Part shown: positions 1 to 64,000 of the stretch, piece by piece
Layout of the letters: each line of letters begins with the position of its first letter
How positions within the stretch are numbered: position 1 is the first letter of the stretch
Translations under genes and position numbers: made by a program
The notes under the pieces: model-generated
The model's database searches: none
Told to the model about the DNA's origin: nothing
What the model saw: the letters and a program-made list of their open reading frames with translations, nothing else
Source: Polytrichum commune
Lineage: Eukaryota; Streptophyta; Polytrichopsida; Polytrichales; Polytrichaceae
Assembly (NCBI GenBank): GCA_950295325.1
Contig: OX485805.1
Location: forward strand, 41,031,501 to 41,095,500
Reading direction: 5' to 3'
Length of the DNA: 64,000 nucleotides

Positions 1-246
1 CTTCTTTGTCACAATCTCTTTGCAGCCTACCATAAGTTCTACTCTACTTGTGACAAGTTTACTAACCCACATACATCTACGTTAACCTTAAGATCAATCA
101 TGTGGCCCATGGTAATAAACTTTAGCGGAATTTTTTTTTATAACTATTAGAAATGAATCATCTAAGATTTGTTGTTATGAGTTGAGGATGAATAGTGCAA
201 GCCTAGACTAAACCATACCAATATATCGGGGATTGGGTCAATATGC
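1..246. other. intergenic, nothing recognised
   Basis: AT-rich sequence with no supported ORF, RNA gene or repeat boundary. Confidence 0.4.
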
Positions 247-1038
247 TAGACCATTTATGGTATTTAGTGTCACATACATAAATAGTGTCACTTACCTTAT
301 TTGGAGGCATATGCTAGGTTACATTGATGATTATCTACTTCATCATAAGTGTCACCTCATGACACTTGGAATTCAAGTATGCTTACTAATATCTTAGTAC
401 GAGTATGTTCAATAGTGTTATGAGGTGCATGCCTATGTTCCAAAATGATCTACATGTTGATTGAAGTATGCACAAATGACACTTGCCATTAGTACGCTCA
501 ATAATATCTTCCTCTTGCATACTAAGATGTAAAACACATGACAATTGCCATCAGTAAGGTCAGAATCATCTTTCTCTTGCATACTTAACACAACGTCAAC
601 TTCACCAAAGTTTATAAAAAAAACTAATCATAACCTAATTATTATTTTTAGGTTATGACAATTTTGATGTAATCAATTTATCAATTAATGACAATTTTGA
701 TGTAATCAATTTATCAATTAATTACAATTTTCCAAGACTAATAAAATAAATCTATTTCTTGTTTCTTTATTTCTTGTTTCTGTGTAAACGGGGAAAAATT
801 ACTACCCTGAATAGCCAAAATAACTACCAATCATGTATATATGTCATCAAATAACTATCATCTAAAGTATCCCAATGTACTACTCTATATGGATATTTTC
901 CACTTGAAGAAGTTATTTATGTTGACGGATGGAATCATATTGACGATTAGCAAGTGTGACACTTTGAGACCTCTACACATCTAGATTTAGGCCATTCAGA
1001 AATAGTGTGCATGATACTAAATACCATAAACGGTGTAG
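247..1038. mobile_element. MITE family C, copy 1
   Basis: Both ends carry the same inverted motif. The left end reads roughly ACCATTTATGGTATTTAGTG and the right end is its complement (CACTAAATACCATAAACGGT-like, near 1015-1038). The interior repeats the phrase TAGTGTCAC and related words many times. Similar interiors recur at 5890-6432 and, inverted, at 13203-13610, so this is a dispersed non-coding inverted-repeat DNA transposon. This copy is longer than the other two (about 790 against 410-540 bp), which suggests an internal insertion or local expansion. The superfamily is not assigned because no clear target duplication was found. Confidence 0.5.
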
Positions 1039-1275
1039 CTGAAGACTTGCCTTTAGAGCTAAAGCATATTATTCTCCATAGATAACATAAGGTTTTATGA
1101 CAATTTAACAAGGGGTTGCAGCAAATTGCAAGCTATTGGTACAAGTTCATTAAATGAACCATCCTACACATCAATCACGAAGTCGTTTCCTTGGCAACCG
1201 GTTCTCCAGGTGCTCCTGGAATTTCGCGGACATGCTACTGCCCTGGCATAGCATGCACGTGGCTTGTTGTGATTC

Positions 1276-1357
1276 GCACCGGTGGTCTAGTGGTAGAATA
1301 GTACCCTGCCACGTCAGCAGAACGGTACAGACCCGGGTTCGATTCCCGGCCGGTGCA
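1276..1357 (+). tRNA. tRNA-Gly(GCC) with putative 11-nt intron
   Basis: The acceptor arm GCACCGG (1276-1282) pairs perfectly with CCGGTGC (1350-1356), followed by discriminator A at 1357. The D arm (GTCTAGTGGTAGAAT), anticodon stem GTACC/GGTAC (1301-1305/1324-1328) and T arm with GGTTCGATTCC are canonical for plant tRNA-Gly. The anticodon GCC is at 1308-1310. Relative to the standard 71-nt tRNA-Gly, 11 extra nucleotides lie right after the base 3' of the anticodon (1312-1322, or 1313-1323 because of a repeated C). That is the canonical 37/38 intron position. The sixth acceptor pair is G-C rather than the A-U I remember from Arabidopsis, changed on both sides, which argues for a functional gene rather than a decaying copy. 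Confidence 0.88.
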
Positions 1358-1364
1358 GTCATTG

Positions 1365-1368
1365 TTTT
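1365..1368 (+). terminator. Pol III T-run terminator of tRNA-Gly
   Basis: A run of four T, 8 nt after the tRNA 3' end, followed by further T-rich sequence. This is the usual place and form of an RNA polymerase III stop. Confidence 0.55.
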
Positions 1369-1472
1369 GTTTGTGGTTTCCTCATACCTGGTGGGTATCA
1401 CCTCTTTTTTCCAAGGTTTTGTCTTTTCATCTACTGGAAATAATAAAGCAAAAAGGAAAACCGGCAACCTTA

Positions 1473-2565
1473 GGGCTGGTTTACACTATGGACCATGGAA
1501 GATGGCCCTTGTTAATGGTCCGAGTCTATGGTCCGACTTCATAAGAAAATAGTTTTGAGAGCTTTGGGCTCCTCACTAGGTGTGAACCGAATGTGGACTA
1601 AGAAGAATGACCATGCACCAAAAGTGAAGGTGATGATTTTTTTTAATACATCCCCAAAAAGGGCAATTTTGAAAAAATTCAAGTTTAGCCATTCTCTTGG
1701 GCTTCACTTGTCTTCACTTCTTGTTAAATGTGTCGTGAAGACATGGCTTGCAAATCTTCTCATAACAATTTTTATAAAAAAATGAGCAAATTAATTTGTA
1801 CACGTCCAATATAATTTACATGTGACATGTACCTTGTGTTGTCACTAGACTAAATAGGATATTTAGTGTTTGATAATATTTAATGTTGTTGCCACCCTAC
1901 CTTGCTCAACACTAAAGTTCAATTCTTTGATAATTAGTGTTGGAAGATTTCCCATTGCGGTTCTTTTCACCACCTTGATCTACAGTCACTAAACGACTAC
2001 AAATTTGTTGTTTTCATTTTTCAACTATAATTTTAGTAAAATTTGGGAGCTTGTGATATACCGTTGGAAATGTATTTTCAATATCTTTCCAAGGGTATAT
2101 TACAAGCTCCCAAATTCTAAACATTGCAGTTGGTAGAGCAAAGAACACAAATCTGCACTCAATTTCTTGAGTTTTAGACGTCCCACGTTATTTTGTGAAA
2201 CACGTGAGAGCCAGTTTAAGGGGTAGGGCAAGGTAGTAATGGTACATCTCATGGGCTATGATATGATTAAGGCACATAGAGGGTAGATTCATTCAAAATT
2301 TATTAAAACAACATTTCTTTGCCATGGGCCCTTGCCTTTTCCTACTAGACCACCTCTCTTGCCTCTCTCACCGCAAAACCCGTTGGACCATGTCAACGAG
2401 TTTATTAGGCCTTAAAAATGACATTTTGGGGACCTCGACCTTCATGGTCCCTATGACATTTTTTCCATAGCATAAATTGAAGTTGTCCCGAGACAACTTC
2501 AACAGCCAATCAGTTGCCTTGCAGAGCCCCGGTCCAACTTCATGGTCCATAGTGTAAACCAGACC
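1473..2565. mobile_element. PIF/Harbinger-type non-autonomous element, family F
   Basis: The left end GGGCTGGTTTACACTATGGA (1473) matches the complement of the right end, GGTCTGGTTTACACTATGGA read from 2565 on the minus strand. The match runs about 25 bp with one or two mismatches. Both sides are flanked by the trinucleotide TTA (1470-1472 and 2566-2568). G-rich inverted repeats with a 3-bp TTA/TAA duplication are typical of PIF/Harbinger elements. No transposase ORF is present in the 1,093 bp. It contains the hairpin at 2041-2115. Confidence 0.75.
2041..2115. repeat. near-perfect 31-bp-arm hairpin
   Basis: The left arm at 2041-2071 begins ATTTGGGAGCTTGTGATATA and pairs with 2085-2115 with about three mismatches, around a 13-nt loop. 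It lies inside the family F transposon. The geometry resembles a small-RNA precursor, but no expression evidence is available. Confidence 0.7.
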
Positions 2566-2568
2566 TTA

Positions 2569-3476
2569 GTTCAGTTCCAATGTTGAGAACCATACAAGTT
2601 TCAACAAAGGTGATAATTGAGGTCACCAAATATTAACAAACTTGATCTCAATAGTTGCGTAATTCTATGCACTTCTAAGATAAGCATGTCTCATGATTTC
2701 ACTTCTATGGATCATATTGGCACAAATAGTGTCACTCCAAGGTCTAGAACTGATGTGTTGTCACTGGGCATCATTTTAGCTTGTTGTAGACAAGATGAAG
2801 ATGTGTTTCCATAACTTCGTAATAGTTTAAATTTCATTTCTTGTTTGACATCATGGCAAGATAATTTTGTGTATAAACGTGACTAGGAGCTTAAGAACAT
2901 GATAAAAAAAAACTAAAATGTTGGTCACTTCTGAGTAACCATATATCTAATGAACAATGAACAACATGGTGGAATGTGGTTGTGATGGTGGTGTCGCCGC
3001 CCAACCGTTCCTTGCCCTTCTAGAAAGATGGGGGCATCATCGGAATAGAAGATTGGGGCGACCATGGTTGCAATGGGCCGACACATCACAAATGTTCCAA
3101 CCCATGTCCAAGTAAGTGCTCTATGTAAAATTTGGTCACCTCACACTAATTTCTTGACATCCTCACGCTATTTTGAATATTTATTACCACAATAACAAAA
3201 CACTCTAAAATAAAATAAGAAATAGTGGTTGCTATCACTACCAACATATGTGTCCTAAGAAATTGGCGCGCTTCAAATGGAAACTTTTTCTACATCACTA
3301 AAAAATCTGCAAACTCGTGCGCCTCATGCACTTCATCATCACCGCTTCTAATTTGACAATGACGACTATTATCAGCAAAGTTGAATCATGGTCACAAGTC
3401 TTTTGGAGGCTTAACTAGTTGCCATAGAAATCAATTAGGCTCTCAACATTTTGGGTGGGAGTGTAACTGGGCTGCC
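2569..3476. other. intergenic, nothing recognised
   Basis: Only short spurious ORFs. The last 40 bases (about 3436-3478) recur at about 4500-4543 with a few differences, so they belong to some dispersed repeat. Confidence 0.4.
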
Positions 3477-3479
3477 TTA

Positions 3480-3978
3480 GGGCCACTTCACACACGAGCC
3501 AAGAGCCGTGACTATGAAATTGTGAGAGCCCAAAAGAACGTGTCCAAAGGCCGTCCCAACACACCTCCAAAATCATGTAGTGTGGTCACAGACCCTCAAG
3601 TGTAGTGTGAAGTCATGTGTGACCGGGTCCTCACCAAATGCTATTTCGATGGATTTCTATTCATGTGGGTCCTCATGCATGATAAAATATAATAAATCAA
3701 CAGTTGTGAGCGTTCGGAGTGTCATGGTCTCCTGCTTTTGTGTTAGGTCTACCTCCAAGAGGTGGTTTTTGAAAGTAGTCCAAGTGACCATAAGACATGA
3801 TCCATTCAATGCCATGTAGGAATTCCATGTAGGCTTTACCTCCATATTGCATTCACATACTCCGTTGGTCCCTCAAGCGTAGTGTGAAGCGAACTTGGAC
3901 CGCCTCCGTCTTTTCCACCAATGAGAGTGCTTGAAGTGTAATGGTCACGGGCTCTCAGTCTCATGTGTGAAGTGGCCC
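3480..3978 (+). mobile_element. MITE family A (Harbinger-like), copy 1
   Basis: Terminal inverted repeats start GGGCCACTTCACACACGAG at 3480 and mirror the right end GTGAAGTGGCCC at 3978. The target duplication TTA lies on both sides (3477-3479, 3979-3981). The 499-bp interior is closely similar to copies at 9682-10180, 31149-31629, 60286-60942 and 60960-61440. It has no coding capacity. The 3-bp TTA duplication and GGGCC ends fit a Tourist/PIF-Harbinger MITE. Confidence 0.85.
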
Positions 3979-3981
3979 TTA

Positions 3982-4908
3982 TGCCCCCTCCCCACCTGAC
4001 TTTGCGAAGCCTAAAAGTTGGTTCTAAGAACACGCCCTCCACACCATCGACATTATCTAGTGCCGAGCTTAGTTGACAAATGATGTGGCATGGTTTAAAA
4101 GTGGAGGTTTTAAGCCCCAAGCACCGACCCTCCCATCGGTACCTAGACATGAGGCAAGAATATAGGACTTTTAAAAGTGTTGCCTCCCGCCCTTGTGATT
4201 GGTTGCTTTTTAGTCTTAGCTATGAGGGCACGAGGAGCTTCATTAACAAAAACCGATGGTAAGATAGATGAGTAGCAAGGCATTTGGGGATGGGACAAAA
4301 ACTATCCAACATTCATTGCTTGGTAGATAAAACCATGAACATGTGTGAAAGCTATTTAACTGAAACCTACTCAAAGATCTCCAGAGCAAGTTCTTGTAGG
4401 TGCATTGGGATAGCCGGATGCCTCCCCTACAATCGAGAGAGCTTTACCCGGGTTTTAGAAAAAACTTTGGTTATTTGGTAAAGTCAGGTGGGGAGAGGGC
4501 ATTAGGCTCTCAACATGTTGGGTGGAAGTGTAACTGGGTTGCCTTCGAAATCGGGTCCCTTGAACGTCCCAACCGACAAAGTTAATGGAGATCTTTGGAA
4601 ATCTTGAAAAGGTTAAAACCCGGGGTCCTCTCGATCAAGTAGCTGACGTTCGTTCCCCCACTGCAAGCTGTTCGAGTCAAGCACTCGTGCAACTCACGCA
4701 CATTATCTATCTCACTCATCATGACCACTCTATTCCAAGAACAAGTGCTCACAACCCACACAGTTGAAATTAATGTCGCTCATCCGCTTTGCATTGCGGA
4801 GGCACTAACTGCGTTTGGAAATTAGGGTCCGGTCCCAAACACACTTGGTGGAGGTAGATATAACCCGGTGTGGACTTTGAAGGCCTTACCTCGAAAACTT
4901 AATTAAGT

Positions 4909-4911
<3 letters not shown>
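3982..4911. other. intergenic, nothing recognised
   Basis: Short ORFs only. It holds the second copy of the about 43-bp repeat seen just left of MITE A copy 1 (about 4500-4543). Confidence 0.4.

Positions 4912-4939
<28 letters not shown>
4912..4939. repeat. (AT)n microsatellite
   Basis: Uninterrupted alternating A and T, about 14 units. Confidence 0.9.
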
Positions 4940-4942
<3 letters not shown>

Positions 4943-5116
4943 GCTGCACCAATATTTTTGGGGCAGCAGGGACACAAACGAAGCCAAGATGCACCTCCCA
5001 ATACACTTCTCTCATTACCTTCCCGACCAAGTCTTGAGGTAGTCAATGTTCCCGTAAACAAATTCCCCACAAACAACAAATCGGTAACTTGGATGAGGCC
5101 TAGTCAGCCACTGCAT

Positions 5117-5785
5117 GCACATGGCGAATGTTCCTATTACGACGAATACTTGTGTGTTGAAGAAGAAGGATTTACTTACGGTGGCTTTGGCATTCAATTA
5201 CACCACAACCGTTTCATGGTGCTTAGTGTCACTCACTATTCATAGTTACACACATAATGCTCTCGTTGTTTATTGAGAGTGTAATGGTTTACGAAGCGAA
5301 GTCGATTGAGTATGTTTTGTATTGTGTGAACAACCTATGCACATGGCGAATGTTCCTATTACGATGAATACTTGTGTGTTGAAGAAGGTGGATTTACTTA
5401 TGGTGGCTTTGGCATTCAATTACACCACAACCGTTTCATGGTGCTTAGTGTCACTTACTATTCATAGTTACACACATAATGCTCTCGTTGTTTATTGAGA
5501 GTGTAATGGTTTACGAAGCGAAGTCGATTGAGTATGTTTTGTATTGTGTGAACAACCTATGCACATGGCGAATGTTCCTATTACGACGAATACTTGTGTG
5601 TTGAAGAAGGTGGATTTACTTATGGTGGCTCCGGCATTCAATTACACCACAATTGTTTCATGGTGCTTAGTGTCACTTACTATTCATAGTTACACACATG
5701 ATGCTCTTGTTGTTTATTGAGAGTGTAATGGTTTACGAAGCGAAGTTGATAGAGTATGTTTTGTATTGTGTGAACAACCTATGTA
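5117..5785. repeat. 222-bp tandem repeat, three copies
   Basis: The phrase GCACATGGCGAATGTTCC begins at 5117, 5339 and 5561, an exact 222-bp period. The three units differ at only a handful of bases, so the expansion is recent. The first unit overlaps an open frame on + (4958-5245, 95 codons) whose product I do not recognise; the frame does not run through the later units. The unit contains GTGCTTAGTGTCAC, similar to phrases in MITE family C, so it may derive from such an element. Confidence 0.9.
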
Positions 5786-5889
5786 CAACCTTTGAAAGTA
5801 AACAATTGGAGTCTAGAGTACGAAGTTATTTGCATTGCGTGATTTTAAATAGCAAGGGACACTGAATGCCGTACACAGTGCACTTGCAG

Positions 5890-6432
5890 TACATTGGTTA
5901 TGGTGTTTAGTGTCACGTGTGTATTAGTGGCATTTACCCTGTTTTGAGGCGTATGGTAGGTCACGTTAATGGTCAACAACTTCACCATTAGTGTCACCTC
6001 GTGATAGTTGGTGTTCAAGTGTGCTTACTGATGTCATGGCATGAGTATGTGTAATTATAATAGTGTTTGAGGTGTATGCTTATGTTTACACAATGGTCTA
6101 CAAGTTGATTGAAGTGTAGACAAATGACACTTGGCGTTAGTATGCTTAGTAGTATCTTCCTCTTGCATAACTAAGATGTAGACACATGCCACTTACCATT
6201 AGTTTTCCCAATAACACTTTCCCCGTGCATACCAAAATGCGAAACTATCATCTCAAGTAGCCTAGTGTGCTACGCTAAATTTGATATTGTAACTAAATTT
6301 TCACTTTAAATTTTCACTTATGTTGACAAATAGTATCATATTGGCGATTAGAGGGCGTGACAATTTCAGACCTCTAAACATCTAGTTTAGGCCCTTTGCA
6401 AATAGTGTGCGTGACACTAAAGACACCATGGA
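5890..6432. mobile_element. MITE family C, copy 2
   Basis: The left end (TTATGGTGTTTAGTGTCAC) and right end (GTGACACTAAAGACACCATG) are imperfect inverted copies of each other and match the ends at 247-1038 and 13203-13610. The interior shares long stretches with copy 1, including the segment ending in CTTCCTCTTGCATA. Non-coding. Confidence 0.55.
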
Positions 6433-7097
6433 CAACCCTCAAACTACCACCAAAGACACTCCCCAAAGCTACCAAAGGCCAATCTCTCCAAGTTCTAGGA
6501 AGCACAATCTTGAGGTAGCATCCCCAAAGCCAACACCATGTACCACAAACCATACGTCTAGGGGCTTTAAATGTACGATTGTGATACATAGTGTTGATTT
6601 TGGGTATACATTACCTTGTCCCCATGGACAAAGATTACCTCTAGCATCCCCACTTGATGCACTACTTGACAAAATAGAGAAGCTTATCCTCGATCGATGA
6701 AATCCACATTGATATGTGCAACCAAGTTGACCCATACTAATTTATCGACATTCTACACTATTTTAAATATCTTGTAGCAAAAAAAAACCATTTATTTATT
6801 TTGACTGCTACACTAGTGAATGAACATTGTTATAAGTTTCCATGATCTGGTTTTGACCCACACTAATTGCATGTGTAAAGACTAAAGTGGTAACCTATCC
6901 ACACGACGGGAAGGCAACCTGGCTAATTGCTTGTATCAGTGCAATGAACGGGGAGAGCCAACAACTGCACTAAATAAATTGTCCTAATAGTGCAGGCTAC
7001 CATTTGGAGTTTCGTGTTGTTATAACAACTTTGTATCGGCATCATCCTTTTTTACCAATCAAGTTACAATATGTTCTTTGATGTGCATACTAACCAA
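6433..7097. other. intergenic, nothing recognised
   Basis: No supported gene. The open frames here are short, overlap on both strands and lack family features. Confidence 0.35.
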
Positions 7098-7313
7098 ATC
7101 GTGGAGAACCGGCAGTTAGTTACAAATGAACCGGTTGAGTTTGAGAAATAACCGGTTGAAGTTCAAGACTATAAGAAAATTACTGATCGTTTTAGAGGAA
7201 TTTATAGAATATACCCCAATTTAATAAAGGGAAATCATAGGATGTCACCATGTAACCGATTGGACTTGCAAACACTAGGATCTCAACCGATTATGCCCAA
7301 AAATTTCCCCGAT
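7098..7313 (+). mobile_element. MITE family B, copy 1
   Basis: A 216-bp unit bounded by the inverted ends ATCGTGGAGA and TTTCCCCGAT. The interior is marked by repeated CCGGTT words. The same unit occurs at 30566-30781 (same length) and, more diverged, at 15411-15624, 32195-32411 and 12541-12830. No coding capacity. The superfamily is unclear. Confidence 0.7.
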
Positions 7314-7418
7314 CAGTGATACTAACAATTTATGTAGCTTGAGTAAAAAAATCATACACTTAGTAGAATGTTATAGTCATGCGTAACTCTGAATGGGAAC
7401 CCACACTAACAAGGCAAG

Positions 7419-7565
7419 TTGGTTAGTTGCAGATGAACTGGTTGAGTTTGAGAAATAACCAGTTGAAGTTCGAGACTTCAGGAGAATTACCAATCCTTTT
7501 TTTTTAAAGAGGAGTTTAAAGATTACACCTCAAACTAGTAAAGAAAAACCGAAAGATGTCAACAC
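7419..7565 (+). mobile_element. MITE family B fragment
   Basis: Matches the first two thirds of the family B unit (TTGGTTAGTTGCAGATGAAC onward) but lacks the right terminus. Confidence 0.5.
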
Positions 7566-7794
7566 TAGGACCGTGGACACTGTATCAGTGCATTGGAAGC
7601 CTGAATGTTATTAAACCACCCAAATATTGAAGGCTCCGGACCTCCGGTGCTATGTGGCCCATTTTCAGAGTAGTCCAAAACACGAAGGTACACCTGGGTA
7701 CACTTCTATCTGTTGTTTTTGTACTGCCCATTGTACCAAGGAATCAAAAGGAATGACCAAAATGGATATTATACAAAATTAGGTCAGCCCCCAC

Positions 7795-8553
7795 ATGAAT
7801 CTGGACAATATATGGAACCTCCTAGAGGCCTATATATATAATAAGCATACGTTTGGGGACTGCATCCAAGCCCAAAGAGCATGGCAACGGTCCACCTTTC
7901 CCATGCACGAGTTTTGTGGGCTTAGAACGGGCAATTATGATAGCTTTCGTTGGAAACCATCTCTCTTGTTGGGGCAAGGATCCTTAAGGACTTTGTCAAG
8001 AAAATTAACATTTGTTGGCACTTCTCTCTGCGGCATTATGCTTTTGACGATGTGGATTGGGCGCAACGATAGGGTGTTCAACCAAGAACAACGGCATGGA
8101 TCGGAGGTTGGTTAAACACCTTATTTGGGATGACCTCGTTGTGTACGCCAAGGTGGCTTGGGCTAGGGTGGTTAAATATGTTAAGGTTAGTGCCTACTCG
8201 ACTGAAGCTTCTCCTCGAAGGGCTTGACCAAACGTGGATGGCTGGGAATGCCCATTTTAAATAGGATAGGATGAGAGTCACTTGGAATCGGAGATGTCAA
8301 CGTATGTAGGAGGTTGTTTGGCACTTTGGTCTATTATTTGGTGGGGTGGGGGTTGTCCTCAGCTGGTGGGTGGGGGATCGTCCTTGGTGGGTCCTTGTTA
8401 CTTGGGTCTTTTGTTACTTTTTACTTGGCGGTGTAGCACATCTGAAGGGCTCTGCCCCTCCCTCAAAGTGTGCACGTTTTCCTTGGTTCTTAATTCATTG
8501 GCATTGGCAATTTTGGCCTTCTATCTCAAAAATAAGTAAATAAATAAATAAAA
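7795..8553 (+). mobile_element. LINE 3' end (remnant)
   Basis: An open frame at 7795-8115 encodes a fragment resembling the C-terminal, reverse-transcriptase-associated zinc-binding part of plant LINE ORF2. The diagnostic stretch is MLLTMWIGRNDRVFN, like the W-x-I/W-x-x-R-N-x-x-x-F motif common there. It is followed by about 400 bp of non-coding sequence and ends in an A-rich tail with a TAAA-type repeat at about 8527-8553, as expected for a LINE 3' terminus. The reverse transcriptase and endonuclease are absent, so this is a 5'-truncated, degenerate insertion. The assignment rests on one motif plus the tail. Confidence 0.55.
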
Positions 8554-9681
8554 TTCTAGAATCATGCTAATTTGACTATCAACGGTTCTTTGTCTCAAAC
8601 CAAATGCACTTTAAAGGTCAATATGATATGGCATTCTACAATACTAACTTTGTGTTATGACATGTGTCCTTTGGATCTTGATTAAGGTTTGTCGTCATCT
8701 TGTGGGCACTACCATTTTCACCAACATTTTTGACTATTGGATCGATTTAGGAAGGTTGACTATCATCCGGTAATGGTGAATTACGAAGATTGTCATTTCA
8801 AGTTTTCGAAATGGACGGAGTTGCAACAACTATATGAGTCTAGAGTGAACTCGATTCTCTATCTTTCTAAATGATCACATAGGTCCTTGGACCAGTTTTT
8901 TTCTTTTTATAACTCAATCTGCTTAATATAATATGTGCATAAAGTCCAATCTTAGGTCATTTCGGCATCCATTCTTAACTACAAGCCTTGCCATATACCA
9001 CTCAATATAGGTGTCCATTTGATAGAAATGTCATCATTAGGTCCACTTACCTTATGGTATCCCCTCATACATAACACACCATGTCGTATGATTGGACCAC
9101 CAAAAATAGTAAATCCATGAATGCTAAACAATCACCGGGAACTCTCTGCAGTCCAACGTTCAACTTGTAACGATTTTGTCCTTTGTGCACCATGTCCAAT
9201 CTAAAACGTACATGAACAACCACTACAAGCATACTAGTCTTGGACAATTGACACACATCACGAGAATTTTGTCCTACATTATTTAAAAAGGTGTAAACCT
9301 TTCAATTTGGTGGATTTGTATAGTTCATTCACCAACATAGGACGATTGCATAGAAGTCATATGTTGGTAGTGAACCTTGCCCCAATTCATATAACCCCGA
9401 CGTACGCAAAGGTTAGACCATTGTAAAACTTGTAGTTGAGATGTCCAAGGTGGTCACACCTAAAACAAACAAAATAAGTGATGAGCATGATTTATATTAT
9501 TTACACTTCATGAAATTTCATATAATTGTTTACAATGTCAAGAGGATTCCAATACACCCAAAAATGCATTGTTTTTTTGATACTGTGTGCAAAAGCCATT
9601 AAGATTTAAAGTTGCATTTTGTAAGCGACCTAAAATCAACACCTACATCATACGTTTAGAGGGTGTACATCCTCACAATCA
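8554..9681. other. intergenic, nothing recognised
   Basis: No supported gene or repeat boundary in this AT-rich stretch. Confidence 0.4.
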
Positions 9682-10180
9682 AGGCCACTTCACACACGAG
9701 CCAAGAGCCGTGACCATGAAATTGTGAGAGCCCAAAAGAAAGTGTCCAAAGGCCGTCCCAACACACCTCCAAAATCATGTAGTGTGATCACGGACCCTCA
9801 AGTGTAGTGTGAAGTCATATGTGACCAGCCCCTCAACCATATGCTATTTCAATGAATTTCTATTCATGCGGGCCCTCACACATGATAAAATAGAATAAAC
9901 CAACAGTTATGAACGTTCAGATTGCCATGGTCTCCCGGTTTTGTGTGAAACCTACCTCGAAGAGGTGGTATTTGAAAACAATCCAAGTGACCATGAAACA
10001 CGATCCACTTGATGCCATGTAGGAATCCACGTAGACTTTACGTCCATCTCGCATTCACACACTCTGTTGGTCCCTCAAGCGTAGTGTGAAGCGAACTTGG
10101 ACCGCCTCTGCCTTTGCCACCAATGAGAGTGCTTGGAGTGTGATGGTCACGGGCTCTCAGTCTCGCCTGTGAAGTGGCCC
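9682..10180 (+). mobile_element. MITE family A, copy 2
   Basis: A 499-bp copy in the same orientation as copy 1, with ends AGGCCACTTCACACACGAG and GTGAAGTGGCCC. It is flanked by the trinucleotide TCA on both sides (9679-9681, 10181-10183). Colinear with copy 1 over its whole length. Confidence 0.85.
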
Positions 10181-10183
10181 TCA

Positions 10184-11257
10184 AATATGTACATGTTGTG
10201 AAAGATCTCTAGATGTTGGTTTTGGGTATACATTACCTTATCATGAGCATGTTTGCTCATGAAAGAGCACCCTGCTCCTGACCGTGTCCCAACGCATATA
10301 AAAAGGTTTGGGATTCACCGCCTACAAGTGCATAGAATCCTCAACAAGCAGCCTGCGTGTGGACATGGTATCTTGAATCTTGATCTTCCCATATATATTA
10401 GGCTGCCTTCTGTCTCCAAAAAAAAAAAAAAACATATATATATATTGGGCTGAAAATTTCCGCGACTATTTATCCAAGTTGAACGATTCAGGGTTGCTAG
10501 CTAGGGTCCACAGGTGAATCTGCATCATGGTGTCCATAATAAGTTAACTCCGCTCGCTGTTGATGAATCTTCAGGAGCCTTGAAGCCTGCGTGTGCTGAT
10601 CCCGGGGGGTGAATATTTCCTGTCTCTTGTAGAAGTCAACCTTGAATCTCCGATTCCACCTAAATTTGGAGCTCGAAAGTCGTCAAGCTCCTCATGCCTC
10701 GCAAGATTCACTTCATTCGGGAGCACACAGGGGAGGTCTCTACCTCAAATTGGCATGAATAACAACCTGTAAGTTCACGACTCATCACAAGTCGAACTGC
10801 ATCATCACCACCACCTTCCTAGATGCCAGTTCACATGTATGCTTATAGAGTCATGTACTTGTTAGTAGACCTCACGAGGAGGCAGATCACAAGACTTTCA
10901 TGCCGTCGCGAAACCAGCTTGCTCACAGCCGGCCTCTAGAAGTGCACCTTTGAAGTGCTTGAAGTTGCAAGTCATGACTCTTCTTCTTCAAGCTAGCTAG
11001 CCTCCAAATTAGGTTCTGTGGACGTAATTTACAGTACAACCTTGATGTGGAAATTGTCGCATACTGCGAGCGTACAATGCACCTCTCATCCATTCGACGT
11101 AAAACACTCGAGCTCCTACAGGATTGCGGCCGATTCATCTCAAATGACTTGGAGTAGAGTAATTTGGGGTCTTTAAAGCTACATGCGATGTCACATTCGG
11201 TTGAAAAAAAATATTCGGGTTGCATAGTATATCAGGGTTATTACTCCTTTTGGTGAG
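10184..11257. other. intergenic; poly(A) tract at about 10418-10432
   Basis: A 15-base A run follows sequence I do not recognise and could be the tail of a retroposed sequence. There is no target duplication I can defend. The rest shows no supported gene. Confidence 0.3.
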
Positions 11258-11620
11258 GTGAATCCACACGAGTGCAAACTCAATTTCTGGATTTTACAAA
11301 CAATTTTACCAATGGGCTCTACTAATTTCATTGGAATCGTGAACCTAGTTAACTATATAGACAACCAATTTAACTTGAACTTTCAACCAAATTCATTATA
11401 TGTTGCGAATGATTTCACGATTTGGAATCCATATTCATCTCTTTGGATGAAAGATCACTTGGTAAGTGACAGTATTTGCAACACTGTAAATGTATTTTAC
11501 CCCCCACCCAATATTGATTTCTTACAAGGATTGACAAATAATGTTGGGTTAACATTGAGTGTTGGTGACACTACGCCCTGGTTTACATTCGATATTGAGC
11601 AAGACAATCAGAATTGGTGA
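11258..11620 (+). CDS. orphan ORF, unknown
   Basis: An open frame of 120 codons from the first ATG. The frame continues open upstream for a short distance, so the ATG is not secure. The predicted protein is rich in Asn, Phe, Leu and Trp, ends in DTTPWFTFDIEQDNQNW, and has no signal peptide, membrane helix or motif I recognise. No flanking exon or promoter is evident. It may be a conserved exon, a fragment of a foreign gene, or chance. I assign no function. Confidence 0.2.
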   Translation: MNPHECKLNFWILQTILPMGSTNFIGIVNLVNYIDNQFNLNFQPNSLYVANDFTIWNPYSSLWMKDHLVSDSICNTVNVFYPPPNIDFLQGLTNNVGLTLSVGDTTPWFTFDIEQDNQNW

Positions 11621-12540
11621 CATTATTGGACAAGTAACTCTGTCCACCTCATCGACCCCCACTAATGTGCCCGAACACTCCTCATATATGTGATACATTT
11701 ACCCACAACTATAAGTGAAAGAGAGAGAGAGAACAAACCTATGAGGATCATGTTTTACCTAACCCCCCTATACCTCAGGAACAGTGGTAGGAGCTCAACT
11801 TACGTAGTTCCCAACTTCTGAATGTTCCCAACACCTACCAAGGGGGAGGGCGAACTGAAAAAGGAAAGAACGAGAACGTTACTTACGATTAGTGTAGAGC
11901 ACCAAATTATCACAGTCAGAGAAATGCAAACCCTAAATGGGGGATGCGAGACCCCAATTTAGAGCCAGTTACTGTACGAGGAGGAATACGCGCCACTAAA
12001 GGGAGTAAAGGTAGTGGCCGAGTTGGCTCAAGTTTGCTTTTCCGCCCAACCGCAGGCGCCCACTTGCCGGGAGTTGATTGGCCGATGCTAATCTCGGTTC
12101 GCTAGAATGCAGTTTACATATATATACATGGGGGCCAATACAGTAACATGAATCTCGTGGTGAGGAGGTGAAAGGCATTGGTTTAGAAGGCGCTTTCAAC
12201 GCAACAGCACATCCGGACTTGACTTTGGAGATTCAAAGCCACAAAAAGGCGTCTTCTGAATATGCAGGGAGATGCAGGGGAGATTCAATCGGTTCATGGT
12301 GGGTCATCTCCATCATGCTGGCAGCAGCTTCACCACCGCCTCCAAGATTCTCGCCTCTGGAACCGGGGCCTTGTTAATAATTCACACGCGCGGGGAACGG
12401 GTCCGAATTTACCTCTCTCTCCAAGTCCCCAAATTCGATCGCCTCCCGAGTCCCGGGCCTCTTTAACCTGCATGTTGATTATAATATTGTTAGCATTCTA
12501 TGGTTTCAAATCGCTGCCAGTTTTAGGGCTAGGGTCAGTG
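11621..12540. other. intergenic, nothing recognised
   Basis: Somewhat more GC-rich between 12000 and 12470 than its surroundings. Several overlapping short frames on both strands, none with recognisable features. Confidence 0.35.
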
Positions 12541-12830
12541 ACCGGGGAGATTGTTTGGGCATACTAATCGGTTGAGATCCTAGTGTTTGCGAGTCCAACC
12601 GGTTACATGTTGACATCCTTCCGGTTGATTTGGGCGAACCAACCCAGACACTCGTTCTTCGTTGGATGTCTAAACCCTTGTCTCCAAGGAACCAGTGTAC
12701 GGGTTGATTCGCCCCAGCCCTTCCGGTTTTGCTTTATTAAAGTGAGGTGGATTCTATAAATTCCTCTAAAACGATTGGTAATTTTCATGCAGTCTTGAAC
12801 TTCAACCGGTTCATATGTAACAAACGGGGG
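12541..12830 (-). mobile_element. MITE family B, inverted copy with insertion
   Basis: Read on the minus strand it matches the family B unit, with termini near CCGGGGAGATT (12542) and AACGGGGG (12830). The middle (about 12640-12720) carries extra sequence that partly resembles 30340-30430, so it is about 70 bp longer than the 216-bp unit. Confidence 0.55.
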
Positions 12831-13202
12831 CATGTGGAGGTGTGTTGTTTATGTGTGCTTTTGCCATGTTTTAGTCGTATTGGTTAGTGGTGTTTGGTAC
12901 TCGAGATGCACTGACACACGATAGTCGGTTCTCCTTGATCGTAAGCTAGGGTTACACGCCCACTTGTATATGTGAGCGGTTTGGGTTCCTAACACCTACC
13001 GAGGGGGTAATAGTATAACATGCACCTATAGATATATACATTGGTTATTGATTTGTCCCGTTTTTAAGCTTACTTTGTTTGTTATGCGGAAGGAAGATAG
13101 AACATCTAGGGAAATATATGCCCAGGTGAATTGTGTCCCCCCCCCCTTTTTGGGGGCAAGAATCGGTGTGAATTCATAAAACCAGTGGTTTATAGCCACC
13201 GG

Positions 13203-13610
13203 CTGCACCATTTATGATATTTAGGGTGGTGTGCATTGTTTGTGAAGGGCCTAAACTAGATGCCTAGAGGTCTCAAGGTGTCACGTGCGCTCATTGTCAA
13301 TATGGTACCGTTTGTCGGCATAAGTACCTTTTGAAAGTGAATTTTTGTTTATGGTATGATATTCAGTGTAGCGCGTTTGGATACATGAGCTGATAGTTGT
13401 GTGTTCTAACATGCAAGGGGAAGATATTCTTGAGCATACTAATGGTCAGTGTCATTTGTTCACACTTCCAGTCAACTTGTAGACCCATTGTGTAATTAAG
13501 TGACACTAATGATGAAGTTGTTGGTCATTAATGTAACCTAGTATACGCTTCAAAATAGGGTAAGTGACAATATTACACATGTGACACTGAATACCATAAA
13601 TGGTGTAGTC
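13203..13610 (-). mobile_element. MITE family C, copy 3 (inverted)
   Basis: The left end CTGCACCATTTATGATATTT mirrors the right end AATACCATAAATGGTGTAG. The interior is the reverse complement of parts of copies 1 and 2. It is the shortest, cleanest copy (about 408 bp), so it may be closest to the basic unit. Confidence 0.65.
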
Positions 13611-15410
13611 CAGTTCTATAGGAAGAAGAGTATCCTTGTGAATTGCCTTTTGAATCGTTGATTTAGGGGGAGAAAAATACATTGGCTTCTATACCTATGA
13701 TTTATTGTGGCATTAGAATTTATGTGCCACATATTCATCTTGGGTAACAATGATAATCAAACTCTTCAATATTTATGTATTGTCTTGTTACAGATTATTA
13801 AGTATTTTGTTTTATTGCCACATGTCTTATTGTGTTTGTCACTGGTCCCAATTTACTGCCCCACATCAATTTTGGTTCATAGTTCATAGTCTATAGTTCA
13901 TTGTCGAGGGTCGATGACAAATAGTGTGGTCCATGATGCTAAACAATATAAGGCAGATGAGGTTAATGTGGACACCTCCAACTACGTGGAATTTTCTAGC
14001 TGATGGATTCAAACATCATAAGCTTGAGCATGTTAGCAATTGCAAATCAAGACCAAAGAATCTGAAATCGTTGAAATCGGAGTTGAGGAAGTTGTTGATC
14101 TAGGCTGTGGAATCAAAGATTTTCTATTTTCCAACACGGTGTTACTAAGGGGGGGGGGGACTCTTTGATTGTTCAACGTTGTGTAAGTGGGCAACATCAT
14201 TAACAGATTCTACATGGGTCGTTTGTCAATGAAATCCAAGTTTAATGCCAATGTTGGTTGTGTCATGTCTCTAAAGTGGTCACATGAAAAATAAAATGTT
14301 GCCAAATTGTTTTCTCATCATAGAATACCCACTATACAAGTTGATCAACACCTCGCAGCCACATGCCACCTCCTAATTTGCCCAAGTTGTTGCCTCCGAA
14401 TTTGCCCACCTCAGACACAAAAATCAAGTGTGTCATAGCTCGGTGGATAGTACTCCTAATTATGAAAGGTGGTGGGTGTAGTTTGCCTTTTGCAAAGGTG
14501 ACTAACCCAAATATTACGAAAGCGGCGGCTAAACCACCATGCATATTCACCCACCAAATTTAAAACGACTATATGCTGTACTTACATAAATAGGAGCCAA
14601 AAAAACCCGGCAATTAGGAGTAAAAAAATAGAGGTATGATTTAGGAAGCTAACCCACTTAGCCTCATCTACCTTATGTAGTGTACTTATAGGATCTCTCC
14701 GTTCATTGGTGCACTCAACAATGACCCTTCCGCTTACCTTCAAGGTCTTCGTGGTTATGCATATTCTCACCTCTTGGAGGTGGTTGTTAGTATGTACTTC
14801 CTCTTTACACTCCCGAAGATAGAACCGCCTATAAAAGTGTCACTTCGAGTACCCGATACCCTTAATACCCTTTGACATAGTACTTTGTTGTGTGTGCAGA
14901 GAGCTCCAATTAATTAGCAAGTTCATAGTAAGGTCAACGCAGTTGAAAATTCCAGGAATTGTTGATTATCATGTATAATAGTCAAATACGATTAATGAAA
15001 TTAAAAGTTTTTCAGGGCGATTTGAAGTACTTATATATATAGCACTGCACAACCCCCCCCCTCCCCACAAGTGGATAGTGCTGAGAGTTGACTTTGGCCC
15101 CTCTCAACCGATGAGTTTGCATCGTCTTTGATCCTTAGAAAAATATCATTAAAAATCATTTGAAAACAAAGTCAAAGTGATGAATCTCTTTCTTCTCAAG
15201 TGTTCACATAGGCTCTCCCAATTATATATTATAATCGAATTGTGAATGGTGTCCATGTTTTGAGCTCATAGTCCAAACTCATCGTAACATGTGTCTGTCT
15301 GGTGTGTGTTCTCCACTACAAACCTTGCAACATACCGACTCAAATATAAGTGTCCATTTAAGGAGGGTGGCCACATAATAAGGTCCACAACCTTTAGCTC
15401 AAACCAATGA
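13611..15410. other. intergenic; homopolymer G and C runs
   Basis: Contains a run of G near 14150 and a run of C near 15050; no supported gene. Confidence 0.35.
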
Positions 15411-15624
15411 ACGAGGAGAGCTGACCGCTAGTTATAAATAAACCAGTTGAGTTTCAGAAATAATTGAATGAAGTCCAAGACTTTAAGAAAATAACCAACC
15501 ATCGTTGAGGAATCTATGAAGAATACCTCAATTCAATAATAAAAAACCGAGGGATCACAATATGTAACCGGCTTAAACTTGGAAACACTAGGAGTTTGAC
15601 CGAGTGTGCCTAAAAACCTCCCGG
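15411..15624 (+). mobile_element. MITE family B, diverged copy
   Basis: Starts ACGAGGAGAGCTGACCGC and ends AAAAACCTCCCGG. It is colinear with the family B unit but with many substitutions, so it is older than the copies at 7098 and 30566. Confidence 0.55.
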
Positions 15625-16021
15625 GACATTGGCTCAACCAAGCCAATGCAACGCTAGTGTCCCAACACAAAACTCTTGCTTTCATTCTCCAGGCTGGGCT
15701 CAACTTACACAATATTGGGGTCCGAAGGGTTGAATTGGCATTATTCTTTTTTTAATCCGTCCACATATGCATTTTTGGGTGCAAAGTCAAATATCATGTT
15801 CACTTTTTGTCCATTTTAGTGTCTTCCAGTTTGACAATATGCCTCTTTAATAATATGGAGGTTGAATACACGTCCCTAAACCTTGACATATTGGTTTGCC
15901 TGACTGTTTCTAATATTGCTTCTCAACAATGTCATCTCCAACTTCTACTCTAGCATCCTAGTTATCATGGTAATTCTTTGAATCCATAATTCAGTTTAAA
16001 TGTGGGGAATATCTGGGAATA

Positions 16022-16437
16022 TTCATTAGGGGAGGAATGAACTCAAAAGGTGCCCACGAGTTTGGTCCCAAAAAAGGATTTTTTAAATTATTTTGTCTTC
16101 AAAAATTAAATTAAAAATGGGGTTCGGCTCAAAGGTACTAGAAATTGGAACCACTAAACTATTGACATGTTAGGGTGTGGACTTGTCATGGTGTAGTCCT
16201 CTAGTACTTGTGATGTTGCCGTGACCTGCACTATGTACTTCCGGAGTCACATCGGCAGGTTGAGTACGCTAAGCACGACTCCATTGGCTCGGACCCATGG
16301 TCCAAAACCATGTGGCACCTTATGTGCCATGTGAGCTCGTGGGTACACCCTTGTACTACGGGGCTTGGGATAGTAAGATTTTTTTTAAAGTTATTACAAG
16401 GGCAACAACCTTTTGAGTCCATTCCTCCCCTAATGCT
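16022..16437. mobile_element. inverted-repeat element, family G
   Basis: CATTAGGGGAGGAATGAACT at 16022 is mirrored at the right end by a matching complement ending CTAATG at 16437. The arms are about 27 bp with one or two mismatches. The interior is 360 bp of non-coding sequence. Only one copy is seen in this window. The target duplication is ambiguous because the ends are themselves near-palindromic. Confidence 0.55.
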
Positions 16438-17155
16438 ATGGAATATTCTTAGAACACCTGGATTACCTAAGAGCTATTCCATTTGTGCTTTGGAACATTT
16501 TTGAACGTCTTTTTGATGGCTTTGAAATTTTGAGAGGTCATCCAGGTTTTGTTGGAAACAAGAGCTATCATGCTACTCAAACATATATTTTCCTAGAATA
16601 ATATACATTACAAAACTTCAAGTTCATGCCCGATAACAAGCTGGAGCACAACATCTAGTTTTCCATGATGTGATATTGGCATGTAGCATACCAATAAATC
16701 AAGGAATTGCATAGCATTGCTAAGATTCATGCCCTCTCACCCTAGGCAATGAGAAGTATATGGTCAAAGGTTGGAATAAACATGTGAGAATGAAAAAATG
16801 ACGGCCTAAGTCTTAGTGTTGTAGCTATGTGGAACTAAGTCTGCTTGAGAACAACTTCCACTCTTTTAAGACAAGGGAAGGAGGGAAGCTACAGAATAGG
16901 AGAGGTGATGAGCACAACATAGAGGATATCCAATTTCTTGGTATTAGGTTGTGGTTCAAGGTCTCCCAATAGCTCATGGAGGATGAAGGGATGGTTCATG
17001 CCTTAGACATAAATTGTTCAAGGTCCAGACTAGGAATTGTTACATGTGATGAAGGTTGTTCACAGTTCTCAAAATGAGGATTGCATTGCACTTGTTGCGA
17101 CACTAAATAAGCAATTGAGTATGTGTGAAAAAACACACACAACAATATATATACA

Positions 17156-17191
<36 letters not shown>

Positions 17192-18865
17192 CACGTAGGC
17201 AACCGCAAGTTGACGTGATTGAGGTATACTTCACCCTTGATCATAGCTTCAAGCTCAATTGAGCATGGCTACGTGACAAATGTTACTGCCTCTTGTCAAA
17301 GATGGTCCCCTTCAGTAACCGGTTAAAAAGAGGGTCCATGGAGATCTCCATGATGGTTTGAAATTGTATATTAGTATGTTGACACACAAGAAGAAGAAGA
17401 AGAAGAAGAAGAAGAAGAAGAAGAAGAAGAAGAAGAAGGAGACCTTGTGCATTGCTTCCATATGAGGAAGTCCTCATAAAGGTTGGTGCCCGCCACACCC
17501 ATCAACCCAAAGAAGAGCAAAGATGATGACTTCCTACACCAACTCGACATGGTTCCCTGTAGTAATTGAAGCGACATCAACTAATGGGAAGCTTGAATCC
17601 ACTCTTCCACCAAGAAGGAAAACACAACAATATACAACAACACTAGCATGTTCTCTTAGCCTAGCACAAACTAAGAGTCATGCTTGATTGAAATCAAATT
17701 GAAACTGATTACAAGGACTGGGAAGCCAAAAGGCTTATAGGTTTTAAAAATACACGAAGGTGGTGTTGAACATCCTAATTTCCTAAGTTCCTAGAGTAGC
17801 GGCTTTTGTGATAATGTGATTCTCATAACTTTCAGCTGATGAACTCGAGAGGATTGATGTAGCTCCTCCAGATTTCTCAATTCCTTTGGCAGAATATATT
17901 AATTGCATATTCAATTGAAGGAGTGATGACTGGGCTTAAGTGCCTGACTGACACTGATAGAAGGATTGAAAACCTGATTCATGTGCCAATGAGAGATATT
18001 CGCGTTGGAGGTTCAGTCACTGCAAACCATTTCCTGTTTTTAACTCCAACAATTTCACATTGCCTCTGCATTAATTCTTGTTGACCACTCAAACCAAATC
18101 AAGTGGAGTGGCCTATCAAATCAACAATGTGAATCCTCAAGGGAAAATATGTGCCTTGGATCTAAGCTTGTGCATTATTTGGGTTGAAAAGCTCAGAAAT
18201 GGTTCATGACTGGATCAATGGCATACTTAATTTGATGTGGTGACTTGAGTCCAAAAGGCAGGAGAGCCAAGAAATGCAGATTCTGGTGGCCACAGCCTTT
18301 CGTGCTTCCTTCAAGAGTTCTATAACAAATCTTGTTCATACTACACTATGTCGCATAATATTTGAAACTATGAAACTTCCATATTGCGGCTAACTTATTG
18401 TGCTCTTGTTTTTATTTGTTTGGTACAATCGTTGAGTTACATGCTATGCATGAAAAAGAAAAGTATTATGACTTTCTCAACGGCAAGTACAAATGAACAT
18501 ATGTCTAATAAATGCTTATTTAATTCACGATTATATGTTGGATATGTAGTAAAAACATTTGTCACTTTATATTGAAAAGCTTTGTATAAATACATGTGTC
18601 CATTTTCTAGCATGTCATTTAGTACATATACATTTGTTTTCTCCCTAAACTTCTTGTATATAGGAGGTGAAATTGCATAGTGGCCCACGCATGTCATTTA
18701 GGTTTCCAACGAAGAATCCACTTCTCTCAAATTTCTGGGTTCTATTCATTATGGGTGTATAAAATCAGATACAATTCTAATAACAAATAAAAATGAAAAT
18801 TGCAACTCAAATCAAACTCCTATAAAGCACATGGTTGATGCGATTCATGAATAGCTAGCTACCTA
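16438..18865. other. intergenic with microsatellites
   Basis: No supported gene. Contains a TA-rich and GA-rich simple repeat (17145-17190) and the (AAG)n tract listed separately. Downstream of 18600 it is the 3' flank of the F-box gene. Confidence 0.35.
17388..17438. repeat. (AAG)n microsatellite, about 17 units
   Basis: An uninterrupted AAG run. On the minus strand it makes poly-Leu or poly-Ser frames that look like proteins but are only the repeat. Confidence 0.95.
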
Positions 18866-20158
18866 CTACACACTCATCCAACACTCCTCGTACCCGACTT
18901 GGGTAAGATTCGCTCCCGCGGCTTGAGCTTGGTGTCGACTCCAAGTGCCACCCACAATATCGTACTCAACGATGTCATCCCGACATATCTTGCTAATCAC
19001 TCTCCGGCTCCTCGATTTCCACATAAACCACGGTTGTTTTCCCGGCGTGACTCTTTGGAAGCATTCGTAGTACTTGCCGTCGAAATAAGTCTCCGTGAGT
19101 TTTTGGGCAATCGGTTTGCTCCTCGCGTGTCTCTCGAGCCTTAGAATCGTCATCCACATGCCTGCAGTGTACACGCCTCGAAGGCCGGTTGGGGTGGAAA
19201 GACTTTGGGCCACCACCACATACACGACGCCATCTTGAACGAGAAGGGTGTGGACTATCGCGACGCAAGAAGGGTGGTTGGGTACTAAAACATCGTTGAA
19301 GCCCCACGGTGTCCATTTCATGGCTTCCGCGTCGAACGTCACGATTTCGACCTCCGCAGGCTCCCTCATGTCGAAGACCAAGGCGTGTGCTAGATTGGGG
19401 TTGACATCGTCGGCGGTGACGTGAAGGAAATGCTTGTTGGGTAGGTCACCGTTGTTGTGCTCTTTGTATTGCCATTCGAGGCGTTCTGGGGTATAAACCA
19501 GCGAATAGCACTTCCCCGAGTCCGTGAACGAAGCCGACCTCGTAAATAAGGCGACCTTGTAGGATTTCTTGGATTTGTCTACCATCACGACCTTGAGGAA
19601 TAGCTTCGATAGCTTGGAGTGTGGGAGTCGAGTCGGTAGAAGAGGCAAATCTCGCCAACTTTTGGTTAACGGGTTGCACACAACCATGGCGTGCCTCGCC
19701 GACACCCCGAGAAGGAGAAGGCCTCCGTTACCGGCAAACACGGTTACATTCTTTTGATGCCTCGAGATGGGAAGATACGACGAGAGTTGGGGTAATTTCG
19801 CATTCCATGCCTTGGTTTCGGGATCGAACACTAGAGGTTCGTTCGTGAAAGGGGTTCCCGATGCGTCGTCGATTGGTTCGCTTGGTATCATAAGTTGCCC
19901 GTTTAAAAAGGATGTTGTTTCTCCTCGACTACGAAGAGAAAGCGGTGGTGAGGTATTGTTGTGTAGCATCCTTTTAACCAACTCATACATGTGTGTGTTC
20001 GTTGTTTGCACTCTAAAAATGTCTGCTACTGGCAATTTGGCTATCACAAGTTCAACGATTTCGGAAGGGAGGTTCTTCCATTGCCCCATTGCGTCAGAAT
20101 GTTTGGAACGTGGATCGTCTTGGATTGTCAATGACCATAAGATGATGTGTATCTTCAA
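18866..20158 (-). CDS. F-box protein with kelch-like C-terminus
   Basis: A single uninterrupted frame of 430 codons. Residues about 27-65 form an F-box (begins WKNLPSEIVELVIAKLP, then ADIFRVQTTN), the motif that binds SKP1 in SCF ubiquitin ligases. The rest contains repeats like plant F-box/kelch proteins: LVFDPETKAWNAKLPQLSSY, VVCNPLTKSWRDLPLLP, LVYTPERLEWQYKEH, VEIVTFDAEAMKWTPWGF. These suggest a beta-propeller substrate-recognition domain. The substrate is unknown. The annotated start is the first ATG of the frame. The Met at residue 24 (20089), just before the F-box, is an equally good start and would give 407 residues. It appears intronless, and the short frames on the plus strand here are shadows of it. 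The usual family length is 350-450 residues, so it looks complete. Confidence 0.85.
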   Translation of the reverse strand: MKIHIILWSLTIQDDPRSKHSDAMGQWKNLPSEIVELVIAKLPVADIFRVQTTNTHMYELVKRMLHNNTSPPLSLRSRGETTSFLNGQLMIPSEPIDDASGTPFTNEPLVFDPETKAWNAKLPQLSSYLPISRHQKNVTVFAGNGGLLLLGVSARHAMVVCNPLTKSWRDLPLLPTRLPHSKLSKLFLKVVMVDKSKKSYKVALFTRSASFTDSGKCYSLVYTPERLEWQYKEHNNGDLPNKHFLHVTADDVNPNLAHALVFDMREPAEVEIVTFDAEAMKWTPWGFNDVLVPNHPSCVAIVHTLLVQDGVVYVVVAQSLSTPTGLRGVYTAGMWMTILRLERHARSKPIAQKLTETYFDGKYYECFQRVTPGKQPWFMWKSRSRRVISKICRDDIVEYDIVGGTWSRHQAQAAGANLTQVGYEECWMSV

Positions 20159-20266
20159 CTTGGCTCCTCCTACAATCTTCGTATCTTGTGTGCAAATGGA
20201 AGTAATGATAACAACCGAGTGGAACTTGTATGCGACATAATGGAGAATGAATGTGACAACACTCCC

Positions 20267-20273
20267 TTAAATA
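20267..20273 (-). promoter_or_regulatory. TATA-like box of the F-box gene
   Basis: TATTTAA on the minus strand, about 110 bp upstream of the first ATG and 180 bp upstream of the alternative ATG. A short upstream frame lies between it and the start. Confidence 0.3.
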
Positions 20274-22410
20274 CTAGAGCAAGATGCTTTTACTTTTACT
20301 TCTACTTTTACGTATGAAATTAAAAGCTCAAAAAAGAGGCAATCCATTTACTTTTATGTTGGTCGAATTCGTAACTCGTTTCCTAAAGACGTTTTGAGAA
20401 CGCAGGGAAACGTAACATTTGGTCTTGAATTTAAGGTATTGTAACTTTTAGTTTGTACACAGATTCACACTGCATGGGCACGACTTTGAATTTTACTTTG
20501 AATTTGAATGCTTTGTAGATCTTTTAAACATAACCACATCCATACACACTACTATTGTCCCGTTTCTTACACCTCCTTTACTTCTTTCAAGATCTCATTA
20601 CATCTTTAAAACGATATATGCCCACACCCAAACACACTAAATATACCTTCCACATTCAACTTACGTGCTTAGTGTGGGATCAGAATGCATTTATCGAATG
20701 GTTTGATTATGAAGTTCTCAGTCAATCCAATTCAAGAGCACGTAAAATTAATTTAACTCAATGCTTGGGCCTTTGGTCGGGGTCACCATTGGTGGACAAA
20801 GAAGGCCTCAAGGTCCCGTCCCAACCATCTTACCTTGGATCGAAATGAAGGACCATCAAGCTCATATTGTAGATGGTTCATTTCATTGGTTGTGTCCATC
20901 AAGAGTGTATATACTATGTTTGCCATCGGAATCAACTATTGTGGATGAACATTCTAGAGGATCAAGGTTAGGGGTCGGCTATGGAGGTCTACACCAACGG
21001 TGATACTCTTGATCGATTTTCTCATTCATTTGGTTATCGGACCCAACATGTTGATCATGGTCATGCCCAACAGTAAGAGGCACCAATGGTTGCACAATCA
21101 TAAATGTGTACCATTGCAAGTACAATGGGAGCAAACCCTTGCCACAAATGGTATATTATACTATTTTTTCCTATAATCATATATTACATATATAATTAAA
21201 ATAATATACATATATATACATTGGGAACACAAGAGGCACGAGGTCACTTGACTAATTTTTCCATCAAGTAGACAGAAGTTTTCACGGCCGAAAATCAAAC
21301 TGCCAACCACTCCGTTCGATTTGGATACCTCTCCATTGTCCTCTTGTAGTTTAGGGTCATCTTAGACCAACAAATTACAATAATCAATATACAACTTGCC
21401 ACAAACTACAACATTTAGAAGACGTGCTCAACTATTTGCAAGACATTATTGATTTTTCATGAACTTGGCAATGAATTGTTGAGGAGTATACTAAATAGGA
21501 CCCTATTAGAATTCAGTGGGCCACAATTTTCCTTTAGAACCCACGTTAATTCACAACCCACACCAAATCTCTAGTTAGAAATCAATGTGCATTACATTAG
21601 TTATTTTCTAGGGAATTGATGTAGATAATTATTCATGCTACTTTTGTTCATTAATTAGTACTGAATGTGTCGGTTGGAGGCCTTCAAGAATACTTAGAGA
21701 AAGACCCAAAGTCTTGAACCTCGACTAGACAATTAGTTTGGCCCACATCAACTATATTCACATTAATTATCCACCCACATTAGTAAGACTACTTAGTGTA
21801 GCTCGTAAGAGAAGGCACTTCCTTGCAATGCCAACCAAGTTGTGTGGTGATTTTGAGTCGATCCTCTTATCATCAGTTCCTTTTGAAATAAAAGATAAGA
21901 AATTAGTTACAACCCGAGTCTCACCCTCATGCCTGGTTTCATGGCAACAGGTAGGATTAAAGCATAAAACGACATGCACATTGATGCATGAATTTACATG
22001 AAGAACAAGGATCCAAGTTTTGCAGCCAAGCAATATTAACAATATGTAAGTTAGACATTACATGTTGGAATCAATTGACCTCAATCATACGAATCTCCAC
22101 TTTGCTTAATTATATGGCGATTCTAATTTGCCAAACAACATACCACAAAAGCACATGACAAGGTGAAATATTTATTAAACATGCTCTATATCATGGTCTA
22201 ATAAAATGAGTGAAGATGGAGTCTATGAACAACAACAGCATCAAGTTTCATGATTTGAACAAGATGTGGAGAGTTAATGGAGAGACAAAGTCCCTAAATA
22301 TGGATCCATCCTAATAGTCAAAATTGAATTTATTCAAAACTTGTGAGGAGAATATCTCAACCTTGTGTACATTTTGGTGACATTTGAAGCCTAATTCATA
22401 ACCTCCTTTT
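20274..22410. other. intergenic, nothing recognised
   Basis: I looked here on the minus strand for kinase exons downstream of the receptor gene and found none. Only short frames without family features. Confidence 0.45.
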
Positions 22411-25400
22411 CTACGCCTTGTCCTGCCTGGGTTCAATGTTTGTTTTGTTTCGGCGATAAAGACACACTCCCACAACGAACAAAACGATAATGAGAATCAA
22501 AACCCCGACGCCTCCAACGACCCCACCGACGATGATGCGAATATTCTCACTACTTTTGGAGGAAGCTGATGAAATGCCGCTTAGAGCCACAAGATTCGGG
22601 TTTCCATTATACCTGGTATGAGGTCCACCATTAAAAAAAAGAAAAATTTTAATCTACAACATAATATTGTGAAACAATAACCAAAACACAACCTACCAGG
22701 TTACCTTCTATATTGAACCATTCATTGGATGTTGTAACCAATGTTGTGTGGGTATTTAGGTTCAATATGGGTATAATGAAGGTATGTATATGAACACAAA
22801 ACATCCAGCCCAGCTGATATCAAATCCTTCAATATCAATATTGATACTTGATTCATATTTGCACATTTATATTGGTATATTGTTGTGGTATCAACTATGT
22901 ATCAAAATGAAATATCAAAATTTATAAAGCTAGTTATTTCCACCCCAACTAGACAATCAGAGTAGCCCATGCTAGTTGTTTCCACCCTAGTTTTCCACCC
23001 ACAGTAGCAGGACTATATTTCATTTGGGTTGTGGAAAAAACAACACCCTCCAACACTTGTGAACCTCAAAAACACACGAATAGATCTGCATAACCAATTC
23101 ATAAAACTTTGGGAGCATTCCAGTAAAGGCGATATGTATCAAGGAATGATCATTTTGAATACGAGATTGACATACCCTTGTAGTTGGTCTGACACAAGCA
23201 AAAATTCAATGAAATCATCAAATTGGTCTATTGTTTAAAACCCGATGCAGTACTTCATGGTCAGAGACTTACATGAAATTGAAAGTTCCACTAGAATTGT
23301 TTTTCTTGGAAAGAAGAGCCGCTGGAATAGTTCCACTAAAATTGTTATTCTGCAAAAACCTGGTTCACAAACAAAATGGTGCCAAGAGTAGCATTAGTCT
23401 TTCAGGTAGACGTGCCTAATTAGGTTACTTATCTTAGTCGGATACTAATATTGGAGTGGTATGTGGTATGGTGTGGGTCCAAGAATGGACACCATAAAGA
23501 CATACATGCTTAAAAGACATTGGATTGCGTTCTCAAAATGTGATAAACTCAATGATCAACATATTTTATGTACAAAAAATGATGTATTATGGAATCAATC
23601 ATTTGTAAAGTTTGGTCCAAGTGTCAAGTGACATTGTGTTGTTGTCGTTGGTGTGCATCACACCATGTCACTTGTTAGGGTTCAACTTCATTACTACTGT
23701 AAAGGGCTATCTATTCCACAACATAATTAATTCCCCCTCAAAACTTGCCATGTGTCATGCTTGCATTTGTCATGACCCACTTGCATCCCCACGTGGAAAC
23801 TACATTCCGGCACATGGAAAGATGAAATAGGGAGCCCTCTACAGTATATGAATCGTGCCAAGCATGAAGACATATGTGACATTGAACTATCAAGATATGA
23901 GTCCTACAACAAATGTGTTCTGCAAATCTCATTGTAAAAAATGTGGTTCCTTATCAGTGGTCCTCTTTCACTAGATGGATTTGAAATCTCTGAACATGGA
24001 TTGGAAATCCACTTTTGTAGTAGATTTTAAAACCATTTACCAAGAGAGAGAACCAAAATGGTCAGCAACTGCGATTCCCGTAGTGTCTATCATTTAGATA
24101 TAGTTCTAAGCTTGAGTGACACAAAAGGAGTGCTTTGGGACCTGTATGCTAGTAATGCTTGTGATTTTGTTAGTATGGCACTACTCCACTCACTTTTCAT
24201 TTCAAGACATTGGAAATAAACTTGATGTAGTTCACTTGATTCCATGGTCAAGAATTTTGGAAATGTGATGGAACGTATATTGAAGCTGTTCTTTTTGGAT
24301 TCAGATTTCAGAATTGCTAAAGGAGATGTAAAGACTTATGCCATTATCTTCATAAGATTACATCTGCTGAAGAAGTACCATGGAGAGGACTCCACTTTGA
24401 GAAACTATGAAGCTGGGTCAAGTGATACTTACAATTCTGTCAAACTTGGCATGGACGCCAACCAATCTGGGATAGGCCCACTTAGATTGTTGTTTTGCAA
24501 GTCCCTGTTTTGCATCACAAAACATTAATTAGTCAAACAAGCATGTTTGAATAATATTGTCGTTGTAAACTTCAAACTTCGCAAAGCAGTACTTAACTCT
24601 CTCTCAAAGCCAAAAGTTGTAGGAAGCATTTTGCATGTATTACTCACAGAGTTCATATCAAACCAAATCAATGCAATTTTCAACGGAGTGACATGAGGTG
24701 AGCTCCAATTTACAATGTTTTCAAAGCAGTCAGTGCACTGAGATCTGGGATAGGCCCTGTCAATGCATTATGGTCGAGTGCCCTGCAAGTTAAAGACAAT
24801 TTTGATCATAGTTAATGCACCAAATAAGGTTATACCAAATTGAACTGTGGCCCAGCAACTAGAATTCTAGAAAAAGACTTTCGACAGCATTCAATTCACA
24901 CACAATTAGCATAGAATCCACAATGCATGTTGCTTGTTTATATGGCACTCTTGGCTTTACCAGTGTTGGTCCCGTATGTAGGTGAATTCATGGTACCAAT
25001 AATCAACATCAAAATTGATGTCAAAGAACCTACCCATGAGTATCAAAATTTTAATATCAATCAAATATTAATATCTGTTGGGTATGTCAAGGTGAGAATC
25101 ATTGTGTACCCGAGTTATTATTTGGATCGATACAATTCTAAACCATATTGATATTAGGGAGATTTTCCCAAGTATGAAGGTTCTTACATGGCGTGTAGAC
25201 CCAAATGGTATCGAAAACAGAAATATCGTCAAATACCCATATCCTAGTTGCAATTAAAAATGTGAAATCCTCACTATAAATACCCGAATGAGGCCAACAC
25301 TGGTCTCAACCATATGTATCAACTGAGAAACACAAATTAGCCTCCATGGCTGTAGTTCATGCCTTATCTGATCATGCATAATACTTCCATTGATTCCGTC

Positions 25401-28400
25401 ACTTGGAAGAAATTCAAACATCTTTCCATTTTTCTAAATTTGGAAATAGAAAGGTTCAGAGGTGGTGAGGCTACATACAAGCTTGTGAGATTTGGCAGTA
25501 GGCTGATTTCAGGTGGAATTGTTCCCGCAAGGCTGTAGCTTGAGAGGTTCCTGAAATATGGCAGACACTCAACCATAAATCATGCATTCGTGTCAAGTAT
25601 ATAGTAGGTTAATGACAAGAAAATTCAACTGAATGAACTTTGAAGATTTTCTGACTACTGGCAAAGTTGGTGAGAGAGTTCCTGCAAGCACATGAGAGGA
25701 CTTACAATGTAAGAATTTGGGGGTTGCTTGAAATGCTGACGATGCTACATGTGAGCCACTCGTAAGGTATTGGGAGACATGGGTCCCCAGCGTAGTTGCT
25801 CAAACTCAAATTTGACTTGATGGTCTCGATGGCAACCACTGCATTCAAAGTGCACCTCAATTAACAACACATAATATATGATGCAAGTACATTTCTAATA
25901 TATTTGCACCTAATCAACAGATGTCTGTGGATTCGCAAATTTTCTAGTGCCCACGACTCATATGCTTGTATAGTGTATAAAGTTCTCTTTCTTCGAATCA
26001 TTACCAGCATATGAGACGTAGACAACTCGTCTTGCGTCGGTGAAAAATATTTTGCATCGCTGAAAATTCTAGAATTCTACCACTTGTGTAGGTTCGCAAG
26101 AAAATTTATTGACGCAAGATGAGTTGCCTAGGTCTCACGTGCTTATACTGAATGTTTATGGAACATTGTTAAGGTGGGGTCTATTGGAAGCATAGTTGAA
26201 TACCTCTATACCTATGGTTAAGAATGGACAACAGAAAGACATGTGGTTATGATGAGATCGGTTCATCAGGATGTTAACACAATTGAGACTAAGGGCCTAT
26301 GCAATCACTTAGAGAGCAAGAGAACCTTCAATTTGACATTGTACTTCACTTTTGCATTTCAACTTCTATTTTGTGTGAATTGCAATTCCCGATTCAATCG
26401 AATGGCCAAAAATGTCTCTGAAGTTGCGAGCACCCACAATATATAACAGATACAGAGGCATGGAAGAGGTGATGAATTATCAGAAAATGAAAGACTAATA
26501 TAACATGCTTGACCTAACCATGTGTACATTAGAAGTATTCAAAAAACATGATTACCCGACACTTCTAATATAGCACTGTACTCATAAGTGAAAGTCATTT
26601 ACCAATGCTATGGACAACTTCTCACCTTCTCCATTGTCCGTGGGTGCTGCCGTATCATTTATAATCTGGAACATCTCCAACGCATTTACCAAGGGTGCCC
26701 GCTTCGTGGGTTTGATCGGATACAAATTGAATACATCGTTGGGCCTGTACAAAAACGTCATGTAAGAATATGCCAACAAGCCACGGCCATCACTGGTTCC
26801 ATTGTCAAGGTCCACGTCGCCAAGACCTTGGTCGGCTGGCACGTCCACTCCGAAATGCCTCGCCCCACTCGTATTTGTGGCTGTCAAATCGAGTTCTGCA
26901 AAGTAGATGTTAATTTTTGCCAAATAGCTCGTGGTGTCATTTGGAAACGAGATTGTCAAGTTGTGGAGGATTGTCGTGGTTGTAAGGGCCGTGCTGAGCA
27001 CAATTCCTGGGAATTGGTTGGAATACTCGTTGGAATATCTGCTTACAAGTGTTGGTGCGGACAAGTTTTTGAGAGGCGGGCTATTTAGGGTCACATAGAT
27101 AGATCTTGAGTCCACTGGAACCCAGTAGCGATCTAAAGCATCGTCTGGGTACCTGCACACATCACTCAAATATTCTAATGAGAAAGGTAATCAAATAAGA
27201 GTTGTCTACCTTAAGAGAAGTGGGGAGCTCACCATCTTGAGTATAATAGGGTTTTAGATGGCCTAAACGAGCTGTGTCTCCACGACTCAGCCTTAACTAC
27301 TAAGGAAGGAAAGGTCCATGATCATTCTCGGAAATGATGGCCATCGTCTTTGGGAAGGGGTCCCTCCCAGAAGGGCTTACTGATGCTATGCTACCATTGG
27401 CATCAGGGATGGAATAACTATTAAACCCCTAGTACATAACACTGTGTAGGTAAATAAAAAGAACTTGCACCACTAATTTTGCAACACAATTGCAACATCC
27501 ATTTCCAACCCTCTAAGTTCAACATTTACTAAAGAAATTGTTACTAGCAGAATTAATACCAGTACAATCCTAGGACTTGTGTTGGAAATGGATTGCAAAT
27601 TCACTCTATATCTTACTTTTAAAATATATTGATCGACTTACACATCCCATCTAGAATTAATTATATGATTTTGCATTGATTCACAATTTTGTTATTGTCT
27701 ATCAAGGTCCACAATGACACATTCGTTCATGTTCCTGGAACCTGACATAAGTTTGGTAGCCTCCAAATAAACAATCCAAGTAACAGAACATTTTCAGTAT
27801 CTATGAGCCAATTAAAGGTACCATGTGGGTATTGTCCCGTTCCTTTTTCAGGTGCTCCAACTTCTACCAACTAGATTCAGACAATAAAACTTATGTTGCG
27901 TTAGCAAACCCATGATAAAGCATCAACAAAAATTGGATTGAGAAATCTGATCTCCCCTGATTTACATTGGTTATCAGAAGCACATACATTTGTGTTGGTT
28001 GAGTCCTTGACTGAATAGATAGGTCACTACCAATTGTGGTCATTACTGAGTGCGCAGTAGTTAATTAAATTTGAAGATGTAGTCCAATCTCTTGAAACTA
28101 TCATGTGTCTTTAGTGTGTTTGTCCTTTGATCCTCACCAAACTACACACCAATCAAATATAGATCATGTCCAATGAAGAAAAGTTATCCACATTAAACAG
28201 CACCTGCATACCTTACAATAACATAAGTGATCAAAGTAAGGCTCAAAGCTGACGATTGATATACCTGAGGATTTGGTTTCCACCAAAGTTCAATCTCCTC
28301 TTTGTCCTAAATATGTACCCTTGTGAGAGTTCCCAAGCGGGACCATTCGAGCTTGGATACCATTCATCAACTTGTGACTGATTGATCGGCCGCACCGTTA

Positions 28401-30121
28401 AGGCAGAAATAAATGGAGTTGACAGAGACTGGTCTTCCAGAAGGCAGTAATAAATTGTGTCACTCATAGCCATCAATGTGAACTCCAAATACTTTAGAGT
28501 ATATTGGTCTGGGAAGCTCACGTTGGCAACCACGGTTGTGCCTACGGCCACCTGGAAAGTTGGCAATGTGGTGGCATTGTCATAGTTGTCATACAAAAAC
28601 GTGCCTCGGATTGTGTACACGCTGTTTGGTGTCAGAGGCCCCAATGCATAACAATTTTTTGCGCTCGAGGCATTAAAGGCTCGGATGGTTGTTAGTTCTG
28701 AGTACCCTGGCCAATCGCTGAGAGCATTTGGAACTGCCACGTTGACCCCCGTGTTTATGTACCCTGTGTCAGTGACCCAGTGGATATTGGTGACTGGGTC
28801 GGTGTAGTTTTTCGAAGCACCACAGTCAATATTGATCCACCCTGCACACAGAAAACCAAAAAAACAACAAATTTATAAGGCTCCTAATTTATGTGCTGCA
28901 AAGGGACAAGTGCTGGAAAGGGTCCGGGGAGATTTTGAGAATTAAGTGCTTCCAAGTCCAACCGGTTACAGGTTGATGTCTTTTGGTTTTCCTTTTCTTT
29001 AACAAAATGATGGTTGTGTTAATAAGAAAGATCTCTAGAAAAAGGGCTACAAATCATGTTCTAGCTGAATTATTTTTTGGCATAAATGATCTTCGCGTTC
29101 GCGGGTGTCCGAAAGGTACTAAACCAGCACCCTGCTCAATTCACTTGACAGGACCCTCACCGAGAATAGGCGTAAACAACACTTTCTCATTGAAATCAGA
29201 CTTGCATGAAATCTCAACCAGCTTGGATTAAATTGCACACGATGCACTTTTTCCCACATTTGATCTTAAAGGTTTTACACTAGAAACACTAAGCTCACAC
29301 GTTATCACAGGATTTCTCTAAATTTTCGTCAGCCTATGTGAAAACTGCTACTTCGAAGAGAAGAGATACTAAAGAATCTCTCAGCCTTCGGCTCACAGTA
29401 ATACTCACTCATGTCCACTAATCAAGGCAGCACTACTACACTATTTGGCTCCTAGCAACCGAACACAAAACCAACAACTTTGTGACTTTTTGCAACATTT
29501 TGAGGAAATTTAATTTTTTGGTTATAATGTCCATTTACATCAAAAATCGTGGTGCCCTCCCTTAACATGATGATGCACCTCTACCCATATTTGATCTTGA
29601 CGGTCTTACACTAGAAACACTACAAAGATCACACACCTTATCACAGAATTTCTCTTGAAATCCCATCAACCTATGTGAAATCTGCTACTTGGAAGTGAAC
29701 AGATACTAAGAATCCCGCACCCTAAATCACCTCGCAGCACTCCTCACTCACAACCACTAATCAAGCTAGCGCTACTACACCATTGGCTCATAGCAACCGA
29801 ACATAAAACCAGCAACTTTGTGACTGTAACTTTTTGCAACAATTTGAGGAAAGAAATATTTGGTTTCCTCAAAATGGTTATAATGTCCAGTCACATCCAA
29901 AACCGTGTTGCCCTCCCTCGACATGATGATGTACCGTCGCCCATATTTGATGTGGAAGGATTTACACTAGAAACACCATAAAGATCACACCTTCTTGCAG
30001 GAAACATGAGCTACTCACCATCAACTTGAGCCTGGGCCAAGGAAAACACCTTGATCAGGAATAGGAACACTAGAACCTGCAATTTCCGCAGCACCAACGA
30101 CGTCGACATTGATCGCTCCAT
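22411..30121 (-). CDS. malectin-like/LRR receptor-like protein without kinase (paralogue 1)
   Basis: Nine exons read from GT/AG junctions: 30121-30019, 28841-28265, 27152-26626, 25838-25706, 25550-25479, 24782-24714, 24504-24433, 23359-23273, 22612-22411. They sum to 1,842 nt, in frame, 613 residues. Signal peptide at residues 1-30. Malectin-like domain at about 35-400, starting WINIDCGASKNYTDP. The linker has GDPCLPIPYEW, then LRRs of 23-24 residues, each on its own 69- or 72-nt exon (LQNNNLSGPIPDW, LQNNNFSGTIP), as in class I LRR receptor kinases. YNGNPNL precedes a transmembrane helix (571-598). The tail is only 15 residues, basic then acidic, and stops: no kinase domain. It probably acts at the plasma membrane as a carbohydrate- or peptide-sensing co-receptor or decoy (inference). 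Its paralogue lies at 52280-59345. Introns hold several small transposons. Confidence 0.88.
24959..25304. mobile_element. intronic element family E, copy 1
   Basis: Ends ACCAGTGTTGGTC and CCAACACTGGT are inverted. The interior resembles 52795-53104 (opposite orientation) and 56213-56566. It lies in an intron of paralogue 1. The other two copies lie in introns of paralogue 2, at different introns, so they are independent insertions rather than inherited ones. Confidence 0.6.
27815..28213 (+). mobile_element. TA-flanked MITE family D, copy 1
   Basis: The left end AAGGTACCATGTGGGTATTG and right end TGCATACCT form diverged inverted repeats between TA dinucleotides. The interior is colinear with copies at 32563-33094 and 58204-58567. 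TA target sites fit a Stowaway/Tc1-mariner MITE. It sits in an intron of paralogue 1. Confidence 0.6.
28919..28985 (-). mobile_element. MITE family B fragment (intronic)
   Basis: Matches the terminal 65 bp of the family B unit, including CCGGGGAGATTTT and CCAACCGGTTACA; the rest is missing. Confidence 0.5.
29241..29996. repeat. tandem repeat of about 340 bp, 2.2 copies, in intron 1
   Basis: Related phrases (GATGCAC...CATTTGATCTT...TTACACTAGAAACAC) begin at 29241, 29572 and 29928. The two full units are visibly diverged with small indels, so the duplication is older than the 222-bp array at 5117. It lies in the first intron of paralogue 1, close to exon 1. Confidence 0.75.
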
Positions 30122-30565
30122 GGTCGAAGATCGACCGCACTGATCACTTGATCGACCACTAGGCCCATATACATATACAAACATGACCCCATAGAGTTTG
30201 TGGTTTATTCATCTCAAGTGGTCCTTCAAGACGAATGCAAGACCTCTATTGCTAATTTTGGGGTAAACTTTTCCAAAACAAAAAGAACCCTACATGCTAT
30301 AAAAGAATTGCCTGCGTTTTGACCTCGGGTGAATAATAGTGGTAGTAGACGAACAGCTCAAAGAGGGGGAGGGCAAACCAACCCATACATTGGTTCCTTG
30401 TTGGATGACTGCAGCCCTGTTTCGCCCCAGCCTGGAAGCCCTGGAAGAGGTGGGCATCTAGCCCTGGCCACTGACTTAATTAGATTCTTCTCTTTAAATG
30501 ATGACTCATCTGCCAGGAAGAAGAAAGACTGTTATCAGCATAATTCATTACTGCTTTTACCTATG
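30122..30565. promoter_or_regulatory. 5' flank of receptor paralogue 1
   Basis: Upstream of the start codon on the minus strand. A TATA-like stretch (TATATGTATA on the minus strand, near 30165-30180) lies about 50 bp before the ATG. About 30340-30430 shares words with the insertion in the MITE B copy at 12541-12830. Confidence 0.35.
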
Positions 30566-30781
30566 ATCGGGGAGAACCGGCAGTTAGTTACAAATGAACC
30601 GGTTGAGTTTGAGAAATAACCCGTTGAAGTTCAAGACTGTCGGAAAATTACTGATCATTTTAGAGGAATTTATAGAATATACTTCAATTTAATAAAGGAA
30701 AACCCGAGGATGTCAACATGTAACCGGTTGGACTTGCAAACACTAGGATCTCGACCGATTATGCCCAAAAATCTCCCCGAT
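30566..30781 (+). mobile_element. MITE family B, copy 2
   Basis: Same 216-bp length as the copy at 7098-7313 and very similar throughout. Ends ATCGGGGAGA and TCTCCCCGAT are perfect 10-bp inverted repeats. This is the cleanest copy in the window. Confidence 0.8.
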
Positions 30782-31148
30782 TACTGCGTTATACTGATGG
30801 ATCCAGCTATTCTTATTTCTTCACTCTGGATCCGCGTGGCAGTATGAATTATTCATACCATATATCTATATATACACTGAGGGCCAGCACGAGTACCGTT
30901 GTTTCTGCAATCCTGAGTCCAAATCCTAAGGAAATTTTCTTGTGGGATGAATGACGATCTGGACATGATGATGAACTAGCGGTTGCATGCAACTTGTGAC
31001 GTCCAGCTGATCTTTTTGTGACTACATATTGGTGTCTAAGGTATTCGGGTGACGTTATTCGGTCCCTTGTGTAGATAAGTGAGGATCAAAGAACAAATTG
31101 CATTACAAAAGACACATGATGATTAATAGAGATTGAAATACGTCTTCA
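30782..31148. other. intergenic with a MITE D fragment
   Basis: About 31037-31130 matches one end of family D (CTAAGGTATTCGGGTGACGTT); the remainder is unrecognised. Confidence 0.4.
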
Positions 31149-31629
31149 GGGCCGCTTCACTCACGAGGCTGAATGCCCTTGACCAAAGCACTGCAAGCAC
31201 TCTTATTGGTGGAAAAGCCGGAGCCGGTCCCAAGTTCGCTTCACAAGTCTACGCTTGAGGGACGTGGAGGGACCAACGGAGTATGTGAATGCAAGATGGA
31301 TGTGAAGTTTACATGGATTCCTACATGCCATCAAATGGATTGTGTTTAGTGGCCACTTGGACTATTTACAAAAACCACCTCCAACCCTAACACATAACCG
31401 GAGACCACGGCACTCCGGAATCTCACAACTGTTTACTTGTTATATTTTATCATGTGTGAAGACCCCGGATGAATAGAGGGTCCAGTCACATACGGCTTCA
31501 CACTAAACTTGAGGATCCGTGACCATACTACATGATTTTGGAAGTGTCTTGGGACGGCCTTTGGACACTTCTTTTGGGCTCGCACAATCTTGTGGTCACG
31601 GCTCTTGGCTCATGTGTGTGTACTGGCCC
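31149..31629 (-). mobile_element. MITE family A, copy 3 (inverted)
   Basis: Inverted relative to copies 1 and 2, 481 bp, with ends GGGCCGCTTCACTCACGAG and GTACTGGCCC. Flanked on both sides by TCA (31146-31148, 31630-31632). Confidence 0.82.
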
Positions 31630-32194
31630 TCAGTCAAAGTTTATTAACTGCTCCATTCTTATTCAGTTCAGGAATAACAAACATGTACTTTCAATATCAG
31701 CACAACTAAATCAGGGGGTGTCCGAATTTTGTGAACCTGATTTCTATCTGCTGATGTTTCATAAGCTCAGTGGATTTGGCTAATGCAACACAAGTTTCGT
31801 CGTGTAATTCTAATTGGTAGGATTGGGTGGAGAATGTGAAAAATGAAGCGAATTACAACACCGTACCCTAGTGGGTACCATTTGAGTACTTACTGTTTTT
31901 GATCGACAACATGTTCCCTTTCACCCAGCTGGACATCTAATCAAGGATCATGCCAAAACTGGGCAGGCGCTGCGGTGGAGCAGCTCAACTAAGGAAGGAG
32001 CTGGTCATCTTCGTCGGTAGCCGTATGAATCGTGATTCATTGCAAGAGCGGCTGGTCTCAAGTACTCCTGCACCCTTCAGAAGCTGTACTTTTATATTAT
32101 CTTGTTGGCTCTGTAGAGTCTAGAGTCTAGACTGTCCTGTCCTGGAAAATTTATATATTTAACATGACCCCGGTGCGGAATTACAGTCCCAATG

Positions 32195-32411
32195 AACGGG
32201 GAGACCCACCGCTAGTTACAGATGAACCGGTTGAGTTTGAGAAATGACCGGTTGAAGTTTAAGGCTTCAGGAAATTTACCGAGAATTACAGAGAAAAAAT
32301 ATAATAGAATATAACTCGAATCAATAAATTCAAATGGAAGCTGTCAACATATAACCAGTTGGACTTGGAAACACTAGAATCTTGAGCGATTATGCCCAAA
32401 AACCTTCCCGG
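32195..32411 (+). mobile_element. MITE family B, diverged copy
   Basis: Starts ACGGGGAGACCCACCGCTAG and ends AAAACCTTCCCGG; colinear with the 216-bp unit with moderate divergence. Confidence 0.65.
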
Positions 32412-32562
32412 ACACTGATCAGTCTTGTCTTGGAGCAGAGCTAAGTTAGATGAGTCCATTGACGATCGATTGCATCTACTAATATTGTCGATGTATGTCA
32501 AAATTTGTCAATGTTTCAGGCCCCAATTCCTTCTATCGATATTGGTCATATAATACACTCTA

Positions 32563-33094
32563 AGGTATGTGGGTGTCATTCCAGGTTCTACCAGTTAGAT
32601 TTACACAACAAAACTTGTGGTGCATTAGCAAATCTTCGATGAAGCATTAGCAGAAATCTTGTGTTATGCCAGGTTCTACCAATTAGATTTACACAACAAA
32701 ACTTGTGGTGCATTAGCAAATCTTCGATGAAGCATTAGCAGAAATTGTGTGTTAAGCCATGTTCTACCAATTAGATTTACACAACGAAACTTGTGGTGCA
32801 TTAACAAATCTTCGATGAAGCATTAGTAGAAATCGTATTGAAAATCAGACCTCTCTTGATTTAGTTACGGTTATTGGAAGTGCATGGTTGTTGATTCCTC
32901 AATTGAATACATAGGTCCTCCCAGTTGTGTTCACTATTGGGTGTGGAGTAGTTGATTGAATTTGAAGACGTAGTCCAATCTGTATTAAACATGTGTCTTT
33001 ATGATGTTTGTTCGTTAATCCTCACCGAACCACACAGCATACAAATATGGATGTTTGACTAAGAAAAGTAACCGAATAACACACCCGCATACCT
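32563..33094 (+). mobile_element. TA-flanked MITE family D, copy 2
   Basis: Inverted ends AGGTATGTGGGTGT and ACACCCGCATACCT lie between TA dinucleotides. The interior matches the other D copies. This copy carries an internal 88-bp tandem triplication (32583-32846), which explains its greater length (532 against about 400 bp). Confidence 0.7.
32583..32846. repeat. 88-bp tandem repeat, three copies
   Basis: The phrase GGTTCTACCARTTAGATTTACA recurs at 32584, 32672 and 32760 with an 88-bp period and only a few differences. It lies inside MITE D copy 2. Confidence 0.88.
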
Positions 33095-33096
33095 TA

Positions 33097-34308
33097 TTTG
33101 TTGGCGGTGATAGTTTGGAACCGAAGTGACTACATGGGCGAATCAACCATGCTACTATTTTGTTTTTTGCCACTTGAATTGTGTAGTGACTCATCACACA
33201 TCCCACGATTTAGAATGCTGTGAGCAGCAGCAGGATGCACACGAAAAAAAAGTCTAAATTACAACTCAACAATTGTGAGTGACCAACATGACTTTTAAAA
33301 GCTACAACAACTCCACTATGATCGCAACCAGTGAGCAATGACCACAAGCTAGGTCCCCCCATCACTATATTCGTTAATTAGAGACTTTCGAAAGTCTCAA
33401 AATAAATCCAAATGATTTAATGTCTAGTTCAATTAACTATTGTGACGACATGTATTTGTGCCAAGTTGGTTAATGCCGCCCATGCAAATCACTTTATTAA
33501 GTCACATTGAATATAGTTTGTGTTTTTCTTGTTTTGTATTTGAAAACCACATCCTTAAATAGTCTCAAAATCATGAAAAAATCTCTGATTACCGAATAGA
33601 GTGATAAATTGTGGAATCGCAGATTTGTGGCAACCAACAGCTCCCACACAACTCAATCTCACAACCCCATCTCACAATCACATTATACCCTCATTGAGAG
33701 CCCACTTTGCATACCATGTAGCCAGGCTCTCCACGCCATGACAACGAATAATCGCAGGACCAACCCTTCAATAGAGGAATGCTCTCCACTTAGCGTCACT
33801 AGATGAAGGCCCTGGCCAATTTTTTCTGCTGAAGTGGGCCGAAGTGCAGCGAAGCTATGGGGAACCTCTAGTATGTGACGTTACTGTCGTGCATTCATTG
33901 TCGAATAGACAGGGCCTCACAGATCCAATACACCGTCACCTCCGTAATGTCACCCTCTGTAATGTCATTCCCTCTCTTATATCGCAAAACCCACAAGAAC
34001 GGATGTGCTCAGTTCAAGTCTCCTTCCTCGTTGTCACATTTTCCTCTTATGTATCATGGGTTTCGACATTAAAATCATCCACCAAAGAATTCGAACCACA
34101 CACTCGCACATATAACGTTGTCATCATTGTCATTATTGCAATGTTGACTTTGTGCTATTCCATGATGTCACATGTTACAGTAGTTCTTTATTATCGCGCA
34201 TCCATGTTGGCATTGCATACCTCTTTAATATCATGTGCACTTTGGCAAAGTTAGAATGTACATGCATCTGTTAACAAAGTCCGACGTGGCTCTCCACGTT
34301 CATGATGT
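33097..34308. other. intergenic, nothing recognised
   Basis: Short frames only; the longest (33844-34254, +) has no recognisable domain. Confidence 0.4.
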
Positions 34309-34704
34309 TTAGGGCCAAGTTCCATGTGCCGGTCCCGGTCCGTTTCTTAAATGGGTGAGAAACGGGTGACATCATCCAAAAAATGGGTGATGTCACCCAT
34401 TTTATGGAGGGGTACTTCTATGTGGGGTGCCAGTGTTTTTCGATTTCGTACTTTCTAACTAAATTTGGTGAGTGATAAGACATGACACTTTATGAAGGTC
34501 ACCGGCAATGAAGGTCATCTAGATTCTAAAAACATCATAAAATACACGTTCCCTAGGAGTACTCCTCAAAAGAAGGGACTAGAAGAACAAAGTGGCCTTT
34601 AGTATCCAAGGGTGTACCCTACGTGACCGGCCGATCCGGTCACCGGAGCTTTCTAACCGGCACATGTCCTTGTGACCGTTAGGACCGCCGGTCCTTTGGC
34701 ACCC

Positions 34705-35136
34705 TGTCACGTGAGGTGACATCGGGGGCTAAGTCACGTCAATTTAGGAGTAAATGGACTCCACTAGGAGTCCATGTGTGTTGGGATGAGTAACGGACTC
34801 CATTGGGAGTCCTAGTTAGTTGTTCATCCACTCCATGGATGAACTCCACATAGGATTGGGGTTGTATGGAGAGGAAGGCCTCTTGACTTGCCATTGTTGT
34901 CAAGTCAAGTCTTGTGAGTGTGTTTTGAGAGAGAGAGAGCTTGTTGTTGCTTTCTCATGGCTATGGTGTAGTAGATTATGTGTAAAGCTTTTGCATTCTT
35001 TCTCCACCACTTGCACTCTTGGATTCTCCCTTCGTGGAGTGAGAGATAGCTTGACTCTTGTGTGTGAATTTTAGAGTTTCTTAAGCTTTGTAAGGAGACA
35101 TTTTAGTTTCTTAAGCTTGGAGAGAGAAACCCTCAT
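34705..35136 (+). repeat. 5' LTR of the gypsy element
   Basis: Starts TGTCACGTGAGGTGACATCG and matches the 3' LTR until CCCTCAT. The true 3' boundary could lie slightly beyond, because the 3' copy changes to other sequence at that point. Confidence 0.8.
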
Positions 35137-35464
35137 ACTTGTCAACAATTGGCTCAAATTTTTCATTTTTGGTTGTATTTCTGAGCTAGAATGGCCCAGT
35201 ATTGAGAGCAAATGAGTGATACAAGTGTTTGAAAGCTTAGTTTGTCATTTCTTGCAACCCTTAAGAAGATTTTGAGAGAAATCTTCCCATTTTTCTTTTG
35301 TTATCTCTTTGTGTTTTCTTCAAGTGTTGATGGTTGAATCTTGAGATTCTATTTGGTCTCAAGATTCTCAAATCACATTATTCTTGCTTGCAATTTGTAA
35401 AAGAAAAGTTTAATTTTTTTTAAATTTACAAACAAACATAAACCAAACTTACAATCGAATTTTT

Positions 35465-35700
35465 TTTGAGCTCCGGAGCTCCACGGACACTCTTGGAGCT
35501 CTTGGAGCTCTTGGAGCTCCAATTCTGCACCCCGGGCGGCCAAATCCCGGGCCGGGGCCAGAGACATCCCGGGCCCCACGGCGGGCGGCGCCAGCCGGGC
35601 CCCGCGGCCAGGTGGGAGCGGGCCAGGCGGGCGGGCGTCGGCCGGGCCCACCGGCGGGCGGACGCCGGCCAAGCCTGGCTGGCTTAGGCCAAGGTAAGCT
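35465..35700. other. GC-rich island in the retrotransposon leader
   Basis: Sharply bounded and strongly GC-rich in an otherwise AT-rich leader. It opens with GAGCTCCGGAGCTC and three repeats of CTTGGAGCT, then GGGCCCCG-like blocks, and ends near a long T run (about 35709-35731). Frames on both strands are open only because of composition. No coding role is supported. Confidence 0.7.
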
Positions 35701-35869
35701 CAATTACCTTTGTTTTTTTTTTTTTTTTTTTTCCACAAAAAACAACCAAAAAAAAAACAACACCCCTTTATTTTTTTATAGTATTTTTTTTACTTTTATA
35801 TTCACATTTTTACTTTCCCCTTTCATACTTGGCATTTGACTCTCACAACTTTGAGGCTCAAATTTGGGG

Positions 35870-36147
35870 GCATACTAGCTCCGATTGGAGTGAAATTTGA
35901 GCCTATCTTGTGTGAAATTTGCCAAGGAATCCAATGGTGTAATTGGATTGTTGATTGGAATTCAAAATCATTGCTGAAATTATTAATTTCAACGCTGATT
36001 TTTGTTTTTGGGAGCAAATTAACTCCGATTGGAGTGAAATTTGAGCCTAATTTGTGTGAAATCTTCCTAGGAGTCCATTGGTGCACTTAGTTTGATGATT
36101 GGAGTCCATAATCACCTTGGAAATGAGCATTTTCAACGCTGATTTTT
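35870..36147. repeat. tandem duplication in the retrotransposon leader
   Basis: Two units of about 135 bp, each containing CTCCGATTGGAGTGAAATTT and ending TTTCAACGCTGATTTTT, are diverged by small changes. They sit shortly before gag. Confidence 0.75.
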
Positions 36148-36302
36148 TATTTTAATTACCAATCTCAAACCTTTGCACAATTTTGGAATTCTGGAGGCAT
36201 ATACATTTGGCATTTGGCAAGGGATTGCCATTTAGATAGCCCGCAACAGGTGCAGGTTGCCATTACCTTGTAGATAGTTGCAGGTACTCAAGTGATTATT
36301 TT

Positions 36303-37994
36303 ATGGTGCAAACTAGGAGCCGATATTATCGATCTCCATCACCAGATTACTTGGAGGACGTGCATACCACAAATCTTGAGCCAGAGGTAGATACCAACGA
36401 GGCTTTTGAGCCTATTTCGGCGTTGGACACTACTAGTAGGCTTCGGATTTGGAGTGTCGGCACGTTCGACGAAATGGAGGACGATTGCCACAATTCAGTG
36501 CGTGATCGGTTCTCAGGTCGAGCTGGGGGAATTTCCTTGCCCGATTGGAAACTCCGGTTTCGTACCTGGATTAAGGAGAAACGCCAAAGGTCTTCCAATT
36601 TCAATGATTGGTATGCCTTTGAACTTCTGCCTCAGCATTTGAAATATGAGGCACTCCAAACTTACGAACGCTGGACAGAGGGTCATCAGCGACAACTTCG
36701 GGAGGTGGAGCAGTATTGGGAGGCCCGGGTTGAACTTATTTCAGCCCTTAAAGATGGGGCGATTGCCACCTTAGCTCCACCTACCTTAAAGGAGGAGGAT
36801 CCACTGGAGGATCCACTGGAGGAGTCTGAGGACCAAGAACTGGCATTTGGGCCAATGGTGGCTGGCAGTAGCACGGCTACCCTTTCACGGATGGCACGTG
36901 CTACACAGGCAGCATTGACGGCTGTTGGTCCACCACCTCCGTTTAATCCCCTTACTGAATTTGTCGCACATTTGGAAGTGGAGTATGGTGGGTTTCGGCG
37001 AGACCAGATGCAGCGCATCCAGGATTTCCGCCGAGAGAAGGATGATACTCCACGGACCATGTATACGCGACTCGCGCGATTTGCGGTGGAGTCGGGAGGT
37101 ATTTTTGCTGAGAGTCAGCTTGTTAAAATCTTTTTGTCTAAGATTGACAAGCGGCTACTTGAGTTGGCATCACCTCGGATTATCCTCGACTACGAGGGCC
37201 GAGCTACGCTTGCACAAGCGTTTGCTGTGGTTGAGAGATGTGATCGGGCTCTTTGCCAACATGATGCCACGGATATGATATCTTGGATGACAGAGAGTCC
37301 GAAACCAAGAAGAATTGTCACAGCTACTAGTAGTTTAGCTGAGACTCAACCCGTCAAGGAGCAAAAGATTTTGCATTGTTGGGGTTGTGGAGAAGCTGGT
37401 CATTCGAAGAATGATCCCAATTGTCCTAAGAAGAAGAAAACTCAGCCTTTGGGAAAATTAAAACAAAAGATGGAACCAGTAAGGGCAGGGGACAATTCTA
37501 AGAAGAGACAATTAAAATGTAGCCATTGTGGTGGCACTAATCACAATGTGGATCATTGTTTCCTACTTCATCCTGAGATGCGGCCTGCTAGTTATGTCAC
37601 TGGAAAGTCTCCAAGGGAGCAGAGTCTTGAGGCTAAGGTGGCAGAGCTTGAGCAAAAGCTCAAATCTTCTGCATCTTTTGCTCAAATTTCTGAGCCGCAT
37701 GTGGGTGGTGGCACCTCGGGTTCGGACATGTATATGTTTGGAGCAGCTGGAGAGGTGGTGGCGGCGGCTTCTACTCGCTCACAAACATTGGCAGATGCGG
37801 TGGCTTCCACGAGTGGTGGTAGCAACGAGGTGCTACATCCTCGCCATGCCGGACCAGCTGATCAAATTGGTCAAGCACGTTTACCTCTTTCATTTGGATT
37901 GGTAGACACTACTGTTGTTGCAGCTAAAAAACCCTGTATCTTTGAAAGATGGGGATTCCATCTCGAAGGATGTTATGCAGGCATTGGCATATAA
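36303..37994 (+). CDS. gag of the gypsy element
   Basis: A 563-codon frame. The central region (about residues 215-330) resembles a retrotransposon capsid. There are two CCHC zinc knuckles near residues 360-420: CWGCGEAGH... has wider spacing before its last Cys, and CSHCGGTNHNVDHC is canonical. A short coiled coil with LEAKVAELEQKLK follows. Gag packages element RNA into a cytoplasmic particle. The next frame (protease) overlaps its end in another frame, so the family's usual frameshift or processing could link them. Confidence 0.88.
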   Translation: MVQTRSRYYRSPSPDYLEDVHTTNLEPEVDTNEAFEPISALDTTSRLRIWSVGTFDEMEDDCHNSVRDRFSGRAGGISLPDWKLRFRTWIKEKRQRSSNFNDWYAFELLPQHLKYEALQTYERWTEGHQRQLREVEQYWEARVELISALKDGAIATLAPPTLKEEDPLEDPLEESEDQELAFGPMVAGSSTATLSRMARATQAALTAVGPPPPFNPLTEFVAHLEVEYGGFRRDQMQRIQDFRREKDDTPRTMYTRLARFAVESGGIFAESQLVKIFLSKIDKRLLELASPRIILDYEGRATLAQAFAVVERCDRALCQHDATDMISWMTESPKPRRIVTATSSLAETQPVKEQKILHCWGCGEAGHSKNDPNCPKKKKTQPLGKLKQKMEPVRAGDNSKKRQLKCSHCGGTNHNVDHCFLLHPEMRPASYVTGKSPREQSLEAKVAELEQKLKSSASFAQISEPHVGGGTSGSDMYMFGAAGEVVAAASTRSQTLADAVASTSGGSNEVLHPRHAGPADQIGQARLPLSFGLVDTTVVAAKKPCIFERWGFHLEGCYAGIGI

Positions 37995-38982
37995 AATTCT
38001 CCATATGCCAATTTTCTCGGGTTCGGAATTTATGGCTTCGGATTTCAAGCCTGTTGCAGTTTTTCATTTAGGTGGGAGAATGTTAGAAGGTAAGGCGGAT
38101 TTGCCATCCCTTCAAGTATCCCAAGCTGTGGTTGATGTACCTGTGGCTGAGGAGGTGGAGGACTTAGCCAATTTGCGAGCGAGTCTTGCGGATGCGGCGA
38201 TCATTGCTTTTGGTAAGCAAACTGATATTCCTCCAGCATCAATTTCAGCAATGGATACGTCGTTTTCGAATTATGCGTCGGGAGCGGCATATCTTGCAGA
38301 CATTTCTGCAAGGCCTGCTCGCGAACGGCATAATTTGCAACCTGGAGTTGTACGGCTGATGAACGACAAATCTTTGTTTGTCGTTTCACGCACGGATATG
38401 CCCACTATCCGTGCTACACCACTGAGAGTTATGATGGATTCCGGTGCTCAACCGGTTATGATTGGCAAAGGACTTGCTGACAGTCTTGGATTGACGCCAG
38501 CAAGCTTGGATCCTTGTCCATTTACTATTGTGACTTCAGTAGGGGGCACTGAACGTGCAACAGGTTACACCAAGGCACCGCTACGTTTGATTTTTCATGT
38601 GGGGGCAGGGCCTACTTACACTCATTTGTCAATGAAGTGTGTTGTTACTAATGCTACCAACTATGATATACTTGTTGGTCAGCAAGCTCTTTACCCACTT
38701 GGCTTTGGTTTGGATAATTGGACGGAAGAGGCATGGATTAGACCGGGATGGTCCACTGGAAATGGCAGGAAGGTATTTATTCCCGTCACATTTGCAGCCA
38801 CTGCTATGACTATGGTTGCGGAGGCAATATTTGGTTGCAGCGGTTCAGTTGCAGATTTGCCTTGTGCTCCAGTTTTATTGGAGGAAACAATGGACTACAC
38901 TTGTAATGCCGCAGAACAACAATTTTTACCATCTTTTCAAATTCCTGCTCGACATTTCAAGGATCCACCTCCACCATGGTGA
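37915..38982 (+). CDS. aspartic protease region of the gypsy element
   Basis: The retropepsin active-site motif MDSGA lies at about 38434-38448, followed by the downstream ILVGQQ turn near 38670, as in gypsy proteases that cut the polyprotein. The upstream half is a linker without recognisable motifs. Confidence 0.8.
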   Translation: MLQLKNPVSLKDGDSISKDVMQALAYKILHMPIFSGSEFMASDFKPVAVFHLGGRMLEGKADLPSLQVSQAVVDVPVAEEVEDLANLRASLADAAIIAFGKQTDIPPASISAMDTSFSNYASGAAYLADISARPARERHNLQPGVVRLMNDKSLFVVSRTDMPTIRATPLRVMMDSGAQPVMIGKGLADSLGLTPASLDPCPFTIVTSVGGTERATGYTKAPLRLIFHVGAGPTYTHLSMKCVVTNATNYDILVGQQALYPLGFGLDNWTEEAWIRPGWSTGNGRKVFIPVTFAATAMTMVAEAIFGCSGSVADLPCAPVLLEETMDYTCNAAEQQFLPSFQIPARHFKDPPPPW

Positions 38983-39099
38983 ACTCCTAAGGAGTTATCC
39001 GACCATTGTCGACACATTGTAGCGGATTTGGAGCTTGGAGAGGCACCCCCAACTTCATCCTCATTTTCTTTTGCTCAACCCATTCGTTGGCAACCATCA

Positions 39100-40100
39100 C
39101 CTGAAGGTATTGTCCTTGTGGAGATCTTTGGAGGCATTGGCACAGGTTTGGCGGCAGTGTTGGAAGCTGGAATTACAGTTTGCCGATATATTCATGTGGA
39201 CAATGGGTATGCAGCCAACAGAGCCGTCTGACACCACATCCAACAATTGTTGTTGAGATACCCCGCACAATTGTCAACCTCTGCCATTCATGGATGTTGT
39301 GATCAACTTCCTCAAGATGTCACTATGATTAGTGATGAGGATTTGAGAAGGTTGGGCCACGTGGATTTGATTATTGCAGGATGGCCTTGTCAAGGCCATT
39401 CGCGGGCAGGAACTGGCCAGGGATTGGATGATCCTAGGTCTAGTTTGTTTGCGGATTTGATGCGATTGACGCAATGGTGGTTCACCCACCAATCAACTCC
39501 GCCAGGGTACATTTTCGAAAATGTACCATTATTGGGTGATATCCGGCACAAAGTGGTGAAGGATGGTGAGTACATTAACCAAATTCTGGGTACTCCAACA
39601 TTTCTGGATGCTGCAGCTTTGGGATCCTTTATTCATCGGCCTCGTTAGTTTTGGACCAACTTGGTATCACCTCGGGTGCTTTCAGCGGCGATTGCCTGCA
39701 TTCCCCGCCTTATCGATCGCAAGGTGGATGACATTTTAAATTGTCATCGTGTTTCCTTGGCAGTTACCAAGGATGACACCTTGCCATTTGCATTAATTAA
39801 CAAGGTGGGAATTCCGAGAGGTGCACTACCTACTTTTGTGACATATCCACAGTCTTTTGCATTTCGATCTCGTGGACCTGACATGGTTTGGGATTCAAAA
39901 TCCCAAACTTATGAGGAGCCTACGGCAGATGAGCGGGAACGCGCCATGGGTTTTTTTTACAGGTAACACGGCTACTCATGGGCTTCAGGAAGGTCATAGA
40001 CGTTTCCTATTGGGGCAAGCTATGGATCTTAATAGCATTGTGTGGATAATTGGAATTTGTCTTGCTGCTCAACAACGTATGGATGACCAATTGCTTACTC
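39100..40100 (+). pseudogene. C5-cytosine DNA methyltransferase module of the gypsy element (broken)
   Basis: Conserved motifs occur in the non-permuted order. Motif I (cofactor pocket; EIFGGIGTGLAAVLEAG) is near 39121. Motif IV with the catalytic Cys (IAGWPCQGHSRAG) is near 39375. Motif VI (FENV) is near 39513. A C-terminal part with ERERAMGF and RRFLLGQ lies around 39930-40020. The phrase GI-x-V-x-RYI after motif I and the C-terminal ERxMGF...LLG pattern resemble DNMT3 and the DRM catalytic domain. The order is unpermuted, unlike plant DRM. Such an enzyme transfers a methyl group from S-adenosylmethionine to cytosine in DNA. It lies between protease and reverse transcriptase, an unusual site for a captured host gene. 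This copy is broken. Confidence 0.85.
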
Positions 40101-40882
40101 TGAGGGCAGAGAACAATGGTCAAGGGGCAATGGAGCCGCAATCCAAGGATCACATTGAGGTCAATGACACTGAGGGATTATTACCTTTGAAACTTCATGT
40201 TGCGGAAGAGCTTCGAGTCCAACGTGTTTTTTCGGCTTTGGCCCAAGAGTTTGGGAAGTTGGAGGCCCATAAAATGTTTCCACTTCTATTTCTTGGTGAT
40301 ACTTCATATGTGTGTAGCTATTTAGCTACACAAACTGATTGTAGTGGAAAGGATACGCATTTGGATTCAAGTGCAGATAATGGGGGCAAAGGTGTTGCCC
40401 TCTCCACGGACTAGCAATCACAGGCTGTGCTGGCACCAAGTGGCAATCCTTCTATGAAGAAGGAAACCACGGAGTTTGACGATTGGCCAATTGAAGTGGG
40501 GCCAAAGCTTACTGGTGCCGAAGCACGAAAGGTACGGGCATTTATTCGTTCTTACCGTAATTGTTTTGCCTTTACACAACAAGGAAATGGGTGTATAATT
40601 GACAAAAATGTGACACTAAAATGTCCGAAGTGACAAAATCAGCTCAAAGCTATGAGTTTTTGTCAATTCGGACATTATTCAAAATTTGTGTCAATTTTCT
40701 GTCATCAGATTTATATATTTCACGTTTAACTTATTCCCTTCACCTGAGCATGTGTCTCATATTTATTAACAACAAAAGGTGTTACAAAAGGTTTTTAATT
40801 ATTGTAATTACTAGTATAAGTAATTAATATAAATAATATATTTACTATAATTAATGTAATAACTAATTTAATTAATTAATGA

Positions 40883-41105
40883 AAATACTGAAATTACCAA
40901 TTTAAGTAAATACTGAAATTACCCTTTTGAGTAATACTGAAATTACCAATTTAAGTAAATGGGGAAATTACCAATTTAACTAAATACTGAAATTTGTTAA
41001 TTTAAGTAAATATTGAAATTTTCTAATTTAAGTAAATATTGAAATTTGCTAATTTAGGTAAATACTGAAATTTGCTATTTTCAGTAAAATACTGAAATTA
41101 TTGTA
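40883..41105. repeat. AT-rich tandem array, about 30-bp unit
   Basis: About seven diverged units around ATACTGAAATTTGCTAATTT, inside the CACTA element. Subterminal repeats are normal in CACTA elements, but this array is central. Confidence 0.7.
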
Positions 41106-41330
41106 ATTAATGTAGTTAAAATAATTAAAATAATTACTGTAATAATGTTTAGGAGTATTTTTGTAAATTGTTTTTAATACAAATACAATACGTACTAATT
41201 AAAAACAGTAAATACATTAATTCTATGCTTGTTTTTACTTTCACTAATTAAAAAATATATATACATAAGTTTATAAGTCTTATGGCTTCTTCATACAAAA
41301 CTCTTACATACTTGGCCTATATCATGTAAT

Positions 41331-41526
41331 GAGCGGTGGCTTAGTGGCTAAGGCCTTCACACTATAGCCAAGAGGTTCAAGGTTCGATCACCTTGATCCC
41401 TCTTCGCCTAGGGTAGGTAGGCGGCTTTGTCCATTAGCCTAGGTTAGGTGAGGTGGCCCTTCGCCCTTAGACCTATGTTAGTAGGCCCCAAATGCGAGGG
41501 TGGATTACTAATTTAGGATTTTTTTA
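41331..41526 (+). mobile_element. tRNA-derived SINE candidate
   Basis: Internal Pol III promoter-like boxes: an A-box-like TGGCTTAGTGGCTAAGG (about 41337-41353) and a B box GGTTCGATCACC (41381-41392), at tRNA-like spacing. About 130 bp of tRNA-unrelated body follow, then a T run near 41519-41525. The acceptor arm does not pair, so it is not a working tRNA. The head resembles those of plant Au-type SINEs as I recall them. No target duplication was identified. Confidence 0.5.
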
Positions 41527-41870
41527 CTAGTATAACTTGGACATTAAACCACATCACTATGGGTAAATGACGAGGTAAAGAGAATCCAACATGGCAAGGG
41601 GGCCGGAGTAAATAGAATCCTACGTGTATAATTGTCCCAGATGACAAAGAAATTGACAGAACTCTGTTAATTGTATGACCGAATCAAGGTGCCCTATATG
41701 ACACCCAAATTAACAGAATTTCGTCACATTTTTGTCAAATAGGTCATATAAATTCTTGTAGTGTTAGTCTTCATGATCTTGAAGGATATAAAAGTAAACC
41801 TGTTCGTATTCAATTCGAGGACGACCACCCTATTTTCAGACGGCCGTACAGACTTAGTACCTCTGAAAGG

Positions 41871-44750
41871 TTGGGTGTTCAAACTCGATGTCAAGAGTTA
41901 TTGGCAGCGGAATTGATTGAATTCTCCAATGGAGAGTATGCTTGTGCCACGGTTATGCCGTCAAAGAAGGATATCTTTGGCAACTGGACGGAAAAACGGA
42001 TGTGTGGTGATTATCGTCCAGTCAACCGCAAGACCAAATCGGATCGATATCCAATGCCGATGCCGGAGGAGTTGTTTGATGCACTAGGATTTTCTAGAAT
42101 CTTCAGCACTTTGGATTTGAGGTCTGGTTATCACCAATTACCTTTGTTGTTGGATGATCGGGTGAAGACCGCATTTTGGGGAATTGATAAAGATGGCAAG
42201 GATCAACTTTATCATTGGAAATTTCTGCCATTTGGTCTCAAGAATGCACCAGCTGAATTTCAGCGGATGATGGACCAATTATTGGCTGGTTTGCCGTTTG
42301 CTAGATGTTACATTGATGATGTTATTATCTTTAGTAACAGTCCACAGGATCATGTGAGACATTTGCAAGCGGTATTTGAACGACTTCAACGGTGGGGACT
42401 CCGTTTACATCATGGAAAATGTAAGTTTTTCCATGATCAATTGCCCTATTTAGGCCACATGATTGTTCCTGGCGGTCTTGGTGTGCAACAGGCGAAGGTG
42501 GATGCTTTGCACAAAATTCCCGCACCTAGTGATGTACCACGGCTTCGTGCATTTCTAGGATTGGCAAATTATTATAGGAGGTTTGTCAAAAACTTTAGTT
42601 TGATTACCAAACCTCTTACCATTCTCACGGGGAAAGACCAACCATGGATTTGGAGTCGGGAACAACAACAGGCATTTGATACATTGAAGCAGAGGCTTGG
42701 TTCAGCGCCAGTGCTTCGACGCCCGGATGTGTCTAGAGCTTTTCAATTGCACACGGATTGGAGTGCAGTGGGATTGGGAGCGGTATTGACACAGAAAGAT
42801 GAAGAGGGAAAGGAATATGTGGTGGCTTATGCATCTAGAAGTAATAATAGTGCTGAATCTAATTATTCTTCTTATGAAGGCGAGGCCTTGGCGGCCATTT
42901 GGGCCATTGTACATTTTCGACCTTATTTGTATGGGCAGAAATTTACTTTGGTGACTGATCATCAGCCTTTAAAATGGCTTATGGAATCAGATAAGCTCAC
43001 TGGAAAACTTGCTAGGTGGGCATTGTTACTTCAGGAATATGATTTTGAAGTTGTTCACCGAGCAGGAATTGCCAACTTGGATGCAGACGGATTGTCTCGC
43101 AATCCAAGTCCTTCAGATGAGGATTTAACTGGAGCCAGGTGGCATGGAGATTGTGATCGTGAGGCAGTGCCGGGTTGGCATGCTGCCACGTATCTCACAA
43201 TGATGTCGGGATTGGCTGCTGAAATCCTTGTGGAAGAGCAAGATGAGGAGATTGATAAATCTCTCGTTGTTAGTGATGTGTGGGAAGACCAGGCGGTCTT
43301 GCACAAACTTCAACAAGGGATATTTCCTCTTGGACTATCTTCTATGGAGCGAGATAGAGTTAGTCACCGGATAACAAGGTTTCGTTGGGCAAATAACTTG
43401 TTATTTCGTGTGTGGCCGAACGGAACGAGGCGCATCGTTCCAAGGCCAGATCAAAGAGCTTCTTTGGTGCGGCAAGTGCACGAGGAGCTTGGACATTTTG
43501 GAGTGCGAAGGACGCACTCTATGTTGCGCAACCAATATTGGTGGACTGGTATGTATCAACAGGTTGCCACTTATGTTTCTCGGTGTGAAGTATGTGACTG
43601 GGTCAGGTCAAGTTTTAATACTTTATCACCTCAACTTCAGCCTTTACCTATTATGGGCTTGGGATATCGTTGGTCTTTGGATTTTGCCGGACCGCTTACT
43701 ATCACTCCACGTGGTTCCAAGTATGTGCTTGTGATGGTGGAGCATTTTAGTAAGTGGATTGAACTCGTGGCTCTTCCCCAAAATTCCTCAGAATTGGCGA
43801 CTATGGCATTTCTTGATCGAGTTTTGGCACGGTTTGGAGCACCTGCAGAGGTGTTGACGGATCAAGGGAGAGAATTCCTTGGATCTTTCGAGGCTTTGTG
43901 TACCAAGGCTTTGATTGATCATTGGACAACTTCCAGAGATCACCCTGAGGCAGATGGCTTAGCTGAACGAGTTGTTCAGACGGTTAAGCGCGGTTTGCGG
44001 AAGTATGGATTGCTTCATGGCAACCATCGCGATTGGGACTTGATGTTATCATGGATAGCAATGGGTTATCGTTTCAGCAGGCAAACATCTTTGGCATCCT
44101 ATAGTCCTTACCAACTCTTGTATGGACGAGAACCAATTTTACCTAGCTCGGTGCGAGAGAAATTGGCTCCCGTGGTAAACTTGGATGATCCAGATGTTTG
44201 GGCTCAATGTCTTCATAACCGAGCAGCGTTCTTCCAAAAGGCCATGCCTATGGCTATGGAGAACTTAAATATTGCTCAACATCGTGATACATTACGGTAT
44301 GCCCGGATCCGTAGTGGAGCTTATCGACCTCAGGTTCGTAGATTTTCCAAGGGGGATTATGTTTACTTGCAACGGGAGGCGCCTACGACATTGGATGTCA
44401 AGGCTGGGCGCACGATTTTGCGGGTAAAAGATGTCTTGCCAAGTGGTATATTATTGCTTGAAGGCAAGGATGGACGGGAATGTCGTGAGCATTCAAAGAA
44501 TTGTGCTCCATGTCACCTTCCCATCGACGGCTCTGTGCATCCCGAGTTGGCGGTTGTACCACATGGTTTGCCTTGTTATGTTTGTGGAGAGAAGACAGGA
44601 GCTGCAACAATGTTATTGTGCGACCAATGTCAACGTGGATGGCACATGGCATGTTTGACACCTCCCCTTTTGACTCTTCCTTCTGGCAATTGGGTTTGTC
44701 CTCGTTGTCAGAAAGCCTCTCATTCCGTGGCCGTTAATGGTCATGATTGA
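41871..44750 (+). CDS. reverse transcriptase-RNase H-integrase-PHD polyprotein of the gypsy element
   Basis: A 959-codon frame. Reverse transcriptase at about residues 35-200 has the catalytic YIDD and the FGLKNAPAEFQ signature. RNase H begins with LHTDWSAVGLGAVLTQ near residue 290. The integrase zinc-binding HHCC region (HEELGHFGVRRTHSML...C-x2-C) is near 540-580. The integrase core has its acidic residues in LDFAGP, TDQGREF and ADGLAERVVQ (about 600-710). The C-terminus is a PHD finger. The enzymes copy element RNA to DNA and insert it into the nucleus genome. The frame may begin further upstream than the first ATG, because the CACTA insertion lies just before it. Confidence 0.9.
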   Translation: MGVQTRCQELLAAELIEFSNGEYACATVMPSKKDIFGNWTEKRMCGDYRPVNRKTKSDRYPMPMPEELFDALGFSRIFSTLDLRSGYHQLPLLLDDRVKTAFWGIDKDGKDQLYHWKFLPFGLKNAPAEFQRMMDQLLAGLPFARCYIDDVIIFSNSPQDHVRHLQAVFERLQRWGLRLHHGKCKFFHDQLPYLGHMIVPGGLGVQQAKVDALHKIPAPSDVPRLRAFLGLANYYRRFVKNFSLITKPLTILTGKDQPWIWSREQQQAFDTLKQRLGSAPVLRRPDVSRAFQLHTDWSAVGLGAVLTQKDEEGKEYVVAYASRSNNSAESNYSSYEGEALAAIWAIVHFRPYLYGQKFTLVTDHQPLKWLMESDKLTGKLARWALLLQEYDFEVVHRAGIANLDADGLSRNPSPSDEDLTGARWHGDCDREAVPGWHAATYLTMMSGLAAEILVEEQDEEIDKSLVVSDVWEDQAVLHKLQQGIFPLGLSSMERDRVSHRITRFRWANNLLFRVWPNGTRRIVPRPDQRASLVRQVHEELGHFGVRRTHSMLRNQYWWTGMYQQVATYVSRCEVCDWVRSSFNTLSPQLQPLPIMGLGYRWSLDFAGPLTITPRGSKYVLVMVEHFSKWIELVALPQNSSELATMAFLDRVLARFGAPAEVLTDQGREFLGSFEALCTKALIDHWTTSRDHPEADGLAERVVQTVKRGLRKYGLLHGNHRDWDLMLSWIAMGYRFSRQTSLASYSPYQLLYGREPILPSSVREKLAPVVNLDDPDVWAQCLHNRAAFFQKAMPMAMENLNIAQHRDTLRYARIRSGAYRPQVRRFSKGDYVYLQREAPTTLDVKAGRTILRVKDVLPSGILLLEGKDGRECREHSKNCAPCHLPIDGSVHPELAVVPHGLPCYVCGEKTGAATMLLCDQCQRGWHMACLTPPLLTLPSGNWVCPRCQKASHSVAVNGHD
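44574..44708 (+). other. C-terminal PHD finger of the integrase
   Basis: A complete C4-H-C3 pattern: CYVCGE, then CDQCQRGWHMAC, then CPRC, with the Trp two residues before the last metal pair typical of PHD fingers. PHD fingers usually read histone H3 tails. At the integrase C-terminus, where chromoviruses carry a chromodomain, it could direct insertion to marked chromatin (inference). Confidence 0.85.
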
Positions 44751-45073
44751 GGATTTTGTGGATGTTTACCACATGTTTTAGTGGTGAAGTTGTTATTTAG
44801 TTGGTTGGAAATTTTATGGGATTGAAAACCACATTGAAAGAATTATCCAAGCATTCAACATTAATTGTTGAAGGCGATTAAGGATGGGGCTCACATTGCA
44901 CCCAGCCTACAGTTCTTGGATTACTTTGTCAATCACGAGTTTAATTCCTTCGATTACTACTACCCAATTAAATATGTATAGATGTAGCAACAACTTCATC
45001 ATGTTCAACAACTCTATCGATGAGTGTGTTTGTTCCTAGCCGATTGGAGGGGCTCCTTATCTGCTAGTGGGGG

Positions 45074-45184
45074 CACTTGAAGAGGTGGTTGTTTAGCATT
45101 TTAGTTTGTTATTTTATTTTGCTAATTGATGTTGACAACGACACTCGATCTGTTGTGTTTAACGATCTTAGTTTACACGACAGC
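45074..45184 (+). repeat. 110-bp direct repeat, left of the 3' LTR
   Basis: Begins CTTGAAGAGGTGGTTGTTTA and ends CACGACAGC, immediately before the 3' LTR. It recurs just after the LTR (45619-45727) with about three differences. It is absent beside the 5' LTR. The purine-rich start could be the polypurine tract. Confidence 0.85.
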
Positions 45185-45618
45185 TGTCACGTGAGGTGAC
45201 ATCGGGGGCTAAGTCACGTCAATTTATGAGTAAATGGACTCCACTAGGAGTCCATGTGTGTTGGGATGAGTAACGGACTCCATTGGGAGTCCTAGTTAGT
45301 TGTTCATCCACTCCATGGATGAACTCCACGTAGGATTGGGGTTGTATGGAGAGGAAGGCCTCTTGACTTGCCATTGTTGTCAAGTTAAGTCTTGTGAGTG
45401 TGTTTTGAGAGAGAGAAAGAGCTTGTTGTTGTTTTCTCATGGCTATGGTGTAGTAGATTATGAGTAAAGCTTTTGCATTCTTTCTCCACCACTTGCACTC
45501 TTGGATTCTCCCTTCGTGGAGTGAGAGATAGCTTGATTCTTGTGTGTGAATTTTAGAGTTTCTTAAGCTTTGTAAGGAGACATTTTAGTTTCTTAAGCTT
45601 GGAGAGAGAAACCCTCAT
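45185..45618 (+). repeat. 3' LTR of the gypsy element
   Basis: About 434 bp matching 34705-35136 at about 98.5%. Sandwiched between two copies of a 110-bp repeat. Confidence 0.85.
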
Positions 45619-45727
45619 CTTGAAGAGGTGGTTGTTTAGCATTTTAGTTTGCTATTTTATTTTGCTAATTGATGTTGACAACGATACTTGATCTGTTGTG
45701 TTTAACGATCTTAGTTTACACGACAGC
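45619..45727 (+). repeat. 110-bp direct repeat, right of the 3' LTR
   Basis: Second copy of the unit at 45074-45184. After it, sequence of the Harbinger shell resumes (45728 onward). Confidence 0.85.
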
Positions 45728-45885
45728 CCGTTCTTGCACAACACAAAATGTGGGACACCCATCCATGGGGGGTACCGGTCCTTGGGTGAGAAGGATGGGC
45801 ACATGGCACCACCCTCTTTTCACCGGCCCACCCATTTATTTTGAAAAAAAACGGACCGGGACCGGCACATGGAACTTGGCCCTTA

Positions 45886-48800
45886 CATCTACTTCGCAAT
45901 TCTCATTGGCAATGATATCGTTACATGCAACAAAAACTCTATTATTGGAACGAGAAGGATAAATGTACTTTTGCTCCTTTGGAATCCAACAACTTTCCAT
46001 TATAACTCAACACTTGGACCAATTATAATAAATTGAGGAATTCAATGCAGTCTTTGTCACATACACCACATGGCCAAAGCATGGTAAAGTGAACAAAAGT
46101 TGCACCCTGTCAGTTTGGAGGAACAAGTAGCCACATCTCCTAGTTATATGACTGAAAACAACAGTAATGAATCATATTATAATTACTAAGAAGGTGGGTC
46201 AAGATGTTTTCATAAATATATTTGCAAACTATGTGATTTACATCCATAAAAGTAGATTCTAATGTCTATAGACTTTACTTCCATAAACGATTGGTTTTTG
46301 GAAAGTGAAGGTGAAGTAGGTCCAAAGAAAATGTATTTTGCTTAAAAATCTGGGACACACTAACATACTATATGATCTTGCCAAATACTTAAACTATACA
46401 TACAAATCATCACAAATTTTGGAATGAAGTAGGTTTTAGCTTAAATCCACCACCCAATTGAGGATCTATTTCATACATATCTCCATAATACTAATGGGAC
46501 ACAAATTTTGTATTATATTTGGTTCAAACCCATTGGAGGGCTCCATGATCTTGAAATGACATTTTGTATAGAATTGAGCCTACCTCCCTCACTATACATG
46601 AAAATTATATCACAGTGGAAGGGCATACCACTTTTCTTGTTCACTTTACCATGGCATGGCCCCACAAAGACTGTGATGGCTTTATCCCAATATGCATTCA
46701 TGTATTCATTATGTTGTGGGGACCCACAAGGGTTGTATTTGTTCCCATGACGCTCACCTAGAAACATTGTTAGAGTCTTCAACGGTTTTTGTCGTAGGTC
46801 ATGGCGTATATCTCCAATTTGCCATAGGTTGAAACTAGAGATAAGCTAGAGGTGAAGAACCCTTATGCATTGGCTATTTTTCATGCAGTAGTTGTCTCCT
46901 CCATGCCCCATTTAAGGTACCTAAAGTCGAAAAGATTGAAACATCGTTGTGGAAAACGTCGTTTGACCCGTTTGAACAATATTGGTGACTTCTACTAGGT
47001 TCAATTTGTGGGCTTTGCTATGAATGGCCTCGGATCATCAAAGGTCATACACTAAAACAACAGATATCGAACGAATCCCAGTTTGCTATGTTGCATGTAG
47101 AGTGGAAGGTGTTCAGAAGGAATTTCCTTGGGATTTATTTGAGGCTCTGCAAGGTATCGTTCAAAATCCAACAAATCTCGACTACGTCAAGGATGTTTGC
47201 CCAAAATTACACAAATTTTATGCAACCATTTGGGGAGACTTGGGAATCCATTGATGCCACTACAAATCCCATGTACTAGATGATAGGCCACCCTCAAAGC
47301 ATCAATTCAAATGACATCTATCGTCTTTGAGGCTTATATGGGTGAGGTGGTGTGGCCACCAAACCCACCCGAGGCACAATGGCATGGCCTCCACAGGCAT
47401 TGGCCCAGCATGGGGACATAATTGCCTAGTATGGTTCGGGTTGTTGTAGTGTTGCTCCGGCAACACAATGATCAACTAAAGATTGGACTTTCATGTATGA
47501 CATGTAGGGCCATTGTCTTTACCTGGACCGACTATAGAAACACTCCTGTAAGTTTCCAGTGACTATAAGCCATTACATGTTAGTATTTCAATTTGGGCCA
47601 AAGCAAATTTTAAGTGGCTCTTTCATGAAATTAAATGAACTTAACAATTTCTTATCAAATATCTATCATTTTTTCCCCTAAATAAAAGAAAAACACTTTG
47701 TTTTAAGATAAAATATGATAACTTGCAAAAGCTAAGTATCCAACTAACAAGTACTACGCCTACCAGATCCTAAGCGAACTGTAACCGAGTCTAGGATCCA
47801 AATATCTAAGTTTCATTGTCAAATCCAATGTAGTGTGATGCATGCCATAGTCTTAGTAAACACAAGTGATACTCAAAGACTCACCTAGCTTACTTACTTA
47901 TATCTTGGCTCTTGAGTTGTCCTCCCAACCATATGGGATAATGCCTGCTCACCTTCTCCACAACTCGGTCCGCCCATATTCCTAATGTTATAATCTCGTC
48001 CACAAGCTATCGTCCTCCTCAAAACCTTAAACTTAAGTCTCTTTCATCTAACCATAATCTTGGCTAAGATAATTTTGCACCCTTTGATTTATTTCTTAAG
48101 CTATTTGATTTGGAAAAATATTGATCACACCATGAATTTTGGCTCATAGACCGTGGTCTTTATCAGTAGTAAGTTAGATAATATTACCCTTCTTGCCAAG
48201 AGATTACAATTTACTTACACATTCTATGATTATGGAATTGCCAACTTGATGTCGCGTATTGATTGTGTAATTACCTATGACAAGGTTTCTTCCCTTTAGA
48301 TCTCCACTGGGTCGCGGCCTTAATGAAGTGCTAGGCTTGCATGGCATTTCCACACTTAATTACAGATTGCACATTTGTTCAAAGTCTCAGTTCATAATCA
48401 GAGATTAAATTGTCCAAACGTTGGTTTATCCAGAATATGGCATTTTCACCAGACACCACTCACACTTGCATTGTTCATGGTAAGACTATGGTTTTCACCC
48501 GTTCCAATTCCTTTCACATGAATGTCACAAGCTTCAGAACTCTCAAGGTTAAGTTTCACACCCACGAGGTTTCACAGACAATAGTCTTGCCTTCTTGAGG
48601 ACAATTTGCGATGCCAAGAGATGATAGTCCTTTCTCAGGACATATCCCTTTCAATAGGTGGTGGAAATAAGATTATTGAATAAATATTTTCCTTAAAACT
48701 TTGGATAATTTTAGGGCTTCTCACCCATGCAAGTCTAAAGTCTATGCCCATGCATGGTCAGTGTCAACAAAGGTAATTAATAAACTATCACTTCTCACAT

Positions 48801-51800
48801 CCCCACAAGAGAACAACAAAGCTTCACTTCCAATCACTTAATCTACAATGATCATTGAACCCAAGACAATAGGCTACACAATGATATCAATGAATTGTCC
48901 TTCACCATTTGATATTATAGATAAAGCATTTTCACATCAATGAGGGCTTCACACCCTCAACCACCACATTCAAACTATTGTGTAATTTGACAATGGTAGA
49001 AGAGATAGATTCACTCTCTTCTCGAGAGGGAGTTGATAATTGCTCTTTTCTATATTTTGAGTCTTCTCTGACTATCTCTAACTTATTGGAACTCAATAGG
49101 ACTAAAGATGAGATTGCACAAGCAAGTTACACATACACAAAGGCACATGAACAATGCTTGGAGTGAGATGGTTTCCTCCATCCCTTGCCTTGCCCTTTAT
49201 TGCTCATGGTCACCTTGGTTGCTACAAACAGTATGGGATAACTCCTCTCCCACTACGGACTAGCCTTGTAGGCTTATTACAACCTTATTACTTCTAGTAT
49301 TGCATTTCTATGACTACGAGCAACCTTATGCTCCACCTTCAACATAACTATGGCCTCCCCAAATATATATATATATATATGAAGGGCTAGTTGCTTGGCT
49401 TTCACACAATGTGTATGTCCATAGCCAAGCCAACCAAAAGTTTTTTAGTTATCACAATTTGCACATATCTCTTGCCTTTCACATATGACTCTTGAGCTCT
49501 CAATTATGGTCAGTGAGCTCTCGACTATGGTCAATGAGTTAGAAAGAACTTCTTTCATTCCACTTCAACTAAATAATTATGAATTTCCTACTTCTTTATT
49601 GTTTCAAAGTCCTAACTACAAATTTGAGCCTAAAGCTCCACAAAATTCAAAAAATCAAACTACTCTATCCCAGAAATTGCATCACAACTACAGATCCAAA
49701 AGTGGGCATAGGTAACCAAATTATGAATATGCATATTTTTTGGAGCAATGACCTACAAATTTCAAGATTAGCCAAGGCTTCATTGATATTGATTTATGCA
49801 CAAACAATGTTGTAGATGCTACCTCCTGAAATGATACATTGCCTGTAAGTTACACTTTGAATGTGCCATTGTAGTGGAAAACATACAACAAAGATCCCAA
49901 CGTGGAGGAGACAAATCATCGCAAGTATGAGGGATGGGTTGCGATAACATTGCTGATCAAAGAACAAGAAATATTTGTGTCTACAGATGTTGCAGTAATA
50001 GTGGAAGGCTCCAGCAAAGGTTCAATGGCAATGGCTACAACTTTAAGAGAGGGAGAAAAGACATTTTCGGATCAGGACGATATCGATGTAATAATGTAGA
50101 GGTTTGGTAATAAGATAGCTTGGAAAGCAAAGAATGTCCTGTAACTTATATTGGGGGAATGTTAATACTTAGAAAACTTTAAACAACTCATCGCAATGGT
50201 AGTATGGAGAGCTTTTGTAAGTTGGAAAGCTTCTGAAGATCATGGTTAGCTAGTGGCAATATGGAGAGCTTATGAGAGTTGGGAAGCTTCCGAAGTTCAT
50301 GTTAGCTATGTTGTTGCCATAGTTACATGAGTCCACAAGTGAAACCATCACAAGTGGCCATGTAGCCAAATGGCAACTATACTGTAGTACTGATGGAATG
50401 TATAGCCTTGTTATCCAAAATGATAGATACAATAAAGAATGCATTATACAGACACCATGTGATTGCATGGCTTAGGTACAACAATTACCTTGATGTGGAA
50501 ACCATGATGATGCAAATGAGTATGAATTTCGTTGATGTTTTCATGCACACAAGCAGTGACTTAGAGTGTTGTGAACCTGTCCAATGAGAAGCAGGTGGCA
50601 ACAATGACATTTGCACAATCACCATCCAACACTAGGAGAAAACTTGTTCATATGAACTACTTTTCAAGACCTGCCATTGCAACGTGATTATACATTTTGT
50701 AGCCGATGTGATGAGCCATGGTCACTGACTCATAGAAACTCCCTTGTTGGCAATCATGGGTCTTGCCATGTAAGATGGAGTCCAAGTAATAAGAACCAAG
50801 AAGTGTGTTGACTTATTGGATTTATGCAATTTCGTACTTTGAAATCATATATTTGATATAATACTAAAACATACACTATAAGCATATGAATCCTAGGCAA
50901 TTGACCTAAGTCATCGGAAACTTGTCTTATGCAACTAGAAAATTTGCAAATTTAGCATAGTGGTAGATTTGTATTGTTCTTTCATCGACATGGGACGATT
51001 GTGCAAGACTCGTATGCTAGCAATGATACATGTCAGGAAAGGTGATTCTAATGTTGCCAACTGTGTGATTTATGATGTTGCTTCATCTTTGAGTTGGTCT
51101 AAGGCTATAGGTAATCCCAAAATGGGCATAGAAGAATTAAAACACCCACAAAACATTTAACTTTTTCCCAAACTCTGAAAACCTTGAATGAACGACACAA
51201 ACAAGCCAAACTGTACCTAATCTCCCCCAAAAGTTTGTGCATAAATTCTTGTATGAGTTGATAAAAAAAATGTGGTTCACCCGGATACCCCCACTATGAT
51301 TGGGTGAACCATGATTGGGTGGTACGGTGCACCAAAAATCTAGTGATGATAGGAAGATCACCCATCTGAGCACTACAATTCTTAACCTCCGAGCTCCCAT
51401 GGGTTCCAGGTTAAGGCCTCAGGTTTAACCTGTCCATAACATATAACCATATAGCCCCACAACATTTTTTTAACCAAACAGAGGTAAATTAAATACATCA
51501 AACCAGTGATCAGATTATTAGGTCAAGAAATCTAAACAGGTGTGGTTTATACAGCAAGGAAGGATTCCACTAATTCTAAAGGACTAGATGCATGTGACCC
51601 TGCATGAGACACCATCCAAGTTATATGTGACTAAGGAATCTGGTCACAACCAAGGAGAACAAGAATACTAAGAATCTAGAAGGCGTTGATGACAATTTAA
51701 CCTCACTATCGGTTCTATTTTCAACTGCCTTTTCAATTCCAAGGCCTTTTTTTGGATTCTTTTATGCTATCTGAAAACCTCTTCGTGACCAGACAATTGG

Positions 51801-52279
51801 GATCATTCTCTGAAATAAGGCATGGATCATTCGAATGCTACCAAAAGCCCCAGAACATCTTCATTCTGTTCCATCTCTTGAGTTAAAATTCAACTTGTGA
51901 TTGCCATAGTGATCAAGAGCTCAAACATTCTACATTGAATCAGTGCATAAGCTTCATTTTTCCTACTTTCCAGGGTTAGGATGTTTATGCTACCTAGTAC
52001 TACCCTTTTCATTATTGAATAGTGATGCGGGATCTCATATTCGGATTTGTTAGATTTTTGGTCCTTTGAGGACGCTCATAGCTACACTTTCTGACAAGTG
52101 GACTTGTTTCAGTAGGTGTAGGGAGGAAAACCTTGGTTTATTGTCTACCCATTCAATCCTAAGCAGCTCAACTAGGTGGATGTACAAATTGTTTGCAACT
52201 CATTGCAAACAACAGTATATATACAAACCTGCCTTATAAAAAAAACAAGCTCTCTTTCATGACACCATTTAAATAAACC
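45886..52279. other. intergenic, nothing recognised
   Basis: About 6.4 kb of AT-rich sequence with only short open frames, plus an (AT)n microsatellite at 49363-49380. Searched on the minus strand for kinase exons that might extend receptor paralogue 2; none seen. The frame at 47024-47254 (+) is open but has no known features. Confidence 0.45.
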
Positions 52280-55200
52280 TTAATCAACAAGCTCTGATGT
52301 GGGATGCATTGGTACATCTACTTTGGTCGCACCCTCCAAAGTTGTTCCATTACCATGGCTTCCGTTGTCAATTGGACCTTGAATGTCCGTGGCTTTCTCC
52401 TTTTTCCGAAGGCAAAGACATACTCCAGTTATGCACATGAGGATTATGAGAACCAAAACCCCAATGCCTCCGATGACTGCCCCGATAATGATGGCCGTCT
52501 TTGACTTCGTGGAGGACTTGCCAGCGGCGGTTTGGGTTCCGTTTATTAAACCGGTAATCAGATTTGGGTTTCCACCGTACCTGGTAATAAGAGTTCAAAT
52601 TGCTCAAATCAGCATTTTAAGCTATGTTAATATGAGTACCACAAAACACCATAAGCACAATATACCAATGCACAAGGATTCATGCATCCATGGTAACTAG
52701 ACCTAAAATCATCCTTTTGAGCATCTGGGGACATTTGCTCCCTATGTCTCTCTTTCTTAATACCATTGCCGTATTTATGATGAGGAATTCATTTTTTTTT
52801 TATATCAGGAGGGTATGGGTATTTGATGGTAATTTTGTTCTCGTTACCATCTGGGTCTATATACCATCATGCAAGAACCTTCATACCAAGGCAAAGTCGC
52901 CCTAGTATTAATCTGGTTTAGATTGGTATTGACCCAAATAATAACTAGGGTATACAAATATTCTCCCACCTTGAGATACCCACCAACTATTAGTATTTGA
53001 CTGACATTAGAATTATGATACCCATGGGTAGGTTCTTTAATACCATTATCGATGTTGATTATCCATACCTATGCATTCCCCTAAATATTGGTCCAACATT
53101 GGTCTTACCACTAGTTCTCTAAGTTTGCTAGATGGTCTAGTACAATAGTAGAATACACATCCATATTCATAGTTTTCAAAACCATCGTCTAGTGTAAGAG
53201 AACCAGTGGTAAGATCCCGCGATTTCTGTAGTAGCTATTACTTGATTGCTTCATTTTTTTGTTGGGTCTTTGGGGTAGTTGAAAGAGGGGTTTCAACACA
53301 CGTAGTTTTCCTATTAATTGTGAAAAGACCTGATTGTACTTTAGGGTCAGAAACTTACATGAAAGTGAAATTAGATCCAGTCTTGTTGAGAAGAGCAGCC
53401 GGAATCTTTCCACTAAAATTGTTATTCTGCAAAAACCTGGTTCACAACAGAATCACAGACTCGCGTCAATATGAGAATTTCAGTGTTCATAGCCACCATC
53501 AAAATGTGGTGTTCAATATGCATAGCAAGAACCATGTTCGTCACCAAGGTTTGCTGGCTTTGTTCAGAAACAGCCGATGGAGTGGTGCTAATTAATCCCA
53601 TCTCTTTTAAAAGCTGTTTCAAAATCATGTAGCAAACCCAAATAATCAAATTTATTTCATCAGCTCAATATTGACAACTGCAACACTGAGAAACTGTCAA
53701 GCTGAGGTGATTAAGTGCTACTCACAATTCTGTCAAACTGGGCATTGACGCCAACCAATCTGGGATGGGCCCACTCAAACTATTGTTTTGCAAATCCCTG
53801 TTTTGCACCACAAAATGTTCGTCAAACAAGTATCAATATTATTGTCGTTGTAAACATCACAATTCACAAAGCAGTACTAAACTTTTGAAGCCGAAATTCA
53901 TAATAAACATTTTGTACGCACTGATTACTCACACAATTTAACATCAACATAATCAATGCAATTTGCAGAGGAGAGACGCGAAAATGGACATTTACAATGT
54001 TTCTAAAGAAGTCAGTGCACTGAGATCTGGAATAGGCCCTGTCAACGCATTGTGGTCAAGTGCCCTGCAAACAGTCAGTTCGACCTGACAACTGATAAGT
54101 ACCCTGGCCATGAACCAATTCATATTTTGAGACTAAATTCAAACAGAGTTGGAAAAAATCTGCACTGAGGTTTGTTGCTTGGATGATCCTCCTGTCATTA
54201 ATCCATGAGCAGTCTGAGAAAATAAATCAGAAGTGGGTGTCATTTGTCAAATGAAAATTCATATTGTGATCTGATTTCATCACTTGGAAAAGTTACTCTT
54301 ATAATGCATGAAATTCTTGAGGGTCAAAAGGTGAGTTTCTGTAGTTGCATACAAGCTTGTGATATTTTGCAGTTGGCTGATTTGAGGTGGAATACTTCCT
54401 ACAACGCCATAGCTTGAAAGGTTCCTGACACATGGCAGACATCAACCATCAATCATGCCTGGTTGTCATGTGAAATTGTACTAGATCAAAGATATCCTTA
54501 AAGCCTCTCAAAAACATTATAAACTGTCTTCTTAAACATGAGTTTTTGAGCAGCTTTAAGGGTAACTCTATCATGCACAAGAAGAAGTAGCAGAAATATT
54601 ATCTGAGATCTGATCAATGCAACTTGACCAAATTTTCTAAAGATGTTCAGACTGGCATCCAAGAAGAATCTGAGCACACTCCGTGAAAGAAAATCGAGGT
54701 TTAAGCACAAGAGAGGACTTACAATTTCAAAATTTGCGGGTTACTGGTAATGCTGACAATGCTACATGTGAGCCAATCGTAAGGACTTGGAAGACATGGA
54801 TCCCCAACCCAGTCGCTCAGATTCAATTTCAACTTGATGGTCTCAATGGTAAGCACTGCACTCACAATGCACGACATGATTCATGAAGTCCTAGTTCTTT
54901 GAAAACAGACATCGTCAAATTAACGTCATTAAAAATTCAAGCTTGTGCACTTGTAGCGATTCTTATGTTAATTAGTAGTTGCATGGCTTTTATTCTTCTT
55001 GGTTAATTCATCGCTTCTTGCATGCCTTCACTCTTTTTTTTTTGAAACGCATAGGCGTAATCTTGAATGCATTAGGTACGAAGGAAGGGAGGATGGGAGA
55101 GGGAGGTTCTTTTCGTGGGGTAAATTTACTTGTTTTTGTTAGGCTAAGGTATGTGGGTGTTATTCGGTTGCTTTTCTTAATTGGACTCCTGCATTTGATT

Positions 55201-58200
55201 GGTGTGTGATTACGTGAGGACGAAAGAACAAACATCGTAAAGACTGATGCTTAAAAGAGATCGCACTACGCCTTTAAATTTCATCTAACTACTCCACACT
55301 CAGTAGTGAACACAATCGAGGAAGACTACGTATTCATTAAAGGAACCAACAATCATGTCCTTTTGATAACTAAAGCAATGGAGGTCCCACTTTCAATTCG
55401 GTTTTTGTTGATGTTTCATCATAGATTTGCCTGTTTTTATTTGCAGTAGACTATATGCACTCATCTCTTCAATGCAGTTACACCTCTACATGGTTCCCTT
55501 CTGTAAATATTCATGGAATAGTGTCAACTTGAGGGGGTCGGCCAACTACCGAAAACAGTGGGTGAAATTAAAATTTAGTGGATTAGCAACACCTAAATAC
55601 AATAATCGATAATCGTGAGTGTCGACCTAACACATACCTTCTCCACTCTCTGTTGGTGCCACAATCTCATTGATAACCTGGTACCATTCCAACGCGTTTA
55701 CCAAGGGAGGCCGCTTGGTGGGATTAATGGGATAGAGTTTAATTTTGGTGGTGGACGTGTACACAAAGTTCGGATAAATAAACGCAGCGAGCCCACGACC
55801 TTGTTGAGGGTTATCAAGGTCCACAATGGCGTCATAGAAACGCGAGCCATACAAATTGACGCCAAACCGCCTCGCCGAGCTCGTTTTCGCGGTCGAATCG
55901 AGCTCCACAAAGAAGATGTTGAGCCACGCCAAATAGCTTTGGGTGACGTTGGGCAAGACGATGGTGAAGTTGCTGATTGTGGTGGGTGAAAGGGCTGTGC
56001 TGAGTACAACCCCCGGGACCTTGCTAGAATAGATGTTGTTTAATCTTCCCGCGAGTGCTGGTGCCGAAAGGTTCTTGATTGGGATGCGGTTTTGATTCAC
56101 GTAGGGCGAGGTGTTACCTGCACCAAACCAGTAGCGATCCAAAGGATCGACTGGGTACCTGTAATAATAATACACAAGTTTCCGAAGAAATGTGAGTCAA
56201 ACCAAATGTGAGGACTGGTATATAGGTGAATGCATGGGTATCAATAATGGCATCAAAGAACCTGTCCATGGGTATTAAAATTGTGTACTAGTCAGATCTT
56301 GATGTTTGGTGGGTGTGTCAAGGTTAGAGAATCTTTATTTACCCGAAATATTATTTGGGTTGATACCATTCTAAACCATATTGATATTGGGGCAATTTTA
56401 TCCAAGTATGCAGGTTTCTGCATGGTCCATAAACTCGAGTGGTATCAAAAACATAATTACTATCATGAACCCATACCCCACTAGTATCAAAAATTGTGAG
56501 ATCCTCATTACAGATATTACCTAAATGCTACAAAAAAAAAGATGTTACCAAACCAACACTAGTTTAAACCTTAAACCTAAGGTGTGTGGCTCTATTTTGA
56601 GCACATAGTCCAATCTCACATGTGGCAACACATGGTCATTTGATGTCCTTTCTTAAAGTTCCGAATCTTGCCATATACCACTCAAATTTTTGTTGGGCCC
56701 CTTATAAAACCAATGACCAGTAGTAGATTCTAGGTTGAATTCCCACTTCTAATGCCCTCATCGATTTTTACTTTTATTTTTAAAGAAGAAAAAAATCTCA
56801 CATTGGAACTCCAATGCACATCAGAACTCCTAAGGTGTCCAATTGTCAACACATGAGGAAGTCGATCTCCTACCATGGCCGTCAAGGGTGGAAGGGTCAT
56901 CTTAGATCATATAAAAGATGGAAACCAAAAGCAGTGAAAACACCCCAAAACCCCTGGGACCCAACACTGAGCGCTTAATAGGGGTTAAGGTGGGGACATG
57001 TAATAAACCTGATAAATTCATTCGGAGATCCGCCGAAATCCGCTCGGCCTCTTGCCCTGAAAATAAACCCACGTGACAGTTCCGAGGGGTTCGAAGAATT
57101 GAACCACACATCAGCTACTGCCTGATCAAGCTTGCGAACCACAATGGCAGAAACAAATGGGTTCGACAGAGATTGATCTTGCACAAGGCAGTAATGGATT
57201 GTGTCGTTCTTCGCCATTAACGTGTGCTCCAGAACCCGTAGACCGTTTTGAGTGTTGAATGTCACGTTGGCAACGACAGTTGTCTCTATGGCCACTTGGA
57301 AGGTCGGCAATGATGATGATGTGGCAGCACCGTCATATAACTCGTACAAAAATGACCCTCGAATTATGTAGGTGTTGTTTGGAATCACAGGCGCCAATGT
57401 ATAACAATTCTTTGCACGAGAGTTGTTAAAAACCCGAATGGTTGTCAGTTCCGCAAATCCTGGGTAATCCTGAAGAGCATTTGGAACTTCCACGTTTGCA
57501 CCCGTGCTTACGTAGCCTGTGTCAGTGACCCATTGGATTCCCGTGACAGGGTCGGTGTAATTGCTCGTAGCACCACAGTCAATATTGATCCACCCTGCAA
57601 CACACGGAAAATTTACATCAGGAAAACAAAATTTCATAAGATTCCTAATTAATTGCTGGTTTGTTTATCTTTAACTTTGCAGTAATTTGGTTAGATGTGC
57701 CTAATCTGGTTAGTTTTCTTTAATCAGACACCTGTCTTTGAGTGGCTCCTGCAAGAACAGATACCTAGAAGGCATCATGATGTTTTCAAAAGAGATTGGA
57801 CTCTGTGCTCAAAATATGATAGCCATTGTTGTAGGCTCGATAGTCAACATACCTGAGGGAGGACCTATATGACCATTTAATGAGTGCGAGAATCTTCATG
57901 TTGGTATTGAATAAGATGATCATATGAGCTCTGAAAATCATGCGGAAAGCGGCTACAGCCTTGATGATTTGGATTTGCTAACCATCTTGTACTAATCGCG
58001 TGTTTCATCCGAGAAATGGGCTAGTCAGAAAATTAAACCATTCCCTTACTAACACATCTGTCCCAATATTTAGGACATTGGTAGATGTATCAAAATCTTA
58101 CCATCTACCTTCATCATATATATTGGACAGAGATGGTTAACTTCAGCCTGGGCCTTGTGAAGGGCCCTCTGCAGCTGCTGTAACTCAGCCCTTGTGATCA

Positions 58201-59345
58201 GTAAGGTGTGCGGATGTCATTTGGTTTGATTTTCTTGTTCTCCATCTTCTATCAATTGATCAAACTTTCATGTCCAGATTTGTGTTGCATTAGCAAATCT
58301 ATGATGAAACGTCAACAACAACCATATTGGAAATTGGACCTCCCCGGATTCAGTTATGGGTATCATAAGTGCATGTTTGTTGATACCTTAACTTGATACA
58401 TAGGTCACGTCCTCCCAATGGAGGTGTGTACTTAATAAAATTCAAAGACGTAGTCCAATCTCTTTTAAGCACGTCTAATTTATGGTGTTTGTTCTTTGAT
58501 CCTCACCTGATCACATCAAATATAGGTGTCCAACCAAGAGAAGCAACCAAATAACGCCCACATCCCTTAGCTCACAACAAGATTGCTCCACAATCCCAGT
58601 TGTAGCTGTTGACTTTAGTAGATTATTCTAAGGTCGTGATCTTGACAGAGAGCTAGGCCCTTTTACACTTCTAGAGAGTTTGAGAGCTCGAACATTGAGA
58701 AAGGGAGCCACTTTACTTCCCACTTGAGCTTTCAACTTCAGTTTGAAAGCTTCGACTTATAATATTTACTGGGATCACAACGCTTAGATGGTTCCTTGAT
58801 GGAAGCTTTCAATGAACGCTTTTGTCAAACCCGAGTACCAAACTTCAGAAAACTGCAAGTTTGATCTCTCGACTCAACTCAAGTTTCTAGTGCAAAGGAA
58901 GCGTGAATCAAGTCTAGAAGAAACTGCGAAGCCAATCTCTGCTATCCTCTAGTCAACAAATCAACAATTTTTAAATACGCCAACAGAAACTAAAACTTCA
59001 AAAAAACTCTGATCTAATTAAAAGGTAATTTTCGGCTTGAAATCTCACTCAAACATGCTCATGATTCTTCACTTCTTTTCCCTCACATTGATACTACAAA
59101 GTGAAATCCTATGTTTAATATACTACCACCAACTAAGTTATGGAGCATCATGGCACTGTAATAATTCTTTCCAGAAAATCCAGCCACAAAAGATGCTAAT
59201 AATTAAACGTGGGTTAGCTTCTTAAACAGCTGTTTTGATTAACCCTTATATAAGGAAATATAAACAAGTTACCTGCAACTTGAGCTCCTGCCATGGAAAA
59301 CGCATTGAGCACGAGTAGGCTAAAGAGCAGCATCTGTAGCTCCAT
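52280..59345 (-). CDS. malectin-like/LRR receptor-like protein without kinase (paralogue 2)
   Basis: Nine exons with GT/AG junctions: 59345-59273, 57594-57009, 56158-55638, 54855-54723, 54424-54353, 54064-53996, 53797-53726, 53436-53359, 52580-52280. They sum to 1,905 nt in frame, 634 residues. Signal peptide at 1-22. Malectin-like domain at about 25-390 starts WINIDCGATSNYTDP and contains NPTKRPPLVNALEWYQ near its end. The GDPCLPSPYDW linker is followed by four LRR exons and YGGNPNL. One transmembrane helix spans about 564-592. The 42-residue tail begins RKKEK and has no kinase. Exons 4-7 match paralogue 1 in length (133, 72, 69, 72 nt); exons 8 and 9 differ (78 against 87, 301 against 202). 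The ectodomains are clearly similar but the tails are not, so signalling partners may differ (inference). Confidence 0.88.
52795..53104. mobile_element. intronic element family E, copy 2 (inverted)
   Basis: Reverse-complement match to much of 24959-25304, including GATACCCATGGGTAGGTTCTTT, ending near GGTCCAACATTGGTC. It lies in intron 8 of paralogue 2. The left boundary is uncertain. Confidence 0.5.
55147..55445 (-). mobile_element. MITE family D, truncated inverted copy
   Basis: Begins AGGTATGTGGGTGTTATTCG after TA and reads as the reverse complement of the other D copies, but its far end stops without the inverted terminus. It lies in an intron of paralogue 2. Confidence 0.5.
56213..56566. 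mobile_element. intronic element family E, copy 3
   Basis: Same orientation as 24959-25304 and similar over most of its length (ACCATTCTAAACCATATTGA-like core); ends near CCAACACTAGT. In the intron between exons 2 and 3 of paralogue 2. Confidence 0.55.
58204..58567 (+). mobile_element. TA-flanked MITE family D, copy 3 (intronic)
   Basis: Ends AGGTGTGCGGATGTCATTTG and CAAATAACGCCCACATCCCT are inverted repeats between TA dinucleotides. In intron 1 of paralogue 2. Confidence 0.65.
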
Positions 59346-60285
59346 GACCGCTAATCCTCACAGACAAGCTCGCATGTATCTAAGCACCTGAAGCAGCACT
59401 GCAGGATCAATCAGAGCCAATATTAATTCTTTCCTCTTGAGAAAAATCTTTTTGAGTATGGAGAAATAAGAACACTACCAACCAAACCTGCCCACTGAAG
59501 CAGATCAAGTTTTAACAAACTCTGAAATGCTCCCCTGCAAGTTACCCAGAGTGTCCATCAATCGACCTTCTGGACTAGCTGGGCCCTCCGATCTCTGAAC
59601 AATTCTCTAATTCCTTCACAAGAAAACTCAACAATCTCATCCTTCATTCCAGTAATGACCCAAGGTTTTCTTGCAGCATTATCCTAGATTTACACCCAAG
59701 GAAGTTAGATTTCTTGGCATGCCAAGAGGTGCTATAACGAGACTTCGTGAAGATTGATTAACTCCAGGGATGAACTGAATCTGGGCATTTTTATATCACA
59801 ATGCCGCTATCTCTTCACTCTACAAGACTAGTAGACAAATGTAAGTAGATATCTTAGTGAGAAAGACTAACCTACCGACGGAAGCAGATCAAGTTCATAT
59901 CAAGATAAACATGGAATGCTCCGGCCTTATGTTCAAGTTTGCCCTCCAGTCTCCTAAAACATCCTCGAACTCCTAACTCACCACAACCCCAATCGTGCCT
60001 GGCACAACTAGCGATAATTTTGCAAAGCTCAAACTGATCCAAACTTCGTCCAAGTCATATAGATCATTTTCTTGCAGTACTTAAAAATGTCAGGGGCTCA
60101 AGCAACTAGTAGTGGTGGAAGCACAACAAGGCCTTGAATACGAGATCCACAGATTATGTGGCTTTGAATCATGATTCCAGGGACGATGAATCTAAGGCAC
60201 TCCTACAAAGAAACCAGGTCTTTTGTGCCAAAATGATCTCTTTGTGCCGCTCTAACTTCAACAAGAGACAAAGTGCAACTAATCA
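59346..60285. promoter_or_regulatory. 5' flank of receptor paralogue 2
   Basis: Upstream region of the minus-strand gene. A segment around GAAGCAGATCAAGTT occurs twice (about 59495 and 59880) in weakly similar contexts, perhaps an old duplication. No clear TATA box was picked. Confidence 0.3.
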
Positions 60286-60942
60286 AGAGCCGCTTCACAC
60301 ACGACACTGAGGGCCCGTGACCATTTCACTTCAAGCACTCTCATTGGTGGGAAAGGCGGAGCCGGTCCAAGTTCACTTCACACTACGCTTGAGGGACCAA
60401 ACGGAGTAAGTGAATGATGCAAGATGGATGTGAAGTCTATATGGATTCCTACACCATCAAATGGATCATGTTTCGTGGTCACTTGGACTATTTTGAATCA
60501 AAACCACCTCTTGGAGGCACATAACATTGCTCAAGGGATCGAGACTTTTGTTTCATGAAGCCAATTGGATATAAATGTTGGATGCGAGAATCTCTCAGTT
60601 TTCAAACTAAATTTGAACAAATAGAAAGAGACCATAAGATGGCCCCTTCATAAATTATGTTATGTAGACTTAACACAAAACCAGGACATTGTGGCACTCT
60701 GTAATCTCACAACCACTGATTTATTATATTTTAACATGTTTGAGAACGGACCCCGCATGAAATGCAATTCATTGAAACTAGCATTTGGTTGAGTACCCGT
60801 TCACATATGACTTCACACTACACTTGAGGGTCCATGACCACACTTAAGTGCTTTTGGAAGTGCTTGGGACGGCATTCAGTCACTTCATTTGGGCTCTCAC
60901 AATTTCATGGTCACGGCACTTGACTTGTGTGTGAAGTGGTCC
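60286..60942 (-). mobile_element. MITE family A, copy 4 (inverted, with insertion)
   Basis: Starts AGAGCCGCTTCACACACGAC and ends GTGAAGTGGTCC. It matches family A in the minus orientation but carries about 150 bp of foreign sequence near 60530-60680. It is 17 bp from copy 5, in opposite orientation. Confidence 0.75.
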
Positions 60943-60959
60943 TAAGATAACATACATAA

Positions 60960-61440
60960 GGGCCACTTTACACGCGAGCCAAGAGTTGTGACCATGAAAT
61001 TATGAGAGCCCAAAGAAAGTGTCCAAAGATTGTCCCAACACACCTCCAAAATCATCTAGTGTGGTCACGGATCCTCAAGTGTAGTGTGAAGCCATATATG
61101 ACCGGATCCTCACCAAATGCTATTTCAATTCATTTCTTTTCATGTGGGTCCTCACAAATGACAAACTAGAATAAATCAACAGATGTGAACATCCGGAGTT
61201 CCATGGTCTCCTAGTTTCGTGTTAGACCTACCTCCAAGAGGTGGATTTTTAAAATAGTCCAAGTGACCATGAAACATGATCTATTTGATGTCATGTAGGA
61301 ATCCATGTCCACTTTACACTCATGTTGCATTCACGTACTCCGTTGCTCCCGGCAGTGTAGTGTGAAGCGAACTTGGACCGGCTCCGCCTTTTCCGCCAAT
61401 GAGAGTGCTTGAAATGTAATGGTCACGGGCTGTCAGTCCA
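60960..61440 (+). mobile_element. MITE family A, copy 5 (right end degraded)
   Basis: Starts GGGCCACTTTACACGCGAG after TAA and matches copies 1 and 2 until GGTCACGGGC. The last part of the right inverted repeat is replaced by other sequence. Confidence 0.78.
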
Positions 61441-61671
61441 GGATGGACAAACTGGAAATAGGAATGTCAACTGGGCCGTTTTTCCAGCTCGTCGGTAAGA
61501 ATCTTATATTCGGTGCAAGTGTCAGATTGCTATATATATAATTTCATTACTATATGTAATCCAGGAGTGGAGGGGCGCTGGATTAATAATTATATTCCAT
61601 ATATAGGTCAGGGGAGCTGGATAGGGGCCGGGGCCCATGATCCGGCACCTCCGGGCAGCTCCATAAAACAT

Positions 61672-61970
61672 ATCTAAAATTCTCAGATTCCGACCGAAAA
61701 CTGCTGCCCGACTTCGAAAAAATAAAGTTGTCTTTGCTTTTTTAAAAGCCGCTTGTTTATATAATCCATTTTCAGTGCACTTCATTGTTAAGGTCTCAAA
61801 TCCAATATATATGTTCACTTTCATTGAACAAATAAAAAGTTTTTGAAATGAAATTGTCAATAAAGCATATAATTAACTCGGAAGTTGAAAATATAACAAA
61901 ATCCTCATTAGCATTGAGGTTATGTTTTTTTGTGACTTACCATTCAAAGGGTCTTTGTCATTCTGAAATG
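61672..61970. repeat. direct duplication, unit 1
   Basis: About 300 bp recurring at 62485-62813 in the same orientation, with shared words such as GACTTACCATT and TCCTCATTAGCATTGAGGTT. Many substitutions, so an old duplication or two copies of an unrecognised dispersed element. Confidence 0.7.
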
Positions 61971-62484
61971 GAACTAAAATTAGTTTTTATTTATAGTATG
62001 TTTATTTTCGATTATTTCAGTTCATACCTTCGACTTTCACAAAGTATTCATGCACATTCAAAGTGATCAAGTGTGATTGAATGTAATTAAGTGTAAATAG
62101 CCGTATTAGAAGGTACTTGAAGGCCGGGGATTCGTGGCACTCATGTATTCTCATTAGTGAGAGTTCATTCATCTTTGCAGATGAGATGAACCACTTTAGA
62201 TGTTCCATACGTCGTGGGTTCCTTGTCTCAAGGGTTTCAAAAATACCAAGTTTTAGTAGTTTTAAAAATCCTAGTCTAATCTAATACTTAAGGCACCAAT
62301 ATAAAGGGGTATAGACATAAAAGATAAATAATGCCTCATATAGAAGCAAGTGGGGGCATCTTGTGTTGCCAACCTATCACTACTAATCCGGTTATTTTAA
62401 AGAAAAATTAACATGGGTGGACGTTAAATACCCCCTCACGAACTTTCGGAGGTATCAAATCCGGGTTGGGGCAACCTTCTAGAG

Positions 62485-62813
62485 AAATTTTCTAAACCCG
62501 ACCGAAAATTGTTGTCTGCCTTGCCCAACTTCAAAAAAAACATTGCCCTTGCATTCTTGAAGGCCGCTTGACTACAAATCCCATATTGAGTGCACTTCAC
62601 CTTCAAGGTCTAAAATCCAATATATATATATATATATGTGTGTGCACTTCTAATTAGTAAATAAGCAATTGATTGGGATTTCATTCCGGAAGTGAAACCA
62701 TCAATGAAGCATGTAATTAACTTGGAGGTCAAAAACATTACAAACTCCTCATTAACATTGAGGTTATAATTTTGTGACTTACCATTTAAAATTATCTTTG
62801 TCATTCTAATGAT
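62485..62813. repeat. direct duplication, unit 2
   Basis: Second copy of the unit at 61672-61970. It differs by substitutions and by an (AT)n expansion at 62619-62637. Confidence 0.7.
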
Positions 62814-63418
62814 TGATTAGTGCAAGTGTTCATAAGATGACCAAAAGGAAACAATGAAGATAGAATATAAAACATATAACCAAAAAAAATTATATAAAAA
62901 TCAAATTTATTTTTTAGGTAATATAATATAAGGTATAAATAAATGATATGTTATTTGGAATTAGACTTGTGGGACAACGTTATGGATGGGGTATATCACT
63001 AGAAGGAATCCTGTCCAAATCAACCCTCCAGGGTAGCAGGAATTTCACTGTAAAAGGGCACCGGTATGGGTGGGTAGTGGTATGTCGCTGCAGTCCTCGT
63101 GGCCTAGTTAAAAGCCGGGTGACGGACCCAAAAAGCCTCTGTTCACACCTTTTGGGGCTTCTATGGGTGACGGTCCCTATCCCAAGGGTGATGCATACCC
63201 TTTGCCCATTCTACCAAAATGGGTGGGGTGGATTGGGTTTTGGGTGACATTGGGTAGGCGCCCTCTTGGTGACGTGCACCGGAATTGGGTGCTTTGTGGT
63301 GCGCACCATCTACCCGAATCGGTGGACATACCTAGATGGCCACCGTTGTGGGTGCACACATGCCATCCACCTATCATGTGATGACACATCCCACATTGGA
63401 GTATATGGAGGGTATGAC
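62814..63418. other. intergenic, rising G content toward the minisatellite
   Basis: No gene recognised. From about 62980 the plus strand becomes rich in GGGT words, so the minisatellite may have degenerate margins here. Confidence 0.4.
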
Positions 63419-63838
63419 AAGTAGGGTAAGGGTAAGGGTTGGGTAGGTGTTGGTAGCGGTCGGGTAAGCTTCGGGTAAGGGTCGGGTAGCGTTGGGTGGG
63501 TGTTTGGGTAGCGTTGGGTAGCGTTGGGTAGCATTGGGTAGCGTTGGGTGGGTGTTGGGGTAGCGGTGGGTAGCGTTGGGTGGGTGTTGGTAGCGGTGGG
63601 TAGCGTCGGGTAGCGGTGGGTAGCGTTGGGTAGCGTCAGGTAGCAGTGGGTAGCGGTGGGTAGCATCGGGTAGCGGTGGGTAGCGTTTGGGTGGCGTTGG
63701 GTGGGTGTTGGGTGGGCGTTTGGGTGGCGTTGGGTGGGTGTTGGGTTCGTGTTGGGTGGGCGTTCTGGGTGGACGGGTTAAGGTCGGGTGGGTATTGGGT
63801 GGGTGTTGGGTGGGTGTTGGGTGGGTGTTGGGTGGGTT
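63419..63838. repeat. G-rich minisatellite
   Basis: About 420 bp of 9-12-nt units, alternating GGGTAGCGTT-type and GGGTGGGTGTT-type words, starting with GGGTAAGGGTAAGGGTT. Every unit carries GGG, so the plus strand is full of closely spaced G-triplets. The Thr/Pro-rich frames on the minus strand are a by-product. Confidence 0.92.
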
Positions 63839-64000
63839 ATCCATATCTTATGTACTCATTGCCACGACCTTCCAGCAAGTTCACACATTGAGTTGAACTT
63901 GTCTGTGCATGTATCCTCGACTATAATTTAGTGCAAAGACATTTGAGAGTGGGAAATGCATCCATATCCAATAGCAGCTCAAGTGGGCAAGGGACAATGT

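Follow-up and report, generated by a model that had tools for sequence, protein, structure and literature searches.

A DNMT3-type cytosine methyltransferase carried by a family of Ty3/gypsy retrotransposons in Polytrichum commune

Introduction

Land plants silence retrotransposons such as those of the Ty3/gypsy type through cytosine methylation. At the locus described here, which lies in a window of 64,000 nucleotides from Polytrichum commune (contig OX485805.1), a parasite that is normally silenced by DNA methylation seems, judging by its sequence, able to write that mark. Is the enzyme a regular part of the element, where did it come from, and what might it do there?

Results and Discussion

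Structure of the window copy

Positions 34705-45725 of the window are a Ty3/gypsy retrotransposon with the termini TGTC...GACA, carrying a DNMT3-type C5-cytosine methyltransferase. Its features are:

34705..35136, + strand: repeat A1, 5' terminal, beginning TGTCACG; A1 and A2 differ at 6 of 431 sites
36303..37994, + strand: gag region, from reading frames; this copy shifts frame within 37906-37994, upstream of the protease
37906..38982, + strand: protease region; profile match at about 38407-38691, stop at 38980
39085..40081, + strand: DNMT3-type C5-cytosine methyltransferase domain (Pfam for the window; family-level profile and predicted fold)
40412..40420, + strand: TAG CAATCA, a conserved in-frame stop in a readthrough-type context between ORF1 and ORF2
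40415..40574, + strand: start of ORF2, 5' of the insertion (frames, compared with copy L016)
40575..41763, no strand assigned: CACTA-like non-autonomous DNA transposon within ORF2; TTA duplication at 40572-40574 and 41764-41766, by eye
41764..44750, + strand: remainder of ORF2, with reverse transcriptase (RT), RNase H, H2C2 zinc finger, rve integrase and PHD finger (Pfam)
44574..44708, + strand: PHD finger near the ORF2 C-terminus (PF00628, E 9.2e-11)
45076..45182, + strand: repeat B1, with a G-rich tract just upstream (AGTGGGGGCA)
45185..45618, + strand: repeat A2; GC links it to B1 in a palindromic junction, GACAGCTGTC
45619..45725, + strand: repeat B2, 3' terminus, ending ...CGACA

The Pfam profile search of the window places PF00145 at 39232-39645 (E 1.2e-12, 48.3 bits against a cut-off of 22), followed 3' by RT, RNase H, H2C2, rve integrase and PHD. 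The protease matches fall below their cut-offs, PF13650 slightly so (E 7e-5, 23.9 bits against 24.3) and PF13975 with E 2.5e-4; the protease of copy L016 has DSGA. A CCHC-type motif was recognised by pattern in the gag of L016, the Pfam CCHC match being absent in the window and in L016. The initial annotation had set the element at 34705..45727, which agrees within 2 bases, and had predicted a methyltransferase within 39100-40100, between the protease and RT of a Ty3/gypsy element; the Pfam match and domain order bear this out, with the protease profile just below its cut-off. This copy is indeed broken, as had been said: the frame changes between gag and protease and again near 39950, stops lie at 38980, 39229 and 39646, and a 1.2-kb DNA transposon interrupts it between methyltransferase and RT. 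That transposon was missing from the earlier account, as were the PHD finger that ends ORF2 and the position of the methyltransferase in ORF1, apart from the RT frame.

The CACTA-like insertion contains an AT-rich tandem array with a unit of about 25 bases (40798-41084) and, by eye, a tRNA-promoter-like stretch near 41330-41420. Elsewhere in the window, at 1276-1357, ARAGORN reports a tRNA gene, Thr(CGT), whose body by eye resembles tRNA-Gly; a short insertion, which may be an intron, follows its anticodon.

Copies in the genome

The genome searched comprises 407.8 Mb in 64 contigs. Its profile search yielded at least 123 scored PF00145 matches among 352 candidates, any host genes included; 123 of 123 exceed the cut-off, and an internal stop lies inside 13 of them. 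With the methyltransferase DNA of the window as query, 40 of 291 candidates were scored, 39 of them elsewhere in the genome at 97-98% identity. These 39 places and the further PF00145 matches refute a single-copy insertion, and the methyltransferase is part of the family, as first proposed. For subfamily A, 20 from among the closest copies were examined, a sample biased toward relatives of the window; both ORFs are open end to end in five of them. A second subfamily, B, has 61-65% identity in the enzyme (L001, L003, L004, L005, L007, L048 and L049). Locus L010 (G000:C3:14137891-14138196) is part of plastid rbcL copied into the nucleus.

Two reading frames and a conserved UAG

ORF1 of the open copies encodes gag, protease and methyltransferase in one frame (1360-1365 codons counted from the ATG). 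ORF2 follows directly after a TAG, in the same frame, and runs for 1045-1048 codons through RT, RNase H, integrase and PHD. The best PDB chain for ORF2 of L016 is Ty3 Gag-Pol (7q5b, E 2.9e-101), and in a Pfam search of L016 ORF1, L016 ORF2 and L049 ORF2 the rve integrase was found and a recombinase profile was absent.

TAG is followed by CARYYA in 26 of 26 readable loci among the 28 examined (L008 and L022, one locus without the TAG stretch, are excluded from the 26); TAGCAATTA is also present in L048 and L049, which extends the pattern to all 28 distinct readable loci, not counting the window. Subfamily A has CAATCA, once CAACCA, and subfamily B has CAATTA or CAGTTA. Since the 89-96 codons upstream of the TAG are only 33-42% identical between lineages, its context looks kept by selection. 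The downstream frame is open and in phase, and we infer readthrough at UAG-CARYYA from ORF1 into ORF2. The importance of CARYYA for readthrough is stated in PMC3441728, and the UAG context of TMV gave 32% readthrough in a plant reporter assay, abolished when the C after the stop was changed (PMC2754532).

The same TAG CAATCA, with an ORF2 of 1047 codons, occurs in L078, at 70% identity in the enzyme. L078 (CADCWO010000201.1, 1-9285) belongs to the cyanobacterial MAG AVDCRST_MAG81; as this 9.3-kb contig is a retrotransposon of the methyltransferase-bearing family, it is probably mis-binned, and the same probably applies to P0046, annotated as a Candidatus Obscuribacterales protein.

Split terminal repeats and recent activity

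The repeat order is A1 - coding - B1 - GC - A2 - B2, an arrangement of split direct repeats. The DNMT3-like family module of the initial annotation stands, while its plain LTR at the 3' end has to be replaced by B-A-B. The repeat pairs of the window differ at 9 of 539 sites (1.67%, close to the earlier estimate of about 1.5%). Of the subfamily-A copies that retain both ends, 18 counting the window, 16 are flanked by an exact 4-bp target duplication, and in two, the window and L025, the flanks match at three of four bases; L024, L029 and L030, with one end missing in the data, were left out of this count. In subfamily B, L047 has CCAC on both flanks (by eye) and shares the B1-GC-A2 junction. 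The A/B pairs are without difference in 9 of 17 dated copies (of the 20, three have no comparable pair; two were dated on B only, and A1 is often partly covered), which upholds the earlier view that the family was recently active. A G-rich tract, possibly the plus-strand primer, immediately precedes B1 in both subfamilies. Two copies, L023 and L026, have A-coding-B with target duplications and lack A2-B2, through recombination or as another product.

Class and conservation of the methyltransferase

Profile search and predicted fold assign the enzyme to the DNMT3 class, with motifs I, IV, VI and VIII in unpermuted order across 30 loci, 18 of which have an open domain with all motifs. The DRM class was rejected, as motif I comes before IV, VI and VIII and there is no circular permutation; the match to DRM spans profile positions 8-139 and falls at the C-terminal end of the DRM chain.

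Motif IV PC is kept in 28 of 30 loci (exceptions L015 and L029) and ENV and HRxR in 30 of 30; all 13 aligned enzymes have the catalytic Cys, the Glu of motif VI and the two Arg of HRxR. All this argues against a non-catalytic role, in which the domain would be retained for nucleic-acid binding or assembly, by analogy with DNMT3L, a non-catalytic part in animals. Such a role might be suggested by GWECQG instead of GWPCQG in motif IV of seven relatives (P0028, P0030, P0032-P0035, P0043), by EHV in place of ENV in the K. nitens-type enzymes P0037-P0039 and P0041, and by the pN/pS of the enzyme within the subfamily, 0.54 (13 copies) against 0.09 for RT and 0.14 for integrase (9 copies) and 0.19 for gag (5 copies), in copies chosen by enzyme similarity, which depresses pS. 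On balance we consider it unlikely, although selection on the enzyme may be relaxed within the subfamily. Between lineages, too, the enzyme diverges faster than RT (amino acid identity 0.65-0.70 vs 0.90-0.91). In the GWECQG relatives it is the proline preceding the catalytic cysteine that glutamate replaces.

CpG o/e is 0.65-0.80 in the element ORFs and 0.55 in the window outside the element, thus not depleted; the only CpG-poor part is repeat A1 (0.25 over 435 bases).

Relatives and shared history

A protein search found 45 related proteins, with groups at 66-73% and 53-55% identity, and Marchantia polymorpha (42-49%), Klebsormidium nitens (44%) and Sphagnum fallax (34%) among others; Calypogeia fissa and Sphagnum troendelagicum hold further relatives. 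P0041 of K. nitens has the enzyme before RT, with 44% identity in the methyltransferase and 47% in RT. Some relatives have a single ORF: P0028, with the PHD finger, and P0030 and P0033-P0035, in which the enzyme is present and the PHD absent. In P0043 the methyltransferase lies between RNase H and integrase, with a PHD finger and a long additional C-terminal part, which could reflect another module order or an independent capture.

For 13 chosen rows, which include the algal retrotransposon enzymes, the enzyme and RT distance matrices agree (Mantel r 0.93, 0/5000), and in both trees Marchantia joins the window family and the K. nitens group comes together, their deeper forks being weak and partly discordant. 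From the kinship of P0041 and the agreeing distances, it looks as if one lineage is present in algae and bryophytes. Plastid accD places the host among the bryophytes. The open-access literature searched gave no report of such an element in land plants, and the Marchantia methylome paper names five methyltransferases that belong to other classes.

Proposed role of the enzyme

Because its coding sequence shares ORF1 with Gag and protease, ahead of a leaky-type stop, the enzyme should abound in particles, the site of cDNA synthesis, and for this reason CG self-methylation of cDNA is preferred first. The Gag-protease-methyltransferase product of ORF1 would be made at every translation and the methyltransferase packed in the particle, while a minority of ribosomes would continue through the leaky UAG-CARYYA into ORF2. 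The enzyme would most likely methylate CG sites of new cDNA, in the particle or the pre-integration complex, ahead of its insertion by integrase, which generates 4-bp target duplications, and the presumed benefit is that new copies would arrive pre-marked as silent host-like DNA. Our confidence in this reading is moderate: the CpG counts in the ORFs give it no support, the pN/pS of the enzyme and its faster change than RT count against it, and in yeast no activity was seen for the K. nitens enzyme, a result the authors judged inconclusive (PMC5890265), which also weighs toward the non-catalytic role.

Alternatively, the PHD finger might read an H3 tail at the target and the enzyme methylate the surroundings of the insertion, giving silent but tolerated chromatin. 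The best PDB matches of the PHD finger include CHD4, PHF12, PHF21A, ubi-d4 and ATXR5, it is 0.80 identical in amino acids between subfamilies, and it recurs in P0028 and P0043. We nevertheless find such target marking improbable: an enzyme encoded in ORF1 would, given readthrough, be made in larger amounts than integrase, which is easier to reconcile with a role in the particle, and P0030 and P0033-P0035 do without the PHD. More doubtful still is self-restraint, whereby the enzyme would aid host silencing of the family and reduce its cost in a haploid-dominant plant; a slowing role for such elements is raised in the discussion of PMC5890265, but the identical repeats point to recent movement, and by sequence self-restraint is hard to tell from self-methylation. 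The idea that a single copy picked up a host gene by chance has virtually no standing, contradicted as it is by the further genomic copies, the related proteins and the agreement of enzyme and RT distances.

That an element should keep its own de novo type methyltransferase with synonymous sites near saturation calls a simple arms-race view into question. The bryophyte relatives, including Marchantia, make it testable whether new retrotransposon DNA is methylated on arrival, and by whose enzyme, and the joint occurrence of split repeats and an integrase bears on how LTR elements may alter their mode of replication.

Comparison with known systems

TMV carries CAA-UUA after its stop, and the TAG with CAATCA or CAATTA of the bryophyte family resembles this tobamovirus-type leaky UAG. 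Here, unlike in tobamoviruses, the UAG separates Gag-protease-methyltransferase from RT, and its readthrough is a prediction from sequence.

DIRS and Ngaro elements are not known to make target-site duplications. Ngaro elements have A1-[ORFs]-B1A2B2 repeats and a tyrosine recombinase instead of an rve integrase (PMC8547959); the bryophyte family shares the split direct repeats and differs from Ngaro and DIRS in its rve integrase and 4-bp target duplications. It might be that a Ty3-type element with rve integrase has here adopted Ngaro-like, junction-templated replication, the palindromic B1-GC-A2 rebuilding both ends while a Gag-level DNMT3 pre-marks the DNA, PHD and enzyme forming a portable self-silencing kit handed down from a time before the lines of land plants and Klebsormidium-like algae parted; we regard this fuller scheme as speculative and rather unlikely.

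Dinoflagellate precedents had been named in the initial annotation, and SymbioDIRS-Dnmt3 and SymbioLINE-Dnmt are indeed retrotransposons that carry DNMT domains; those of the DIRS type are CG-active in yeast, and the authors proposed cDNA methylation for them (PMC5890265). Their machinery, tyrosine recombinase or LINE, is not that of the bryophyte family with its Ty3 integrase.

The algal precedent is closer. KnitGypsy-Dnmt3 of K. nitens is an LTR gypsy element with a Dnmt3 domain, a DIRS-like repeat structure (Fig. 4 legend) and purifying selection (de Mendoza et al. 2018, PMC5890265); P0041 makes it a sequence relative. Both have the Ty3/gypsy order PR-RT-RH-IN, the DNMT3 domain between protease and RT, and DIRS-like repeats (A1...B1-A2-B2 in the bryophyte family), and both enzyme and RT are kin in sequence (13 rows). 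The algal enzyme is described as lying inside the Pol ORF, whereas the bryophyte enzyme ends ORF1, with the conserved TAG before RT; because this TAG splits DNMT from RT, the bryophyte family is a variant and not a strict KnitGypsy-Dnmt3 member. KnitGypsy-Dnmt3, as described in PMC5890265, is not known to have a leaky stop, a PHD finger or a target duplication. Its host is an alga and that of the family studied here a land plant; a known algal kind is thus extended to land plants, and three features are added to it: an arrangement with a leaky-type stop, a PHD finger, and the occurrence of target duplications alongside split repeats.
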